DNA of 64,000 nucleotides from Acidobacteriota bacterium (lineage in GTDB: Bacteria; Acidobacteriota; UBA6911), in NCBI GenBank assembly GCA_012719355.1, contig JAAYAM010000214.1:1-64000 (forward strand), given 5' to 3'. Positions 1 through 64,000 of this stretch are shown one piece after another. The position numbers and the translations under genes are program-made. The notes under the pieces were generated by a model, which worked only from the letters and a program-made list of their open reading frames with translations, was not told the DNA's origin and searched no databases. Position 1 is the stretch's first letter, and every line of letters begins with the position of its first letter.

Positions 1-57
1 AAGAGCGACGGCGCCTATGCCCGTAAGACCCAGTCCAAGAAACGCCCTTCTTTCCAT
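1..57 (-). CDS. N-terminus of a truncated protein with twin-arginine-like signal (MERRAFLGLGLTGIGAVAL...)
   Basis: Reverse complement reads ggaggagtattacgATGGAAAGAAGGGCGTTTCTTGGACTG...; good SD (ggagg), RR-x-F-L motif plus hydrophobic stretch; runs off the left edge, so absent from the ORF track. Confidence 0.6.
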   Translation of the reverse strand, partial: MERRAFLGLGLTGIGAVAL

Positions 58-199
58 TCGTAATACTCCTCCAATCATCCAGTGCTTTCTTGCATTGCGT
101 GCTCGCAAAATTGATTCAGTTCATGAGAGGCTATTATGCATATCCCGCCCGAAAATCTCACTGAATTGTTTGTGCGGCCACAGTCGGGTTACTGTCCTG

Positions 200-2452
200 C
201 TATTCTCGCCATGCCACCAGTATCTCAGCGAAAGCAGACCGTCTCGGCGCGAGATACGAATAGAAGTACTCCCGATCGAGGATGTTCTCCACAGAAAGCG
301 ACAACGCGAACAGTCGGCCGATTCGATAGGTCACTTTTGCGTCGGCTGTGAAATAGGGATCAAACGAACCTGGCACCCCGGTAACAACATCCCTGTTTTC
401 GTCGTGGCTGTAGATTTTCCCCACGTACCGGCCGGTCAGAGTGGCCCTGATGCGGCCTCCCTCGAACTCTGCTCCACCGTTGCTTGTCCAGCGCGGAAGA
501 AAGGCAAGGAACCTGCCTTCGGTTGAAGGTTTCGATTCGTTTTCGGTAATCCTGGCATTGTTGAACGTTGCGTTGAGAAAGAGCCTCAAGTCCGGAGCGA
601 GGCGCTGGCTCAACTCCATTTCCACTCCTCTGCCAACAGCCTTTCCCGCATTGACATACTCGTTGATCTTGGGCGCAACCGGATCGGTTCTGCGATAAAC
701 CAGATTCGACATTCGGTTCTCGAAATACGCCAGGGAAGCATCCGCTCCTTTCCAGAGACGCCGATCGATCCCGGCATCCCAGGATATAGCCACCTCAGGC
801 TTCAGATCAGGGTTTGCGCGGTACACGGTTCCTGACGAGTAAGACCATGTCCGATACAGCTCGTATATCGTGGGCGCCCGAAAAACCCGGCCGATCGAGC
901 TTCTGAGAGTAGTTACAGGTGAGAGCCGGTAGACGATTGCTGCTTTGGGGCTGAGACTGAATGCTTTTCTCGCCGCATAGGAAGCAGGATATCCTTCGAC
1001 ACCGTCCTGGTTGGCACGACCGTCGAAGGTCTGCCAGAAATCTCCCCGCACCCCTATATAGGCCGTCAGATCTTTCCGAATGAGTAGCTCGTCCTGTGCG
1101 AAAAGACCCGTCGTCAGCGACTTCCCGCCTGCTTCGTATGTCATCCTATTCCGCGAGTTCTCGTCGCGCCAGTCTGCAAGCCCGTATTCGCGAGTTGACG
1201 CCACACTTCGGGTCAGATCCCCTCCGAAGGTGACAATGTGGCGGCTGAACACGGGAAACATGAACTGGATGCTGCCGGTCGTCCTGTGGAGAGGCGTTTC
1301 TGCAAGAGTGCCGGGACCTCCGGCGGCGGTGGTGGCTGCTGTGGATCCGGGCGTCGTATACCAGTTGTTGCCCACGCCCAGGAAGCTCACCATCGACTTC
1401 ATCTGTGCACGTCCGACCACGGTATCGAATGAGAGGCTGTAGATGTCCTGCCTCCTGTTGCCGGCGCCACTCAAGAATGACGACTCGCGCACGGTACTGC
1501 TCCCGGACGTATAGGAAAAGACCGGGTCGCCGGCGGCATTGCCCAGGTATGTATGCGGCGAATCCACCCCGTAGCGGTACGCACTTCTGAGGAACGAAAA
1601 ACCGATCCGGGAGACATCGGTAATCTTCCAGGACGCTTTCAAGTTGAAGTCATGATCATCCCAGAAGTTGTCTCCACGGTCGCCCACGATGAAACGCCTG
1701 TTTCCCTGCGTGTCGGTAGTCTCGCGGTATCCGGTGATACCGTCGGGCGGCTGGAGGCTTTGGGAATTGAGGTCGGTCGCGAAACCGTTCGTCCGGTTGT
1801 GGCCATAGCTGACCAGTATCCTGAACCTGTTGCTGAAGTTTTCGCTGTAAGAGAAATAGCCGCGCGCCAGGTCGTTCATCGCCTGGTTGTTCCCGAGCCC
1901 ACTGCCGAAACCTCCGCGCATGATGATCTCTCTGGTTTCAGGCATACGGGTAACAATGTTGACGACGCCTCCCATAGCGTTGCCGCCGTACAGACTTGAG
2001 AAAGGTCCCTTGACCACCTCTATTTTTTCAACGTTTCCCACAGCAAGACCGCCAAACTGCACTGCACCCAGATAGCTGTCGTTCAGCGGCATGCCATCGA
2101 GGAGAACCAGCGTTCTCTGCTGGCCGGGAAATCCTCTCAGGGTGATGGTGGATTGTGTGTCCATCACACCCTTCCCCCGGCGGTTGAATACACCGGGGAT
2201 CGTATTGATCGCCTGATCGATCGTTGAAATGGGTCGGCCCATCATTTCATCCAGGCTTATCACAGCGGCGCTGCCCGGCGAATCTTCAAGTTTCTTATCC
2301 GACCGCGTTGCGGTTACGACCACAATCTCGTTAAGCTCCGTCAGGTTTTGCGCTACAGAATCCGGGCGAAGACCAAGGAGGAATGCGGCAGAAAGGCAAA
2401 CAACGATAAAGGCACGACCCGTGCTGAATTCCTGCTCTATCACATGTCTCAT
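200..2452 (-). CDS. TonB-dependent outer membrane receptor
   Basis: Signal peptide, TonB box-like EIVVVTATR, plug domain (TLRGFPGQQRTLVLLDGMPLNDSYLG, VEKIEVVKGPFSSLYGGNAMGGVVNI), C-terminal beta barrel (SLSVENILDREYF). Confidence 0.95.
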   Translation of the reverse strand: MRHVIEQEFSTGRAFIVVCLSAAFLLGLRPDSVAQNLTELNEIVVVTATRSDKKLEDSPGSAAVISLDEMMGRPISTIDQAINTIPGVFNRRGKGVMDTQSTITLRGFPGQQRTLVLLDGMPLNDSYLGAVQFGGLAVGNVEKIEVVKGPFSSLYGGNAMGGVVNIVTRMPETREIIMRGGFGSGLGNNQAMNDLARGYFSYSENFSNRFRILVSYGHNRTNGFATDLNSQSLQPPDGITGYRETTDTQGNRRFIVGDRGDNFWDDHDFNLKASWKITDVSRIGFSFLRSAYRYGVDSPHTYLGNAAGDPVFSYTSGSSTVRESSFLSGAGNRRQDIYSLSFDTVVGRAQMKSMVSFLGVGNNWYTTPGSTAATTAAGGPGTLAETPLHRTTGSIQFMFPVFSRHIVTFGGDLTRSVASTREYGLADWRDENSRNRMTYEAGGKSLTTGLFAQDELLIRKDLTAYIGVRGDFWQTFDGRANQDGVEGYPASYAARKAFSLSPKAAIVYRLSPVTTLRSSIGRVFRAPTIYELYRTWSYSSGTVYRANPDLKPEVAISWDAGIDRRLWKGADASLAYFENRMSNLVYRRTDPVAPKINEYVNAGKAVGRGVEMELSQRLAPDLRLFLNATFNNARITENESKPSTEGRFLAFLPRWTSNGGAEFEGGRIRATLTGRYVGKIYSHDENRDVVTGVPGSFDPYFTADAKVTYRIGRLFALSLSVENILDREYFYSYLAPRRSAFAEILVAWRE

Positions 2453-2469
2453 CTATTTTCTCCTCGAAA

Positions 2470-3534
2470 TCAGAATTCATGCTCCGCGACCAGCTGATCC
2501 CCGAGCATTGCAGATATCCGTTCACGTACCGTCTTGAACGATTCTTCAATGACAGGCTGTTTGTGGAAAATAGTGGAAAAGACGGCAAGTCCGAAAACGT
2601 CATCCATCCGGACCGTGTAAATTACCGAGCCTTGAGTGATGCGTCCGTTGTCGAGGATGACATCCCTGTCGCCATCGGTGATACCGATCAACGGCATCCC
2701 GAACCGGTAGAGTATGTCCCCGACAATTGCCGTCGTATCGTCGCCGACAGTCACCGCGCCTTCAACATCATATATGCGGTCGTACACATTGATTGCACTG
2801 TGATCGACGAAGGCCATACCTCTGCCGGTTTGTTGCATGACGCGCGGTGTATGGTCCATGCGACGAAGCGCGGAGGTAGTTGCCAGCTTGACCGTCTTCA
2901 GATCGATGCCGCCCCTGCGTTCGAGCTTCTCAAGTCCGTGCGTTTTGATTTCGATCCCGTGCGTTCTGCTGATGCGCCGATCTTCACACTCAATTACGAC
3001 TTCTTCTCCCGTTGCCCTGCCTATAATGATCCCATCGGCGAGCACGAAATCGCCGGCAGCCGCCTCCGTAAGACGTCGACGGATCCTGCCGTCCTGCTCC
3101 CGTATTGTGGCAGGTACGTCGACGGGATCGTGCTTCTGGAGTTGCAGCTGCCATCTGAGGAGTTCCAGGACTTCAGGAGAACTTCCAGTATTCAGCTCGA
3201 CAAACCATCCCGCGGAGCATTCGATCTGTACCAGCGGTACTGCGACACCTGCTCTTGCGGCAACCATTGCTCCATGCAGTAGACCAGAAGAGGGAGTCTT
3301 GCCGTAATTGGCGAAGACCAGCTGCTCTGACCCGGCCTCGAGTTCACGAAGGATTTGGCTTGGTTGAGTCCCCGGGGTCTCAATATCCTGCAAGCCGCTG
3401 TCGATAGCGGCCGTCCTGCCCATCGTACCGGCGAGCACGCAACGGACCTGTTTCTTTGCACTGAAGCATTGAACGATTCTCAGCGCCCATCCGGAATCGA
3501 AAACCTCCGGTCCGTGAAAAAGAATGCCGATCAT
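2470..3534 (-). CDS. Conserved hypothetical protein, resembles DUF2117-type proteins; likely start MIGILFHGPEVFDSG
   Basis: ORF 2470..3642; internal Met (MIGILFHGPEVFDSGWALRIV) is the more plausible start since upstream codons overlap the preceding gene in another frame. Family assignment is from memory of the GPE-x-x-DSG N-terminus and is tentative. Confidence 0.5.
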   Translation of the reverse strand: MIGILFHGPEVFDSGWALRIVQCFSAKKQVRCVLAGTMGRTAAIDSGLQDIETPGTQPSQILRELEAGSEQLVFANYGKTPSSGLLHGAMVAARAGVAVPLVQIECSAGWFVELNTGSSPEVLELLRWQLQLQKHDPVDVPATIREQDGRIRRRLTEAAAGDFVLADGIIIGRATGEEVVIECEDRRISRTHGIEIKTHGLEKLERRGGIDLKTVKLATTSALRRMDHTPRVMQQTGRGMAFVDHSAINVYDRIYDVEGAVTVGDDTTAIVGDILYRFGMPLIGITDGDRDVILDNGRITQGSVIYTVRMDDVFGLAVFSTIFHKQPVIEESFKTVRERISAMLGDQLVAEHEF

Positions 3535-4106
3535 TTCTCCTCGATCCCAAAAACGGTTTTGTAGAGCCTGATGTGACGCTCGCTCCACGCGGCGTCGTCT
3601 TCGTGTCCCTGATTGCGCCAAAAGGCGGCGTTCTTCTCCCACTGTTCAATCGGGCTTCGATAATCCAGAACCGGCTGCCCGGTCTTGGCTCGTATCTCGG
3701 CAGCATGCTCGTACGCGTCCGCGGCGATGAAGTGGTTGCCGAGCTCCTCGGCAAAGGCCCCGAGCTCTTCATAGATCTGGATACATACATCCCATTTCTC
3801 CGCCCGCTCCGCGACAAGCGCGTGGCGGCAGGCAACCATTACCGCCAGTTCCCTGCTCCTGGCACGCCGGGCATTGTGAAACGCCTCGGTATACATCGTT
3901 AACGCCCTCTCGATATCGCCCGACTGTTCACAGGCCAGAGCGCCGCTGAAGAACCCGTTACAGGCCAGGATGTAGCTTCCTTTTGACGCTTTCAGGGAAG
4001 CAAATTCCCGCCATACGTCTGGATTTCCGGTTTTGCGAGCTTTTTCTTCAAGCTGGCGAGCGAGATAGTAGGGATCGTCTTTCGCAAGATTCCAATTCAG
4101 CATCAT
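3531..4106 (-). CDS. TPR-like helical repeat protein
   Basis: Repeated helical pairs (ACNGFFSGALACEQSGDIERALTMYTEAF; AEKWDVCIQIYEELGAFAEELGNHFIAADAYEHAAEI); likely start MMLNWNLAKDDPYY. Confidence 0.6.
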   Translation of the reverse strand: MMLNWNLAKDDPYYLARQLEEKARKTGNPDVWREFASLKASKGSYILACNGFFSGALACEQSGDIERALTMYTEAFHNARRARSRELAVMVACRHALVAERAEKWDVCIQIYEELGAFAEELGNHFIAADAYEHAAEIRAKTGQPVLDYRSPIEQWEKNAAFWRNQGHEDDAAWSERHIRLYKTVFGIEEK

Positions 4107-4131
4107 AAGCTCCAATACTCGTGCGATCTGA

Positions 4132-5106
4132 TCAGCGCACCAGAAACACCGCGCCAACCATCCCGCCGAAGACCAGCACCCGCATAACTGTGGACACGAT
4201 AACGAGCTGCGTTCCGGTGACCGCTCCGAAAATCCCGAAGTAATACGGGACCAGATACCTTACGTTGGGCAGCGTTGAAAGGAGAGTGCCGACGAGCAGG
4301 GCGGCTACGATATCGCCTCCTCCCAACATTCCTTCAGACATCAGTCCTCCGGCAATCGTGTACGCTCCTATTGGACTGATCAACCGTGCCGCAATGATCG
4401 GCAGCGCTACCTGGGGCACGGGAAAGTAGGGGACAAGAGCCTCGAGATGCCGGGCCAGGTAATCAAACACCCCGAATCCGATCAACACGAAAGCAGCCCA
4501 GGCAAACGGGATCAGTGTTCTCAAGGTTCTTGGAATTATCTTTCGAGCATCCTTCAGGGAATTCGCCAGCGCCTGGCTTGCCGTCGGACGCTGTGGCCGG
4601 GAAGCTGTCCGGGGGGACAGATCCGCCCCCTCGGGACGAGGGAGAACAAGTCGGCCGATTGCAAGGAGAATCAAGGTCTTGATCAGATCCGCCAGCAAGA
4701 CCAGTCCATAGTAAATAAGACCGAAGATACCGATCAGCGGCATAGTCACCGGCAGAACGCTGCGGCCCTGTGCAATATAGCCGGGGAGTGCATTCATGAT
4801 GGCCGAAATGATAAGTTCGGAACGGCCGATACGGTTTTCCCTGTGGTAGCGGGCAAGCATTGAATGCCCCGCGGTAGGCGAGACGACGGCGACGACAAAG
4901 CTCCCGGCGCATTCGGGATGAAGATGTCCAAGTCGCATTAGAGGGCGGGCGAGCCAGGAGAGCTTATCTATCCAACCTAGCTCGACGAAGAGCTGAGCAA
5001 GAATGACCCCGGCGACAAATACAGGAATGATGGTAAGCAGGAATTTGCCCGTCGAGATTAAGGAACCTGCGAGTATTCCCGGAATGTCCATGTCGCCCCG
5101 TAACAC
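4132..5106 (-). CDS. Nucleoside-recognition (Gate) domain membrane protein
   Basis: Multi-TM protein with motifs typical of Gate/nucleoside-recognition proteins (SPTAGHSMLARYHRENRIGRSELIISAIMNALPGYI; LIPFAWAAFVLIGFGVFDYLA). Confidence 0.75.
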   Translation of the reverse strand: MLRGDMDIPGILAGSLISTGKFLLTIIPVFVAGVILAQLFVELGWIDKLSWLARPLMRLGHLHPECAGSFVVAVVSPTAGHSMLARYHRENRIGRSELIISAIMNALPGYIAQGRSVLPVTMPLIGIFGLIYYGLVLLADLIKTLILLAIGRLVLPRPEGADLSPRTASRPQRPTASQALANSLKDARKIIPRTLRTLIPFAWAAFVLIGFGVFDYLARHLEALVPYFPVPQVALPIIAARLISPIGAYTIAGGLMSEGMLGGGDIVAALLVGTLLSTLPNVRYLVPYYFGIFGAVTGTQLVIVSTVMRVLVFGGMVGAVFLVR

Positions 5107-5217
5107 GTATTTTCTAATTCGTACTACCGGCGAGGATCCTATCCTGCCGACACTGGTGGGTCAAGCGGTTTCGTAAAGGGGCCAATCTTTAATTAAGAAT
5201 TGAATTTGGGAAAAGAG

Positions 5218-5302
5218 TGCCGAAGGAGGGGGTCGAACCCTCATGGTACCAGGTACCGCGGGATTTTGAGTCCCGTGCGTCTGCCAGTTCCGCCACTTCG
5301 GC
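5218..5302 (-). tRNA. tRNA-Leu (anticodon CAA)
   Basis: Reverse complement gccgaagtggcggaactggcagacgcacgggaCTCAAAAtcccgcggtacctggtaccatgagggttcgaccccctccttcggca: 7-bp acceptor stem, anticodon loop CTCAAAA, long variable arm, GGTTCGA T-loop; CCA not encoded. Confidence 0.95.
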
Positions 5303-5312
5303 TTGGTCGCGA

Positions 5313-5341
5313 ATAGTAGCCCAAGCAGTCGTTTCAGTCAA
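5313..5341 (-). promoter_or_regulatory. Sigma70-type promoter for tRNA-Leu
   Basis: Minus strand TTGACT-N17-TACTAT ending about 11 nt before the tRNA 5' end. Confidence 0.65.
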
Positions 5342-5390
5342 CCGCAACCCTCTGCAGCGCTTTCGAACCTGTGCGCGGCGGGCGTCCGGT

Positions 5391-5419
5391 TTGATCCGGC
5401 ACGTGATTTCTGGTACAAT
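5391..5419 (+). promoter_or_regulatory. Sigma70-type promoter for carD-like gene
   Basis: TTGATC-N17-TACAAT upstream of the ATG at 5441 with ggagg SD. Confidence 0.6.
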
Positions 5420-5440
5420 TGAGCGGTTCCCGGAGGTACT

Positions 5441-5953
5441 ATGGACTTTCGAATTGGTGAAAAAGTGGTCTATCCCAATCACGGGGTAGGCATTATCGAG
5501 GAGGTTAGCCGCCGATCCGTAAACGGAACACCAGAAGAATTCTACATGCTCCGTATTCACTCCAATTCATCCCTCGTTATGGTTCCGACTGCTAACGTAA
5601 AAAGTGTCGGGTTGCGTAGAATCATAAAAAAATCGGATGTTGACGGCCTTTTCAAACTACTTCAGGAAGATTTCTACGAGCCTGAGGCCGACTGGAAGGG
5701 ACGATACAAGGACCATTCCGAAAAAATGCGCACCGGCTCCATATTCCAGGTTGCCGAGGTATTGAAAAACCTCGTGTACCTGAGTTACCGGAAAAGCCTT
5801 TCCTTCCGGGAAAAGAGAATGCTGGATCGGGCCAAACAGCTTATTATCAGCGAAGTAGCAACTGTCAGGGGATTGAACGAGAAAGCCGTTGAAGACCAGA
5901 TAGAGCGCATCTTATCCGAAGCTTATTCCCGATCGGTTAAGACTTCTGAATAA
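5441..5953 (+). CDS. CarD family transcriptional regulator
   Basis: MDFRIGEKVVYPNHGVGIIEEV N-terminal CarD_TRCF/Tudor-like domain and C-terminal helical region (SLSFREKRMLDRAKQLIISEVA). Confidence 0.95.
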   Translation: MDFRIGEKVVYPNHGVGIIEEVSRRSVNGTPEEFYMLRIHSNSSLVMVPTANVKSVGLRRIIKKSDVDGLFKLLQEDFYEPEADWKGRYKDHSEKMRTGSIFQVAEVLKNLVYLSYRKSLSFREKRMLDRAKQLIISEVATVRGLNEKAVEDQIERILSEAYSRSVKTSE

Positions 5954-5955
5954 CC

Positions 5956-7269
5956 TTGTCGCCACTGCTGTTTTACATCGTAATAATCGTCGCCCTCCTT
6001 GTCCTGTCGGCCTTTTTTTCAGCCGCGGAGACCGCCTATACGGCGGTCAACCGGCTGAGGCTCAGATACAAGGCTGAATCGGGCGACCACGAAGCGGCGG
6101 CAATCACAGGAATAGTCGAAAATCCTGATCGCCTGCTCGGTGTGATCCTGCTGGGAGTGACGGTCGCGGAGATGGGGGCAGCCAGCCTCCTCACTTATAT
6201 TGTCGCCGCCTACTCCGGCCACGGCGAACTGGCTGGGTTCGTCGGTTCAATCCTATTCGCCCTTTTCGTCCTGGTCTTCTGCGAGTTGACCCCCAAGATT
6301 GTGGCGGCGACTCATCCAGAGCCCACAAGCCGAGCCCTCCTGTTTCCTGTCAAGCTGGTGATCTTCCTTCTGTCGCCTGTCGCGCGTCTGGCTTCATGGC
6401 TTGCCAACCGCGTCGTCCAAACCGCGGGGCTCGATTCCTCCACTGCAAGCCCGTTCGGCCACAGCCTGAGTGAAGACGAGATCAAGGCAATGATCGCCGG
6501 ATCTTCCGAGGAGAGCGTACCGGGTGAGAAGAAGGAGATGCTGCACAACATCTTCGAAATCGGCGCCACTCAGGTCCGTAAGATTATGATCCCGCGGGTT
6601 GAAGTCACGGCTGTCGACATCGAAGACCCCATGTGGAAGATCCTCGACGTCGTCAACAAAACCAATTATTCCAGAATCCCGGTCTACCGCCAGAACTTCG
6701 ACAACCCGGTCGGGATACTCTACGTGAAAGATCTTCTCCCTTACCTGCAGAAGTCAGAAGCTATCAACCTTCAGGTGCTTCTACGGCCGGTCCATTTTAT
6801 TCCCGAAACCGCCCGGCTGGACGTCGTGCTGCGACAGCTGCAGTTCATGCATCTTCACATGGCAATGGTAGTGGACGAATTCGGCGGGGTTGCAGGAATT
6901 GTCACTCTGGAAGATCTTCTGGAGGAAATCGTAGGCGAGATCCGCGACGAGCACGACACCGAGATCGAAGCTATCCGCGAACTCGGCCCCAACCTGTACT
7001 CGATAGCCGGCAACCTGCCCGTCCGGGATTTCAATCGTGTATTCGAAGAGAAACTCCCGGAAGCACCCGAATACACCAGCATTGCCGGCTTTCTCGAGGC
7101 TCTCACCGGACGACTGCTCCTGGAAGGAGAAACGGTGCGCTACGAGAACATCATTCTCACGGTCGAAAAAGTCCAGGGGTTCAGGGTCGTCTCGGTCCGG
7201 GTACGCACCTCGTCACCAATGATGGGACGAGCCGCCAAGCCTTCACCCGGATCTGAACCATACGGGTAG
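5956..7269 (+). CDS. HlyC/CorC family protein (CNNM + CBS pair + transporter-associated domain)
   Basis: TTG start; LSAFFSAAETAYTAVNRLRL, SRIPVYRQNFDNPVGILYVKDLL (CBS), MAMVVDEFGGVAGIVTLEDLLEEIVGEIRDE. Confidence 0.95.
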   Translation: MSPLLFYIVIIVALLVLSAFFSAAETAYTAVNRLRLRYKAESGDHEAAAITGIVENPDRLLGVILLGVTVAEMGAASLLTYIVAAYSGHGELAGFVGSILFALFVLVFCELTPKIVAATHPEPTSRALLFPVKLVIFLLSPVARLASWLANRVVQTAGLDSSTASPFGHSLSEDEIKAMIAGSSEESVPGEKKEMLHNIFEIGATQVRKIMIPRVEVTAVDIEDPMWKILDVVNKTNYSRIPVYRQNFDNPVGILYVKDLLPYLQKSEAINLQVLLRPVHFIPETARLDVVLRQLQFMHLHMAMVVDEFGGVAGIVTLEDLLEEIVGEIRDEHDTEIEAIRELGPNLYSIAGNLPVRDFNRVFEEKLPEAPEYTSIAGFLEALTGRLLLEGETVRYENIILTVEKVQGFRVVSVRVRTSSPMMGRAAKPSPGSEPYG

Positions 7270-7288
7270 AATGTCCGTCGCGACCGCT

Positions 7289-8578
7289 TCACACGGCTGC
7301 GGCAAAGGCCTCCCGCGCTGCATCTATCGTAGTTCTGATATCGCTTCTGCTGTGTGCGAGCGAGACAAAGCAGGTCTCGAACTGCGATGGCGGGAAATAG
7401 ACTCCGCGATCGAGCAGCGCGTGGAAGAACCTGCCATACCGATTCGTGTCGCTCTTCTTTGCCGACTGGAAATCAGTCACCGGCGAATTCGTGAAAAACA
7501 CGGTGAACATCGAACCGATGGTATTGATCTGAACGGCGGCACCGGCTTCTTCCGCGGCTTTTCTCAGACCTGCGACCAGTTCCTGTGTCAGTCCCTCGAT
7601 TCTCTTGTATACATTGGCCGCCTTAAGCGCCTTCAGAGTAGCGATCCCCGCCGCAACTGCCAGCGGATTCCCCGAAAGCGTTCCAGCCTGGTAAACAGGT
7701 CCCTCCGGAGCTACCCACTTCATGATCTCCCGGTGCCCTCCGTAAGCGCCGACAGGAAGGCCGCCGCCAATTATCTTTCCAAGGCAGGTCAGGTCGGGTT
7801 TCAGTCTCAGAAGGCCTTGGGCGCCAGCATAGGATAGCCTGAATCCCGTGATCACTTCGTCGAATATCAGAAGAGCGCCGTGTTCCCTTGTGAGTTTTCT
7901 CAGGCGCTGCAGAAACCCCGGTGCCGGCAGCACCGTCCCCATGTTCCCTGCTATCGGCTCGACGATTACAGCGGCAACTTCGGCACGGTTATCGTCCAGA
8001 ACTTTCTGCACGACTTCGATCCTGTTGTAGGGAACCGAAAGGGTGGATATGCATTCCTGAGGCTGAATTCCTGCGCTGTCGGGCAACCCGAGCGTCGCCA
8101 CACCCGATCCGGCTGTGACCAGCAGACTGTCAACATGACCATGATAGCAGCCGTCGAACTTGATTATCTTGTTCCTGCCGGTGAAAGCACGGGCAAGCCG
8201 AATGGCACTCATGGTCGCTTCGGTCCCGGAATTGACCAGACGGACTTTTTCAATTGCAGGGAAGGCGTCGGCGATCATCTCAGCCAGAATGACTTCGTTT
8301 TCAGTAGATGCGCCGAAGCTGGTCCCAAGGTCGGTCTGCTGCCTGAGTGCCGCCTGTACTTTTGAAGGAGAGTGCCCCAATATCAGAGGACCCCAAGAAC
8401 AGACATAATCGATATAGGAATTGCCGTCCACGTCAATGACACGGCTCCCCTTGCCGGACTTGATGAAACGTGGTTCTCCTCCGACACTGCGAAATGCACG
8501 AACCGGACTGTTGACCCCTCCGGGAATCCGTTTTTGCGCGCGTGCAAACAGGACCTTCGATCGTCGATTCACTTTCAT
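7289..8578 (-). CDS. hemL: Glutamate-1-semialdehyde 2,1-aminomutase
   Basis: RIPGGVNSPVRAFRSVGGEP, NSGTEATMSAIRLARAFTGRNKIIKFDGCYHGHVDSLLV, TCLGKIIGGGLPVGAYGG; likely start MKVNRRSK inside ORF 7289..8635. Confidence 0.97.
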   Translation of the reverse strand: MKVNRRSKVLFARAQKRIPGGVNSPVRAFRSVGGEPRFIKSGKGSRVIDVDGNSYIDYVCSWGPLILGHSPSKVQAALRQQTDLGTSFGASTENEVILAEMIADAFPAIEKVRLVNSGTEATMSAIRLARAFTGRNKIIKFDGCYHGHVDSLLVTAGSGVATLGLPDSAGIQPQECISTLSVPYNRIEVVQKVLDDNRAEVAAVIVEPIAGNMGTVLPAPGFLQRLRKLTREHGALLIFDEVITGFRLSYAGAQGLLRLKPDLTCLGKIIGGGLPVGAYGGHREIMKWVAPEGPVYQAGTLSGNPLAVAAGIATLKALKAANVYKRIEGLTQELVAGLRKAAEEAGAAVQINTIGSMFTVFFTNSPVTDFQSAKKSDTNRYGRFFHALLDRGVYFPPSQFETCFVSLAHSRSDIRTTIDAAREAFAAAV

Positions 8579-8603
8579 ACGCTCCATCTTGAATACCGCG
8601 TTG

Positions 8604-9575
8604 TTACCCCAATGCTTCCGCTGCTTCCTTGGCAAAATACGTCAGGATGATGTCGGCACCGGCACGCCGGATTCCTATCAGTGACTCCATCATGGTGCGC
8701 GGCAGATCCAGCCATCCCAAATTCCCCGCAGCCATCAAAGCCGAGTACTCGCCGCTCACCTGATAAGCCGCCAGCGGCTGCGGATAACGGTCGCGCAGCA
8801 TCCTGATAACGTCGAGATAGGGCCCGGCCGGCTTCACCATCAATATGTCAGCGCCTTCCTGGATATCCAGATCGACTTCCCGCAATGCTTCCAAGGCGTT
8901 TGCCGGATCCATCTGATGACTGCGCCTGTCCCCGAAAGCAGGAGCGGATTCGGCCGCTTCCCGGAAAGGACCGTAGTAGCCCGAAGCATATTTCACCGCA
9001 TATGAGAGGATCGGAGTATTGTGGAACCCATTACTGTCCAGAATACTGCGTATCGCCCCCACCCTTCCGTCAAACATGTCGGACGGAGCCACGATATCGG
9101 CACCGGCCCTGGCGTGCGACAGTGCCGTGAGAGCGAGGAGTTCCACACTCCTGTCGTTGAGTATTTCATCGCCTGAAATAAGTCCACAATGGCCGTTGGT
9201 TGTGTATTCGCAGAGACAGACGTCCGTAATCACCAGGATGCCGCTCACACTTTCTTTCAGCGCCCTGACGGCTTCCTGGATGATCCCGTGCTCATCATAC
9301 GCGCCCGAGGCACGGTCATCCTTCTTCTCCGGAATTCCGAAAAGAATGATGCCTCCGATTCCGAGGGACTTGACCCGGCGGACTTCCTCGACAAGCAAGT
9401 CTATTGACCATTGAAAGTTGCCGGGCATCGAGGAAATCTCCTTCTTCACTCCGGTTCCGGCACACACAAATAATGGATAGACGAACTGTTCTGGCGAGAG
9501 GCGGGTTTCGCGCACCATGCTTCGAATTGTTTCGTTCATGCGAAGCCTGCGCGGGCGATGCGACGGGAATGCCAT
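8604..9575 (-). CDS. hemB: Delta-aminolevulinic acid dehydratase (porphobilinogen synthase)
   Basis: [63 protein letters not shown]. Confidence 0.97.
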
Positions 9576-9683
9576 ACTCCCTCCTGGAAAGCAGATGATT
9601 TGAAAGGGCTGAATTATATCATAAACGGAGAAAGGAGCTTCCGGTTCTGGCTTCCGATCCCTGTTTATGATAGAAGTGGGAAA

Positions 9684-11123
9684 ATGTCAAAAGACAAGCT
9701 TCTTCGCAGGTTTCATCCGCTCGAAGCCCGGGTTCGCAGTACCCTGCGCAAGTACGGCATGCTCAACCCCGGCGAGCATGTGATCGCAGGCGTATCGGGC
9801 GGCGCAGATTCCACGGCACTGCTCATCTTTCTGGCCGGCATCGCTTCCGAATTCAATCTGACGGTGACGGCCGCGCACCTGAATCACGGGATAAGAAACC
9901 AAGAAGCCGATGCGGACGAAGACTTCGTCAGGCAGCTGTGCGCCAAATCAGGCATACCGTTTATCTCGGAAAGAATTGAAGTCAGGCAGCATGCCCTGGC
10001 CACAAAACAGAACCTCGAGGAGCTTGCACGAAACAGGCGCTACGATTTCCTCAGGCGCACTGCCGCACGCATGAAGGCTCAGAAAGTTGCTGTTGGCCAT
10101 ACCCTGAATGATCAGGCAGAAACCGTTCTCTTCCGCTTTCTGAGAGGTAGTGGCGTCGAGGGGCTTTCCGGAATCCATCCTGTCATGGAAGGTATCATCA
10201 TCAGGCCGCTGATTGAGTGTTCCCGTACCCTGATCGTCGATTATCTTAAAGATCGTAAAGCCTCGTTCAGGGAGGACTCCTCCAACGCGGATTTCAAATA
10301 CAGCAGGAATAGGATTCGTCTGGAACTGATCCCTTACCTTGAAAGGCACTTCAACCGGCAGGCGGTCACGACGCTTGCTCGAGAAGCATCGCTCGCGCGC
10401 GAAACCTGGTCTTTTATGCAGGAGCAGGCGAGAGGGCATCTCGACAGACTTGGGGTGAAAGTCGGCGATGACTTAGGTCTCAACATAAGCGGGTTGCTAC
10501 AATTGCACCCGGCCCTTCAAAAACAGGTGGTGAGAAGGGCACTGAAAACCCGCATCGGGTCGCTGCGGGGAATCACTGCGGCCCACGTCGAAAGCGTGCT
10601 CGAACTGTGCCGCCCGGGGCAGGGTCATGCCTGGACGGATCTTCCCCGTGGTCATGCAGCAGAGCGGCAACTCGGTATTCTGGTGCTGCGCGGTAACTTG
10701 CCTTCCTCCGTTACCGAATTTACGTACGACCTCGAAATTCCCGGCACCTGCACGGTTGCGGAAACCGGCGCCGTCCTTACCTCACGGATTACCAGAACCC
10801 CCGATTTGAGCACCCTCCGGGGGAGGGGTTCCACAGAGGCATTTCTTGAAACTTCGGTCCTGCCGGAACGTCTTACTATTCGTTCCAGAGAACCCGGAGA
10901 CCGGTATGGGGGCCAGGGACACCGGAAGGTCAAGAAAATGCTGATCGATGCTGGAATTCCTCAGAGGGAGCGGTCGCGCCTGCCAATGATTGCAGCAAAC
11001 TCCGATGTCATATGGATTCCCGGATTCAGGCCTGCACGGCCGTACGAAGTGCGACCCGATTCAGCGGAATGCATCGCGGTGACGTATATGGAACCGCATG
11101 GGGGAGAGGGCCGGACACGATAA
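9684..11123 (+). CDS. tilS: tRNA(Ile)-lysidine synthase
   Basis: PP-loop [43 protein letters not shown]; start chosen at [11 protein letters not shown] within ORF 9558..11123. Confidence 0.93.
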
Positions 11124-11320
11124 TTACAGGACTGGTTGGCGCGTCGCCGATTGAGTCTTATATTCATGCTATGGCGCCTGGATGTTCCTGGAAAGATACG
11201 GCACTTCCGGTTCAGTGGAAACCGTTTAGGAGCCTTTTCAACCCTCTGGTATAATTCCGGGTGTGACCAGGGGGGAGGTATCCACGCCCGCATCCGAAAG
11301 TCGCACGGGAGGTTTCTCAT

Positions 11321-13243
11321 TTGAGCACCAACGTAAAAAACATTCTGGTCTGGCTGGCGGTGGTGGCGTCACTGGTCCTGCTGTGGAAGTTGTTCTACAA
11401 CATTCGCGACGTCAACATCGAAGAGAAGGAGTTTTCCGCCTTCTACAACGAAATGACAGCCAAGCGAATACAAAGCGTCAAGATAATGGGGGAAGATCTC
11501 GAAGGAGTCGACAAGACCGGCAAGAAATTCAAGACGATCATTCCCGCAGACGCGAGCTGGGATCTTGTCAAGACCCTTCAGGAGAATGACGTTAAAGTCA
11601 AGATTGAGAAATCTTCCAGCGGCTCGATTCTGTCGATCTTTCTCTCCTCCTGGCTCCCTCTGCTGCTGCTCATCGGATTCTGGATCTTCCTGATGAGGCA
11701 GATGCAGAGCGGGGGAAACAAGGCGCTCTCTTTCGGCAAAAGCAGGGCGCGACTGATGTCGAGCCAGCAAAAGAAGGTGACGTTCAAGGATGTCGCCGGA
11801 GTCGAGGAAGCTAAGGAAGAACTGACCGAGATCATAGAGTTTTTGAAGGAACCCCAGAAGTTTCAGAAGCTCGGCGGCCGTATACCCAAGGGCGTGCTGC
11901 TGATGGGGCCTCCCGGGACCGGCAAGACTCTGCTCGCAAGGGCCATAGCAGGCGAAGCCAATGTCCCGTTCTTTTCAATCAGCGGTTCTGATTTCGTCGA
12001 GATGTTCGTGGGGGTCGGAGCGAGCCGCGTCCGCGACTTGTTCGAGCAGGGTAAGAAGAACGCCCCCTGCATTATTTTTATCGATGAAATCGACGCAGTT
12101 GGACGTCATAGAGGAGCAGGACTCGGCGGTGGACACGACGAACGCGAACAGACGCTCAATCAGTTGCTGGTCGAGATGGATGGATTCGAATCGAACGACG
12201 GCGTCATCCTGATTGCCGCGAGCAACCGTCCCGACGTTCTCGATCCTGCACTCCTCAGACCGGGGCGTTTCGACCGCCAGGTGGTTGTTCCCCTCCCGGA
12301 TATACGCGGCCGGGAAGGGATTCTAAAGGTGCATACCCGCAAGATCCCGATTTCAGACGACGTTGACGTTTCGGTGATCGCCAGGGGGACTCCCGGATTC
12401 TCGGGAGCATCGCTTGCGAACCTTGTCAATGAAGCCGCCCTGAATGCGGCCCGCTATAACAGAAAAGTCGTGGTCATGAGCGACTTTGAAGGGGCCAAGG
12501 ACAAGGTTCTGATGGGCAAAGAGCGGAAGTCGATGGTGATTACTGAAAGCGACAAGAAAGTGACTGCATACCATGAGGCGGGACACGCGCTGGTTGCGTA
12601 TATGATCCCGGAGAGCGATCCACTGCACAAGGTCACAATTATCCCGAGAGGGATGGCCCTGGGGTTGACCCAGCAGCTTCCCGAGACAGACAAACACAAT
12701 TACACCAAAGCCTTTGTAGAAGGGCAGATAGCGATTCTGATGGGAGGACGCTGCGCCGAAAAGATGTTCCTGAATCTCGAGACGACCGGTGCCGCCAACG
12801 ACATCGAAGTCGCGACCGAACGGGCCCGTAAGATGGTCACTGAATGGGGAATGAGCCCCGCGATGGGTCCGCTGACGTTCGGCAAGAAGGAAGAGCAGAT
12901 ATTCCTCGGAAGGGAGATCGCGCAACACCGGGACTACAGCGAGGATACGGCCATCAGGATCGACAGCGAGGTCAAGAGAATTGTCGAGGAAGGCTACAGC
13001 CGGGCGGCGAAGACCCTCGAAGAAAACCGCGAAAGTCTCATCAGGCTGGCAGAGGCCCTACTCGAGTACGAAACCCTCGACAGCTGGGAGATTGAAGCTG
13101 TGATCAAGGGTAAGCCCCTGAGACCGAGGACCGAAACCGATTCCGGCAGCGACTCGGAAGGTAAAGCTGCCCCGGAGAAGACCCCGGGACGTTCGCCGCT
13201 CCCACAGCTGATAAATCCGAAAGGGAAACCGGCACCGGCATGA
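11321..13243 (+). CDS. ftsH: ATP-dependent zinc metalloprotease FtsH
   Basis: TTG start; two TM segments, Walker [12 protein letters not shown] region, HEAGH zinc motif. Confidence 0.98.
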
Positions 13244-13276
13244 TCCGCAACCGGTCATGAATCGAGAGGTATTTCA

Positions 13277-13313
13277 ATCCCCGGTACCCTGGCAGGTACC
13301 GGGGATTTTTTTT
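13277..13313 (+). terminator. Rho-independent terminator after ftsH
   Basis: atccccggtacc-ctggca-ggtaccggggat perfect 12-bp stem followed by T8. Confidence 0.93.
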
Positions 13314-13375
13314 GATGTTGACAGGACCGAATAGCCCCGGTTCGCGCTACAATGGTTTCGCGAGGATGAGAATTC

Positions 13376-14272
13376 ATGACAGAGGTAGCTCCCAGGCGAA
13401 GATACACTCTCAAGGCACGCGATTTCACGCTGACGCTCGGTGAAAGAACGCTGATAATGGGAATTCTGAACGTCACCCCGGACTCTTTCTCCGACCGGGG
13501 GCAATATTTTGAAACACAGACAGCGGTGGACCGCGCCTGGGATATCGTCCGGGAGGGAGCCGACATCCTGGATATCGGGGGAGAATCCACACGGCCCGGA
13601 TCATCCGGAGTCAGTGTTGATGAGGAACTGAAACGAGTTATTCCGGTGATTGAAACCCTGCGCTCCGGGAAATATCCACTACCGATTTCCGTCGACACCT
13701 CAAAGCCTGAAGTCGCCAGGGTCGCCCTCGCCACAGGCGCTTCCATCATTAATGACATCACTTCTCTGAAGAACAACACGTCGCTGGGAGAGGAGACGGC
13801 AGAGGCGGGAGCGGCGCTCGTGCTCATGCACATGCGCGGTGAGCCGCGCAATATGCAGACGATCCCGCCGAGCCTGAACATTCTCGATGAGATCGATGTA
13901 TGGGCGGAAGAAGCGGTTGCACGCGCTCGGAAATGTGGTGTATCCTCCGATAAGATAGTACTGGACCCGGGAATAGGATTCGGAAAAACGGCAGCACAGA
14001 ATTTCGAACTTATTGCAAATTTGAATCGTCTTGTTGAAGCCGGGTTCCCTGTTCTGATAGGAACGTCCAGGAAATCGTTTATTGGATCAGTCCTGAAAAA
14101 GCCGGCCGGCGAACGTGTTTTGGGAACCTGCGCGACTGTTGTTGCATCTATTCTATTTGGAGCTCATATAGTGCGTGTTCACGACGTGGTCGCCGTCCGG
14201 GAAGCTGCCGACGTTACTGACGCACTACTGGGCACTTTGCTTCATGCGCCAGTTGCACAGCCGGGCGCATGA
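13376..14272 (+). CDS. folP: Dihydropteroate synthase
   Basis: LIMGILNVTPDSFSDRG, DILDIGGESTRPGS, LVLMHMRGEPRNMQ. Confidence 0.96.
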   Translation: MTEVAPRRRYTLKARDFTLTLGERTLIMGILNVTPDSFSDRGQYFETQTAVDRAWDIVREGADILDIGGESTRPGSSGVSVDEELKRVIPVIETLRSGKYPLPISVDTSKPEVARVALATGASIINDITSLKNNTSLGEETAEAGAALVLMHMRGEPRNMQTIPPSLNILDEIDVWAEEAVARARKCGVSSDKIVLDPGIGFGKTAAQNFELIANLNRLVEAGFPVLIGTSRKSFIGSVLKKPAGERVLGTCATVVASILFGAHIVRVHDVVAVREAADVTDALLGTLLHAPVAQPGA

Positions 14273-14411
14273 AGAGCAATTATGGCTTTTTCGCTGTGCG
14301 TACGAATGCTGAAATCACCCGCCGCTATGCACTGGTAGTCAATCGACCTCCTGTGCTTCGGTTCGTTGTGATCTCCGAATTCTCCTGACGATATGAGAGA
14401 ACCCATTTAAG

Positions 14412-15227
14412 ATGGATTCGCTGCTGGGGTTTTTACATTTCACTCCGTTCTCGATCCGCGATCTCATCGATATAGCCATAGTGGCGTATATCATGTACCG
14501 CTTCCTTCTGCTGATGCGTGGCACCAGGGGCGTCCAGATGACCTTCGGGATCGTAATGCTCCTTCTCTTCTACTGGGTGACCCTCTACTACAGGCTTACA
14601 GCCGTCCAATGGCTCCTTTCGAATGTCCTCACGTACATAGTCTTTGCGATCATCGTCCTCTATCAGAATGAAATCAGGCGGGGGCTTGCCGGGATCGGGA
14701 CGACGTCCATATGGGGACGCCACAGGAGAAGGGCGAATGACGGCTTCGAGGAGATAGTCCTCGCCGCCACAACGCTCGCCTCCAAACGAATCGGAGCACT
14801 CATTGTCGTAGAGCGAGACATCGGTCTGAGGAACTACGTCGAAAGTGGAATTGCACTTGATGCGGTCCTCACCTACGATCTCCTGGTGACGATATTCAGC
14901 CCGAATACGCCATTGCACGATGGCGCCGTAATAGTACAGAACAACCGGATCATCGCTGCAGGGTGTTTCCTCCCCCTGACGCTGGATCCGTACCTCAGCA
15001 AGGAGCTCGGGACCCGGCACCGTGCTGCAATCGGGATCACTGAAGAGACGGATGCCGTCGCTATTATCGTATCTGAGGAAACGAGCACGATCTCGCTCGT
15101 TGTCGGCGGAAAGATAACGCGTGATCTCGACGGCGCCACTCTCAGGGCCTCTCTTCAGAATATTGTGGAGAATCGTGCTTCAACCCGAGTATCACATCTA
15201 GTCGATCAACGTCCGGAAACGGTATGA
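14412..15227 (+). CDS. cdaA: Diadenylate cyclase (DisA_N/DAC domain; c-di-AMP synthesis)
   Basis: TM N-terminus; DAC motifs NTPLHDGAVIVQ and LGTRHRAAIGITEETDAVAIIVSEETSTIS. Confidence 0.95.
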   Translation: MDSLLGFLHFTPFSIRDLIDIAIVAYIMYRFLLLMRGTRGVQMTFGIVMLLLFYWVTLYYRLTAVQWLLSNVLTYIVFAIIVLYQNEIRRGLAGIGTTSIWGRHRRRANDGFEEIVLAATTLASKRIGALIVVERDIGLRNYVESGIALDAVLTYDLLVTIFSPNTPLHDGAVIVQNNRIIAAGCFLPLTLDPYLSKELGTRHRAAIGITEETDAVAIIVSEETSTISLVVGGKITRDLDGATLRASLQNIVENRASTRVSHLVDQRPETV

Positions 15228-16168
15228 AGCGGTTTGCAAAAGAATATCTCCTGGAAAACTGGACCCTGAAGGCCACGTCGCTCCTTCTGGCGCTGATCCT
15301 TTGGCTGTTTGTGAGAGGCGAGCCGGGAGGTCCGGAAAGGGTGGTATCGGTTCCGCTGGAGGTTCAGCTGCCAAGGCTGATGGAAATCACCAACGAGAGA
15401 CCCAATACTGTGGAGGTCACGCTCAGGGGGGCAATGAATACCTGGTTCAACCAGCCTCTTCCAACGTGCGTCGTTGATCTCCAGGGATACGGTGAAGGTC
15501 GACACGTGATACCTCTCACCCCCGAGACTGTCAGGACTGCCAAAGGTTCGGGCATAGAGGTGATGCAGGTGACTCCCGCCAGAGTCACGCTGGTACTCGA
15601 AAGGACAATTTCAAGAGAAGTGCCCATAACGGTTCCGGTCGCTGGGGAGCCTCCTGACGGCTACGAGCTTTACAGAAAATTCGTGCGGCCCTCCTCGGTA
15701 ATCGTGACCGGGCCGCGCACCCATATTGAACGGGTCGCCGAGGTCACGACTGATCCTGTCTCGCTGGAAGGGCTGACCCAGATGTCCCGTTCCTTTGTAA
15801 ACCTGAACATAGAGGATCATTTCATCCGCAGTTCACTGACAAACGCAGTTCAGGTGGAGGTACATATCGGGCCGACCAGGAAATTGACAACTATAAGAAA
15901 TGTGCCGGTCTTCCTTGACGATCCGGCGACTTACACGGCAAAACCGAAGCAGATCTCCGTGCAGGTACTGGCTCCGGTCGAGTGGATTCCAGGCATAACC
16001 TCCGCTGACGTAAGCGCTACCATTGCAACGGGAGACATCAACGCAAGCCGGTTTCCTGCCCGGGTGAAGCCGCAGGTAAAGTTTCTCAACAACCAGAATG
16101 GCCATGTGCTGATCAGGAACATCGAACCGGCCGAAGTCCTGGTCGAGAGAAAGTCGACCGCCTACTAA
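15224..16168 (+). CDS. YbbR-like domain protein (CdaR-like)
   Basis: Follows cdaA with 4-bp overlap; N-terminal TM anchor and repeated YbbR-type domains (RPSSVIVTGPRTHIERVAEVTTDPVSLEGL). Confidence 0.85.
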   Translation: MKRFAKEYLLENWTLKATSLLLALILWLFVRGEPGGPERVVSVPLEVQLPRLMEITNERPNTVEVTLRGAMNTWFNQPLPTCVVDLQGYGEGRHVIPLTPETVRTAKGSGIEVMQVTPARVTLVLERTISREVPITVPVAGEPPDGYELYRKFVRPSSVIVTGPRTHIERVAEVTTDPVSLEGLTQMSRSFVNLNIEDHFIRSSLTNAVQVEVHIGPTRKLTTIRNVPVFLDDPATYTAKPKQISVQVLAPVEWIPGITSADVSATIATGDINASRFPARVKPQVKFLNNQNGHVLIRNIEPAEVLVERKSTAY

Positions 16169-16377
16169 GGAGCCTGTCCGAGAATTAGGGTATGCCGCGT
16201 TCCGAGCGCCTCGCATCTGCCCACGCGCCGCCGGAACCCTTTGGGCACATGGAGCTTGCTGGGTGATCTCTGCGTTGTTCGTCGTCAACGATGTTCCTGC
16301 ATCACATCCTCCTCGCGCCTTGAGCTCGCCCCGCAAGCCCCATGCGCGCGGCACATCCTAATTCTCGGACAGGCTCC
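16169..16377. mobile_element. 209-bp MITE-like element with 31-bp terminal inverted repeats and TAA target duplication
   Basis: Left end ggagcctgtccgagaattagggtatgccgcg; reverse complement of right end ggagcctgtccgagaattaggatgtgccgcg (29/31 identical, first 21 perfect). Flanked by TAA at 16166-16168 and 16378-16380; inner nested repeat 16248-16263/16329-16344; no internal transposase. Confidence 0.8.
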
Positions 16378-17372
16378 TAAGCCCCTGCCTTCCTCACCAG
16401 GCGGAATGCCCAGAAACCGGATTCACCGCCGGCCAGAAAGACGAGATGACTTCCATCCGGCTGCAATTGCGTCTTCACCCCAAGCGCTGTCCCCGGAACC
16501 GGGTACTCCAGCAATAATTCCGGCGCACGAGGGTCGGCCGCATCAAGAATGGCAAGACCTCTCTTCCAGTTTGCCGCAACCACATCCCGTCCTGCCCAAG
16601 CAACGCTGTGGACCCACCCTCCCGAATCTGGGTGAGCAGGATCAGCAGGATTAAGTCCGAGGTAGTGCCTTCCCAGCAACACCGGACGCTCCCCAGCCTC
16701 GAGCGATGCTAACGCGACTCCGCCATGTCCTTCAGCAAGCGCCACCAGGCGCTTTCCACCGGATTCTTTCACCGCAAGAGAAATGCAGGTGGCTTCGGAC
16801 GGAAGAAAGGCAACTTCAACCGGCCGTGCGGGATCATGGATGTCCACAATTCTCAGGCCCTGCCAGTCGGCCAGGAGGGCCTCATCACGCGACAGCCGTA
16901 TGTCGTGGGACCATCCTTTGGTGGAAAGGGCCGCAACCGGCAGTGCCCTCCCTTCGGCAAGCCGGGTTATCACGAGTCCGTTCACCCCGTAAGCGGCGAA
17001 AGCCAGTCCGTCCCGCACCTCAACGGCATTGGCGATGTCTCCGAGCGTATGCCTGTCGGTCACCGATCCGGAAGGGGAGACGAGCGCCAGCCCCTCGAAG
17101 CGCGAGGCGAGGACCGGGAGTCCGGAATTCGGCGACAGCGATATCACATCCTGCACCGGCGCAGCGGCTCTGGTCAACGTCAACGATTTGTCAAAAACCA
17201 GGAAGCCACCGTGCCGGTCAGAAATGTATATGCCGGTTTCGTCAAGAGAGATATCGTGAGCCCACCCCGGCGTGTCGGAGTGGAACAGGAGGGACAACTC
17301 GACGACAGGACCTCTTGAACAGCTGAAAGACAGAATTATCAGGATAACAAGCATCTTCGTTGCGTTTTTCAT
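16377..17372 (-). CDS. LVIVD-repeat beta-propeller lipoprotein
   Basis: Likely start MKNATKMLVILIILSFSC with lipobox; repeats such as LRIVDIHDPARPVEVAFLP and LAILDAADPRAPELL. Confidence 0.75.
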   Translation of the reverse strand: MKNATKMLVILIILSFSCSRGPVVELSLLFHSDTPGWAHDISLDETGIYISDRHGGFLVFDKSLTLTRAAAPVQDVISLSPNSGLPVLASRFEGLALVSPSGSVTDRHTLGDIANAVEVRDGLAFAAYGVNGLVITRLAEGRALPVAALSTKGWSHDIRLSRDEALLADWQGLRIVDIHDPARPVEVAFLPSEATCISLAVKESGGKRLVALAEGHGGVALASLEAGERPVLLGRHYLGLNPADPAHPDSGGWVHSVAWAGRDVVAANWKRGLAILDAADPRAPELLLEYPVPGTALGVKTQLQPDGSHLVFLAGGESGFWAFRLVRKAGA

Positions 17373-17450
17373 CCTTGACCTCGATATCCACGATCGACGG
17401 CGACTCAATCTTGTAGAGGGTTGTTGCTTCTGCTATTCTCGAACGTTGCC

Positions 17451-17948
17451 ATGTCTACTGCGAAAATCAAGTCCCTCGACGAAATTGTAAGGATTCGCCA
17501 CGGACTGCAGAAACAGAAAAGAAAGGTAGTGTTTACCAACGGCTGCTTCGACATCCTCCATGTGGGGCATGTACGCTACCTCAATCACGCCCGCTCCCTC
17601 GGGGACGCGCTCGTCGTGGGACTCAACAGCGACAGCTCCGTCCGGGCGATCAAGGGGGATTCGCGCCCGATCGTTCCCGGACCGGAAAGGGCCGAAGTCC
17701 TGGCCGCGCTTGCAAGCGTCGACTACGTGTTTCTCTTTGACGATCTGACGCCCGGACGGGTAATCGATCTTATCGTTCCGGATGTGCTCGTGAAAGGAGC
17801 CGACTGGAGCATTTCCGAGATCGTCGGACGCGATACGGTTGAAAATGCAGGAGGAGTCGTCCTCAATGTCCCGCTGGTAGAAGGCTCTTCCACTACGGGG
17901 ATCATTGAAAAGGTCCTCGCCCGTTTCGGAAAACGCGGGGAGATATAG
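17451..17948 (+). CDS. rfaE2: D-glycero-beta-D-manno-heptose 1-phosphate adenylyltransferase (HldE C-terminal-type)
   Basis: [38 protein letters not shown]; start MSTAKIKSL. Confidence 0.92.
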
Positions 17949-20900
17949 ATACGAAAGCGGATTTCTCCATTTTTTCTCAAGCTGGAGACGAAATCTGATC
18001 AGGCTGAAAAGAACGTTCGAGGCTGCACTGGAAAGCGGTGCCATGCAGCAGCTGGCCGCCCGGCTTTCAGGGGGGGATCGCGTTGTCTCGGTGTCGGGGA
18101 CAACGGGCGGGGCTAAGGGCATTGCCATCGCCAAAACAGTGCTCACGGAATCCCGTCCTGTTGCAGTGATAACGCCGTCAAACTCTGAAGCCCAGAACCT
18201 GGCGCAGGAACTGCAGTTCTACGTGGATCTCTTTGCCCCCGCTACGGTGAGGGTGATCCATCTTCCGAGCCCGGAGGTGGATCCTTACCGTGGCCTTTCA
18301 CCTCATCCGGAGATCTCGTCTGCCCGTGCCAAAGCCCTCTGGCAGCTTCTTCACGACGGTCCAAGAGTTTTAGTAGCATCAGCCCGGGCCGCTGCGGTAC
18401 GCCTGCACAATTCAGTACGCTTTCTGAACAACTGCCTTATGATCAGGCAGGGTGAAGAACTCGCCCCCGAGATGCTGCGCGAGCACCTTTTCGAAACAGG
18501 CTATGTCGCAGACGATCCGGTAACCGACCCTGGAGAGTTCTCGCTGCGTGGAGGAATTCTCGACGTATTCTCGCCTCACATGGAGCGGCCCTTTCGGCTG
18601 GAGTTCTTCGGGGATCAGATTGAATCCATACGCACGTTCGACGTCGACTCGCAGCGTTCAATCGAAACAGCCGTATCTGCGGAAATCATCCCGATGCGGG
18701 AATATTGCGTCCGCCGCAATCTGTTGCGCGAATGGGCCGAGAAGGCGCCGACTCTGTGGACTGCCCCTTTTCTGCACCACCTCGAAGAGGAACTGGCGCA
18801 GGCAAGCCAGGGAGAGCTGTTTCCGGCATTTGAGTTCCTCCTGCCCGCGGCCGATCCGCTGGACAAGACCCTTTTTGATTACATTCAAAACTTCCGGCTG
18901 GTCGTACTTGAGCGCGAGGTCCTCGATAATACGCTCGAAAAAATGCATGCCGAGCTTTACGAGCGGTTCGTCGACCGGATAGAAGCACACAAGCCGGTTC
19001 TCTCCCCGGAACAGATCTATGCGGAGGCGGAAGAATTCCGCAACTCGATTGACCGCTTCCCCCGGGTTGAGATCGAGGAACTGAGCCTCAGCGATTCGGG
19101 TAATTCCTCCATCTATGTCTCGTCGCAATCGACTCGGAAATATCACGGAAACCTAAAGGAAGCTATCGGCGATCTGAACAGATTCCGGGAATCAGGAGAG
19201 AAGATAGCCTTCATCTTTTCAAATCCCGGCCGCGCCGAGCGCATGAGCGACATCCTGAAAGAATACGACATACCGGCTCATCTGTGCCGCAACAATCAGC
19301 ACGAGGATGTTTTGAGCGACGGCGCCGGCACTGTGGTTCTGGGGATCGGAAAAGTTCATTCCGGCTTCTATCTTCCTGCCGTCAACCTGAGGGTGCTTTC
19401 GGGTCAGGATATTTTCGATGACGCGGATTCCGCCCTGCCCAGGAAGAGCAAAGCCGCCCAGAGGCATGTTTTCATATCGGACTTCAGGGACCTGAAGCCG
19501 GGAGACTACGTTGTCCACATAGATCACGGGATCGGACTTTTCAATGGTCTGAAAACAATCGGGATGGAAGGTGCGAGCAAGGAGTTTGTGCTGCTCACTT
19601 ACCAGAACGACGCGAAGCTGTATGTTCCGGTTGAAAGACTGGACCTGATCCAGAAATACAGCAGCATGGGCGGAACACGCCCAACCTTGGACAGGCTGGG
19701 AGGAACGAGTTGGGCGAAGACCAAATCCCGCATCAAGAAGTCGATGCGGGACATGGCTGAAGAGCTCCTCAAGCTTTATGCCCAGCGGGAAATGGTTTCG
19801 GGCTTCGCATACTCCGCCGATACGGCATGGCAGCAGGAATTTGAGGACGCTTTCGAATATGAGCTCACCAGGGATCAGATCGACGCACTTGCGGCGGTGA
19901 AGAGCGACATGGAAGCGGCGAGTCCCATGGACAGGCTGCTGTGCGGAGACGTCGGGTACGGCAAGACTGAAGTGGCCATGAGGGCGGCGTTCAAGGCGAT
20001 AATGGATGGGAAACAGGTTGCCGTCCTGGCACCCACCACTGTCCTTGCATTTCAGCACTTCAACACGCTGCAGCAGCGCTTTACCTCTTTCCCGGTACGG
20101 ATCCAGCTGCTGTCGCGTTTCCGAACTCAGAAAGAACAGAAGCAGGTTCTCGAGGATCTCGAGACGGGCCGTGTCGATATCGTCGTGGGGACCCACAGGC
20201 TTCTTTCAAAGGACGTGCGCTTCAAAGATCTCGGACTCGTCATCGTCGACGAAGAACAGCGCTTCGGCGTCTCACACAAGGAGCGCCTCAAAGCTTTGAA
20301 AACCCGCGTAGATGTCCTCACCCTCACCGCCACTCCAATCCCGAGGACACTCAACATGGCACTTCTTGGGCTGAGGGACATGTCAACGATTGAAACGCCG
20401 CCGAAGAACCGGCTGGCTATCCAGACGTCGGTCCTCAAGTACAGCCCTGACATAATTAGCTCCGCAATCGAACTGGAACTCGCCCGTAACGGACAGGTGT
20501 ATTTCGTGCATAACCGCGTCGAGACCATCTACACGGCTGCAGCCAGAGTTCAGCAGCTTGTCCCTCAGGCAAGAATCGGAGTGGCGCACGGACAGATGAG
20601 CGAGCGGGAACTCGAAAAGATCATGCTGCGGTTCGTCAGAAATGAACTGGATGTCCTGGTCTGCACCACCATCATCGAAAACGGTCTCGATATTCCCAGA
20701 GCAAACACGATGATAGTCGATCGCGCCGACCTTTACGGACTGTCGCAGTTGTACCAGCTTCGCGGCCGCGTTGGAAGAAGTGACAGGCGCGCCTATGCAT
20801 ACCTTCTGGTTCCATCGGACGAAGCCCTGTCGGAAGTCGCGCGAAAGCGGCTCGCCGCAATTCGGGAGTTCAGCGACCTCGGGACCGGATTCCGCGTCGC

Positions 20901-21483
20901 CGCACTGGATCTCGAGATCCGTGGCGCCGGGAATCTGCTCGGAGGGGAACAGCATGGGCATATCGAAGCTGTCGGCTTCGACCTGTACTGCCAGCTGCTC
21001 GAACGTACGGTGGAGGAACTCCGTGGAGAAACCCCTGAAGAGGAGATATCGACGAGCATCAACCTGAATCTCGATATACGCATTCCTCAATCCTACATTG
21101 CCGATTCAAGTCACCGCCTCCGCATGTACAAGCGCATCTCATCCGCTTCGGATGAATGGGAACTCGATGCGTTGCGGCAGGAAATGGTCGACCGGTTCGG
21201 ACAGTATCCGGAACAGGTGGAAAACCTGTTCCGCTATGCAAAACTGAGACAGGAGACGCTGGCATTGCGAATACAGTCGATCGAAAGGAACAAAGACCAG
21301 GTCTTCTTCCGCTTCATCGACAGCTCGAGAGTCGACGCGGAAAAGCTGTTGAGACTTGTGACCCGAAACAAGCGGGCAAGTTTCTCTCCGCAAGGGCTGC
21401 TGGCAATGGAACTGTCCGACGATCAGCCGGACCGGCTCTTCAACGCCATCAACAAGGTCCTTTCGGAGATACGAATCCGGTGA
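17905..21483 (+). CDS. mfd: Transcription-repair coupling factor
   Basis: UvrB-like N-terminus, CarD-like RID ([21 protein letters not shown]), DExH helicase ([34 protein letters not shown]), TRCF C-terminus; exact start uncertain. Confidence 0.97.
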
Positions 21484-21573
21484 ACCAACTATAGATACCG
21501 TATTTCTAGACCTGAAACCCGGAACCCGGTATTATTACGTACACTTCAATACTAATAAAAGGGAAGTTTTTCG

Positions 21574-22539
21574 ATGAAAAAGCTAACTTGGCTCGCTCCG
21601 TTGTTTTTCGGTTTGGGTTTTCTCTATGCTACGCAGGCTAAAACCGTAGACAGGATTTTGGTCCAGGTAAACGATGACATAATCACCCAGTCGGAACTGA
21701 ACCGAGAGATGGAACAGGTACGTCGCGAGATGGCAGCCAGGTACACAGGAGATCAACTTGAGCAGATGGTCCGACAGGCGGAAAAGGCAACGCTGGAGGG
21801 CCTGATAAATCAGAAATTGCTCTACCAGAAGGCAATGGAACTTGAAATGGACGACAGCCACGTCGATTCCAGAGTGGCGAATATTATCCAGCAGATCATG
21901 AAGGAATACCAGATCAAGGACACCGAGACGCTGGAGGCCCAGCTGGAACAGCAGGGGTCAAGCCTGAGAGAACTGAGAGAGAACCTAAGAAAAAGGACCA
22001 TTGTCGAGGATCTGATCGGTGCCTTTGTCGGGTCCCGCATCACTCTACTGACCCCGGAAATCGAGAAATACTACAAGGACCATCAGAGTGACTTCGCGAC
22101 TCCGGAAGAAGTAACCCTCAGTGAGCTGATTGTATCGGAAGGAAGCGATACGGCCAGTCTGGAACGCGCCAACGCCCTCTACCAACGCCTGCAGAAGGGT
22201 GAATCCTTCCCTACTTTGGCCACCCAGTACTCCAAAGGCCGCACCGCATCCAAGGGAGGAGCCAGCGGCACCTACCTCGTATCGAAACTCAATGCCGCGA
22301 CCGTCAAGGCCATAGCAGGTTTGAAGGAAGGCGAGATTTCCACACCACAGAAGGTGAGCGAAGGCTATATTATCTACCGTATCGATGCACACAAGGAGGC
22401 CAGCGTCCGGCCCTTTGAAGAAGTCAAGGACGAGATCAAGAACCGCCTTTATGAGAAGAAGTTCAATCCCGAACTGGAGCGCTTTATCACTCAGTTGAAG
22501 GAAGACGCCTACATCCAGATCTTCTCGGAAATCAAATAA
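21574..22539 (+). CDS. SurA/PpiC-type periplasmic peptidyl-prolyl isomerase/chaperone
   Basis: Signal peptide, SurA_N-like (VDRILVQVNDDIITQSELNREM), rotamase region (GESFPTLATQYSKGRTASKGGASG). Confidence 0.88.
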   Translation: MKKLTWLAPLFFGLGFLYATQAKTVDRILVQVNDDIITQSELNREMEQVRREMAARYTGDQLEQMVRQAEKATLEGLINQKLLYQKAMELEMDDSHVDSRVANIIQQIMKEYQIKDTETLEAQLEQQGSSLRELRENLRKRTIVEDLIGAFVGSRITLLTPEIEKYYKDHQSDFATPEEVTLSELIVSEGSDTASLERANALYQRLQKGESFPTLATQYSKGRTASKGGASGTYLVSKLNAATVKAIAGLKEGEISTPQKVSEGYIIYRIDAHKEASVRPFEEVKDEIKNRLYEKKFNPELERFITQLKEDAYIQIFSEIK

Positions 22540-22578
22540 CCCGATTCTTGGTTGGAGAGAGGTAGGGGATAAACGTTT

Positions 22579-22600
22579 GGACGGCTCCGTGGAGCCGTCC
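22579..22600. terminator. Perfect hairpin downstream of surA-like gene, weak terminator candidate
   Basis: ggacggctcc-gt-ggagccgtcc 10-bp inverted repeat; no following T tract. Confidence 0.45.
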
Positions 22601-22987
22601 GGCCATTATCACTACCGTTTCTGACTTACAGAGCCAGAATCCGGCCAAGCCTGGCCCGAACTCAGCTCAACTACCAAAAAGGTCCCTGGCATCGCGGGAA
22701 GGGGCCGCGATAATCTCTTTAGCACTTGAGCCTCGCTCTGGGGCCAGAGCTTGGATAACGGAAAATTCCTCTATTCCCAAGCATCTTTCATGCCAGATCG
22801 CCGTCATCTGCGCTCACTGGATAAGTACCGTTATCACAGCAATTTACGTCACATTGCCCTCTCCCTTCATGCGGCTTCTCTTCCCTCACATTCAAAAAAT
22901 TGGATCGATTGATGGGAAATTTGGAGTCTTTTGGCCCCGCTGTGCCTTGGAACTCTTGAACTCGGAGGGGAAAAAGCCTGGCGAGAG

Positions 22988-23011
22988 GCGGGCTCCGGCG
23001 AGGGAGCCCGC
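22988..23011 (-). terminator. Hairpin downstream of pckA
   Basis: gcgggctcc...ggagcccgc 9-bp stem just past pckA end; a short T5 lies farther downstream on the minus strand. Confidence 0.5.
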
Positions 23012-23033
23012 ACAAAGACAGAGAGATATGGCC

Positions 23034-24704
23034 TTACCTGACCGCGGTGAACGAAGTCAGACGCTTCGGTCCAAATTCCTGGATGTGCTTCGGACAGCCG
23101 GAGCTCATCAACTTGAAGTTGTCGATGAAGCGGGCGGCCAGCGCATCGTACTTGCGGTAGTATTCCTCCCGGCTTCCCCAGGTGTTTGCGGGATCAAGTA
23201 TTTCAGAGGGGACTTCCGGACAAGCCTTGGGCACTTCGAACCCGAAAACCGGATCCTTCTGATACTCCATTTCCAGAAGGGTGCCGCTCAATGCTGCGTT
23301 CAGCAGTGCTCTGGTATAACGGATGCTGATGCGCTTCCCGACACCGAAGGGGCCGCCGGTCCAGCCGGTATTCACCAGCCAGCAGTTGGCGCCGTATCTG
23401 ATGATGCGCGCCTTGAGCATCTCGGCATACGTGTAGGGCGTGTGAACCATGAATGGGCCACCGAAGCAGGTGCTGAACGTGATCTCCGGCTCCGTACCGA
23501 GTCCAATCTCGGTTCCGGCGATTTTGCTCGTATAGCCTGAAATGAAGTGATAAATCGCCTGGTCCGGGCTCAATTTCGAAATCGGAGGCATTACGCCTGA
23601 AGCATCGCAGGTAAGAAAAATCACATTCCTCGGATGTCCCGCCATCTTGGCCGGCAGCGCATTGTCGATGTATTCAAGAGGATAGGCGGCGCGCGTATTC
23701 TCAGTGATTATGTCGTCATTCAGGTCGAGGTAACGCGTCATGGGGTCATAGACCACGTTCTCAAGGATGGTGCCGAATCTGCGGGTACACGCGTAAATCT
23801 GCGGCTCGGCATCTTCCGAAAGACGGATCACCTTGGCATAACACCCGCCCTCGAAATTGAAGATCCCGTTATCGCTCCAGCCATGCTCGTCATCGCCGAT
23901 CAGCTGCCGACCCGGATCGGCCGAAAGCGTCGTCTTCCCGGTCCCGGAGAGCCCGAAGAAGAGCGCAACGTCGCCGTCGGGACCCACATTTGCCGAGCAA
24001 TGCATCGGCAGCACTCCCTCGGTCGGCAGAAGATAGTTCATGACCGTGAAGATCGTCTTCTTGATTTCCCCACCATACGCCGACCCGCCGATAATCGCGA
24101 GTCTTTCCGCGAAATTCAAAATGATGAACGTATCTGTGCGAGTATTATCAACATTGGGATTGGCCTGGAAAGATGGCGCGCAGATTACCGTAAAATCCGG
24201 GATGTGGCGCCTCATCTCATCCAGAGTCTTGAGGTTGATGAACATCGTGCGGGCGAACAGGCTGTGCCAGGCTTTCTCGGTGATTATCCGAACCGGCATC
24301 CGGTACTCCGGATCCGAACCAGCATAGCAGTCCTGAACAAACAGGTCGCGCCCCTGAAGATAGCCCTGAAGGCGCGCATGTAGCGCGCTGAAATTGTCAG
24401 GGTTGAACGGGCGATTGTACTGGCCCCACCATATGCCGTCCCGGTTCGTCTGTTCCATGACCACGAATTTGTCTGCAGCAGCTCTTGCCGTGTGTTTGGC
24501 GGTGCTGACCAGAAACGGTCCCGCGTGGGCAAGACGCCCTTCCCCGCGGAAGACCGCCTCTTCATAAAGTGCGGGCGTGGGAAGATTCCAGTAGACCCTG
24601 TGCAGGTTTGTCAACCCGTGGTTCAACAGCCCGAATGCGCTGGCTCCCATCCCGGCTTCCTTCGCAGCCGGGGATGGAATATCAAGATAAAGATTCATAC
24701 CCAA
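23034..24704 (-). CDS. pckA: Phosphoenolpyruvate carboxykinase (ATP)
   Basis: FFGLSGTGKTTLSADPGRQLIGDDEHGW, IFNFEGGCYAKVIRLS, TGWTGGPFGVGKRISIRYTRALL. Confidence 0.98.
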   Translation of the reverse strand: MGMNLYLDIPSPAAKEAGMGASAFGLLNHGLTNLHRVYWNLPTPALYEEAVFRGEGRLAHAGPFLVSTAKHTARAAADKFVVMEQTNRDGIWWGQYNRPFNPDNFSALHARLQGYLQGRDLFVQDCYAGSDPEYRMPVRIITEKAWHSLFARTMFINLKTLDEMRRHIPDFTVICAPSFQANPNVDNTRTDTFIILNFAERLAIIGGSAYGGEIKKTIFTVMNYLLPTEGVLPMHCSANVGPDGDVALFFGLSGTGKTTLSADPGRQLIGDDEHGWSDNGIFNFEGGCYAKVIRLSEDAEPQIYACTRRFGTILENVVYDPMTRYLDLNDDIITENTRAAYPLEYIDNALPAKMAGHPRNVIFLTCDASGVMPPISKLSPDQAIYHFISGYTSKIAGTEIGLGTEPEITFSTCFGGPFMVHTPYTYAEMLKARIIRYGANCWLVNTGWTGGPFGVGKRISIRYTRALLNAALSGTLLEMEYQKDPVFGFEVPKACPEVPSEILDPANTWGSREEYYRKYDALAARFIDNFKLMSSGCPKHIQEFGPKRLTSFTAVR

Positions 24705-25912
24705 TCCCTCACTAGTTTTCTTTCGCCCAGATATAGCTCATTTGGAGAGTTCGGATCGAGGGCCCATTTGATCCGCTCCATCCCCTCCATGGTGTCTTTG
24801 ATCGTCCCGCAGAAGCTGATCCGGAGATGGCCTTCCATCCCAAAGTCTACCCCGGGCATAACCAGGACTCTAACCTTCTCCAGAAGGAATTCGGCCAGCT
24901 TCCTCGAATCTTTCATGTAAGCGCTGAAATCAGGGAAGGAATAGAAGGTCCCGGATGGTTTTCTCACATGCACTCCGTCCATCGACTCCAGGCGCTCAAC
25001 CAGGACGTTGCGGTTGTTCTGCAGACTCATCCGAAGGCTCTCTACTGAATTCTGGACGCCGTTCAGTGCGCCGACGGCCGCCCACTGGGCAGGAGCGGAG
25101 GGACCTGAAGTCTGCTGCGACTGAATGTTGGTCATGGCAGCAACAACTTCCTTGTTGGCTATTGCCCAGCCGATCCGGAATCCCGTCATCGCGTACATCT
25201 TGGAAACGCAGTTCACCACTATGAGCTTTGAGCTTTCGGTGTGGTTCGTCGCATAGTGGTAGCAGTTGACCGGCGTGATGTCATCGAAGATCAACCTGTT
25301 GTAGGTGTCATCCATGATGAGGTAGAGGTTCTTCTTCTCGCAAAGCCTCACTACCTCGGCGATGAAGTCTTCCGAATACACAGCACCGGAGGGATTATTC
25401 GGGCTATTGAGAATGATGGCCTTGGTGTACTGGCCGACCGCATCGGCGATTTCCTGCACCGTCGGCTGAAAAGATCCGTCCTCGGCCTTGACCGGCACCG
25501 GGATTCCCCCGGCAAGCTTCACCATTTCGGGATAGCTGACCCAGTAAGGAGTCGGATAGATCACCTCGTCCTTGGGCTCGAGGATCGTATAAAGAGCCAC
25601 CATTATCGCCTGCTTCGCACCGTTTGATGCAATCACATTCTTCGGTGAAACGAGCTTGTCATAGTGCTCTTCGGTATAACGGATAATCGCCTTCTTCAAA
25701 GCAACAATGCCGTCTGCAGGAGTGTAGCGGACTTCTCCCGTGTTGACCATGGCGGTGCAGTTGATGATCGCGTCGATAGGGGCTCTGCTCTTGGGCTCCC
25801 CTCCGCCGAGGTGAATGATCGGTTCACCCTTTTCCCTCAGCAACGCGGCTGTTTCGTTCAGCTTCAGAGTAGGTGATTCTTTAATGGATCTCGCAAGTTG
25901 ACTGATGCTCAC
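24695..25912 (-). CDS. Class I pyridoxal phosphate-dependent aminotransferase (aspartate aminotransferase-like)
   Basis: ILNSPNNPSGAVYSEDFI, VVNCVSKMYAMTGFRIGWAIAN (PLP Lys region), LRISFC. Confidence 0.93.
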   Translation of the reverse strand: MSISQLARSIKESPTLKLNETAALLREKGEPIIHLGGGEPKSRAPIDAIINCTAMVNTGEVRYTPADGIVALKKAIIRYTEEHYDKLVSPKNVIASNGAKQAIMVALYTILEPKDEVIYPTPYWVSYPEMVKLAGGIPVPVKAEDGSFQPTVQEIADAVGQYTKAIILNSPNNPSGAVYSEDFIAEVVRLCEKKNLYLIMDDTYNRLIFDDITPVNCYHYATNHTESSKLIVVNCVSKMYAMTGFRIGWAIANKEVVAAMTNIQSQQTSGPSAPAQWAAVGALNGVQNSVESLRMSLQNNRNVLVERLESMDGVHVRKPSGTFYSFPDFSAYMKDSRKLAEFLLEKVRVLVMPGVDFGMEGHLRISFCGTIKDTMEGMERIKWALDPNSPNELYLGERKLVRDWV

Positions 25913-26119
25913 AGAATTAAAAACCCCCTTCGGTATGGGTTCATGAAACGGTTAAACGCAGATTGGTAAGTATACGGGACAGAGGGGCCCTTCACGCAAG
26001 GGAAAACTTTCTCAGAGCTACGCACTTCCCGTCCTGCGGTTCGCTCGACTGCCTTTTCTTCTTCCTTCCACGCTTTCGTAAGATCCTGTATAGTACATGA
26101 CGATTTTGTAGAGACTCAT

Positions 26120-27649
26120 ATGCGCGATGCCGAGAGTGAGACAAAGAAGCTGGCGACACTCCTCGAGATGAACCACGCTCTTTCCGGTACGCTCAATCTC
26201 AAGCACTCCCTGCACAAGGTCCTGGAAATCCTCGAACACCGCCATGGCGTGTTTCGAAGCGCCGTCACGCTCCTTAATTCCGACTCCGAGCTCTACATCG
26301 AAGCTTCCAACGGTATTACGGCCCAGGGACAGCGGGCCCTGTACAAGTTGGGAGAAGGGGTGACGGGAAGAGTGGTAGAAAGCGGGAAACCGGTCGTAAT
26401 CCCGCAGGCGAGCCGTGAACCCATGCTGCTGAACCGCGCCGCTCAGCGCAAGGGACTCAAACAGGAACTCAGCTTCATCTGCGTCCCTATCGTGTTGGGC
26501 CGCAAGACTGTCGGAGCGCTTGCGGTGGACCTGGTTTTCAGGGAAGGCCGGGACTACGACAGGTCTTTGAAGTTCCTGCGAGTGATCGCGTCCATGATCG
26601 GCCAGGCCGTCAGGGTCGAGCGGCTTGTTGAGGCTGAGACGAAAAGACTGGTCGACGAAAACATCCACCTGCGCGAAGAACTCCGGGAACGCTACGATTT
26701 CTCTAACATGGTAGGTGGCAGCGGCAGCATGCGCCATGTGTACGAGCAGATTGCGCAGGTGGCGGGAACTGGCACCACGGTACTGATAAGGGGAGAATCC
26801 GGAACCGGCAAGGAACTGATCGCGCACGCCATACACTATAATTCCCCACGGGCGAAGAAACCCTTCGTCAAGGTTAGCTGCGCCGCACTCCCCGATACCC
26901 TGATCGAATCCGAACTCTTCGGTTATGAAAAAGGAGCTTTCACCGGTGCCCAGGGACGCAAGCCTGGGCGGTTCGAAATGGCTGAAGGGGGGACTCTGTT
27001 CCTGGACGAAATCGGCGACCTGAACCTCACAACCCAGATCAAGCTGTTGAGGGTCATCCAGGAGCGGGAATTTGAGCGTCTCGGCGGCACAGAAACAATC
27101 AAGGTCAAGGTACGGCTGATCGCCGCCACAAACAAGGATCTCGAGAAGGCCATCACCGACGGAAGTTTTCGCGAAGACCTGTACTACCGGCTGAACGTAT
27201 TCACCATTTTTGTCCCGCCGCTGCGCGAGAGAAAGCCGGACGTCATGGCGCTGGCGGACTATTTCCTCGAAAAATTCACCAAGGAACACAGGAAGAGTAT
27301 CAGGCGCATATCGACGCCGGCCATAGATATGCTGATGAGCTATCACTGGCCCGGGAATGTCCGGGAGCTCGAAAACGCAATTGAACGGGCTGTGCTGATA
27401 TGCGACGGGACGGTGGTGCACGCGCACCATCTCCCTCCCACTCTCCAAACGGCCGAATCATCCGGCACCATAGTCAAGGTGTCGCTCAATGACGCCGTAA
27501 CATCGTATGAGAAAGACTTGATTCTGGACGCACTAAAAACCACACGGGGAAACTGCAGCAGGGCCGCCCGCCTGCTCGGCACCACGGAACGTATTCTAAA
27601 CTACAAGGTGAAGAAATACCGGATTGCCCCCTCCCGTTTCAAGAAATAG
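26120..27649 (+). CDS. GAF + sigma54-interacting AAA+ + Fis HTH regulator (NifA-like architecture)
   Basis: GESGTGKELIAHAIHYNSPR, ELFGYEKGAFTGAQGRKPGRFEMAEGGTLFLDEIGD (GAFTGA), C-terminal Fis-like HTH. Confidence 0.95.
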   Translation: MRDAESETKKLATLLEMNHALSGTLNLKHSLHKVLEILEHRHGVFRSAVTLLNSDSELYIEASNGITAQGQRALYKLGEGVTGRVVESGKPVVIPQASREPMLLNRAAQRKGLKQELSFICVPIVLGRKTVGALAVDLVFREGRDYDRSLKFLRVIASMIGQAVRVERLVEAETKRLVDENIHLREELRERYDFSNMVGGSGSMRHVYEQIAQVAGTGTTVLIRGESGTGKELIAHAIHYNSPRAKKPFVKVSCAALPDTLIESELFGYEKGAFTGAQGRKPGRFEMAEGGTLFLDEIGDLNLTTQIKLLRVIQEREFERLGGTETIKVKVRLIAATNKDLEKAITDGSFREDLYYRLNVFTIFVPPLRERKPDVMALADYFLEKFTKEHRKSIRRISTPAIDMLMSYHWPGNVRELENAIERAVLICDGTVVHAHHLPPTLQTAESSGTIVKVSLNDAVTSYEKDLILDALKTTRGNCSRAARLLGTTERILNYKVKKYRIAPSRFKK

Positions 27650-27736
27650 CCCGGCATATTGAATCTGGGGTGTAAAGCATCTACCGTTTTTTGGGGACGA
27701 CAGGGGCGTCAGGCCCTGAAAGAAAGTAGAGGGTGA

Positions 27737-30700
27737 ATGGAGAGATCGGAAAACAACAACGCACTCCCGGAACCACAAGGCCTGTATGACCCGCGGTTTG
27801 AGCGGGATGCCTGCGGACTCGGATTCATCGCCAGCATCAAGGGACAGGCATCGCACGAAATCATCGTCAAAGGCATTCAAATCCTCGTCAACCTGCAGCA
27901 CAGAGGGGCAAGTGGCAGCGACCCGGTAACCGGCGACGGAGCCGGCGTATTGATTCAGATTCCGCATCGCTATTTCGAGCGCGAGTGTGCGAAACTCGGT
28001 TTCACACTGCCGCTCCCCGGCGAGTATGGAATCGGAATGGTTTTCCTGCCGGTTGAGCGCCACCAGCGGCTGCTGTGCGAAGGCATTCTGGAGCGAATCG
28101 TACATGAAGAAGGGCTTGCAGTTCTGGGATGGAGAGACACCCCTATCGCAGCCGATTCTATCGGGCGCCTTGCCCGCGCCTCTCAGCCGTACATAGAGCA
28201 GATCTTCGTCCGACGGGCCCCCGGGATGGACCAGGAAACGCTGGAGCGAAAGCTGTACGTCATCCGAAAACGTACGGAAGCGGAGGTGGAGCGATCCGAA
28301 ATCCGGGACAAGAATTTCTTCGCAATTCCCTCGTTGTCGTCCCGCACAATTGTCTACAAGGGACTCCTGCTAGCGACCCAGATAGCGAACTTCTACAAAG
28401 AGCTTTCCGACCCCCTTGCCTCGAGCGCGCTGTGCCTTGTGCACCAGCGCTTCTCAACCAATACCTTCCCGACATGGCAGCTTGCCCATCCTTTCCGCTT
28501 CATCTGCCACAATGGTGAGATCAATACCTTGAGAGGAAACAGGGCCTGGATGGAAGCGCGCCAGTCAACGCTTGCATCCCCACTTTTCGATGACATCAAG
28601 AAGCTTTTCCCGATTGTCATGCCGGGCGGGAGCGATTCCGCCATTCTCGACAACGTTGTGGAACTGCTCTACATGTCCGGACGCAGCCTCCCGCATGCCA
28701 TGGCAATGCTGATCCCGGAGGCATGGGACGGCGACCCGTCAATGCCTCCTGCCAAGAGGGCTTTCTACGAATATCATGCATCCCTCATTGAACCATGGGA
28801 CGGCCCGGCGGCGATCGCGTTTACCGACGGCCGCGTCATCGGTGCGACGCTTGACCGGAACGGTCTTCGTCCGGCACGCTACCTGGTAACAAACGACGAT
28901 CTCGTCATCATGGCTTCAGAGACCGGCGTTCTCCCGGCCAGATCCGAAGAGATCAGATTCAAAGGGCGCCTGCAGCCGGGCCGCATGTTACTCGTCGACA
29001 TGGAAGCAGGACAGATCGTGCCCGATAGGAAGCTAAAAGAGGACTTGGCGGCGCGCCGTCCTTACCGGCAGTGGCTCACGGAGAATCAGACTACGCTAAA
29101 CGATCTTCCGGATCCGCCCCGTTGGCACCCGACCGATTTCGACTCCATCCTGCAGAGGCAGCGATCGTTCGGATACACACGCGAAGACCTTCAGATGATC
29201 CTGGTTCCGATGGTTACCCAGGCGCAGGAACCCGTGGGGTCGATGGGAACCGACACTCCACTGGCGTGCCTGTCCGACCGGCCGCAGCTCCTGTTCAACT
29301 ATTTCAAACAACTCTTTGCGCAGGTGACGAATCCGGCGATCGACCCCATCCGGGAAGAACTGGTGATGTCACTCACCAGCTTTATCGGCAGTCAACGCAA
29401 TCTTCTGGATGAAACGCCGCAGCACTGCCATACACTGAAACTCAGCCACCCGATCCTGACCAATCATGATCTGGAGAAATTACGTCGCCTCTCCTGGGGC
29501 GATTTCCTTGCCACCACGCTCCCGATGTTCTGGCGCCCGGACGGAGGAGGTAGGGAGCTGGAGAGAGCTCTTGCGGGGCTCTGCCGCCGTGCTTCGCTGG
29601 CGATAAAGTCGGGCTATACAGTCCTGATCCTCTCCGATCGCGGCATAGAGCAGGACTGGGCCCCGATACCAAGCCTTCTCGCCCTGACGGCCGTGCACAA
29701 CCACCTGGTGCGGGAGAAGACCCGAACCCAGGCGGGCATCATCGTCGAATCGGGGGAACCGAGAGAAGTCATGCACTTCGCGCTTCTGCTGGGATACGGA
29801 GCAAGTGCGGTCAATCCTTACCTTGCCATCGAGACAATCGGGGACCTGCACCGCAAAGGGTGGCTTCCGGAAGGGATGTCGTTGGAGGCGGCCGTCCACA
29901 ACTACGAGAAAGCAATCAACAAGGGCCTCCTCAAGGTCCTCTCCAAGATGGGAATCTCGACGCTGCAAAGCTACCAGGGAGCGCAGGCATTCGAAGCAAT
30001 CGGCCTCAACAGATCCGTTGTCGATCAGTACTTCACCGGGACTCCCTCCCGCATCGAAGGGGTCGGACTCGAGGTGCTGGCACAGGAGGTCAAAACTCGG
30101 CACGACCACGCGTTTTCTGCCGTGAGTGAAGCTGAATGCGAACTCGAATCAGGCGGACAGTACCATTACCGGGTCGAGGGGGAATACCACCTGTTCAATC
30201 CGGATACCATCAGCAAGCTCAGACATTCGGTCAGGTCCTCGAGCCAGGAAACATACCGGGAATACGCACAGCTGGTGAACGATCAGAGCCGGAAGCTCTG
30301 CACCCTGCGCGGACTGATGCGCCTGCGGAAAGCAGTCCATGAATTGCCGCTGGACAAGGTCGAACCGGCAAGCGAGATCGTGAAACGATTTGCCACCGGG
30401 GCGATGTCGTTCGGATCGATCAGCAAAGAGGCGCACGAAACACTCGCGGTAGCGATGAACCGCATAGGTGCGCGTTCAAATACGGGAGAAGGTGGAGAGG
30501 ATGAAGAGCGGTTCGCACGCGATCCGAACGGCGACTGGAGGAGAAGCGCAATCAAACAGGTAGCATCAGGAAGATTCGGTGTCACCACCAATTATCTTGT
30601 AAATGCCGACGAGCTTCAGATCAAGATCGCCCAGGGTGCAAAACCGGGAGAAGGAGGACAACTTCCGGGTCACAAAGTGGATGAGGTCATCGCCAGGGTG

Positions 30701-32287
30701 CGCCACTCGATCCCCGGGGTACAGCTGATCTCTCCACCCCCGCACCACGACATCTACTCGATCGAAGACCTGGCACAGCTGATCTACGATCTGAAAAATG
30801 TCAATCCGCAGGCGCGAATCTCTGTGAAGCTGGTCGCCGAGGTGGGAGTGGGGGTTGTTGCCGCGGGAGTCGCAAAAGCTCACGCCGACGCCATCCTGAT
30901 CAGCGGACATGACGGCGGCACCGGCGCGTCGCCCCTGACCTCGATCAAACACTCGGGAGTCCCCTGGGAACTCGGGCTTGCCGAAACCCAACAGGTGCTC
31001 GTTCTCAACGATCTGCGCAGCCGTGTCCGCCTCCAGACGGACGGGAAACTGCAGACAGGCCGCGACGTGGTAATTGCAGCGCTGCTCGGCGCGGAGGAGT
31101 TCGGTTTCTCGACTGCCCCTCTTGTTTCGCTCGGCTGCATAATGATGCGCAAATGCCACCTGAATACGTGCCCGGTCGGAATAGCGACGCAGGATCCTCA
31201 GCTGCGGAAGAAATTCGAGGGGCAGCCGGAACATCTCATCAATTACCTCTTCTTCGTGGCGGGTGAAGTGCGGGAATTGATGGCGAGCATGGGCTTCTCA
31301 TCGATGGACGAGATGATCGGACGGGTCGACATGCTGGACATGCAGGATACCATCGATCACTGGAAGGCACAGGGGCTCGATTTCTCATCAATTCTCTACG
31401 TCCCGCCTGTTCCAGGACGCGTCGGCCGCCGATGCCTGATACCCCAGAGCCACGGACTCGAGCAGGCTTTGGACTACAGACTGATCGATTACGCAAGAGA
31501 TGCACTTGAAACCGGAACCCGCATCGAGATCAAGCTCCCGATCCGTAACATCCATCGCACTGTCGGGGCGATGCTGAGCGGCGAGATCGCGCGTCGCACC
31601 GGTTCCGGTGGATTGCCCGACGACACTGTCCGGTTCCATTTCACCGGTTCCGCGGGGCAGAGTTTCGGAGCGTTTCTCGTGAAGGGAGTCACCCTCACAC
31701 TCGAGGGAGACGCAAACGACTATGTCGGGAAAGGGCTCTCAGGGGGAAGAATCATAGTATATCCTCCGAAGGAATCCACATTCTCCCCCGAAGAAAGCAT
31801 CATTGTCGGAAACGTGGTCCTGTACGGGGCCACCAGCGGCGAGGCGTTTTTCAACGGAATGGCCGGCGAGAGATTCGCAGTCCGGAATTCCGGAGCAACA
31901 GCCATTGTCGAAGGTGTCGGAGATCACGCCTGCGAATACATGACGCGTGGAACCGTCGTCGTTCTGGGGGAAACCGGAAGAAATTTCGCCGCGGGAATGA
32001 CCGGAGGAATCGCGTATGTTCTCGATGAGACGGGCGAATTCAGCTCGGGGCGCTGTAACCGCGCCAGTGTCGATTTGGAACAGCTGCAGGAAGACGACAT
32101 AGCATTGCTCCAGGAACTGATCAGGCGTCATCACGCTCTCACCGGAAGTCCCCGCGCCCGGCGCATACTCGATGATTGGCGGCAGGTACTGCCACAGTTC
32201 GTAAAAGTGTTCCCGCAGGAATACAGGCGTGTCCTGAATATGGCTGTCGACGACAGCCGGAAAGCGAGTCAGGTCGTCAATGGGTAA
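27737..32287 (+). CDS. gltB: Glutamate synthase large subunit
   Basis: Cys after initial segment ([14 protein letters not shown]), GATase2 domain, FMN domain ([28 protein letters not shown]), GXGXG domain. Confidence 0.98.
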
Positions 32288-33692
32288 GGTTACCGGTTTT
32301 ATGGAATACACGAGGGAGACGCCGGAGAGGCGGCCCGTCAGCGAGCGCATCCAGGACTTCTTTCCCGTTTACATCCCGCTCTCCGGAGAGAGTCTCCGGA
32401 AACAGGGGGCGAGATGCATGGACTGCGGGGTTCCATTCTGTCATACCGGGTGCCCGCTGAATAACCTCATCCCGGACTGGAACGACCTGGTCTATCGTGA
32501 CAGGTGGCATGACGCGATACGCGCTCTGCACTCCACAAACAACTTTCCCGAGTTCACAGGGCTTGTCTGCCCTGCTCCATGCGAGGCTTCATGCGTACTG
32601 GGCATCAACGAGCCTCCCGTATCAATCAAGGCCATCGAACATGCGATAGTCGAGAGAGCTTTCCACGAAGGATGGATTGTTCCGGAAGTACCCGAAATCA
32701 GGACGGGAAGACGCGTGGCGGTGATCGGTTCCGGTCCTTCAGGGCTTGCGGCGGCTCAGCAGCTGAATCGCGCCGGCCATAACGTGGTCGTGTTTGAAAA
32801 GGCCGACCGGATCGGCGGCATCCTCCGTTACGGCATACCGGATTTCAAACTTGAGAAGGGGGTGCTCGACCGCAGGCTCGACCAGTTGATGAAGGAAGGG
32901 ATTGAGTTCCAGCCCCGGTCACACGTAGGTGTCGATCTTTCTATCGAAGTGCTGCGTCGCAAATTCGATGCGGTTCTTCTTGCAGGGGGAGCAGAGCATC
33001 CCAGAGATCTGAATGTGCCGGGACGCGAACTGAAGGGCATACACTTTGCCATGGAATTCCTGACGCAGCAGAACCGGCGCTGCGCCGGCGACCGGGTGGG
33101 ATCAAAGAACGAAATCCTCGCCACAGGCAAGCGCGTTATCATCATCGGCGGCGGCGATACGGGGGCTGACTGTCTGGGCACCGCGCACCGGCAACGGGCG
33201 CTTTCCGTTCACCAGCTCGAAATCATGCCCATGCCCCCCGAGGAGCGGGCTCCCCATACTCCCTGGCCACAATGGCCTCTGATGCTGCGCGTCGAAAGCT
33301 CTCACGAAGAGGGTGGCTTGCGGGAATGGAGCACCGCGACTCTCAGATTCTCCGGTTATGAGAAGGGGAACGTCGCAAGACTTCACACTACGCGAGTTGG
33401 TCCGCCCCCTTCATTCGAACCGATTCCGGAATCCGAGACCGAACTCGAAGCCGACCTTGTGCTGCTCGCACTCGGATTTGCCGGCCCGTCAAAGAACCCG
33501 CTGCTGAATCAGCTCGGGATCTCGATGGACTCGCGTGGAAATGTCGCCACAGACGCAAACTACATGACTTCGGTGCCCGGCGTTTTCGCAGCGGGAGATA
33601 TGCGGCGGGGACAGTCGCTCGTCGTATGGGCAATAAGCGAGGGCCGCCAAGCGGCTCACTGCATCAACCAGTATCTGCGGACTATCAGGTAA
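32280..33692 (+). CDS. gltD: Glutamate synthase small subunit
   Basis: [31 protein letters not shown] motif [22 protein letters not shown]; overlaps gltB stop. Confidence 0.97.
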
Positions 33693-33696
33693 GCAG

Positions 33697-33720
33697 GGCA
33701 GGAAGCGCTCACTTCCTGCC
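33697..33720. terminator. Bidirectional terminator between convergent gltD and CoA-transferase
   Basis: ggcaggaag-cgctca-cttcctgcc 9-bp perfect stem, followed by ttatt. Confidence 0.7.
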
Positions 33721-33728
33721 TTATTCCA

Positions 33729-35258
33729 TCATTCTTCCGGTGCCGGATCGGGAAAGCTGCGGCAACAGGCATCGTATTCCTTCCACCAGCTGTGCAGCAC
33801 CTCCATATTGGTGGCCCGCGGTTCGTCTCCTCCACCGGCCAGCCTCAGATAGTCACGCAGCACGGGCCGGAAATGAGGATGCGCGCATTTCGAAATGATA
33901 TCTTCGGCGCGACGCCGTGCCGACCGTATTTCGGTATTCAGGGCGAAACCCTGCTCCGTCACCACACAATGTATGTCATGCTCGGTGTGATCTATGTGGC
34001 GCACGTAGGGCATTATGCAGCTGACGGTGCGCCCGTTTTTCAGCCGGCGCACGGAAGGAGAATGCACGATGCTCAGATAGGCGTGCCGGAAGAAATCGCC
34101 GCTCCCGCCAAGCCCGTTAATTACCCTGGAACCGTCGACGTGCGTCGAATTAACGTGCCCGTATATGTCCACCTCAATCGGCGTATTCATGGCGATCACA
34201 TAAAGCCGGGTGATCAGTTCAGCGTTATTGGAGAGCCACATCGGCCGCAGGACCACCTTTTCGCGGCAGCGCGCAAACAACCGCTGAAATTCCAGCCTGC
34301 TCGCTTCAGAAAACGAGAAGGCAGTCGCAGATGCGCTCTCGAATTTGTCGTCATCCTCGACGTAGCGCATCATCCCATCCTGGAATACTTCAGTCCAGAA
34401 CCGGATCTTCTGGAACGGCGATTCGTACAGCTCGCTGACGATGGCATTGGCGACGTTCCCGACGCCGGACTGGATCGGAGGAAGCCGTTTTCCCCAGTTG
34501 AATTTCCCCTGGCAGTACAACAGGAATTCGATTACGTTTTGCGCGATCTGCTTGTCCGCAGCGGACGTCGGCTTGAAAGCGACCGGGTAGTCAGGCTTGT
34601 CGGACTGGATCAGCGCGACTACCTTGCTCTTGTCGATCTCTACATATGGAGTTCCGACCCTGTCGTTTACATTGACGATAGGGATGGGCCATCCCACTCT
34701 CGGATGGACACTCGGCAGCGCAATGTCGTGAAAGCCCGTGTAATCGGGAATCGATGGATTCACTTCCAAAATGATCTTCTTGGCGATCTTCAACGCTTCG
34801 GCGGAGATTCCCACGGAAGAGGACAGAATCACGCTGCCGTCCTGGCGGATACGGGAAACCTCGACAACAGCCAGATCGATGTCACCGTAGAATCCATAGA
34901 GCAGGTTTCGAGCAAAGGAAGAAAGATGGACATCGGTAAAATCCATCTCGCCGGCATTGATCATCTTGCGCGATACACTCGACGACATGTACGGTCCGCG
35001 CTTACCCACGAATGAAGCGATGGGGTTCTCCACATCTTCCGAAAGGGACGCGCCGCTAAAAAGTCCTATCTTCGTCTTGGGCGCGTTCTGCGCCAGATGG
35101 CGTGCCAGTGCCGGAATAAAAACCTTCGGCTCGCCTGTCTTCGTAAATCCGCTGATCGCGACTTTGCAGCGATCATGAACATACTTCACGGCTTCTTCAA
35201 CAGGAACGAGCTTCTCCAGCAATTCCTTGCATTCAACACGTTCGGTTAATATTGCCAT
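33729..35258 (-). CDS. Acetyl-CoA hydrolase/transferase family protein (acyl-CoA:acetate CoA-transferase type)
   Basis: VKYVHDRCKVAISGFTKTGEPKVF, INGLGGSGDFFRHAYLSI, VVTEQGFALN; likely start MAILTERVECKEL. Confidence 0.93.
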   Translation of the reverse strand: MAILTERVECKELLEKLVPVEEAVKYVHDRCKVAISGFTKTGEPKVFIPALARHLAQNAPKTKIGLFSGASLSEDVENPIASFVGKRGPYMSSSVSRKMINAGEMDFTDVHLSSFARNLLYGFYGDIDLAVVEVSRIRQDGSVILSSSVGISAEALKIAKKIILEVNPSIPDYTGFHDIALPSVHPRVGWPIPIVNVNDRVGTPYVEIDKSKVVALIQSDKPDYPVAFKPTSAADKQIAQNVIEFLLYCQGKFNWGKRLPPIQSGVGNVANAIVSELYESPFQKIRFWTEVFQDGMMRYVEDDDKFESASATAFSFSEASRLEFQRLFARCREKVVLRPMWLSNNAELITRLYVIAMNTPIEVDIYGHVNSTHVDGSRVINGLGGSGDFFRHAYLSIVHSPSVRRLKNGRTVSCIMPYVRHIDHTEHDIHCVVTEQGFALNTEIRSARRRAEDIISKCAHPHFRPVLRDYLRLAGGGDEPRATNMEVLHSWWKEYDACCRSFPDPAPEE

Positions 35259-35621
35259 TGGTCCACTCCCACAAAATTCCCCATGCTGCGGGCACGCAGG
35301 CCTTCCTCGCCGCGCGTTTCCTGACGACACTCCACTTATCGTCACCGCCGAAACTCATAAGTATCTCATATTACCAACTCCGGTTGCGTGCCGCACAGAA
35401 AATAGGCCAAAACCGGGAAGAACTATGAATTTACGGGTATGAAAAGGCGACTGCGGCGGGGGAACATCAGCTCGGGCAATCGAAGCCTACACCCTGAATC
35501 GCGCTGGGGTGCCGGACTGAGGCTTCAACAGGATCATGAACTAGTATAGCCTTTTCGCAACAATGGCCTCACCCGGCACCGAGCGCATTCTACGTATCCT
35601 GGCGGTGTTGTCAAGGACTAA

Positions 35622-36596
35622 TCAACTAATAAATTGGCAGATCGTCTCCTCGACAGCCCCCTTGACCATTTCGACCTTGTAGGCATTGTCTTTGAGCGGA
35701 GTGGCACCGTCAACGGCGGCTTCCGCGGCAGCAACAGCGACAGCGGCGTCGATCTTCCGTCCCTCCAGAACCTTTTCGGCTGAAGCAGCCCTCCAGGGAT
35801 AAGGAGCGACTCCGGCAAGGGCGATTCTGGCGGTCCGGACAATACCGTTGTCCAACTGCAGCGCTATCGCGACTCCGGCCTGAGCAAAATCCCACGATCC
35901 GCGCGTCCTGACTTTTCGGTAGGCACTCTTCATCTCACCCTTGACAGCGGGGAGCTGCACGCCAGTGAGGATTTCTCCGGAAAGAAGAATCGTCTCCCTG
36001 TCGATGACGCTGTCGGGCTTAACGAAGAAACTCTCGATCTTCACGGTCTTGTTGCCAGAAGGCCCTGCAATCGAGACCTGCGCCTGCAAAGCCAGCAGGG
36101 CCACCGCCATGTCGGAGGGATGGACGGCAAAACAGGGGCCTCCACCAAAGATTGCGTGATACTGACTCTCCCCGTTGTACCCGTAGCACGTGCTTCCTCC
36201 CTTCTTGAAGCACCGGAGATCACTACGATAGTACCAGCAGCGGAGTTTCTGACAGAGATTCCCTCCGATGGTTCCCTGATGCCTGATCTGGGGAGTTCCG
36301 ACGGAGTTCGCGGCCATTGCAAGCACCGGGTATTTCGCAACGATACCGCTGTCGACGGCAATTTCGGCCAGCGTAGTCATAGCGCCGATTCTCATGCTGC
36401 CGTCGGTCCGGGAGGATATGCCTTTCAACTCCCGGATGTTGCTGATGCTCACGATCTTTTCGGTCTGAAAAATCTCGTCGCGCAGGCAGCCGAGCAGATC
36501 GGTCCCGCCCGCATGCAGCCTGGCGTCCTTTGCACTCGATGCCTTGATTGCCTCAGCGAGCGAGCCGGCTTTGACATATGAGAAGTTGTTCATCAT
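35622..36596 (-). CDS. FAD-binding subunit of molybdenum hydroxylase (PaoB-like, with 4Fe-4S loop)
   Basis: HAGGTDLLGCLRDEI, TPQIRHQGTIGGNLCQKLRCWYYRSDLRCFKKGGSTCYGYNGESQYHAIFGGGPCFAVHPSDMAVAL with four-Cys loop. Confidence 0.9.
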   Translation of the reverse strand: MMNNFSYVKAGSLAEAIKASSAKDARLHAGGTDLLGCLRDEIFQTEKIVSISNIRELKGISSRTDGSMRIGAMTTLAEIAVDSGIVAKYPVLAMAANSVGTPQIRHQGTIGGNLCQKLRCWYYRSDLRCFKKGGSTCYGYNGESQYHAIFGGGPCFAVHPSDMAVALLALQAQVSIAGPSGNKTVKIESFFVKPDSVIDRETILLSGEILTGVQLPAVKGEMKSAYRKVRTRGSWDFAQAGVAIALQLDNGIVRTARIALAGVAPYPWRAASAEKVLEGRKIDAAVAVAAAEAAVDGATPLKDNAYKVEMVKGAVEETICQFIS

Positions 36597-36599
36597 GGC

Positions 36600-38897
36600 T
36601 CATCCCCTCCTCTTTCTACTGAGCAGTTCCAGGATCATCCGGTTGTCCACCGGACCGTCAGTCGGCCGCACCCCAATGGCATTGTAGATTGCGTTGGCAA
36701 TCGCGGCCGCAGTGGGAACGTGCCCGGGCTCGCCCAGCCCTTTACATCCGACGTTGTTGCACTCGTTGTCCTTCAGATCGACTGGAACGACCTCGGGGCG
36801 TACCGGAACGTCCAGTGCGGTAGGGACTTTGTAATCATGCAAATTCGTATTGCACATCTTTCCGGTCTGCGGATCCATTACGCGTTTTTCAGTAAGGGCG
36901 TACCCCAGCCCCTGTGTCATGCCGCCATAAACCTGGTTTTCGTAAGATTTAAGATTAACAACGCGGCCACTGTCGTTCGCCCCGACGAGGCGCACGACTT
37001 TCACTTCGCCGGTTTTGGTATTGACTTCGACTTCAGCGAACTGCGCGGAAAACGGCATGACGGCCTTGCCGGCAGGGTTGGCTTCCCTGTTCCCTATTGC
37101 TATGACATCCAGCACACCTTTTGTCCTGAATATCTCCTCGAGCGTCTTCTTCTTGGAAGGGTTGCTGCGGCTCACGATTGACTTATCCCTGATTTCCAGA
37201 TCGTCCGCCGTCACCCCCAGTATCTCAGCGGCCCAGCCAAAAATCTGGCGCTTGACCAGCCACGCTCCCCTTCGTACCGCCGGCGCGAGGCTCGCCAGGG
37301 TCATGCTGCCGCCGCTGCTCGATGCGTATGGAGTGATGGCTGTATCGGCATTGATCATCCGGATATTTTCCACGGGAATCCCAAGCTCTTCGGCCGCCAC
37401 CATGGCAGCCGTCGTCTTCGTCCCCGTGCCCAGATCCATCGCTCCCGTCTTCACGGTCACGCCGCCGTCCGCAAACATCCTGACTTCTGCAGTATACGGC
37501 GGTCCGCCGGACCCCATCATCCACAGTCCGGCAGCCATCCCGACACCCCGTTTAATATGGCCAGACTCAGTCTTCGTCGCCTTGGCTTCGCTCCACCCGA
37601 ACTTCTTCGCTCCTTCGATAATGCAGTCCTTCAATCCGGCGCTGGAATAGGGGACACGCCGTGACGGGCTGATCTCGGTGAAATTCTTGAGCCGGAATTC
37701 CACCGGATCCATGTTCAGTTTCTCTGCCAGCATGTCCATCATCTGTTCGAGCGACCATGCAGCAGTCGGGAAACCCGGGGCGCGAAATGCGCGCGATCGT
37801 CCGGCATTCGTGTAGATCCCGCTCTCCAGAACCATCACGTTGGGACATTTGTATAATTCCTGGAACAGGAATCCGACGAACGCCATCGACGAGTAAGCGC
37901 CCGGCGTGAATACGCACGTCAGTTGAAGGGCCGTGAGGGTGCCGTCCTTTTTCACCCCGGCCTTGACCGTCATCTTCGCATTGGGCCTGTTGCCCACGCA
38001 CAGCATGGTCTCTTCCCTGGTGAGCATCAGTTTCACCGGCCGCGATGCCTTGCGCGAGAGAAGCGCGGCGATGATGGTGTATTTCCCCAATTCGAGCTTC
38101 GATCCAAAAGCCCCTCCGACGTAGGGACAGAGAAACCGCACGTTGTTGTAAGGCATATTCATGGTGCGTGCGAATGACATCAGGCCCGCGTCGTAGACCC
38201 CCTGGCTGGAATCCCACACCGTGATCTTTTCGCCGTCCCATTTCACCACGGATCCGTGTGTTTCAATCGTCGTGTGCATCTGGACTGGAGTGCGAAACGT
38301 CTCTTCCAGCACGATATCGGCTTCCACGAATCCCTTCTCGACGTCTCCTCTCGTTTGCGGCCTCGGTTTTCCGGCGGCATTGCCGCCAGGATGGATCTCC
38401 GGAGCGCCGGGTTTCAACGCAGAATCTTCGTCCACCACAAACGGGAGTTCTTCGTATTCCACCTTGATCGCTTTTGCAGCGTCCCATGCCTGATAAGGAG
38501 TCTGGGCCGCGACCGCGGCTACTTCTTCTCCCTGGTGGCGGCAGTGTGGATCGAAAAGCTTGCTTTGAGCCCCGTACCAGCTTATGTCGGCGCCCGGCGT
38601 ACTGCCGGTTATCACAGCCACTACGCCAGGCATCTTTTCTGCGGCGCTGGTGTCGATGCGCTTTACCATCGCGTGGGCATGAGGACACCTGAGTATGGCG
38701 CCGTAAACCATCTCGGGAAGAATCACATCGTAGGTGAATAGGGCTTTGCCCGACACTCGTTCATATGCATCAACCCGGGGAATCCCTTTACCCACGATGC
38801 GCGTCTCGCCCCAAGGATCCATGGTGTCTTCAGAAGGGGCGGGCGGTTCGAAGCTGTTGCGGAAGTTCTCCTCAAGTCTGTCGTAGAATTCGGTCAT
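36600..38897 (-). CDS. Molybdenum-binding subunit of xanthine dehydrogenase/aldehyde oxidoreductase family
   Basis: VSGKALFTYDVILPEMVYGAILRCPHAHA, GGAFGSKLELGKYT, C-terminal GCKGLGEPGHVPTAAAIANAIYNAIGVR. Confidence 0.95.
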   Translation of the reverse strand: MTEFYDRLEENFRNSFEPPAPSEDTMDPWGETRIVGKGIPRVDAYERVSGKALFTYDVILPEMVYGAILRCPHAHAMVKRIDTSAAEKMPGVVAVITGSTPGADISWYGAQSKLFDPHCRHQGEEVAAVAAQTPYQAWDAAKAIKVEYEELPFVVDEDSALKPGAPEIHPGGNAAGKPRPQTRGDVEKGFVEADIVLEETFRTPVQMHTTIETHGSVVKWDGEKITVWDSSQGVYDAGLMSFARTMNMPYNNVRFLCPYVGGAFGSKLELGKYTIIAALLSRKASRPVKLMLTREETMLCVGNRPNAKMTVKAGVKKDGTLTALQLTCVFTPGAYSSMAFVGFLFQELYKCPNVMVLESGIYTNAGRSRAFRAPGFPTAAWSLEQMMDMLAEKLNMDPVEFRLKNFTEISPSRRVPYSSAGLKDCIIEGAKKFGWSEAKATKTESGHIKRGVGMAAGLWMMGSGGPPYTAEVRMFADGGVTVKTGAMDLGTGTKTTAAMVAAEELGIPVENIRMINADTAITPYASSSGGSMTLASLAPAVRRGAWLVKRQIFGWAAEILGVTADDLEIRDKSIVSRSNPSKKKTLEEIFRTKGVLDVIAIGNREANPAGKAVMPFSAQFAEVEVNTKTGEVKVVRLVGANDSGRVVNLKSYENQVYGGMTQGLGYALTEKRVMDPQTGKMCNTNLHDYKVPTALDVPVRPEVVPVDLKDNECNNVGCKGLGEPGHVPTAAAIANAIYNAIGVRPTDGPVDNRMILELLSRKRRG

Positions 38898-39526
38898 CAG
38901 GCGCCTCCCTTCTGCTTACGTAATTCAGCCGCTTTGGCCGCCGCGCTGAAGATGTTCGTGTAGGCTCCGCAACGGCACAGATTGCCGCTCACTGCGGTCC
39001 GGATCTGGTCCATGGTCGGGCTTGGATTTACCCGCAGCAATCCTTCGACCGCCATGATTTGTCCGGGAGTGCAGAATCCGCACTGGAAAGCGTCCTCTTC
39101 AAGGAAAGCCTGCTGGACAGGACCCAGCCGCTCCCCTTCAAGCAAACCTTCTACAGTGGTGATCTCATGTCCTTCGGCTTCGACCGCGAGGGTCATGCAT
39201 GAGTAGCGGGGTCTGCCGTCTATCAGCACGGTGCATGCGCCACACTCACCCCGCTCGCATCCGATCTTTGTCCCGGTCAGGCCAAGCACTTCCCTCAGCA
39301 CGTATGCCAGCGTCCACCGCGGCTCAACCAGGACCTTCCGCGTTGCTCCGTTCACGTGCAGACTGACGGTCACAGTGCTGCCGGTCGCTTCAATCTCCTG
39401 TGCCGCAGCAGGTGGTGCGTCTTTCAACGAGACGGCCACTACGGCTCCTGCGCTGACGGAACTTAGGAAACCTCTCCGGGTCAATCCCGGCGTAGAGCCG
39501 GGACTGTCATCGCGTTCTTCTGCCAT
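38897..39526 (-). CDS. Tat-exported 2Fe-2S subunit of molybdenum hydroxylase
   Basis: TRRGFLSSVSAGAVVAVSL Tat signal; CERGECGACTVLIDGRPRYSCMTLA and CGFCTPGQIMA...GNLCRCGAY. Confidence 0.95.
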   Translation of the reverse strand: MAEERDDSPGSTPGLTRRGFLSSVSAGAVVAVSLKDAPPAAAQEIEATGSTVTVSLHVNGATRKVLVEPRWTLAYVLREVLGLTGTKIGCERGECGACTVLIDGRPRYSCMTLAVEAEGHEITTVEGLLEGERLGPVQQAFLEEDAFQCGFCTPGQIMAVEGLLRVNPSPTMDQIRTAVSGNLCRCGAYTNIFSAAAKAAELRKQKGGA

Positions 39527-39736
39527 ATTGTATCCTCCACAAGGGTTTGCCGGATGCGGAAATGAAACGCCATACAATCATGAAAGCCAGGCTGCAGTCC
39601 GGCTGCGTGGTGTCGATTCTACCAGCAGGATCGGGGCTGTTCAAAATCCATTTTTGCCCGATCGGCTCTATAAACGCTTTTAACCGGTGTGGGAGGAGTA
39701 CTATAGTATGCTGTCCAATAGGAGAGCGGAACACGT

Positions 39737-40816
39737 ATGGCAAGTGTCTTTAACTTCAACGCAGGGCCTGCCGCAATGCCTCGGGCGGTATTGGAAAAAG
39801 CGCAGATCGAGTTGATGGAAAACGCCGGCACAGGCATGTCGGTGATGGAGATGTCCCATAGATCCAAAGAGTTCAGAGAGATCATCGACAACGCGGCATC
39901 GGGAGTCAGAAGACTCCTGAGAGTCCCTGAGACGCATGCCATCCTCTTTCTGCAGGGAGGAGCAAGCCTTCAGTTCGCGATGGTTCCGATGAATCTGAGG
40001 CGTCCGGGGAAGAGCGCTGACTATGTCGATACCGGCGTCTGGGCATCGAAAGCCATCAGGGAGGCGCAGATCACGGGACGGGTAAACGTCGCATGGAGCG
40101 GCCAGGAGGACGGATACTCTCGTGCGCCGAAACCGTCGGAACTGAGTCTGCGATCAGACGCCGAATACCTCCACATCTGCTCCAACGAGACGATCGGAGG
40201 AGTGCAATGGACGGGATTGCCCGAAACAGAAGCGCCGATCGTCGCAGACATGTCGAGCGAAATCCTTTCCCGAGTCATCGACGTAAGCAGATTCGGCCTC
40301 ATTTATGCCGGCACGCAAAAGAATCTGGGACCATCGGGGCTCGCGATAGTGATAATACGCAAGGACCTTGCCGAACGTGCACCCAAAGACGTGCCCATCA
40401 TCCTGCGCTACTCAACCCACATCGCCGACGGCAGCCTGTACAATACGCCCAACACCTGGGGCGTCTACATGGTCAGGCTGATCTGCGACTGGACCGAAGC
40501 ACAGGGCGGAGTGCGGACAATTCAAGAGCTGAATGAGAAGAAGGCCGCCGCGCTCTATGCAGCGCTCGATTCCAGCAGTTTCTGGCTCTGCCCGGTCGAA
40601 AAGGAAAGCCGCTCCACAATGAATGTCGTGTGGCGCCTGTCGAGCGAGGCGCTCGAAGACAGGTTCGTCACCGACGCCGAGAAGGAAGGACTTTTCGGCC
40701 TGAGGGGTCACCGGATTTCGGGCGGCATTCGCGCCAGCATCTACAATGCGGTTCCCCCGGAAGCCGTCGACACGCTCGTGTCGTTTATGAAGGAATTCGA
40801 GAGAAGAAACGGTTAG
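39737..40816 (+). CDS. serC: Phosphoserine aminotransferase
   Basis: VFNFNAGPAAMPRAVLEKAQIELMENAGTGMSVMEMSHRSKEF; YAGTQKNLGPSGLAIVIIRKDL. Confidence 0.98.
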   Translation: MASVFNFNAGPAAMPRAVLEKAQIELMENAGTGMSVMEMSHRSKEFREIIDNAASGVRRLLRVPETHAILFLQGGASLQFAMVPMNLRRPGKSADYVDTGVWASKAIREAQITGRVNVAWSGQEDGYSRAPKPSELSLRSDAEYLHICSNETIGGVQWTGLPETEAPIVADMSSEILSRVIDVSRFGLIYAGTQKNLGPSGLAIVIIRKDLAERAPKDVPIILRYSTHIADGSLYNTPNTWGVYMVRLICDWTEAQGGVRTIQELNEKKAAALYAALDSSSFWLCPVEKESRSTMNVVWRLSSEALEDRFVTDAEKEGLFGLRGHRISGGIRASIYNAVPPEAVDTLVSFMKEFERRNG

Positions 40817-40831
40817 CGGACGACCCGGAGG

Positions 40832-41968
40832 TCACTCGTTTACGTGTACCACCTTTGCCGGCGGAAATCCGTTGAACCAGGTCGAAGACGCGTGACTGTA
40901 GGCGCCGATGTTTTCCGTATAGACCAGATCTCCCAGCTTCAGGTCCGGCAGCGCTTCGGCCTGAGAAATGGTGTCAAGCGCGTCGCAGGTCGGCCCGAAG
41001 ACCGCGGAGATCTGTTTGGGTCCTTTCCTGAACGACTTGATCTCGTATTGGCAGTGATCGAACAGTATCCCGGAATACGTGTGGTAGATGCCGTCATTGA
41101 TGTAATAGCAGGGTTTGCCGTCACGTTCCGATTTTCCGATCACCTCGGCAACAAGTGTCGCCGCGCTTCCGACCATGAATCTGCCCGGTTCGGCTAGAAT
41201 TTCCAGTTCTTTCGGAAAAAGCCGGTCGAGCTCCCGCCGGAGGATTCGCGCTAATTCCCGGAAAGGCCTGACATGCGGATCATAGCGCACCGGAAATCCG
41301 CCTCCGATGTCGAGCAGCTTCAGGCTGTATCCGCGCGTCTGCGCTTCTTCCATTATTGCAGCTGAAGTCGAAAGCGCCTGGACGTAGTTTTCGAAATTGG
41401 CGCACTGGCTCCCCACATGAAACCCGAGACCCTCAACCACGAGCCCGGCATCGGAAGCCATGGCGATCAGATCCACCGCTTCGGCTGGAGAAGCGCCGAA
41501 CTTGCTCGACAATTCGACCATCGATCCCGTGTTGGGAACGCGGATCCGCAAGGCGAGTCCCGCATTGGGCGCATACCTGCGGATCTTCGTTATCTCCTCG
41601 CTGTTGTCAAACGCGACAAGCGGTTTGTACTGATCCAGCTCCTGCAGCGTGCGCCTGTCCTTGATCGGATTCGAGTAGATAACCTTGTCCCAGATGTAAT
41701 TCTGGCGTTCTTCGGCCGGCAGGTCGCGGATGTTGTCGTAGACCAGGTTGAATTCGGCTATTGAAGCCACATCAAAGCTTGAGCCGATCACAAAGAGTGT
41801 TCGTATGATCGCAGGATCGGAGTTCGCCTTGACAGCATAGTAAGGGTGCACCCGTGGAAGATATCGCCTGAACTCCGCGTAGTTCCTGCGTATCGCATCA
41901 TGATCGACGACAAAGATGGGCGTGCCGTGAGTGTGCGCCAGTTCTTTCAATAGCGATAATCTGATCAT
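40832..41968 (-). CDS. Fold-III PLP-dependent (ornithine/diaminopimelate-type) decarboxylase
   Basis: HPYYAVKANSDPAIIRTL (PLP Lys), GLGFHVGSQC, LDIGGGFPVRYD, FGPTCDALDTI (ODC-like catalytic Cys segment). Confidence 0.9.
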   Translation of the reverse strand: MIRLSLLKELAHTHGTPIFVVDHDAIRRNYAEFRRYLPRVHPYYAVKANSDPAIIRTLFVIGSSFDVASIAEFNLVYDNIRDLPAEERQNYIWDKVIYSNPIKDRRTLQELDQYKPLVAFDNSEEITKIRRYAPNAGLALRIRVPNTGSMVELSSKFGASPAEAVDLIAMASDAGLVVEGLGFHVGSQCANFENYVQALSTSAAIMEEAQTRGYSLKLLDIGGGFPVRYDPHVRPFRELARILRRELDRLFPKELEILAEPGRFMVGSAATLVAEVIGKSERDGKPCYYINDGIYHTYSGILFDHCQYEIKSFRKGPKQISAVFGPTCDALDTISQAEALPDLKLGDLVYTENIGAYSHASSTWFNGFPPAKVVHVNE

Positions 41969-41977
41969 GACCTGTCG

Positions 41978-43135
41978 CTACAGCGTCTTGTTATTCTTCC
42001 AGTACTCGGTTGTGACCAGTTCCATGATCTTCGGGAGCTTGTCATACAGGCGTTTATGTTTCCTCGGCTTTACCTTGGACATGGCGTAGTGCGCGAGGAG
42101 CGGGAACGCTACAGTCGAATCGACGTAGCAGACAACCGCATCGGGAAGCTGGGTCGGATCGACCTTGCCCCAGGTCACCGCCTCGTGCGGAGTGGCGCCT
42201 GAAAGCCCTCCGGTATCGGGCCGGGCATCGGTGAACTGGATGAAGTAATCATGCCCTTCTTCTTTCACGCGCAGCACCTCCTGGATCTGAGGTTCTGTCT
42301 GCAGCGTGAAATTCTTGGGAGATCCGCCACCGATCAGCAGCGTCCCCGTCTTCTGGCCCGAGCGCTTGGCGTCGAGCACGATGCCGGTGGTTTCATTGAC
42401 GTCCCGCGACGGATTGATGCGTAATCCGTTATCTCGCAATTCGAGGCCCGCGATGTTCATCCCGATCGTCGAATCGCCCGGAGACGGACAGTAGCATGGA
42501 ACTCCTGCACGATAGGCGGCGGCGAGTACCGAGCTGTTCTCGCGTCCCGTCTGCTTCTCGAATTCTGCACAATACTTGCCCAGGAGATAGTGCAGTTCGG
42601 CCGTTCCCATCTCATGTTGGAACTCGGGCTGCATCAGCACCTGCCGCAGAACGTGGTCCGTCGCCATCAGAACATCGTTGTAATCGAGCAGGATGTCGTA
42701 GATACGGACAACCCCGAGTTTCCGGAGTTCCGGATCCGGGGAGAAAGGAGATCCACGGAACAGCGGCATGTTCATCGCGTGGTGCATGTCGTGATACAGG
42801 TTCGCCCCGGTGGAAACGATCCAGTCAATGAAGCCCGCGTTGATCAGAGGCACGATTACACCGGAACCGAGTCCGGCTGGAGTCATGGCACCTGAAAGGC
42901 TCATCCCGACCGTCACATTGGGTTTGAGCATTTTTTCAGTAAACAGCCGGCATGCTTCCTGCAGCCGTCCCGCGTTGTACGCAAGAAACGTGTTGTCGAT
43001 CAGCTCCGCCAGCGGTTCCTTTCCTGTAACCGGATTCGGGAGAATTCGTTGTCCCCGCAGGAACTGCTGCTTTCCCTTGGAAAACTTGTGCGGGTATTTG
43101 CTGACAAATCTCTTGGGAAGCTTCACTTCGCCCAT
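41978..43135 (-). CDS. Deoxyhypusine synthase-like protein
   Basis: MSLSGAMTPAGLGSGVIVPLINAGFIDWIVSTGANLYHDMH; LLIGGGSPKNFTLQTEPQIQE; FTDARPDTGGLSGATPHEAVTWGKVDP (DHS active-site Lys region). Confidence 0.92.
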   Translation of the reverse strand: MGEVKLPKRFVSKYPHKFSKGKQQFLRGQRILPNPVTGKEPLAELIDNTFLAYNAGRLQEACRLFTEKMLKPNVTVGMSLSGAMTPAGLGSGVIVPLINAGFIDWIVSTGANLYHDMHHAMNMPLFRGSPFSPDPELRKLGVVRIYDILLDYNDVLMATDHVLRQVLMQPEFQHEMGTAELHYLLGKYCAEFEKQTGRENSSVLAAAYRAGVPCYCPSPGDSTIGMNIAGLELRDNGLRINPSRDVNETTGIVLDAKRSGQKTGTLLIGGGSPKNFTLQTEPQIQEVLRVKEEGHDYFIQFTDARPDTGGLSGATPHEAVTWGKVDPTQLPDAVVCYVDSTVAFPLLAHYAMSKVKPRKHKRLYDKLPKIMELVTTEYWKNNKTL

Positions 43136-44076
43136 TGCTGTTGTCTCCTCTTATCAGTTGCCTTCTTCTTCCCAGCCAGAGCATAGGAGAAAAGCTTGTA
43201 TACCAGTTTAGCCGCCAGGAAATCCGGCGCCCGGAAGCCTGGAATCGGGGCCAGTTCCACAACATCAAACACCGGCACACGCCCGGCATTGCCGAAAACG
43301 GTGCGTGCAATATCGAGCATTCGTTCCCATGATATGCCGCCCGGTTCAGGGGTCCCGACGGACGGCATGATTGACGGATCCAGGCCGTCCAGGTCAATCG
43401 TGAAAAACACCTGCTTGTTCTTCACAAACCTGGCCAGGTCCCGCAGATACTTCCCTGACGGATCGGCCGCCTCCTCCGAGTAAACCGTCTTCACCTGAGA
43501 ACAGCCGCGCAGGAATGAGGCTTCCTGGATGGAAAGATTGCGAATCCCGATCTGGAAGACCGGGCAGACATCCAAAATGCGCTTGGCGGCGCACGCGTGA
43601 CTGTAAGGAGATCCCTCATACTCCTCACGCATGTCCGAGTGCGCATCGACGTGTACGGCCACAAGCGAATCAGAACCGTCAACCTTCGCCAGTCCCCGCA
43701 CCACTCCGGCGGAAATCGAATGTTCCCCTCCGAGCACGCCCAGTACCTCGGGCCTCTGCGGCCCCGACAGGAGTGCGGCGACAGCCGACTCCACCGACTG
43801 GATCATCGCTTCGGGAGAGCTATGCACAAGATTGAGCGGGAGAGTAGTATGGATACCGTACTCCATCACGGGTTCAGAATCAAACTCCCTATCGTAGAGC
43901 TCAACCTGACGGGAGGCCGCGATGATCGCCGCCGGCCCTTCACGAGTGCCCGCGCCATAGGAAGTTGTCGCTTCATAGGGTATCGACAGTAACCATCCCC
44001 TGGAACGGTCCGGAGCAGAAATCTCATCGGGCAGTCCCAGGAAATTCCAAGGAGTCTGGAACAGTTCGTTTGTCAT
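43123..44076 (-). CDS. speB: Agmatinase/arginase (ureohydrolase) family protein
   Basis: GGEHSISAGVVRGL, VAVHVDAHSDMREEYEGSPYSHACA, FFTIDLDGLDPSIMPSVGTPEPGGISW. Confidence 0.92.
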   Translation of the reverse strand: MTNELFQTPWNFLGLPDEISAPDRSRGWLLSIPYEATTSYGAGTREGPAAIIAASRQVELYDREFDSEPVMEYGIHTTLPLNLVHSSPEAMIQSVESAVAALLSGPQRPEVLGVLGGEHSISAGVVRGLAKVDGSDSLVAVHVDAHSDMREEYEGSPYSHACAAKRILDVCPVFQIGIRNLSIQEASFLRGCSQVKTVYSEEAADPSGKYLRDLARFVKNKQVFFTIDLDGLDPSIMPSVGTPEPGGISWERMLDIARTVFGNAGRVPVFDVVELAPIPGFRAPDFLAAKLVYKLFSYALAGKKKATDKRRQQQWAK

Positions 44077-44194
44077 GTCAGTGCTTGGATAACTTGGATA
44101 ATTTGTATGTTGCAGCCCCGACGGCCCTTTACGGATCCGCCGGGGCTCATCAACGAAGGAGGTAAACTATTCTACGGGCGCACCCGCGCCAACG

Positions 44195-45295
44195 TCAGTT
44201 GGCAGCCCGACCTACGATCCCCTTTGTCTTTGACGAGATTTTCTTCGCAGGCTCTTTGGGACGCAAGGTGCGGGTCGCCTTTCCCGCCAGCCACATTTCC
44301 GAGTTGGCCATTGCATTCAATTCTTTTGTCAGCTGCTTCTTGTAATCCCGGCGCCCGCAGCTCTTGAGAACACGCTCAGTCTCTACACCCGAGGCCACGC
44401 TTTTGTACAGTTCGTTGAATACCGGCATCACAGCTTTCTTGAACCTAGGCTTCCAGTCAAGTGCACCGCGCTGTGCCGTGGCCGAGCAGTTGGCGTACAT
44501 CCAGTCCATCCCGTTTTCCCCGACGAGCCGGATCAGGCTCTCGGTGAACTCTTCGACCGTTTCGTTGAAAGCTTCGCTGGGACTGTGGCCGCGTTTGCGC
44601 AGCACGTCATACTGCGCTTCCATCATTCCCGCAATTGCGCCCATCAGAACTCCGCGCTCGCCGGTCAGATCACTGTAGACCTCTTTCTTGAAGGTTGTGG
44701 GGAACAGATACCCCGAACCGATCGCGATGCCGAGCGCAAGACACCTCTCGCGCGCTTTTCCCGTCGCGTCCTGTTCGACCGCAAAACTGGCGTTGATTCC
44801 CGCGCCCGACAGGAAGTTGCGACGCAGCGATGTCCCGGATCCCTTGGGAGCAACCATGACCACGTCAACGTCCTGCGGCGGAACAACACCCGTCTGATCC
44901 TTGTAGACTATTGAAAATCCGTGAGAGAAATAGAGCGTGTCACCAGGTTCCAGCCGTTCCTCGACAATGGGCCAGATCGCCCTCTGGGCTGCATCTGAAA
45001 CCAGCATTTCGATGACGGTACCCCGCTCGCAAGCCTCTTCAATGCTGAACAGATCTTTGCCCGGTATCCATCCGTCCTTCCTGGCGCGGTCCCAATCCGC
45101 GGGATACTGCTTGGATTGTCCGACGATTACTTTGAATCCGTTGTCTTTCATGTTCAAGGCCTGCGCCGGCCCCTGGACGCCGTAACCGATCACCGCGATC
45201 GTGTCGCCCTTGAGCACGCTGCGCGCCTTGGCCATAGTAAACTCTTTTCGAGTGACAACTTCTTCCTTGATGCCTCCGAAGTCAATGAGCGCCAT
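44195..45295 (-). CDS. ilvC: Ketol-acid reductoisomerase
   Basis: IAVIGYGVQGPAQALNMKDNGFKVIVG, VDVVMVAPKGSGTSLRRNF, C-terminal KARI domain. Confidence 0.96.
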   Translation of the reverse strand: MALIDFGGIKEEVVTRKEFTMAKARSVLKGDTIAVIGYGVQGPAQALNMKDNGFKVIVGQSKQYPADWDRARKDGWIPGKDLFSIEEACERGTVIEMLVSDAAQRAIWPIVEERLEPGDTLYFSHGFSIVYKDQTGVVPPQDVDVVMVAPKGSGTSLRRNFLSGAGINASFAVEQDATGKARERCLALGIAIGSGYLFPTTFKKEVYSDLTGERGVLMGAIAGMMEAQYDVLRKRGHSPSEAFNETVEEFTESLIRLVGENGMDWMYANCSATAQRGALDWKPRFKKAVMPVFNELYKSVASGVETERVLKSCGRRDYKKQLTKELNAMANSEMWLAGKATRTLRPKEPAKKISSKTKGIVGRAAN

Positions 45296-45353
45296 TTAAT
45301 ACCTTTCCTCCCTCGTTATAATGGTAGTCCTCTAAGCCAAACGCGGAATGATA

Positions 45354-45382
45354 CTTATAAGTCATTCATACGGCGTGTTCAA
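45354..45382 (-). promoter_or_regulatory. Sigma70-type promoter upstream of ilvC
   Basis: Minus strand TTGAAC-N17-TATAAG about 60 nt upstream of the ilvC ATG. Confidence 0.6.
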
Positions 45383-45445
45383 GGCGAAAGCGCATCAGAC
45401 GGGCATCAGACACTGATTTCATCAGTGCGTGAGGCTGTCCCGCGA

Positions 45446-47101
45446 CTATGACTTGGAGACTGAATCTGATTCGCCGGTGCAATCAGAGGACAGGCCGGGA
45501 TTGCCATGCCTGGGACCTGCACGCATCAATCCTCCGGTCGGTTTCGCGTGCGAGACCCCACCCTCCCACCCCAACTCAGGATCCGAGATCCTCCCGAGCG
45601 GAGCGACGATCGTGCAGTTGGTTCCGTGCCCGGGAGTACTACTGACTTCGAGTCGTCCGCCCACCAGACCAAGCCGCCCCTTGATGCTGAACAGACCGAA
45701 TCCGTTCTGCGAATCCTCGGTGTCGGCTTTCCCCGGATCGAATCCGACGCCCTCATCCGTAACAACAATCTCCACGAGGTTGCCCTTCCCCTTCCGCATC
45801 GTTACCTTAGCCGTTTCGGCCCGAGCGTGTTTGACGACATTGAAAAGGAGCTCACGGGTGGCCTGGAAAAGCAGGACCCGCAGATCCTCGGCCTCAGGTT
45901 CAGCCTGCTCGTCCGCGTTTACGGTCACCGACAATCCGTGGACTGATTCCATGCGCCGGGCCAGATAATGCAGCGCCCGCGCCAGTCCCGCATCGTGGAG
46001 AACGGGCGGGCTCAATTCAAACGTGAGGGAACGGGAGCTTTCAATCGCCTTGTTCAGAATTTCATTCAGCTGAAGCGCCGATTCCCGCAGTTTCGGATCC
46101 TTGACGCCGTTCAGCAGCGAATCGGCACAGAACCTTGCTCCGACAAGGAGTTGTTGAAGATCGTCGTGTATAGCCTGCGCAAGGCGCTTCCGCTCACGTT
46201 CTTCCGCGTTCGTCAACTCAGAGGCGAGAGTGCGCAGCTGAGCTGTGCGCTGCCGCAGGTCCTGCAGCGCCACGTTCAGTTCACACCGGGTGCGCAGAGC
46301 GTTGATCCTGAACGCAAGATCACCCGCCAATTCTCTCAACAGGCGGATCCGGCTGTGTTCAAAGGCAGTGTCGGACGAATCGCATATGACGAGTGCCCCA
46401 AAGGCGCGGCCGCCAGCCTTCATCGGCAAAACTATTGTTGAGCGGCAACTACACCCGGATGGCCGCAGGCAGCACGACTCCCCTCTCGCCGCATAGAACA
46501 CCCGTGCTTCAGAACCAGCCGCCTGGTCCATCTCGATTGCTCTGACACAAGCTTCCCCAGGATCGCAGGAAGCGGCACAGACAATGCAGGATTCGTCGTC
46601 GCAGCAAAACCCTACCCACGCAGAGCTGTAGCCTCCCTTAGCCACAAGGATATGGCAGACGCTCGACAAAAGCATTTCTTCTGAAGTCGCGCGCACGACA
46701 AGCTTCCGGCATTCAGCCATCAGTTCGGACGTACGGTTGAGACTCACCCCGGCAATGGCTCGGGCTATGGTGCGCGAAATTGCCCCGAGATCCTTGCGGC
46801 CGACAACAGATAACCCTGTTCCCTGAGCAAGCCCGCCCCTGCGTGTAAGACAGATGACCGGAATCTTTTGGATGAGATGAAGAGCCTGAACTGCCTTCCT
46901 TGCTTTTCTGCCCGAAAGGGGAAGATCGAGCAATACAATATCGTATTCAGTGTTCTGCAACTGGTTCTGTGCTTCCTCCAGCCCTCGGGTACACGAGATT
47001 TCGTACGCCTGCAGAGACGCATACCTTTGCAGCCGCCTTTTCAGGACAGTGCTGCCATGCAAGCCGCTGACGAGAAGCACTCGGAGCGATCGCGTCATCA
47101 T
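45446..47101 (-). CDS. Sensor histidine kinase: receiver-like N-terminus, Cys-rich GAF, HisKA_3, HATPase_c
   Basis: YDIVLLDLPLSGRKA receiver-like; SAWVGFCCDDESCIVCAASC...ESCCLRPSGCSCRSTIVLPM GAF; ERKRLAQAIHDDLQQLLVGARF; DEGVGFDP, GFGLFSIKGRLGLVGG. Confidence 0.9.
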   Translation of the reverse strand: MMTRSLRVLLVSGLHGSTVLKRRLQRYASLQAYEISCTRGLEEAQNQLQNTEYDIVLLDLPLSGRKARKAVQALHLIQKIPVICLTRRGGLAQGTGLSVVGRKDLGAISRTIARAIAGVSLNRTSELMAECRKLVVRATSEEMLLSSVCHILVAKGGYSSAWVGFCCDDESCIVCAASCDPGEACVRAIEMDQAAGSEARVFYAARGESCCLRPSGCSCRSTIVLPMKAGGRAFGALVICDSSDTAFEHSRIRLLRELAGDLAFRINALRTRCELNVALQDLRQRTAQLRTLASELTNAEERERKRLAQAIHDDLQQLLVGARFCADSLLNGVKDPKLRESALQLNEILNKAIESSRSLTFELSPPVLHDAGLARALHYLARRMESVHGLSVTVNADEQAEPEAEDLRVLLFQATRELLFNVVKHARAETAKVTMRKGKGNLVEIVVTDEGVGFDPGKADTEDSQNGFGLFSIKGRLGLVGGRLEVSSTPGHGTNCTIVAPLGRISDPELGWEGGVSHAKPTGGLMRAGPRHGNPGLSSDCTGESDSVSKS

Positions 47102-47279
47102 TTTGGGGCTCCAAGGGAAACTGGTTCATTGTACTACCGTAGCGCCTCTCTTCTGAAGACAAAAGTATGATCAAACATCCAATTGGTGAAACACGCACGA
47201 TTCGGCATTCCGGCACAATACGGGGTAACACGCATCCCTGATCTCTGTCACAATGGAGAGAGCTGGTGGAGGAAAGTGT

Positions 47280-48281
47280 ATGAAGGCATACGAAATGAAG
47301 AAGTTCGGGTTCGATGGACTGACCGTCGTCGATCATCCTGTCCCACAGCCTGCAGCCGATCAGGTGTTGGTGAAGATGCACGCATGGTCCCTCAACTATC
47401 GCGACCTGATGACGGTGACGGGGAGCTACAACCCAAGGCTGAAGATCCCGCAGGTCCCGCTGTCGGACGGCGCCGGCGAAGTCGTTGCAGTAGGGCAGGA
47501 AGTGAAAAGATTCAAACCGGGAGACAGGGTAGCCAATACTTTTTTTGAACGATGGACTTCAGGAACCCAGACCGACGAGCATGCCAGGACGGCGCTTGGA
47601 GCGGGAAGGGATGGAGTTCTGGCTGAGTACGTCGCGCTGCATCAGGACGGACTCGTCACAATTCCGGAACACCTGGACTATGTCGAAGCCGCGACTCTCC
47701 CATGTGCGGCGTTGACGGCATGGAATGCGGTCGTCATACAGGGGAAAGTAAAGCCCGGCGATTCAGTTCTTACTCTCGGGACAGGTGGAGTCTCCATTTT
47801 TGCGCTGCAATTCGCCCTGCTGTGTGGAGCCCGAGTCATCATAACATCGAGCAGCGACGAAAAACTCAAAAGGGCGGCCGAACTGGGCGCGCACATGATG
47901 GTCAATTACAGGAAAGTGCCGGAATGGGGAAAACACGTCCGGGAACTCAACGGGCGCGGCGTCGACCTCGTTGTCGAGGTAGGAGGCAAGGGCACGTTCA
48001 ACCAGTCGGTTGCTGCTCTGAGACGCGGGGGAACGCTCAGCCTTATCGGAGTCCTCTCGCGTGAGGGCGAGGCAAACATCGTGCCCGTCCTTATGAATGC
48101 AATCCGGGTCCAGGGTATCTTCGTAGGTTCCCGCGAAATGTTCCTTTCGATGACTGAGGCGATCACCCTTCATCGTATGCGTCCCGTGGTAGACAGGGTG
48201 TTCCGATTTGAGGAATTCCCCGAGGCATTGAAGATGATGCAAAAAGGAGGGCATTTCGGCAAAATCTGCATCATGGCGTGA
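47280..48281 (+). CDS. MDR-family NAD(P)-dependent alcohol dehydrogenase/quinone reductase-like
   Basis: MKAYEMKKFGFDGLTVVDHPVPQP, VPLSDGAGEVVAVGQEVKRFKPGDRV, LTLGTGGVSIFALQFALLCGARVIITSSSDEKL; lacks the full structural-zinc Cys set. Confidence 0.92.
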   Translation: MKAYEMKKFGFDGLTVVDHPVPQPAADQVLVKMHAWSLNYRDLMTVTGSYNPRLKIPQVPLSDGAGEVVAVGQEVKRFKPGDRVANTFFERWTSGTQTDEHARTALGAGRDGVLAEYVALHQDGLVTIPEHLDYVEAATLPCAALTAWNAVVIQGKVKPGDSVLTLGTGGVSIFALQFALLCGARVIITSSSDEKLKRAAELGAHMMVNYRKVPEWGKHVRELNGRGVDLVVEVGGKGTFNQSVAALRRGGTLSLIGVLSREGEANIVPVLMNAIRVQGIFVGSREMFLSMTEAITLHRMRPVVDRVFRFEEFPEALKMMQKGGHFGKICIMA

Positions 48282-48325
48282 CAGCAGCCGGTGGCGGCGG
48301 AAAAGAAATCTGGTAAAGTACGGCG

Positions 48326-49489
48326 ATGAGCATGCCAATTTCGCGCTTCTTGATATTCGTCTCGGTCTTCTTTCTCGTAATGGGGCTGGTCAGCCTTTAC
48401 ATCTACATTCGCGGCCTGCAGGCAATTCCGTCAGATTCCCGGTTTCGCGGCCTGTATACGATTGTCTTCTGGACTATCGCCGCATCATTCCTCGGCGGCC
48501 GCCTCCTTGAAAGCGCCTGGCGTTCTCCGCTCTCGGACGTGCTGGTCTGGACCGGTTCCTTCTGGATTGCGGCGATGCTCTACTTTTTTCTTGCTGCACT
48601 GCTCTTTGACGTCGTCAGAGTGGTCAACCACTTCCTTCCCTTCTATCCCTCCGCCGTCACGAATGATTATTCCAGGGCAAAGCTTATTGCTGCCGGAAGC
48701 GTCGTAACAGTCGTGGCACTGCTCCTGCTCGTTGGGCATGTGAATGCGCTTTTTCCGAGGATCAGGACTCTTGACCTGACAGTCACAGGGAAGGCCTCTG
48801 AAATGAAGGGACTCCGTATTGTCGCAGTAAGCGACATCCATCTCGGCTCCATCGTGGGACGATCGCGAGTCAACAGGATCGTTAGCATGATCAACTCCCT
48901 TGAACCCGATGTGGTACTCCTGCCGGGAGACATTGTCGATGAAGACCTTGCACCGGTCATCAGCAGAAATCTCGGAGAAGCGCTTCGCAACATAGAGTCG
49001 CGTTTTGGCGTATTCGCAGTCACCGGCAACCATGAGTACATAGGGGGAGTGGAGCCGGCGTCTGCATATCTGATGGACCACAACATCATCATGCTGCGCG
49101 ACCAGACCGTCAAAGTGAACGATTCCTTTTTTCTCGTCGGCCGCGAAGACCGCTCGCTGGGACGGTTCAATGGGGGACGGCGGAAGGACCTTTCAGAACT
49201 GATGAAGGAAGTCGACTGCAAGCTTCCGGTCATCCTGATGGATCATCAGCCGTTCGGACTGTCCGAAGCGGCAAGGTATGGGATCGATCTGCAGTTGTCA
49301 GGCCATACCCATTACGGGCAGCTCTGGCCCGTCAACTACATCGTCGAACAGGTGTACGAAGTCGCCTGGGGATACAGGAAGATCGACGGGACTCATTACT
49401 ATGTCTCCAACGGCGCCGGGACCTGGGGTCCGCCGGTGCGGCTGGGAAATCGTCCCGAGATCGTTCAGATCCGCCTCCGCCTCGAATGA
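48326..49489 (+). CDS. Membrane-anchored metallophosphoesterase
   Basis: N-terminal TM helices; VAVSDIHLGSIVGRSRV, VLLPGDIVDEDL, VTGNHEY, LSGHTHYGQLWP. Confidence 0.95.
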   Translation: MSMPISRFLIFVSVFFLVMGLVSLYIYIRGLQAIPSDSRFRGLYTIVFWTIAASFLGGRLLESAWRSPLSDVLVWTGSFWIAAMLYFFLAALLFDVVRVVNHFLPFYPSAVTNDYSRAKLIAAGSVVTVVALLLLVGHVNALFPRIRTLDLTVTGKASEMKGLRIVAVSDIHLGSIVGRSRVNRIVSMINSLEPDVVLLPGDIVDEDLAPVISRNLGEALRNIESRFGVFAVTGNHEYIGGVEPASAYLMDHNIIMLRDQTVKVNDSFFLVGREDRSLGRFNGGRRKDLSELMKEVDCKLPVILMDHQPFGLSEAARYGIDLQLSGHTHYGQLWPVNYIVEQVYEVAWGYRKIDGTHYYVSNGAGTWGPPVRLGNRPEIVQIRLRLE

Positions 49490-49563
49490 GTATCCTGGAA
49501 GAGAAATTCTGTTTACATCATGAAAACGATATGGCAATGTTACGTATCTTGGTATAAGGAAAC

Positions 49564-49635
49564 ATGGCTCAGCGCACCATAACCCATATCGGCATCGCCA
49601 TTATTATCATCACCGGGGTATCGCCCGGCGGGTAA
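49564..49635 (+). CDS. Isoleucine-rich leader peptide MAQRTITHIGIAIIIITGVSPGG*
   Basis: 23-codon ORF with ataaggaaacATG start; Ile codons at 6, 9, 11, 13-16; upstream of cimA and immediately before an attenuator structure; below the supplied ORF-length cutoff. Confidence 0.85.
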   Translation: MAQRTITHIGIAIIIITGVSPGG

Positions 49636-49694
49636 AGGCTTGCAATGGTGCATGCACCGAGCCCTCATCCGCCAGGCGGGTGAGGGCTTTTTTT
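49624..49694 (+). promoter_or_regulatory. Transcription attenuator (antiterminator/terminator) of cimA
   Basis: Segment 2 cccggcgggtaaaggct (49624-49640) can pair with segment 3 agccctcatccgccagg (49660-49676; 14/17 incl. one G-U); segment 3 alternatively pairs with segment 4 ggcgggtgagggct (49675-49688), followed by T7. Confidence 0.85.
49660..49694 (+). terminator. Intrinsic terminator (attenuator) in cimA leader
   Basis: agccctcatccgcc/ggcgggtgagggct stem (one U-G) followed by ttttttt, lying between leader peptide and cimA start. Confidence 0.9.
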
Positions 49695-49723
49695 GTTAGA
49701 GAAGCTGATAACGGAGAGCTCGC

Positions 49724-51286
49724 GTGAAAATACGGATCTACGACACCACATTGCGGGACGGGACGCAGGGAGAGAGCGTCGCCTTCTCGGTGCAGGACAA
49801 ACTCAGGGTAGCTCGCAGGCTGGACGAGTTCGGGGTCGACTACATCGAAGGAGGATGGCCCGGCTCTAATGAAAAGGATGTCGAGTTCTTCAGTCGCGCA
49901 GCATCCCTGTCTTGGCGGTCGGCCAGAATCGCGGCATTCGGCAGCACAGCGCTGGCAAAGAACAGCCCGGATGAAGACGCCAATCTGAATGCACTGATCG
50001 CAGCCGACACCCCGGTCGTCACGATCTTTGGTAAGTCCTGGGACTTCCATGTTCACACTGCCCTGAGAATCTCCCTTCATGCAAACTGCGACCTTATCAA
50101 AGCCTCAGTCGCTTACCTGAAGTCGAAAGGGAGGGAGGTCATTTACGATGCGGAGCATTTCTTCGACGGCTTCGCCGCAAATCCCGAGTATGCACTCCAG
50201 ACACTGCGGGCCGCCGAAGCCGGAGGAGCCGATCTCATCACGCTTTGTGATACAAACGGCGGTACTCTACCGCACCAGCTGCAAGAGGCGATCCACCGGG
50301 TGAAAGCAACGGTAAAGGTTCCTCTCGGCATTCACTGCCACAATGACTCCGACCTGGCTGTAGCCAATACGCTTGCCGCGGTCCAGGCGGGCGTGGTTCA
50401 CGTCCAGGGGACCATGAACGGCTATGGCGAACGCGCCGGAAACGCCAACCTCTGCTCGATCATACCTAATCTGGAACTCAAACTGCGATATACCGTGGTC
50501 GGCCCCGAGCGGCTGCAGCTTCTGACCAACACATCCAGATTCATAAGCCAGATCGCCAACCTGCCCCATCGCAAGGACCTCCCGTTCGTGGGTGAAAGTG
50601 CTTTTGCACATAAGGGGGGCATCCACGTCAGTGCCATCATAAGAGACGCAAAGACCTACGAGCATGTCGAACCGGAGATGGTGGGAAACACCCGCAGAGT
50701 CCTCGTCTCCGAGCTTTCGGGCAAGAGCAATCTCATGTACAAGGCGCGTGAGATGAACGTGGACATCGCCGAACACGAAGAAGAGCTCAGGCCTGCGTTG
50801 AACCGGATTAAGAAACTCGAGAACCAGGGCTATGAATTTGAAGCAGCCGAAGCATCAATACGGGTCTTGATGGAAACCGCGCTCAACGGCGAACGGGAGT
50901 TTTTCAGAATTGACAATTTCCGCGTCGTCACCGACATGCACAGGACAGGCGAAGTCACTTCCGAGGCGACGGTCAAGATACGGGTAGGCGACCGCTCTGT
51001 CCACACTGTGGCCGAAGGAGATGGTCCGGTTCACGCACTCGACAGAGCTCTTCGGCTTGCTCTCAATCAGTTCTTCGAACCGCTTCGTTCCGTACAGCTG
51101 ACCGACTACAAGGTCCGGGTGCTTGAAGGAAGTCACGGGACCGGATCCAAAGTACGGGTCCATATCCAGCAGAGCGATGGCGACGAGAACTGGACGACGG
51201 TCGGAGTATCGGAAAACATCCTCGAAGCAAGTTATATTGCACTGGCCGACGGCATACGGTACAAGCTGCTGAAGGACCGCCTGTAA
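49724..51286 (+). CDS. cimA: (R)-citramalate synthase (CimA-type, LeuA family)
   Basis: GTG start; IRIYDTTLRDGTQGESVAFSVQDKLRVARRLDEFGVDYIEGGWPGSNEKD; GIHCHNDSDLAVANTLAAVQAG; LeuA dimer domain at C-terminus. Confidence 0.95.
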   Translation: MKIRIYDTTLRDGTQGESVAFSVQDKLRVARRLDEFGVDYIEGGWPGSNEKDVEFFSRAASLSWRSARIAAFGSTALAKNSPDEDANLNALIAADTPVVTIFGKSWDFHVHTALRISLHANCDLIKASVAYLKSKGREVIYDAEHFFDGFAANPEYALQTLRAAEAGGADLITLCDTNGGTLPHQLQEAIHRVKATVKVPLGIHCHNDSDLAVANTLAAVQAGVVHVQGTMNGYGERAGNANLCSIIPNLELKLRYTVVGPERLQLLTNTSRFISQIANLPHRKDLPFVGESAFAHKGGIHVSAIIRDAKTYEHVEPEMVGNTRRVLVSELSGKSNLMYKAREMNVDIAEHEEELRPALNRIKKLENQGYEFEAAEASIRVLMETALNGEREFFRIDNFRVVTDMHRTGEVTSEATVKIRVGDRSVHTVAEGDGPVHALDRALRLALNQFFEPLRSVQLTDYKVRVLEGSHGTGSKVRVHIQQSDGDENWTTVGVSENILEASYIALADGIRYKLLKDRL

Positions 51287-51422
51287 CCTCTCGCATTTGT
51301 TGCAGGCTCTGCCGGAGCGTGCGCAGAAAACGCTTGCCTGCCTTGTTCCAACAGCCTATAAGAAGGGGTGATCCGTGCACCCGGTTCATGCATGCCGGGA
51401 GCGGTCATCTGGAGGGAATCAA

Positions 51423-52484
51423 ATGCGAATATTTCGAGGCATGGCCCGCTGCAGTCTTTTTCTTTCGGTTCTTCTGCTTTCCCAACCCGCTCTTATGGCG
51501 GATCAGGTGATACTCAAGAACGGCGACCGCTTAACCGGCACGATCGTAAAAAAAGAGGGGAACAAACTCACCATCAAAACCGACCAGTTCGGCGAAGTCA
51601 TCACTCCCTGGAGCCAGGTGGAATTCGTCGCGGCCGACAAACCGCTGCATCTGGTTCTCCCTGACGGCAAGACAATCAACGGGGTTTTCAGCCTTAAGGA
51701 ACGAAAAGTCGAACTGACCGGATCCCAGTCATCAGTCGCGTTGACACCTGACGATGTGGTCATCCTGCGCAGCGAGGATGAGCAGCTTGCGTTCGACCGG
51801 CTGACGCGTTCAGGATGGGGCAGACTATGGGAAGGAATCGGCACGATCGGGTTCGCAGGGACTGCCGGCAACTCAAGAACCCTGACATACACGGCTGCGC
51901 TGACGGCAAACCGCACTACCGCCACTGACAAAACCTCCGTTCATTTCAACGCTATCAAGAGCACTGCCCTGATAAACGGCATAAATGAGGATACTGCCGA
52001 AGCCATTCGAGGAGGAATAGGTTATAGTCACAATGTCGGTCCCCGGCTGTTTCTAAACGGTTTCAACGATTATGAATATGACCGTTTTCAAAACCTGGAT
52101 CTCCGCTTCGTCATCGGCGGAGGCCTCGGCTTCCGTGCCCTGAAGACCGAACGCAGCGCCCTGGAACTGTTCGGGGGCGCGGCGTACAATCGCTCGAGTT
52201 TCGACGCAGTCGGATCGCAGAAGGACGCCGAATTCTATTGGGGAAATGAGTACACCCTGAAACTCAATTCCTCCACGAGCCTGACTCAGAGCTATCGAAT
52301 GTTCAACAAGATCAATGAACCAGGGTACAGGGTGAATTTTGATCTGGGGCTGGGGACCAGGATATTGAAATGGCTCTCCTGGAACATGTCGGTAAGCGAC
52401 CGTTACCTGAGCCGGCCGGTAGCCGGGCGCAAGACCAACGATTTCCTCTATACGACCGGAATCGGGATCTCATTCTCGAGGTGA
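51423..52484 (+). CDS. DUF481 family outer-membrane protein (YdiY-like)
   Basis: Signal peptide MRIFRGMARCSLFLSVLLLSQPALMA; LKNGDRLTGTIVKKEGNKLTIKT; C-terminal beta-strand-rich region ending ISFSR. Confidence 0.85.
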   Translation: MRIFRGMARCSLFLSVLLLSQPALMADQVILKNGDRLTGTIVKKEGNKLTIKTDQFGEVITPWSQVEFVAADKPLHLVLPDGKTINGVFSLKERKVELTGSQSSVALTPDDVVILRSEDEQLAFDRLTRSGWGRLWEGIGTIGFAGTAGNSRTLTYTAALTANRTTATDKTSVHFNAIKSTALINGINEDTAEAIRGGIGYSHNVGPRLFLNGFNDYEYDRFQNLDLRFVIGGGLGFRALKTERSALELFGGAAYNRSSFDAVGSQKDAEFYWGNEYTLKLNSSTSLTQSYRMFNKINEPGYRVNFDLGLGTRILKWLSWNMSVSDRYLSRPVAGRKTNDFLYTTGIGISFSR

Positions 52485-52498
52485 GAATTCAGCGAGCG

Positions 52499-54319
52499 TC
52501 AGTCCAGGCTGCCCGTCGCCCGGCCCAGTTCCACAAGGGCTTTGGCATAGTCGACGCGCGCCCTGACCTCAGCCAGCTGCGCTGATCTCAGATCACGCTG
52601 CCGTGTTATCACTTGATACGGTATGGACGCGCCGGCAAGAAGTTTGTTCTCTTCCGCAGCCAGCAATTCGGTGCTCAATTCGACCGCCTTGTGAGCAGCT
52701 TCGACTTGAGCCTTCGACTGAACCAGTCCTATAAGGGCCTTGCGCACCTCGAGTTCGATTCTGGTGCGGGTGCGCTGCAGAGTAGTCTCGCTCTGTCGCT
52801 TCTCGAGCCTGGCTCTGTACACGTCTGCTTCCGCGGCGCGGTTCCGGATGTTGATCGAAAACGAAATTCCCACGGCATAATCCGGATAACTCCAATTCCT
52901 CACCTGCCGCAGGGCCTGCGACAAGCCTCCGGGGAGCACGACGGTGGCACCGCTCGAATCGGTGAAGATGCGGTTGCCGTACAGTCCCGAGCTGTTGAAA
53001 TTGGCAAAGAGAAGCAGGCTGGGACGCAGAGCATCTTTGGCGTACCGTATCGCGATATCCTGAATATTCAGGTTGATTTGACCCTGTCGCAGTTCGGGTC
53101 TGTTTTTCTGCGCGACTGACAGCGCATCAGCAAGCCTTGGAATATCGCTTTCGCGCGGTTCGGGAAGAGGGTCCACCGCTTCGATCTGGACGGAATCCAG
53201 CAGCCCGGCAAGATCACGGCTCATTACGTTCTTCAGCTCAACCTCGCGCAACTGCAGCGCTGTCCTGGATGCAACGAGATCGCGCTCCCTCATTGCGACC
53301 TCGGACTCCGAAGTGATAACGTCGAGTCCGGAAAGGGTCCCGATTTCCTCTCTCTGCCGGTTCTCTTCCAGGAGCCGCCGAGCGACTGCAAGAGACTGCT
53401 CGGCGACCTTTACATTCTCACGGGCGGCAACCAGTTCCCAGTAGATGCCCTGCGCCTGCGCCTGCGTTGTGTTTACCTGCAGTCGCACATTCTCCTTCAT
53501 GATGTCTTCTTCGTTCTCGGCGACTTCTATGAAACGCCGCCCGACCGATCTGCCGAAACCGCTGAGCAACTGCTGAGTGAAGTTGATGGAGAGCTGCGAG
53601 ACCACGTCCGGATTGTACCGGAGAAAACGCTGGGTGGAGCTCTGACGCATATTGTTGAGACTGACACTCAGACTCGTACCGGTGCTAAACGCCTGCGAAT
53701 AACGAGCCTGCAGAGCAACAGACCTGGTCTCCACCTCGGGCAACCCCGCCACCACGATCGAGTTCAGAGGACTGTTGGTACGGTCGATGCTGAAGCCGAT
53801 TGCCAGCGACGGGTCATAGGTTCCTCTTGGAAATCCGAAAACCTGCCTGGCACCTCCAGTGATACCGCCCGCGGATCCGAAACCTCCTACGCCACCGCCA
53901 CCTCCGAGACCGGCTCCGATCGCCCCTGAGAAAAGACCGCTCGGGATCTGCATTCCCGCGCCCCCGCGAGGAGCCCCGCCCCCTTTGACCCTCAGGAGAT
54001 CTGTCCAGGCATAATTGGCGCTGTTCCTCGTCGCCATTATGTCAAGGTTGTTTTCACTGACGGCGCTTTTCAGGTTTGTCAGCGATACCCGCAGCCTGCC
54101 GTCCTCGATCATCCGGAGGAGCTCCAGTGAATTCGACAGCTCCGATTGTGGGACTTTCTGCATCAGGTAAGGTTTGTAAAACCGCGGGAACCATTCCGGA
54201 TTCCGGCTGAGGTTCGGCATAGCTAACCTCTCCTGCGCGGCGGATATCACAGAAAAGCTCACCAGCAGAAGAGCCGTAAGAGCGGCCCGGACGAAGGGAA
54301 TTGTCCTGGAATGCATCAA
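52499..54319 (-). CDS. TolC family outer membrane efflux protein with Gly-rich insertion
   Basis: Two OEP-type repeats (ALTVAR/LVASRTALQLREVELKN; YRARLEKRQSETTLQRTRTRIELEVRKALIGL); Gly-rich segment GAGLGGGGGVGGFGSAGGITGG. Confidence 0.92.
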   Translation of the reverse strand: MMHSRTIPFVRAALTALLLVSFSVISAAQERLAMPNLSRNPEWFPRFYKPYLMQKVPQSELSNSLELLRMIEDGRLRVSLTNLKSAVSENNLDIMATRNSANYAWTDLLRVKGGGAPRGGAGMQIPSGLFSGAIGAGLGGGGGVGGFGSAGGITGGARQVFGFPRGTYDPSLAIGFSIDRTNSPLNSIVVAGLPEVETRSVALQARYSQAFSTGTSLSVSLNNMRQSSTQRFLRYNPDVVSQLSINFTQQLLSGFGRSVGRRFIEVAENEEDIMKENVRLQVNTTQAQAQGIYWELVAARENVKVAEQSLAVARRLLEENRQREEIGTLSGLDVITSESEVAMRERDLVASRTALQLREVELKNVMSRDLAGLLDSVQIEAVDPLPEPRESDIPRLADALSVAQKNRPELRQGQINLNIQDIAIRYAKDALRPSLLLFANFNSSGLYGNRIFTDSSGATVVLPGGLSQALRQVRNWSYPDYAVGISFSINIRNRAAEADVYRARLEKRQSETTLQRTRTRIELEVRKALIGLVQSKAQVEAAHKAVELSTELLAAEENKLLAGASIPYQVITRQRDLRSAQLAEVRARVDYAKALVELGRATGSLD

Positions 54320-56202
54320 TTCCCCTCCTTGAGCCTGTCCGGGCCTAACGGAGGCGCTGGAACGCGGGAGAGTTTGCCGCTTAAGGCATCGGAATAGTCG
54401 ATCCTGTTCCGCTCCAGTGTAATCCCTCTTGCCCGGTCCATTTCCACGAGTGCTTTTGCATAATTCGCCATGGCCGCGACTTCAGCCTGGCGCGCATTCG
54501 TGAAATCCCGTTCGCGCAAAATGACCTGATAGGAAGTGGATGCGCCGGCTTCCAGCTTTATCTTTTCTCCTTCCCACATTTCGCGTGCCAGTGAGGCGGC
54601 CTTGCGCGCAGCCTCGACCTGGGCCTTGCCTTGGATAAGCCCAATTACAGCCTTGCGAACCTCCATCGCGATGGTGTTGCGGGAACGCTGCCTGTTTATC
54701 AGAAGCTGGTTCTTTTCAAGCTGGGAGCGGAGATTGTCGGCCTGCGCCGTCCTGTTGCGCAGCGGTACCGAGAGACTGAAGCCCCCGGCATATTGCGGAT
54801 ACTTCGCCCTGAAGCTTTGAGCGAACGCGTCCGCCAATCCCGTGCTGGAGTTCTCACTGGAGCCCTGCAGCCCTGAACCGGCGTAAAATCCGAATACCGA
54901 AACACTCGGTTTAAGGTTCTGATCGGTGAAGCGAACCGAGACATCCTGGTTCTGCAGGCCGATCTCCGCCTGGCGGAGTTCGGGCCTCATCTCAAAGGCG
55001 GCCGCCAGGGCAGTCTGAGTCTCCGGAATGTCGGACTCCTGAGGGTTCGGCATCGGATCCCTGATGACTATCTGAGCGGCATCGAGTACTGGATCGACCC
55101 GCATGGCCAGCATATTCTTCAACGTGGCTTCCTGCAGTTGCAGGTTTGTCCGCGCCACAGTGAGGTCTCTTGTCCGGGCGGCAACTTCCGATTCAGCCGA
55201 TGTCACGTCAAGCGGAGACATGGTGCCGACTTCAACCCGTATCTTGTTGTCCTTGTAGAGCTGCTCGGCGACGGCCAACGCCTGCTCGGCCACCTTCACA
55301 TTCTCCTGGTGAGCGGCCAGCTCCCAATAGGCATTCTCAACCGCCACGATGGTGTTGATGACCTGGAGGCGGAACACGTCCTCTGCGACTTTCGTGTTGT
55401 TGCGCGCAACAATGATATACCGCTCATTGTAGAGCCGGCCGAAGCCGTTCAGGAGCGGCTGGTTCACCCCGATCGCGAATCTGGTCACCGAAGCCGGGTT
55501 GTACAGGAGATTCTGCTGAGTCGAGCTCTGCCGCTGCCCGTTTAGAGTCAGCGAGTAGCTGGTCCCGAGTGAAAACAGTTGCGCATAGCTGGCCGTGAAG
55601 GCCGTATTCTCACCTACCACATTGAAGATTCCGGAGACAACATTGGTATTGAGAGGAGAGGTGACCCGGTTATAGCTGAAATTTACGTTCAGGGTGGGGT
55701 CGAAGTTCCCGGCGGATCCCACCTGGACTGCTCCCCCTCCGCCGGTGATTCCGCCGGCGGAACCGACGCCGGATCCCGCCCCCGATCCGCTTATTCCCGC
55801 CCCAAGAGCACCTGACGTCAATCCTCCAGGGGTTGAACCGCCGGAAAAGCCGCGCGGGGATTGTCCCGCCTTGCTGCGAAGCAGGTCTGTCTGGGAGTAC
55901 TCCGGTATGTAGCGTTGCACGGCAATATCAAGATTGTTCTCCAACGCAAGAGCCAGGGCGTCGGCAAGCGTGAGGTTGAGTTTGCCGTTATCAATGAGAT
56001 CTTCAATTCTTGCGGTGTTGTCGAGCACCACCGGCGGAAGTTCTCGTCCACTATAAATGCTGAAAGGATTGGAGAAAAACCCTGATCCGGCGCGGTGCAT
56101 CACCAGGCTCACATCCTGTTGGGCAAAGAGCGCCGGCCGCAGAATCAGCCCCGAGATCATGCAGGCTACCAGCAGGGCCGATCGGAACGTATGCTTTGTC
56201 AT
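54316..56202 (-). CDS. TolC family outer membrane efflux protein, paralog of the adjacent gene
   Basis: NGKLNLTLADALALALENNLDIAVQRY, SAESEVAARTRDLTVARTNLQLQEATLKN; Gly-rich insertion GALGAGISGSGAGSGVGSAGGITGGGG. Confidence 0.94.
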   Translation of the reverse strand: MTKHTFRSALLVACMISGLILRPALFAQQDVSLVMHRAGSGFFSNPFSIYSGRELPPVVLDNTARIEDLIDNGKLNLTLADALALALENNLDIAVQRYIPEYSQTDLLRSKAGQSPRGFSGGSTPGGLTSGALGAGISGSGAGSGVGSAGGITGGGGAVQVGSAGNFDPTLNVNFSYNRVTSPLNTNVVSGIFNVVGENTAFTASYAQLFSLGTSYSLTLNGQRQSSTQQNLLYNPASVTRFAIGVNQPLLNGFGRLYNERYIIVARNNTKVAEDVFRLQVINTIVAVENAYWELAAHQENVKVAEQALAVAEQLYKDNKIRVEVGTMSPLDVTSAESEVAARTRDLTVARTNLQLQEATLKNMLAMRVDPVLDAAQIVIRDPMPNPQESDIPETQTALAAAFEMRPELRQAEIGLQNQDVSVRFTDQNLKPSVSVFGFYAGSGLQGSSENSSTGLADAFAQSFRAKYPQYAGGFSLSVPLRNRTAQADNLRSQLEKNQLLINRQRSRNTIAMEVRKAVIGLIQGKAQVEAARKAASLAREMWEGEKIKLEAGASTSYQVILRERDFTNARQAEVAAMANYAKALVEMDRARGITLERNRIDYSDALSGKLSRVPAPPLGPDRLKEGN

Positions 56203-56313
56203 CTGAACCTCCTGAACGTCGGCCGATTGTACAACGAAAAGGACGCTTGCGAAAGCAACAGACTGCTCGGATTGCCGCTGCGCAAGTGTTGAGATCGGTG
56301 CTATCTGGAATTA

Positions 56314-56610
56314 TCAGGATGGGTTGCTTGCATACTTCCGGGCGGTTTCGTACACCGGATCCTCCACCTTCAATCCGACCAGGAACTCTTCCCTGTGAGG
56401 CTGGCAGTAGATGAGCTCTCCCGTGAAATTCACGCTACCCCATTCAACCGTCACTGTAGCGGATTCAGGAAGTTTGTGTTTCATGATGAGACTGAGACCG
56501 TGAACCGAAAGGTCCGCGAGCCGCGCCTTGCATGTACCGCCGGGAAGGTCCGAAGAGGTCACGTTTACTGTCAGATCGGTCTTGAATCGTGTGCGACTTC
56601 GCCTGTTCAT
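56314..56610 (-). CDS. PilZ domain protein
   Basis: MNRRSRTRFKTDLTVNVTS (RxxxR), LADLSVHGLSLIMKHKL ((D/N)xSxxG-like). Confidence 0.8.
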   Translation of the reverse strand: MNRRSRTRFKTDLTVNVTSSDLPGGTCKARLADLSVHGLSLIMKHKLPESATVTVEWGSVNFTGELIYCQPHREEFLVGLKVEDPVYETARKYASNPS

Positions 56611-56716
56611 GTGTTGCTCAATCGGTTGAAAGCCGCCGACACCTTAGCACAAACAGGCAGCAGGACCGGCGGATAGTTGTTCCGTTTTCAAAAGAGCTTT
56701 GTCAATGGATATCGGT

Positions 56717-56746
56717 TTGACAAAAAGCTCTTCTCGCTACTATGCT
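56717..56746 (+). promoter_or_regulatory. Sigma70-type promoter with overlapping inverted repeat
   Basis: TTGACA-N18-TATGCT; -35 lies in the right arm of aagagctttgtca...tgacaaaaagctctt (56692-56732). Confidence 0.6.
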
Positions 56747-56822
56747 CTGCCCGTTTCAGGACACCTTCTTATCACAGATTTTCTCTGATATAAACGGATA
56801 CGCAGAAGGAGGATTGAGGATC

Positions 56823-57644
56823 ATGGGGTTTTTGAGAATCGACCGGAACATATGCAAACGAGACGGTTTCTGTGTCCGGGAATGCCCGGGAACGATCATT
56901 CGCATGTCGGCAGACGGGATTCCGGAAGTCACGCCCGGACGTGAAGCTGGTTGTTTCGATTGCGGTCACTGCGTAGCGGTCTGTCCCTACGGCGCTCTGG
57001 AACATGAGCGGATTCCGTCGGGGAATTCCCCAGCGATCCGGGAAGAACTGCGGATCAGCGAGGAGCAGGCGCTGCAGTTCCTCCGCTCCCGAAGATCGAT
57101 AAGGCATTTCCTGAACAAGCCGGTGGAAAAGGAACGTATCTTGAAGCTGATTCATGGCGCGCGCTACGCTCCCACGGCGGGCAACGGCCAGCTTGTCGAG
57201 TGGCTCGTAGTCAGCGACAGAACACGCCTGAAGGAAATCTCCGGACTCACGGTAGACTGGTTGCGTGAATTGGTGAAGGATCCGCAGGTTCTGGCGACGA
57301 GTCCCTATCTCCCTGCAGCGGTGGCGGCTTGGGACGCAGGGTATGATTCGGTGCTTCGAGATGCCCCTGTCCTCGTGATCGCCACTGCACCGAAGGAGGC
57401 AATCAACGGTATGGTCGATCTTACTCTGGCTCTTTCATATTTCGATCTGCTTGCGCCGGCGATGGGATTGGGAACCTGCTGGGCGGGACTCCTCCAGGGA
57501 GCACTGCTGCACCTTCCTTCACTGAAGCGCTTTGCCGGAATACCAGAGCGAAACCCGCACCATTACCCCATCATGCTTGGGTACCCCGATGCCAAATACT
57601 ACCGGGTACCGGAAAGAAAAGAGCCGAAAGTACGTTTCGTGTAG
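56823..57644 (+). CDS. Ferredoxin-nitroreductase fusion (2[4Fe-4S] N-terminus + nitroreductase domain)
   Basis: MGFLRIDRNICKRDGFCVRECPGTII...CFDCGHCVAVCPYGAL; FLRSRRSIRHFLNKPVEKERILKLIHGARYAPTAGN. Confidence 0.92.
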   Translation: MGFLRIDRNICKRDGFCVRECPGTIIRMSADGIPEVTPGREAGCFDCGHCVAVCPYGALEHERIPSGNSPAIREELRISEEQALQFLRSRRSIRHFLNKPVEKERILKLIHGARYAPTAGNGQLVEWLVVSDRTRLKEISGLTVDWLRELVKDPQVLATSPYLPAAVAAWDAGYDSVLRDAPVLVIATAPKEAINGMVDLTLALSYFDLLAPAMGLGTCWAGLLQGALLHLPSLKRFAGIPERNPHHYPIMLGYPDAKYYRVPERKEPKVRFV

Positions 57645-57658
57645 AGTTTGAGGGGGGA

Positions 57659-57686
57659 AGAGCCACAGGAGATCTCCTGTGGCTCT
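57659..57686. terminator. Bidirectional terminator-like hairpin between convergent genes
   Basis: agagccacagga-gatc-tcctgtggctct, perfect 12-bp stem. Confidence 0.7.
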
Positions 57687-57709
57687 CTCTCCAACTACGT
57701 CGTCCCAGC

Positions 57710-59098
57710 TTACTCGGGTGCGGCCAGGATCACTCTTTCCTGCATTTTCACCTGCGTCTCGCTCCTGGCGCGGCTGATCATCAGTTCCGCCGTTCTATAG
57801 AGTTGATCGCGGGTGAGAATCCTGCGGGCGACTCCCTGCTCGATCGCCTTCATCCCGACAGCCACCGCCTCTCGAATGAAAACATCCGGCTCGTCCATTT
57901 TCGGGATGATGTAATCCGGGCTGAGGCCTTTGTCTTCAGCGCATTTCGCAAGTTCTTTCGCCGCCGCGATGCACATCTGATCGGTAATCGTCGTGCCGGC
58001 GACATCAAGGCAGCCACGGAAGATTCCGGGGAACCCCAGCGAATTGTTGATCTGGTTGGGAAAATCGGAGCGCCCGGTGCCGACAACAACCGCGCCCGCC
58101 TCTTTGGCATCCCAGGGCCACATTTCCGGGATCGGGTTCGCCGTCGTGAAGACGATGGGATCCTTCGCCATCTGGGCAACCCATTCCTTCTTAAGAGTAT
58201 CCGGACCGGGGGTCGATGCAGCTGAAACCACGTCAGCTCCCCGCATCGCCTCTTCGATTCCACCGACGAGCTGATCTCTATTGGTAAGCTGACACATCTC
58301 CCATTTTTCTCTGTGGGTCTTCTGTAACTCGGTGCGGCCTTTGTGCAGAGTACCCTTGGAATCAACAAAGATAAGATTGCCAGGCTTGGCGCCATAGGCC
58401 ATGTAGAGTGCACCGATGCGGATATTGGCTGCTCCCGAACCAACTAGAGTTATCCTGACATCCTCGATGCGTTTTCCGACGACTTTGAGAGCATTGATCA
58501 GCCCGGCCAGGCAAACCGTGGCCGTCCCCTGCTGGTCATCATGCCACACAGGGATTTTGCAGCGCCTGCGCAGTTCGGCCAGAATATAGAAACACTTGGG
58601 CTGCGCTATATCTTCGAGATTGATTCCGCCGAAAGAGGGCTGAAGAAGCTCAACGGTCCTGATGATTTCATCCGGGTCCTTGGTGTCCAAACAGATCGGA
58701 AACGCATCAACGCCACCAAGGTACTTATAAAGGATGCCCTTTCCTTCCATCACCGGCATACCGGCCTCGGGGCCGATATCACCCAGGCCAAGAACACGAG
58801 TTCCGTCCGTGACCACCGCTACCGTGTTCCCTTTGTTGGTATGCTCGTAAACCTTTTCGGGATTCTTATGAATATCTTTGCAGACTTCCGCCACACCCGG
58901 CGTGTACCAGATGGCGAAATCATCGAAATCACGGATACAGCATTTCGGCGAAGTCTCCAGCTTGCCCTTGTAAAATGGATGCAGTTTCATCGCATCTTCC
59001 GCGGGCTTATACGCCTTGGCTAGCAACTCCTCCTTGGTCACTCTCTTCGTTTCTGGTGTCTTGACTGCTTGTGCGGCCGGATCTGAATTGATGGCCAT
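57710..59098 (-). CDS. Malic enzyme
   Basis: [73 protein letters not shown]; start at [10 protein letters not shown] inside ORF 57710..59308. Confidence 0.96.
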
Positions 59099-59428
59099 TG
59101 TATCCTCCATCTGTTTTTGCTTAAACCGGGCGCGGTCCTCTGCTCCCGGGGTGGGTGCTAATAATAATATATCTCTTTGCTCAATCTGTGCGAGGGGATC
59201 AGCTGCCGCACTTCTGAAAAAGATCTCATCCACGGCAAGCGCCTTCTGCCACTCTATCCGCTCAAAGAAGACGTGCACACCATACTCTCGTATGCATCCT
59301 GAATTCAAGTCATATCTGATTAGCGCTTCTAATCACAGCCGAAACATGATTAGTTTCTGCTCACAACTCGTTGGACTTCAATTTGATACATCCCGGGGTG
59401 GAATTGAATCTCCGAGTCAACCGGGAAC

Positions 59429-59468
59429 CGGGAGATGGGCCGCATCCTTGTCTGCGGCCCATCTCCCG
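59429..59468. terminator. Long hairpin downstream of porin gene
   Basis: cgggagatgggccgca-tccttgtc-tgcggcccatctcccg, perfect 16-bp stem; no T tract. Confidence 0.5.
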
Positions 59469-59497
59469 GGAGTGGGGGGGTGCGAGACCTTGATGTT

Positions 59498-60856
59498 CTA
59501 GAAAGCGAGTACGGCGTCGAACATCGGCCCGTGGAAATGGCCGCCGCTGCGTATGTCGGCAGCCGGAAACCCATGGTAATTTTGAATGACGTATTCACCC
59601 TTCATCAGCAGATGCCGATTCAGGAACCAGCCCGCACCCAACTGGGTCCGGTTGACGCTGACGGTGTTCGGGATATCCGCAAACCTGCCCTTCGCAACGT
59701 TGTGCCGGGCGCCCACAAAGAAGTTCTCGTCGCCGAACCGGTACACAACCTCTGCTCCGAACTGCCTCCAGACACGCTCTTTAAGCTCGTTCGCCGATTT
59801 CCCTTTGGCGTATTCCGCGACTCCGAAAAACTCCAGCCCGCGGTATTTCACGAACGGGTTCAGCTGGTAGGCGGAGACCTTCTCCCGGAACCCGGGATTG
59901 ATCGTTCCCGAGGTTGCCTGGGCAGTGGCAGTCGCCTGCGTATTCTCCAGAACATAGAAGTACGGAGATCCGGCCCGGTCACCCGCAAACAGGGTCTGCG
60001 AGGGCGACTTCTTGATCTGGTAATTCGACCCCGTCAGCCGGAAGCGAAGATCGGACGTGAGCTGCCGGTCGAAGCCGAGTTTGGTGATGATCGCCGGAGA
60101 TCTTTGATCAGGAGAGGTCACGTTCCCCTTGATCTCTCCACCCGTTATCGCCGCCATGGCCAGAACTCCGCCGGCGCGCAGGTAGACTTCTCCGCCTATC
60201 TCGGTGGTGAAGGCGTCAAGAAGGTAATTGCCGATGAAGGGATTGTAGATACCATTGCCGTTGTCGGTACGCCGGAAGTGGGCATCGCCGTAGTTCACCT
60301 CGAAGTGACCGACTTTGACGGTGATGAACTTCGCCCACAGTATGTTGGCGATTCCATTCATCATCGGTATGTCGACTGGAGATTTATCCATAAGGACGTA
60401 TCCGTCCTTCACCCACACTTCATTATGATGCCTCGAGGAAAGATAGGTAGTCAGGGAGAGACGAATCCCATCCGCAAGCTGTGCGTTCAGGTATAGATTG
60501 GCCGCCGCCAGGTTGAAACCCGGGCCGATTCTCATCAACTGATTGACATTCGATCCATTGACGAATCTCGGCGCCGCCGCATTGCGATGTTTCAGCGCCT
60601 GGATGCTCTGCGAGAAAGCTGCTCCCCAGTCGATCTTCAGACCTTCAAACGGAATCTCCTCTTCATCTTTCGGAGGTTCAAACATATTGATGCCGCACTG
60701 GTCTGCAGGCCGGAAATTCTGGATCTTCGAAGCCGGGCATTTCCGCTTGTCCTGAATTGCCGCTTCGGTATCAGTGTCGTCCGCTGCCTGCGCAAGCCCA
60801 AAGCCGGCGGCCAGCAGAAGCACGGCGATCAGCAGTGCAAGTCTTTGCGTGTTCAT
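59498..60856 (-). CDS. Outer-membrane porin-like beta-barrel protein
   Basis: Signal peptide MNTQRLALLIAVLLLAAGFGLAQA; beta-strand-rich sequence ending in aromatic/hydrophobic strand MFDAVLAF. Confidence 0.7.
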   Translation of the reverse strand: MNTQRLALLIAVLLLAAGFGLAQAADDTDTEAAIQDKRKCPASKIQNFRPADQCGINMFEPPKDEEEIPFEGLKIDWGAAFSQSIQALKHRNAAAPRFVNGSNVNQLMRIGPGFNLAAANLYLNAQLADGIRLSLTTYLSSRHHNEVWVKDGYVLMDKSPVDIPMMNGIANILWAKFITVKVGHFEVNYGDAHFRRTDNGNGIYNPFIGNYLLDAFTTEIGGEVYLRAGGVLAMAAITGGEIKGNVTSPDQRSPAIITKLGFDRQLTSDLRFRLTGSNYQIKKSPSQTLFAGDRAGSPYFYVLENTQATATAQATSGTINPGFREKVSAYQLNPFVKYRGLEFFGVAEYAKGKSANELKERVWRQFGAEVVYRFGDENFFVGARHNVAKGRFADIPNTVSVNRTQLGAGWFLNRHLLMKGEYVIQNYHGFPAADIRSGGHFHGPMFDAVLAF

Positions 60857-61509
60857 CAGTTGCCACCTCCCACCGCTTCCTGCGCCTTCGAAGCCGGGAA
60901 GAGCGCCTGAGTCATCTCATTGGGAAGCCGCACCACCGTATCGAAGGTAACCGTTACAACCTTGGCCACCTTGAGCGTTCCGAAGAAAAGACTCGGCGGT
61001 TTGACTCCGTATTCGGCCATGTCTATCTCGACTTTTCCCACGACGCGGGCTCCCCCCTCGGGAAGAGGTATCAGTTTGGCGCCGACTCCGACCGGTTTCG
61101 TGACTCCCGCAATTGTAAGTTCGCCTGATGTCTGGACCGCCTGGTCGTCGTCAATAAGGGTATATTTGTTGGCTATATATTTGATCTCCGGGTGCTTGTC
61201 CATTTTCAGCGCTTTTCTCAGGTGCTTGTTCATGGTTCCGTCGCCGCAATCGATCTGGGGGACCGAGGCCACTACCGTTACAACCTGCACACCGGCCGCC
61301 AGTCCCGGTACCGGCTCTGCGGCATCGGCAGGGACTGCACTCACCGCGGCATCGCCGCCGCAGGCCCAGCCGCCCACGATCGTCGCGGTTCCATCAATGG
61401 TGAGGGGATACTTCTTGGTGAGAGGTTTCTGCTTCTGGGGACCCTGGGCAAAAACCGTTGCTGCCATCGACAGCACCACGATCAAGGCAACAGCCGATCT
61501 GAAGATCAT
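60856..61509 (-). CDS. YceI family periplasmic protein
   Basis: Signal peptide; ALKMDKHPEIKYIANKYTL, GELTIAGVTKPV, KVEIDMAEYGVKPPSLFFGTLKVAKVVTVTFDT. Confidence 0.85.
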   Translation of the reverse strand: MIFRSAVALIVVLSMAATVFAQGPQKQKPLTKKYPLTIDGTATIVGGWACGGDAAVSAVPADAAEPVPGLAAGVQVVTVVASVPQIDCGDGTMNKHLRKALKMDKHPEIKYIANKYTLIDDDQAVQTSGELTIAGVTKPVGVGAKLIPLPEGGARVVGKVEIDMAEYGVKPPSLFFGTLKVAKVVTVTFDTVVRLPNEMTQALFPASKAQEAVGGGN

Positions 61510-61692
61510 CTTGTCTCTCCTTGCGAATTGCATCAATCGGTCAGGCGACCCGATCAAGCGGCCCGGCCGATTGATAGCTGTTTTCGATGCTCAAGTTATA
61601 GAAGAGGGTGAGATGGATAGAAATCCGGTGAACTTCTGAATTCGCAGGGCGGAAGGTCAGGGAAAACTACTGAGGCCTCGAAGCTAATACGG

Positions 61693-62349
61693 TCAGGAAA
61701 GCTTCAGCATTCCGTGATCTATGGCAAAACGAACCAATTCGGCACGGCTTTTGAATTCCAGTTTGCTCATTATGTTGTTGCGGTGGCTTTCAACGGTCCG
61801 TTCCGAAATGCACAGCTTGTCTGCAATCTCGGCGTTTGTATGGCCGTACGCCAGAAGCGTGAGAACCTCAAGTTCACGCGGAGTCATGAGGTCTACTCCT
61901 TTCGCTCCCTTCGCTTTCCGGGGCTGGCGGCCGACATATGAGGAGATGACAAGGCTCGCCAGTGCAGGGTCAATGTACTGCTCGCCTTTCTTCGCAGCCC
62001 TTATCGCCTGAACGACGTCGGTACCGGTCGATTTCTTAAGGACATAACCCCGCACACCCATTCGGAACAATTCCTGCAGGTAGTATTCGTCTTCGTTCAT
62101 CGTCAGAACAACTATCGCCACCTGCGGCTTCTCTTTCAGCACGGCCTCGGCGACTTTCGATCCTGACAGCCCGGGCATCGCCAGGTCCAGAAGCAGGATG
62201 TCCAGATCCATCTCGGAGACCGCTCGTATCGTGTCAAAGCCGTTGCCGGTCTCGCCGACGACCTCCATGTCGGGCTCTTTCTCAAGCAGCACCCTCAGGC
62301 CGTTGCGGAAGACTGCATGATCGTCAGCTATCAAAATTCGTATCGCCAT
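61693..62349 (-). CDS. NarL/FixJ-family response regulator
   Basis: ILIADDHAVFRNGLRVLLE, ILLLDLAMPGLSG, LTPRELEVLTLLAYGHTNAEIADKLCISERTVESHRNNIMSKL. Confidence 0.96.
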   Translation of the reverse strand: MAIRILIADDHAVFRNGLRVLLEKEPDMEVVGETGNGFDTIRAVSEMDLDILLLDLAMPGLSGSKVAEAVLKEKPQVAIVVLTMNEDEYYLQELFRMGVRGYVLKKSTGTDVVQAIRAAKKGEQYIDPALASLVISSYVGRQPRKAKGAKGVDLMTPRELEVLTLLAYGHTNAEIADKLCISERTVESHRNNIMSKLEFKSRAELVRFAIDHGMLKLS

Positions 62350-63802
62350 CGTGTTCCTCGCTCAACGGTATCCTTACCCGTATGGTCGTTCCTTCGCCGG
62401 GAGCAGATTCGATCACGAAGCTCCCCCCCAGAAGGGTAACGCGTTCCTTCATGCCGATCAGCCCAAGGCACTGGTTCCCTTTCTCCTGAACCATGGACAT
62501 TTCAAATCCCTGTCCGTCATCCTCGACCAGCATGGTAATTTCGTGCAGTTGCCTAAGGATCACAACACTGGCATGAGTGGCCTTCGCATGTCGGATCATA
62601 TTTGTTATTGCCTCTTGTGCGATCCGGAACAGCGGCACTTCAATCCGGCTGGGGAGCCGTTCCAGCCCTTCAGGTGAAATGAACTGGTAATCTATATCCA
62701 ACCCGGCCGTCTTGGTTATCTCTTCTATATGCCGGGCCAGCGCGGAGTCGAGGCCATAATCGTCGAGAATGGACGGTCGCATTCCCCATGCCAGCCGATG
62801 CACATCTCCTATGATCTGCCGTATGGTGTTCTCGGCGCAGTGGCAGAGCGAGCCCGGCGTATGGACGTAAGCGCATTTGGCCGGGCTGTATTTGCAACCG
62901 GACTGCACCTGCAGCAGAAGCGCAAGAAGCGACTGCCCGAAATGGTCGTGCAGCTCGCGGGATATGCTCTTACGCTCATCCTCCTGTACCTGCACGGTTC
63001 TCTCGATCAGGGACAGGCGCGCCTTCTCTTTTGCCTGAACTTCTCGACGGTAGCGCATGAGGGCTTCCCCCATCTGGTTGAACGCTACGGCAAGGCGCCC
63101 GATTTCGTCATTCGAGAAAACCCTGGCTCTCGTTTCAAATGCCCCTTCACGGACCTTGTTTGCTGTCTGAACAAGGTGGTGAATCGGCCGGGTCAGTATC
63201 CCGGTCAGCAGAATCGCCAGACAGATTCCAACCGCAGTACAGAGGATCAGGCCCCAAAGAACGGTCCGTGTCAGAAGCGCAAGCTCCCGGCTCACCATCC
63301 GGTCCAGGACGCCGAGTTGAATTGTCCCGGCATACCCGCCGACGACGGGAAAATTCACATCAATAATCAGCCCTTCGGAGCTGCCCAGGATTCTGGCCGA
63401 ACACTCTGGAGGACACGGCTTGGAAGATGTCTTCATGAGATCCGGCGGCACCCGCCCTCCAAAAGTGGACGCCACGATTCTGTTGCGTTCATCGCGCACA
63501 ATCGCGTAGCGGATCTCCGGAAAGGTATCCTTTGCATCCTGCAGATAGCGCTCGACCTCGTAGAAGTTGCCGATACTAGCCGACCGCTCGATCGTATCCG
63601 CGAGCGCCCGTCCCATTGAAAGCGTCCTCTGTTCCAACAGCTGATAGAGAATGTGAGAAGTGCTGGCCCGGGTCTGAAGCAGGGTCACCGCCCCGAACAG
63701 GATGGCGGTCAAGAATCCTATGCCCAGAATCTTCAGGAATATGGGGATCGACAACACCCGCCAGGAGAAGGCGGAGAGGAGCCTGCGGAACATCACTTCC
63801 AT
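62324..63802 (-). CDS. Sensor histidine kinase (periplasmic sensor, HAMP, HisKA_3, HATPase_c)
   Basis: Two TM segments, HAMP (RPIHHLVQTANKVREGAFETRARVFSNDEIGRLAVAFNQM), ERKSISRELHDHFGQSLLALLLQ, GLIGMKERVTLLGGSFVIESAPGEGTTIRVRIP. Confidence 0.95.
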   Translation of the reverse strand: MEVMFRRLLSAFSWRVLSIPIFLKILGIGFLTAILFGAVTLLQTRASTSHILYQLLEQRTLSMGRALADTIERSASIGNFYEVERYLQDAKDTFPEIRYAIVRDERNRIVASTFGGRVPPDLMKTSSKPCPPECSARILGSSEGLIIDVNFPVVGGYAGTIQLGVLDRMVSRELALLTRTVLWGLILCTAVGICLAILLTGILTRPIHHLVQTANKVREGAFETRARVFSNDEIGRLAVAFNQMGEALMRYRREVQAKEKARLSLIERTVQVQEDERKSISRELHDHFGQSLLALLLQVQSGCKYSPAKCAYVHTPGSLCHCAENTIRQIIGDVHRLAWGMRPSILDDYGLDSALARHIEEITKTAGLDIDYQFISPEGLERLPSRIEVPLFRIAQEAITNMIRHAKATHASVVILRQLHEITMLVEDDGQGFEMSMVQEKGNQCLGLIGMKERVTLLGGSFVIESAPGEGTTIRVRIPLSEEHDGDTNFDS

Positions 63803-64000
63803 CCTTCCAGCTTGCCGACTGCCTGCCGAAGACTGTTAAAAAGGCCATCCTCCGGGACAACGAACCGCTCGATCCCCATCTTCTCGAGAATCGGTTTTCC
63901 CTTCGGATCGTCGTCCATCTTAACCAGGATGGTCCGCAGCACCTTCTTCAGCTCAGGATCCAGATCGGGATGGACGACCAGAGGCTGAATTCCAAATGGC
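63793..64000 (-). CDS. C-terminus of a PhnD-like phosphate/phosphonate-type periplasmic binding protein (truncated)
   Basis: Minus frame open from right edge to TGA at 63793: ...PFGIQPLVVHPDLDPELKKVLRTILVKMDDDPKGKPILEKMGIERFVVPEDGLFNSLRQAVGKLEGWK*; overlaps kinase start; not in ORF track. Confidence 0.65.
   Translation of the reverse strand, partial: PFGIQPLVVHPDLDPELKKVLRTILVKMDDDPKGKPILEKMGIERFVVPEDGLFNSLRQAVGKLEGWK

Follow-up and report, generated by a model that had tools for sequence, protein, structure and literature searches.

The window analysed here, a stretch of 64,000 nucleotides on contig C140 of a metagenome-type acidobacterial assembly (4.57 Mb in 377 contigs), carries cimA, a gene for citramalate synthase that is preceded by a predicted promoter, a short isoleucine-rich open reading frame (ORF) and an intrinsic terminator (Table 1). 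The gene had been named as cimA in the preliminary description of this DNA, and its match to an NCBIfam equivalog bears the name out. On the reverse strand, at 52499–56202, two adjacent, similar-looking ORFs resembling TolC-type outer-membrane efflux proteins lie in tandem, judging by the sequence alone.

Table 1. Features of the cimA leader region, in window coordinates
Feature	Position	Strand	Basis and remarks
Predicted promoter	49512–49540	+	−35 TTTACA 49512–49517, 17-nt spacer, extended −10 TGG-CAATGT 49532–49540
Likely RBS (AAGGA) of leader ORF	49556–49560	+	sequence; several relatives purine-rich ahead of the start
Leader ORF, MAQRTITHIGIAIIIITGVSPGG*	49564–49635	+	7 Ile codons; putative sensor run ATT ATT ATC ATC 49600–49611
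Segment 1, CCGGG	49613–49617	+	potential pairing with 49624–49628; L001–L005 only, broken in L006–L009
Segment 2, predicted antiterminator 5′ arm	49624–49640	+	leader stop 49633–49635 inside; GGCGGRTAR in 9/9 loci
Segment 3, predicted antiterminator 3′ arm and terminator 5′ arm	49659–49676	+	pairing computed, comparative
Segment 4 and T7, intrinsic terminator 3′ arm and U-tract	49675–49694	+	T-run 51–52 nt past the stop in 8/9 loci
cimA, citramalate synthase, putative regulated gene	49724–51286	+	NCBIfam equivalog TIGR00977, 748.8 bits (cut-off 450)

The leader region of cimA

The leader ORF, of 23 codons with four of its isoleucine codons consecutive, agrees base for base with the one described previously. 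The segment coordinates and the competing pairing drawn at that time also hold: segment 2 can form 14 of 17 pairs with 49660–49676, one of them G-U, and the G+C-rich hairpin of segments 3 and 4 consists of a 14-pair stem with a loop of three nucleotides (49659–49689) and a T7 run at 49688–49694. The computed folding energy of the whole attenuator region is −56.9 kcal/mol (z = −3.1). The promoter was missed by a generic scanner because its −10 element is weak.

The likelihood that such an arrangement arises by chance was assessed within the window. Among its 1,131 short ORFs (10–45 codons, both strands), only the cimA leader encodes four consecutive isoleucines; a terminator-like site lies 35–75 nt past the stop codon of 52 ORFs, and the cimA leader alone is both isoleucine-rich and linked to a terminator at that distance. 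The duplex between segments 2 and 3 exceeds in strength that of about 99% of random windows in this locus; across nine loci of the family the corresponding value ranges from 98.5 to 99.97%. The placement of an isoleucine-rich ORF and a terminator before cimA is not a product of chance.

Conservation among relatives

Ten of the 15 genomes sampled from the family contain a long CimA match (72–100% identity). The DNA upstream is intact in nine (L001–L009), and in the tenth a contig end cuts it. The full cassette of promoter, isoleucine-rich ORF, stop codon within segment 2 and T-run is present in all nine testable loci; CimA is 80% identical in the close relative G006, and the cassette is retained while the identity of the protein drops to 72%. 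A −35 element reading TTTACA or TTGCAA, followed by the extended −10 TGGCANNNT, is conserved in every locus and begins 31–41 nt ahead of the leader start codon. The leader ORFs are 19–25 codons long and end in I.I...PGG* or nearly so, and their 201 codons together include 45 for isoleucine, four for valine and one for leucine. The single departure in the distance from stop codon to T-run is L008, at 62 nt, where the terminator loop is longer. The conservation expected in the preliminary description is thus found for the isoleucine-rich ORF, for the capacity of segment 3 to pair with either segment 2 or segment 4 and for the T-run, but not for the run of four isoleucines, which occurs only in L001 and L009; the other relatives carry scattered isoleucine codons, three to six in total, with only three in L006.

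Within the flanking DNA covered for the nine loci, a metallophosphoesterase gene lies upstream only in L001, L003 and L005. The neighbour upstream of the element therefore varies between relatives, and the element travels with cimA. This bears on the reading of the hairpin as a constitutive terminator of the metallophosphoesterase gene, to which an incidental isoleucine-rich ORF happens to be joined: in the window the hairpin does lie 3′ of that gene, but the conserved promoter sits between the two, the cassette persists in the six loci in whose flanks that gene was not found, and the spacing between leader stop and hairpin is constant. We consider this reading very unlikely.

Both competing structures are preserved. 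Over the nine loci the main stem of the terminator is 99% paired and the whole terminator structure 95% paired, against 37–62% when the alignment is slid, and the cells of the 2:3 antiterminator are 82.9% paired, against 28–48% when slid. Covariation, proposed earlier as a check on the helices, is weak in this set even though complementarity is kept: 75 of 500 shuffles reach the observed score for 2:3 and 50 of 500 for 3:4, values that fall short of significance because the segments hardly vary. The protector or pause hairpin formed by segments 1 and 2, part of the layout first proposed, can be drawn as described in L001–L005 and is not found in that form in the remaining four loci, so that a protector hairpin of exactly this form may not be essential.

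Predicted ribosome-mediated control of cimA

The trp operon is the textbook case of leader-peptide attenuation, a mode of regulation known mainly from Proteobacteria and Actinobacteria. Several hallmarks of such systems recur here: a short ORF with a start codon and a plausible RBS lies between promoter and cimA in 9/9 loci, its codons are enriched for the amino acid of the pathway (45/201), an intrinsic terminator stands between leader stop and cimA, and the computed antiterminator overlaps the 5′ arm of the terminator and would be exposed only with a ribosome stalled on the sensor codons. We therefore hold with high confidence that the region 49512–49724 acts as a classical ribosome-mediated transcription attenuator, through which the availability of charged tRNA-Ile would determine how much cimA is expressed; that the region is transcribed, that ribosomes stall on it and that termination responds to isoleucine are inferred from sequence and comparison.

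According to this model, transcription would start near 49548 and a ribosome would enter the 23-codon leader. Under a shortage of Ile-tRNA it would stall at codons 13–16 and cover segment 1, leaving segment 2 free to capture segment 3 as it emerges, so that the terminator would not form in time and polymerase would continue into the gene. A ribosome well supplied with Ile-tRNA would travel on to the stop codon inside segment 2 and mask that segment, allowing segments 3 and 4 to pair and transcription to stop at the T-run. The isoleucine-rich ORF and the terminator hairpin together very probably serve to turn on isoleucine synthesis when charged tRNA-Ile is scarce. This logic, put forward in the preliminary description, gains support from the nine family cimA loci and from a Val/Ile/Leu-rich leader before ilvN in the same genome, described below.

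A ribosome-position model was used to compare the two states. With a ribosome on the last or second-last isoleucine codon, the RNA preceding segment 4 is predicted to fold at −21 to −28 kcal/mol in most loci, the exceptions being L002 on the very last isoleucine (−9.1 kcal/mol) and some second-last positions (up to −31.6 kcal/mol); with a ribosome at the stop codon, the same RNA folds at only −1 to −7 kcal/mol. Within the model, this is the contrast required for attenuation. The terminator is nevertheless the favoured structure at equilibrium in most cases, even when a ribosome occupies the isoleucine codons, and the 2:3 antiterminator would therefore have to act by kinetic trapping, as the antiterminators of classical attenuation systems do.

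A role for the leader in translation was also weighed. Genes often have leader ORFs nearby, and these have been proposed to raise translation through reinitiation (PMC4833913). The leader might accordingly work through translational coupling or through ribosomes that reinitiate on cimA, or ribosomes might protect the mRNA, in each case with the hairpin serving to stabilise the message. However, 88 nt and a strong T-tailed terminator separate the leader stop from the cimA start, and the antiterminator complementarity overlaps the stop codon in all relatives, which leaves this explanation with very little probability beside transcription attenuation.

The predicted cimA attenuator shares with the enterobacterial ilvGMEDA, ivbL, leu, thr, trp, his and phe attenuators a promoter, a short ORF rich in codons for the end product, mutually exclusive 2:3 and 3:4 structures and a biosynthetic gene directly downstream. 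It differs from them in the regulated gene, which belongs to the threonine-independent route to isoleucine, in its isoleucine-only leader, in its occurrence in the phylum Acidobacteriota, in the lack of a conserved 1:2 hairpin and in the position of the leader stop inside segment 2, by which the C-terminal residues of the leader (PGG*, RFG*) would be dictated by RNA pairing; there is no detectable sequence relation. Outside the Proteobacteria, the Corynebacterium ilvB-II motif and the ilvB-OMG and Leptospira ilvB motifs likewise place a BCAA-rich upstream ORF and a terminator before ilv genes (PMC10272879), but they differ from the cimA leader in gene and sequence, and no Rfam match links them. 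Ribosome-mediated attenuation has also been predicted comparatively for actinobacterial amino-acid leaders (PMC1262725), in a different phylum and on different genes.

In 2010, leader-peptide systems were said to be unknown beyond Proteobacteria and Actinobacteria, save for newly reported His leaders in bacilli, and a function could be attached to almost none of the attenuators predicted for Acidobacteria (PMC2965389); subsequent studies added ilvB-associated motifs with BCAA uORFs from various phyla (PMC10272879). The searchable literature yielded no description of a cimA attenuator and no published functional example of leader-peptide attenuation for Acidobacteriota, although an earlier comparative survey may have predicted some of these elements. 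The mechanism is of a known kind; its placement on cimA, as the preliminary description had guessed, and its spread through Acidobacteriota appear undescribed in that literature. A conserved isoleucine sensor on cimA would illustrate how RNA-level feedback could govern the threonine-independent route.

Related leaders on other genes and in other lineages

A covariance model built from the nine cimA leaders (R1) was searched in 38 genomes of the class. It recovered all nine and matched further leaders before pheA in G014 (a Phe leader, MLIAGVFSTFAFGFFKARGRLPGE*) and before ilvN in G001 and G011 (BCAA leaders). Eleven family genomes have an ilvN gene above the cut-off, and direct inspection located an attenuator before it in 10 of them, including the genome of the window; in G005 the start of the leader ORF lies off the contig. 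This second attenuator of the window's own genome comprises a Val/Ile/Leu-rich leader, ...LPVIVGVIIVVNVGILTGVSRFG*, and a terminator before ilvN (L162, G000:C40, 1280–1370 and upstream). Covariation in the ilvN set is not significant because there is too little variation.

The same inspection revealed a His leader, VTRHHHRHHHHGPHQSTG*, upstream of hisG in G014, and showed that trpE is preceded in most genomes of the family by a Trp-rich leader and a terminator (YWYWR, WHWWRR, WCWWR and WCWRR, sharing the motif WxW(W)R). A terminator GCCGTGA..TTCACGGC follows the Trp-rich leaders at the family trpE loci L229–L243. Most trpE leaders do not fit the model in which segment 2 surrounds the stop codon, and they probably use a different antiterminator. 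Across 24 non-cimA leaders, the distance from stop codon to T-run is 51–61 nt. No leuA leader was found in the family, and neither leader nor terminator was seen upstream of the ilvC gene of the window (44195–45295, reverse strand), 4 kb from cimA.

Elsewhere in the class, a compact three-segment isoleucine attenuator lies about 195–330 nt ahead of cimA in G027 (L018), with the leader GIGIIIISTTIPSAGF*, the antiterminator CCUUCCGC/GCGGAGGG and the terminator GCGGAG..CUCCGC-T6. Its sequence is unrelated to R1, and it is possibly a convergent design. Isoleucine-rich ORFs also precede cimA at L021 and L011, in class genomes from other families, but these lack a good T-run, so that only L018 is credible among the three.

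R1 and a second model, R2, were then searched in 396 Acidobacteriota genomes. At E ≤ 1e-4, R2 matched 44 of these genomes, from 29 of the 210 genera, its weaker matches having been only partly inspected. Matches of the two models include a leader before ilvD (RPVVVVVSRVGVVITPTASG*), a T-rich (Thr) leader before hom, an aspartokinase/hom (thrA) leader (ATTIVITTTTCGVPRG*), and leaders before ilvB and pheA-ilvB. Two more cimA genes, in another Acidobacteriota family, are preceded by leaders ...TIIIGGLIILPGSGSG* and ...LAIIIRSIILPGSGSG* (written also ...RLILTIIIGGLIILPGSGSG* and ...ALTLAIIIRSIILPGSGSG*). At ilvN, pheA, ilvD, hom and aspartokinase genes, the codons of the leaders found by R1 match the pathway of the gene downstream. 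The terminator stem shows covariation over this set of paralogous leaders, its score being reached by 2 of 500 shuffles; covariation of the antiterminator was not seen across the same set (317 of 500).

A conserved RNA with a terminator ahead of an amino-acid gene would also be expected of a T-box or metabolite riboswitch, with the ORF fortuitous. Yet Rfam contains no matching family, whether T-box, riboswitch or known leader, at gathering level for the window or at E ≤ 1 for eight related loci, and in the Ile, BCAA, Phe, His, Trp and Thr leaders alike the ORF codons correspond to the gene downstream; a riboswitch or T-box is accordingly extremely improbable. Transcription attenuation is the likeliest reading; each rival leaves the codon content, the fixed geometry or the promoter position unexplained.

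Many of these leaders share a core with the stop codon in the antiterminator (CGGAUGA / GGCGGAUAG), which suggests descent from one attenuator re-targeted by a change of sensor codons. On balance, we lean slightly towards a phylum-wide, previously unrecognised set of ribosome-mediated attenuators in Acidobacteriota that act on Ile, Val/Leu, Thr, Phe, Trp and His genes, derived in large part from one such ancestor and with cimA repeatedly a target. The shared core makes attenuator duplication and a switch of specificity by codon replacement testable, and the linked elements on ilvN, ilvB, ilvD, hom/thrA, pheA, trpE and his genes would amount to a map of amino-acid regulons in a large, mostly uncultured phylum.

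Several further loci resemble these leaders. In other Acidobacteriota families, Val-rich leaders LVGVVVVVTVVRPTG* and VGVVVLVVRPTG* precede a prephenate dehydratase gene at L257 and L269; ilvB comes next at L257, where a pheA-ilvB operon may therefore be under the control of the leader. In G376 (L204/L259, 1501–1607), the same attenuator-like pair of hairpins stands before an apparent glutamate synthase gene, and no leader with obvious Glu or Gln sensor codons was found there. A Val/Leu-rich leader, LSSVLVLVLSLVVVVGITPAMRAG*, and a terminator precede a gene for a LysR-type regulator in G361 (L262), and L265 in G087 looks similar from its sequence. Beyond the phylum, short ORFs containing Ile, Leu and Val codons, with a strong terminator and competing pairings, were seen ahead of cimA in a Deltaproteobacteria MAG (L100, −209 to −44 relative to cimA) and a Planctomycetota MAG (L105, −209 to −74); attenuation of cimA may thus reach beyond Acidobacteriota.
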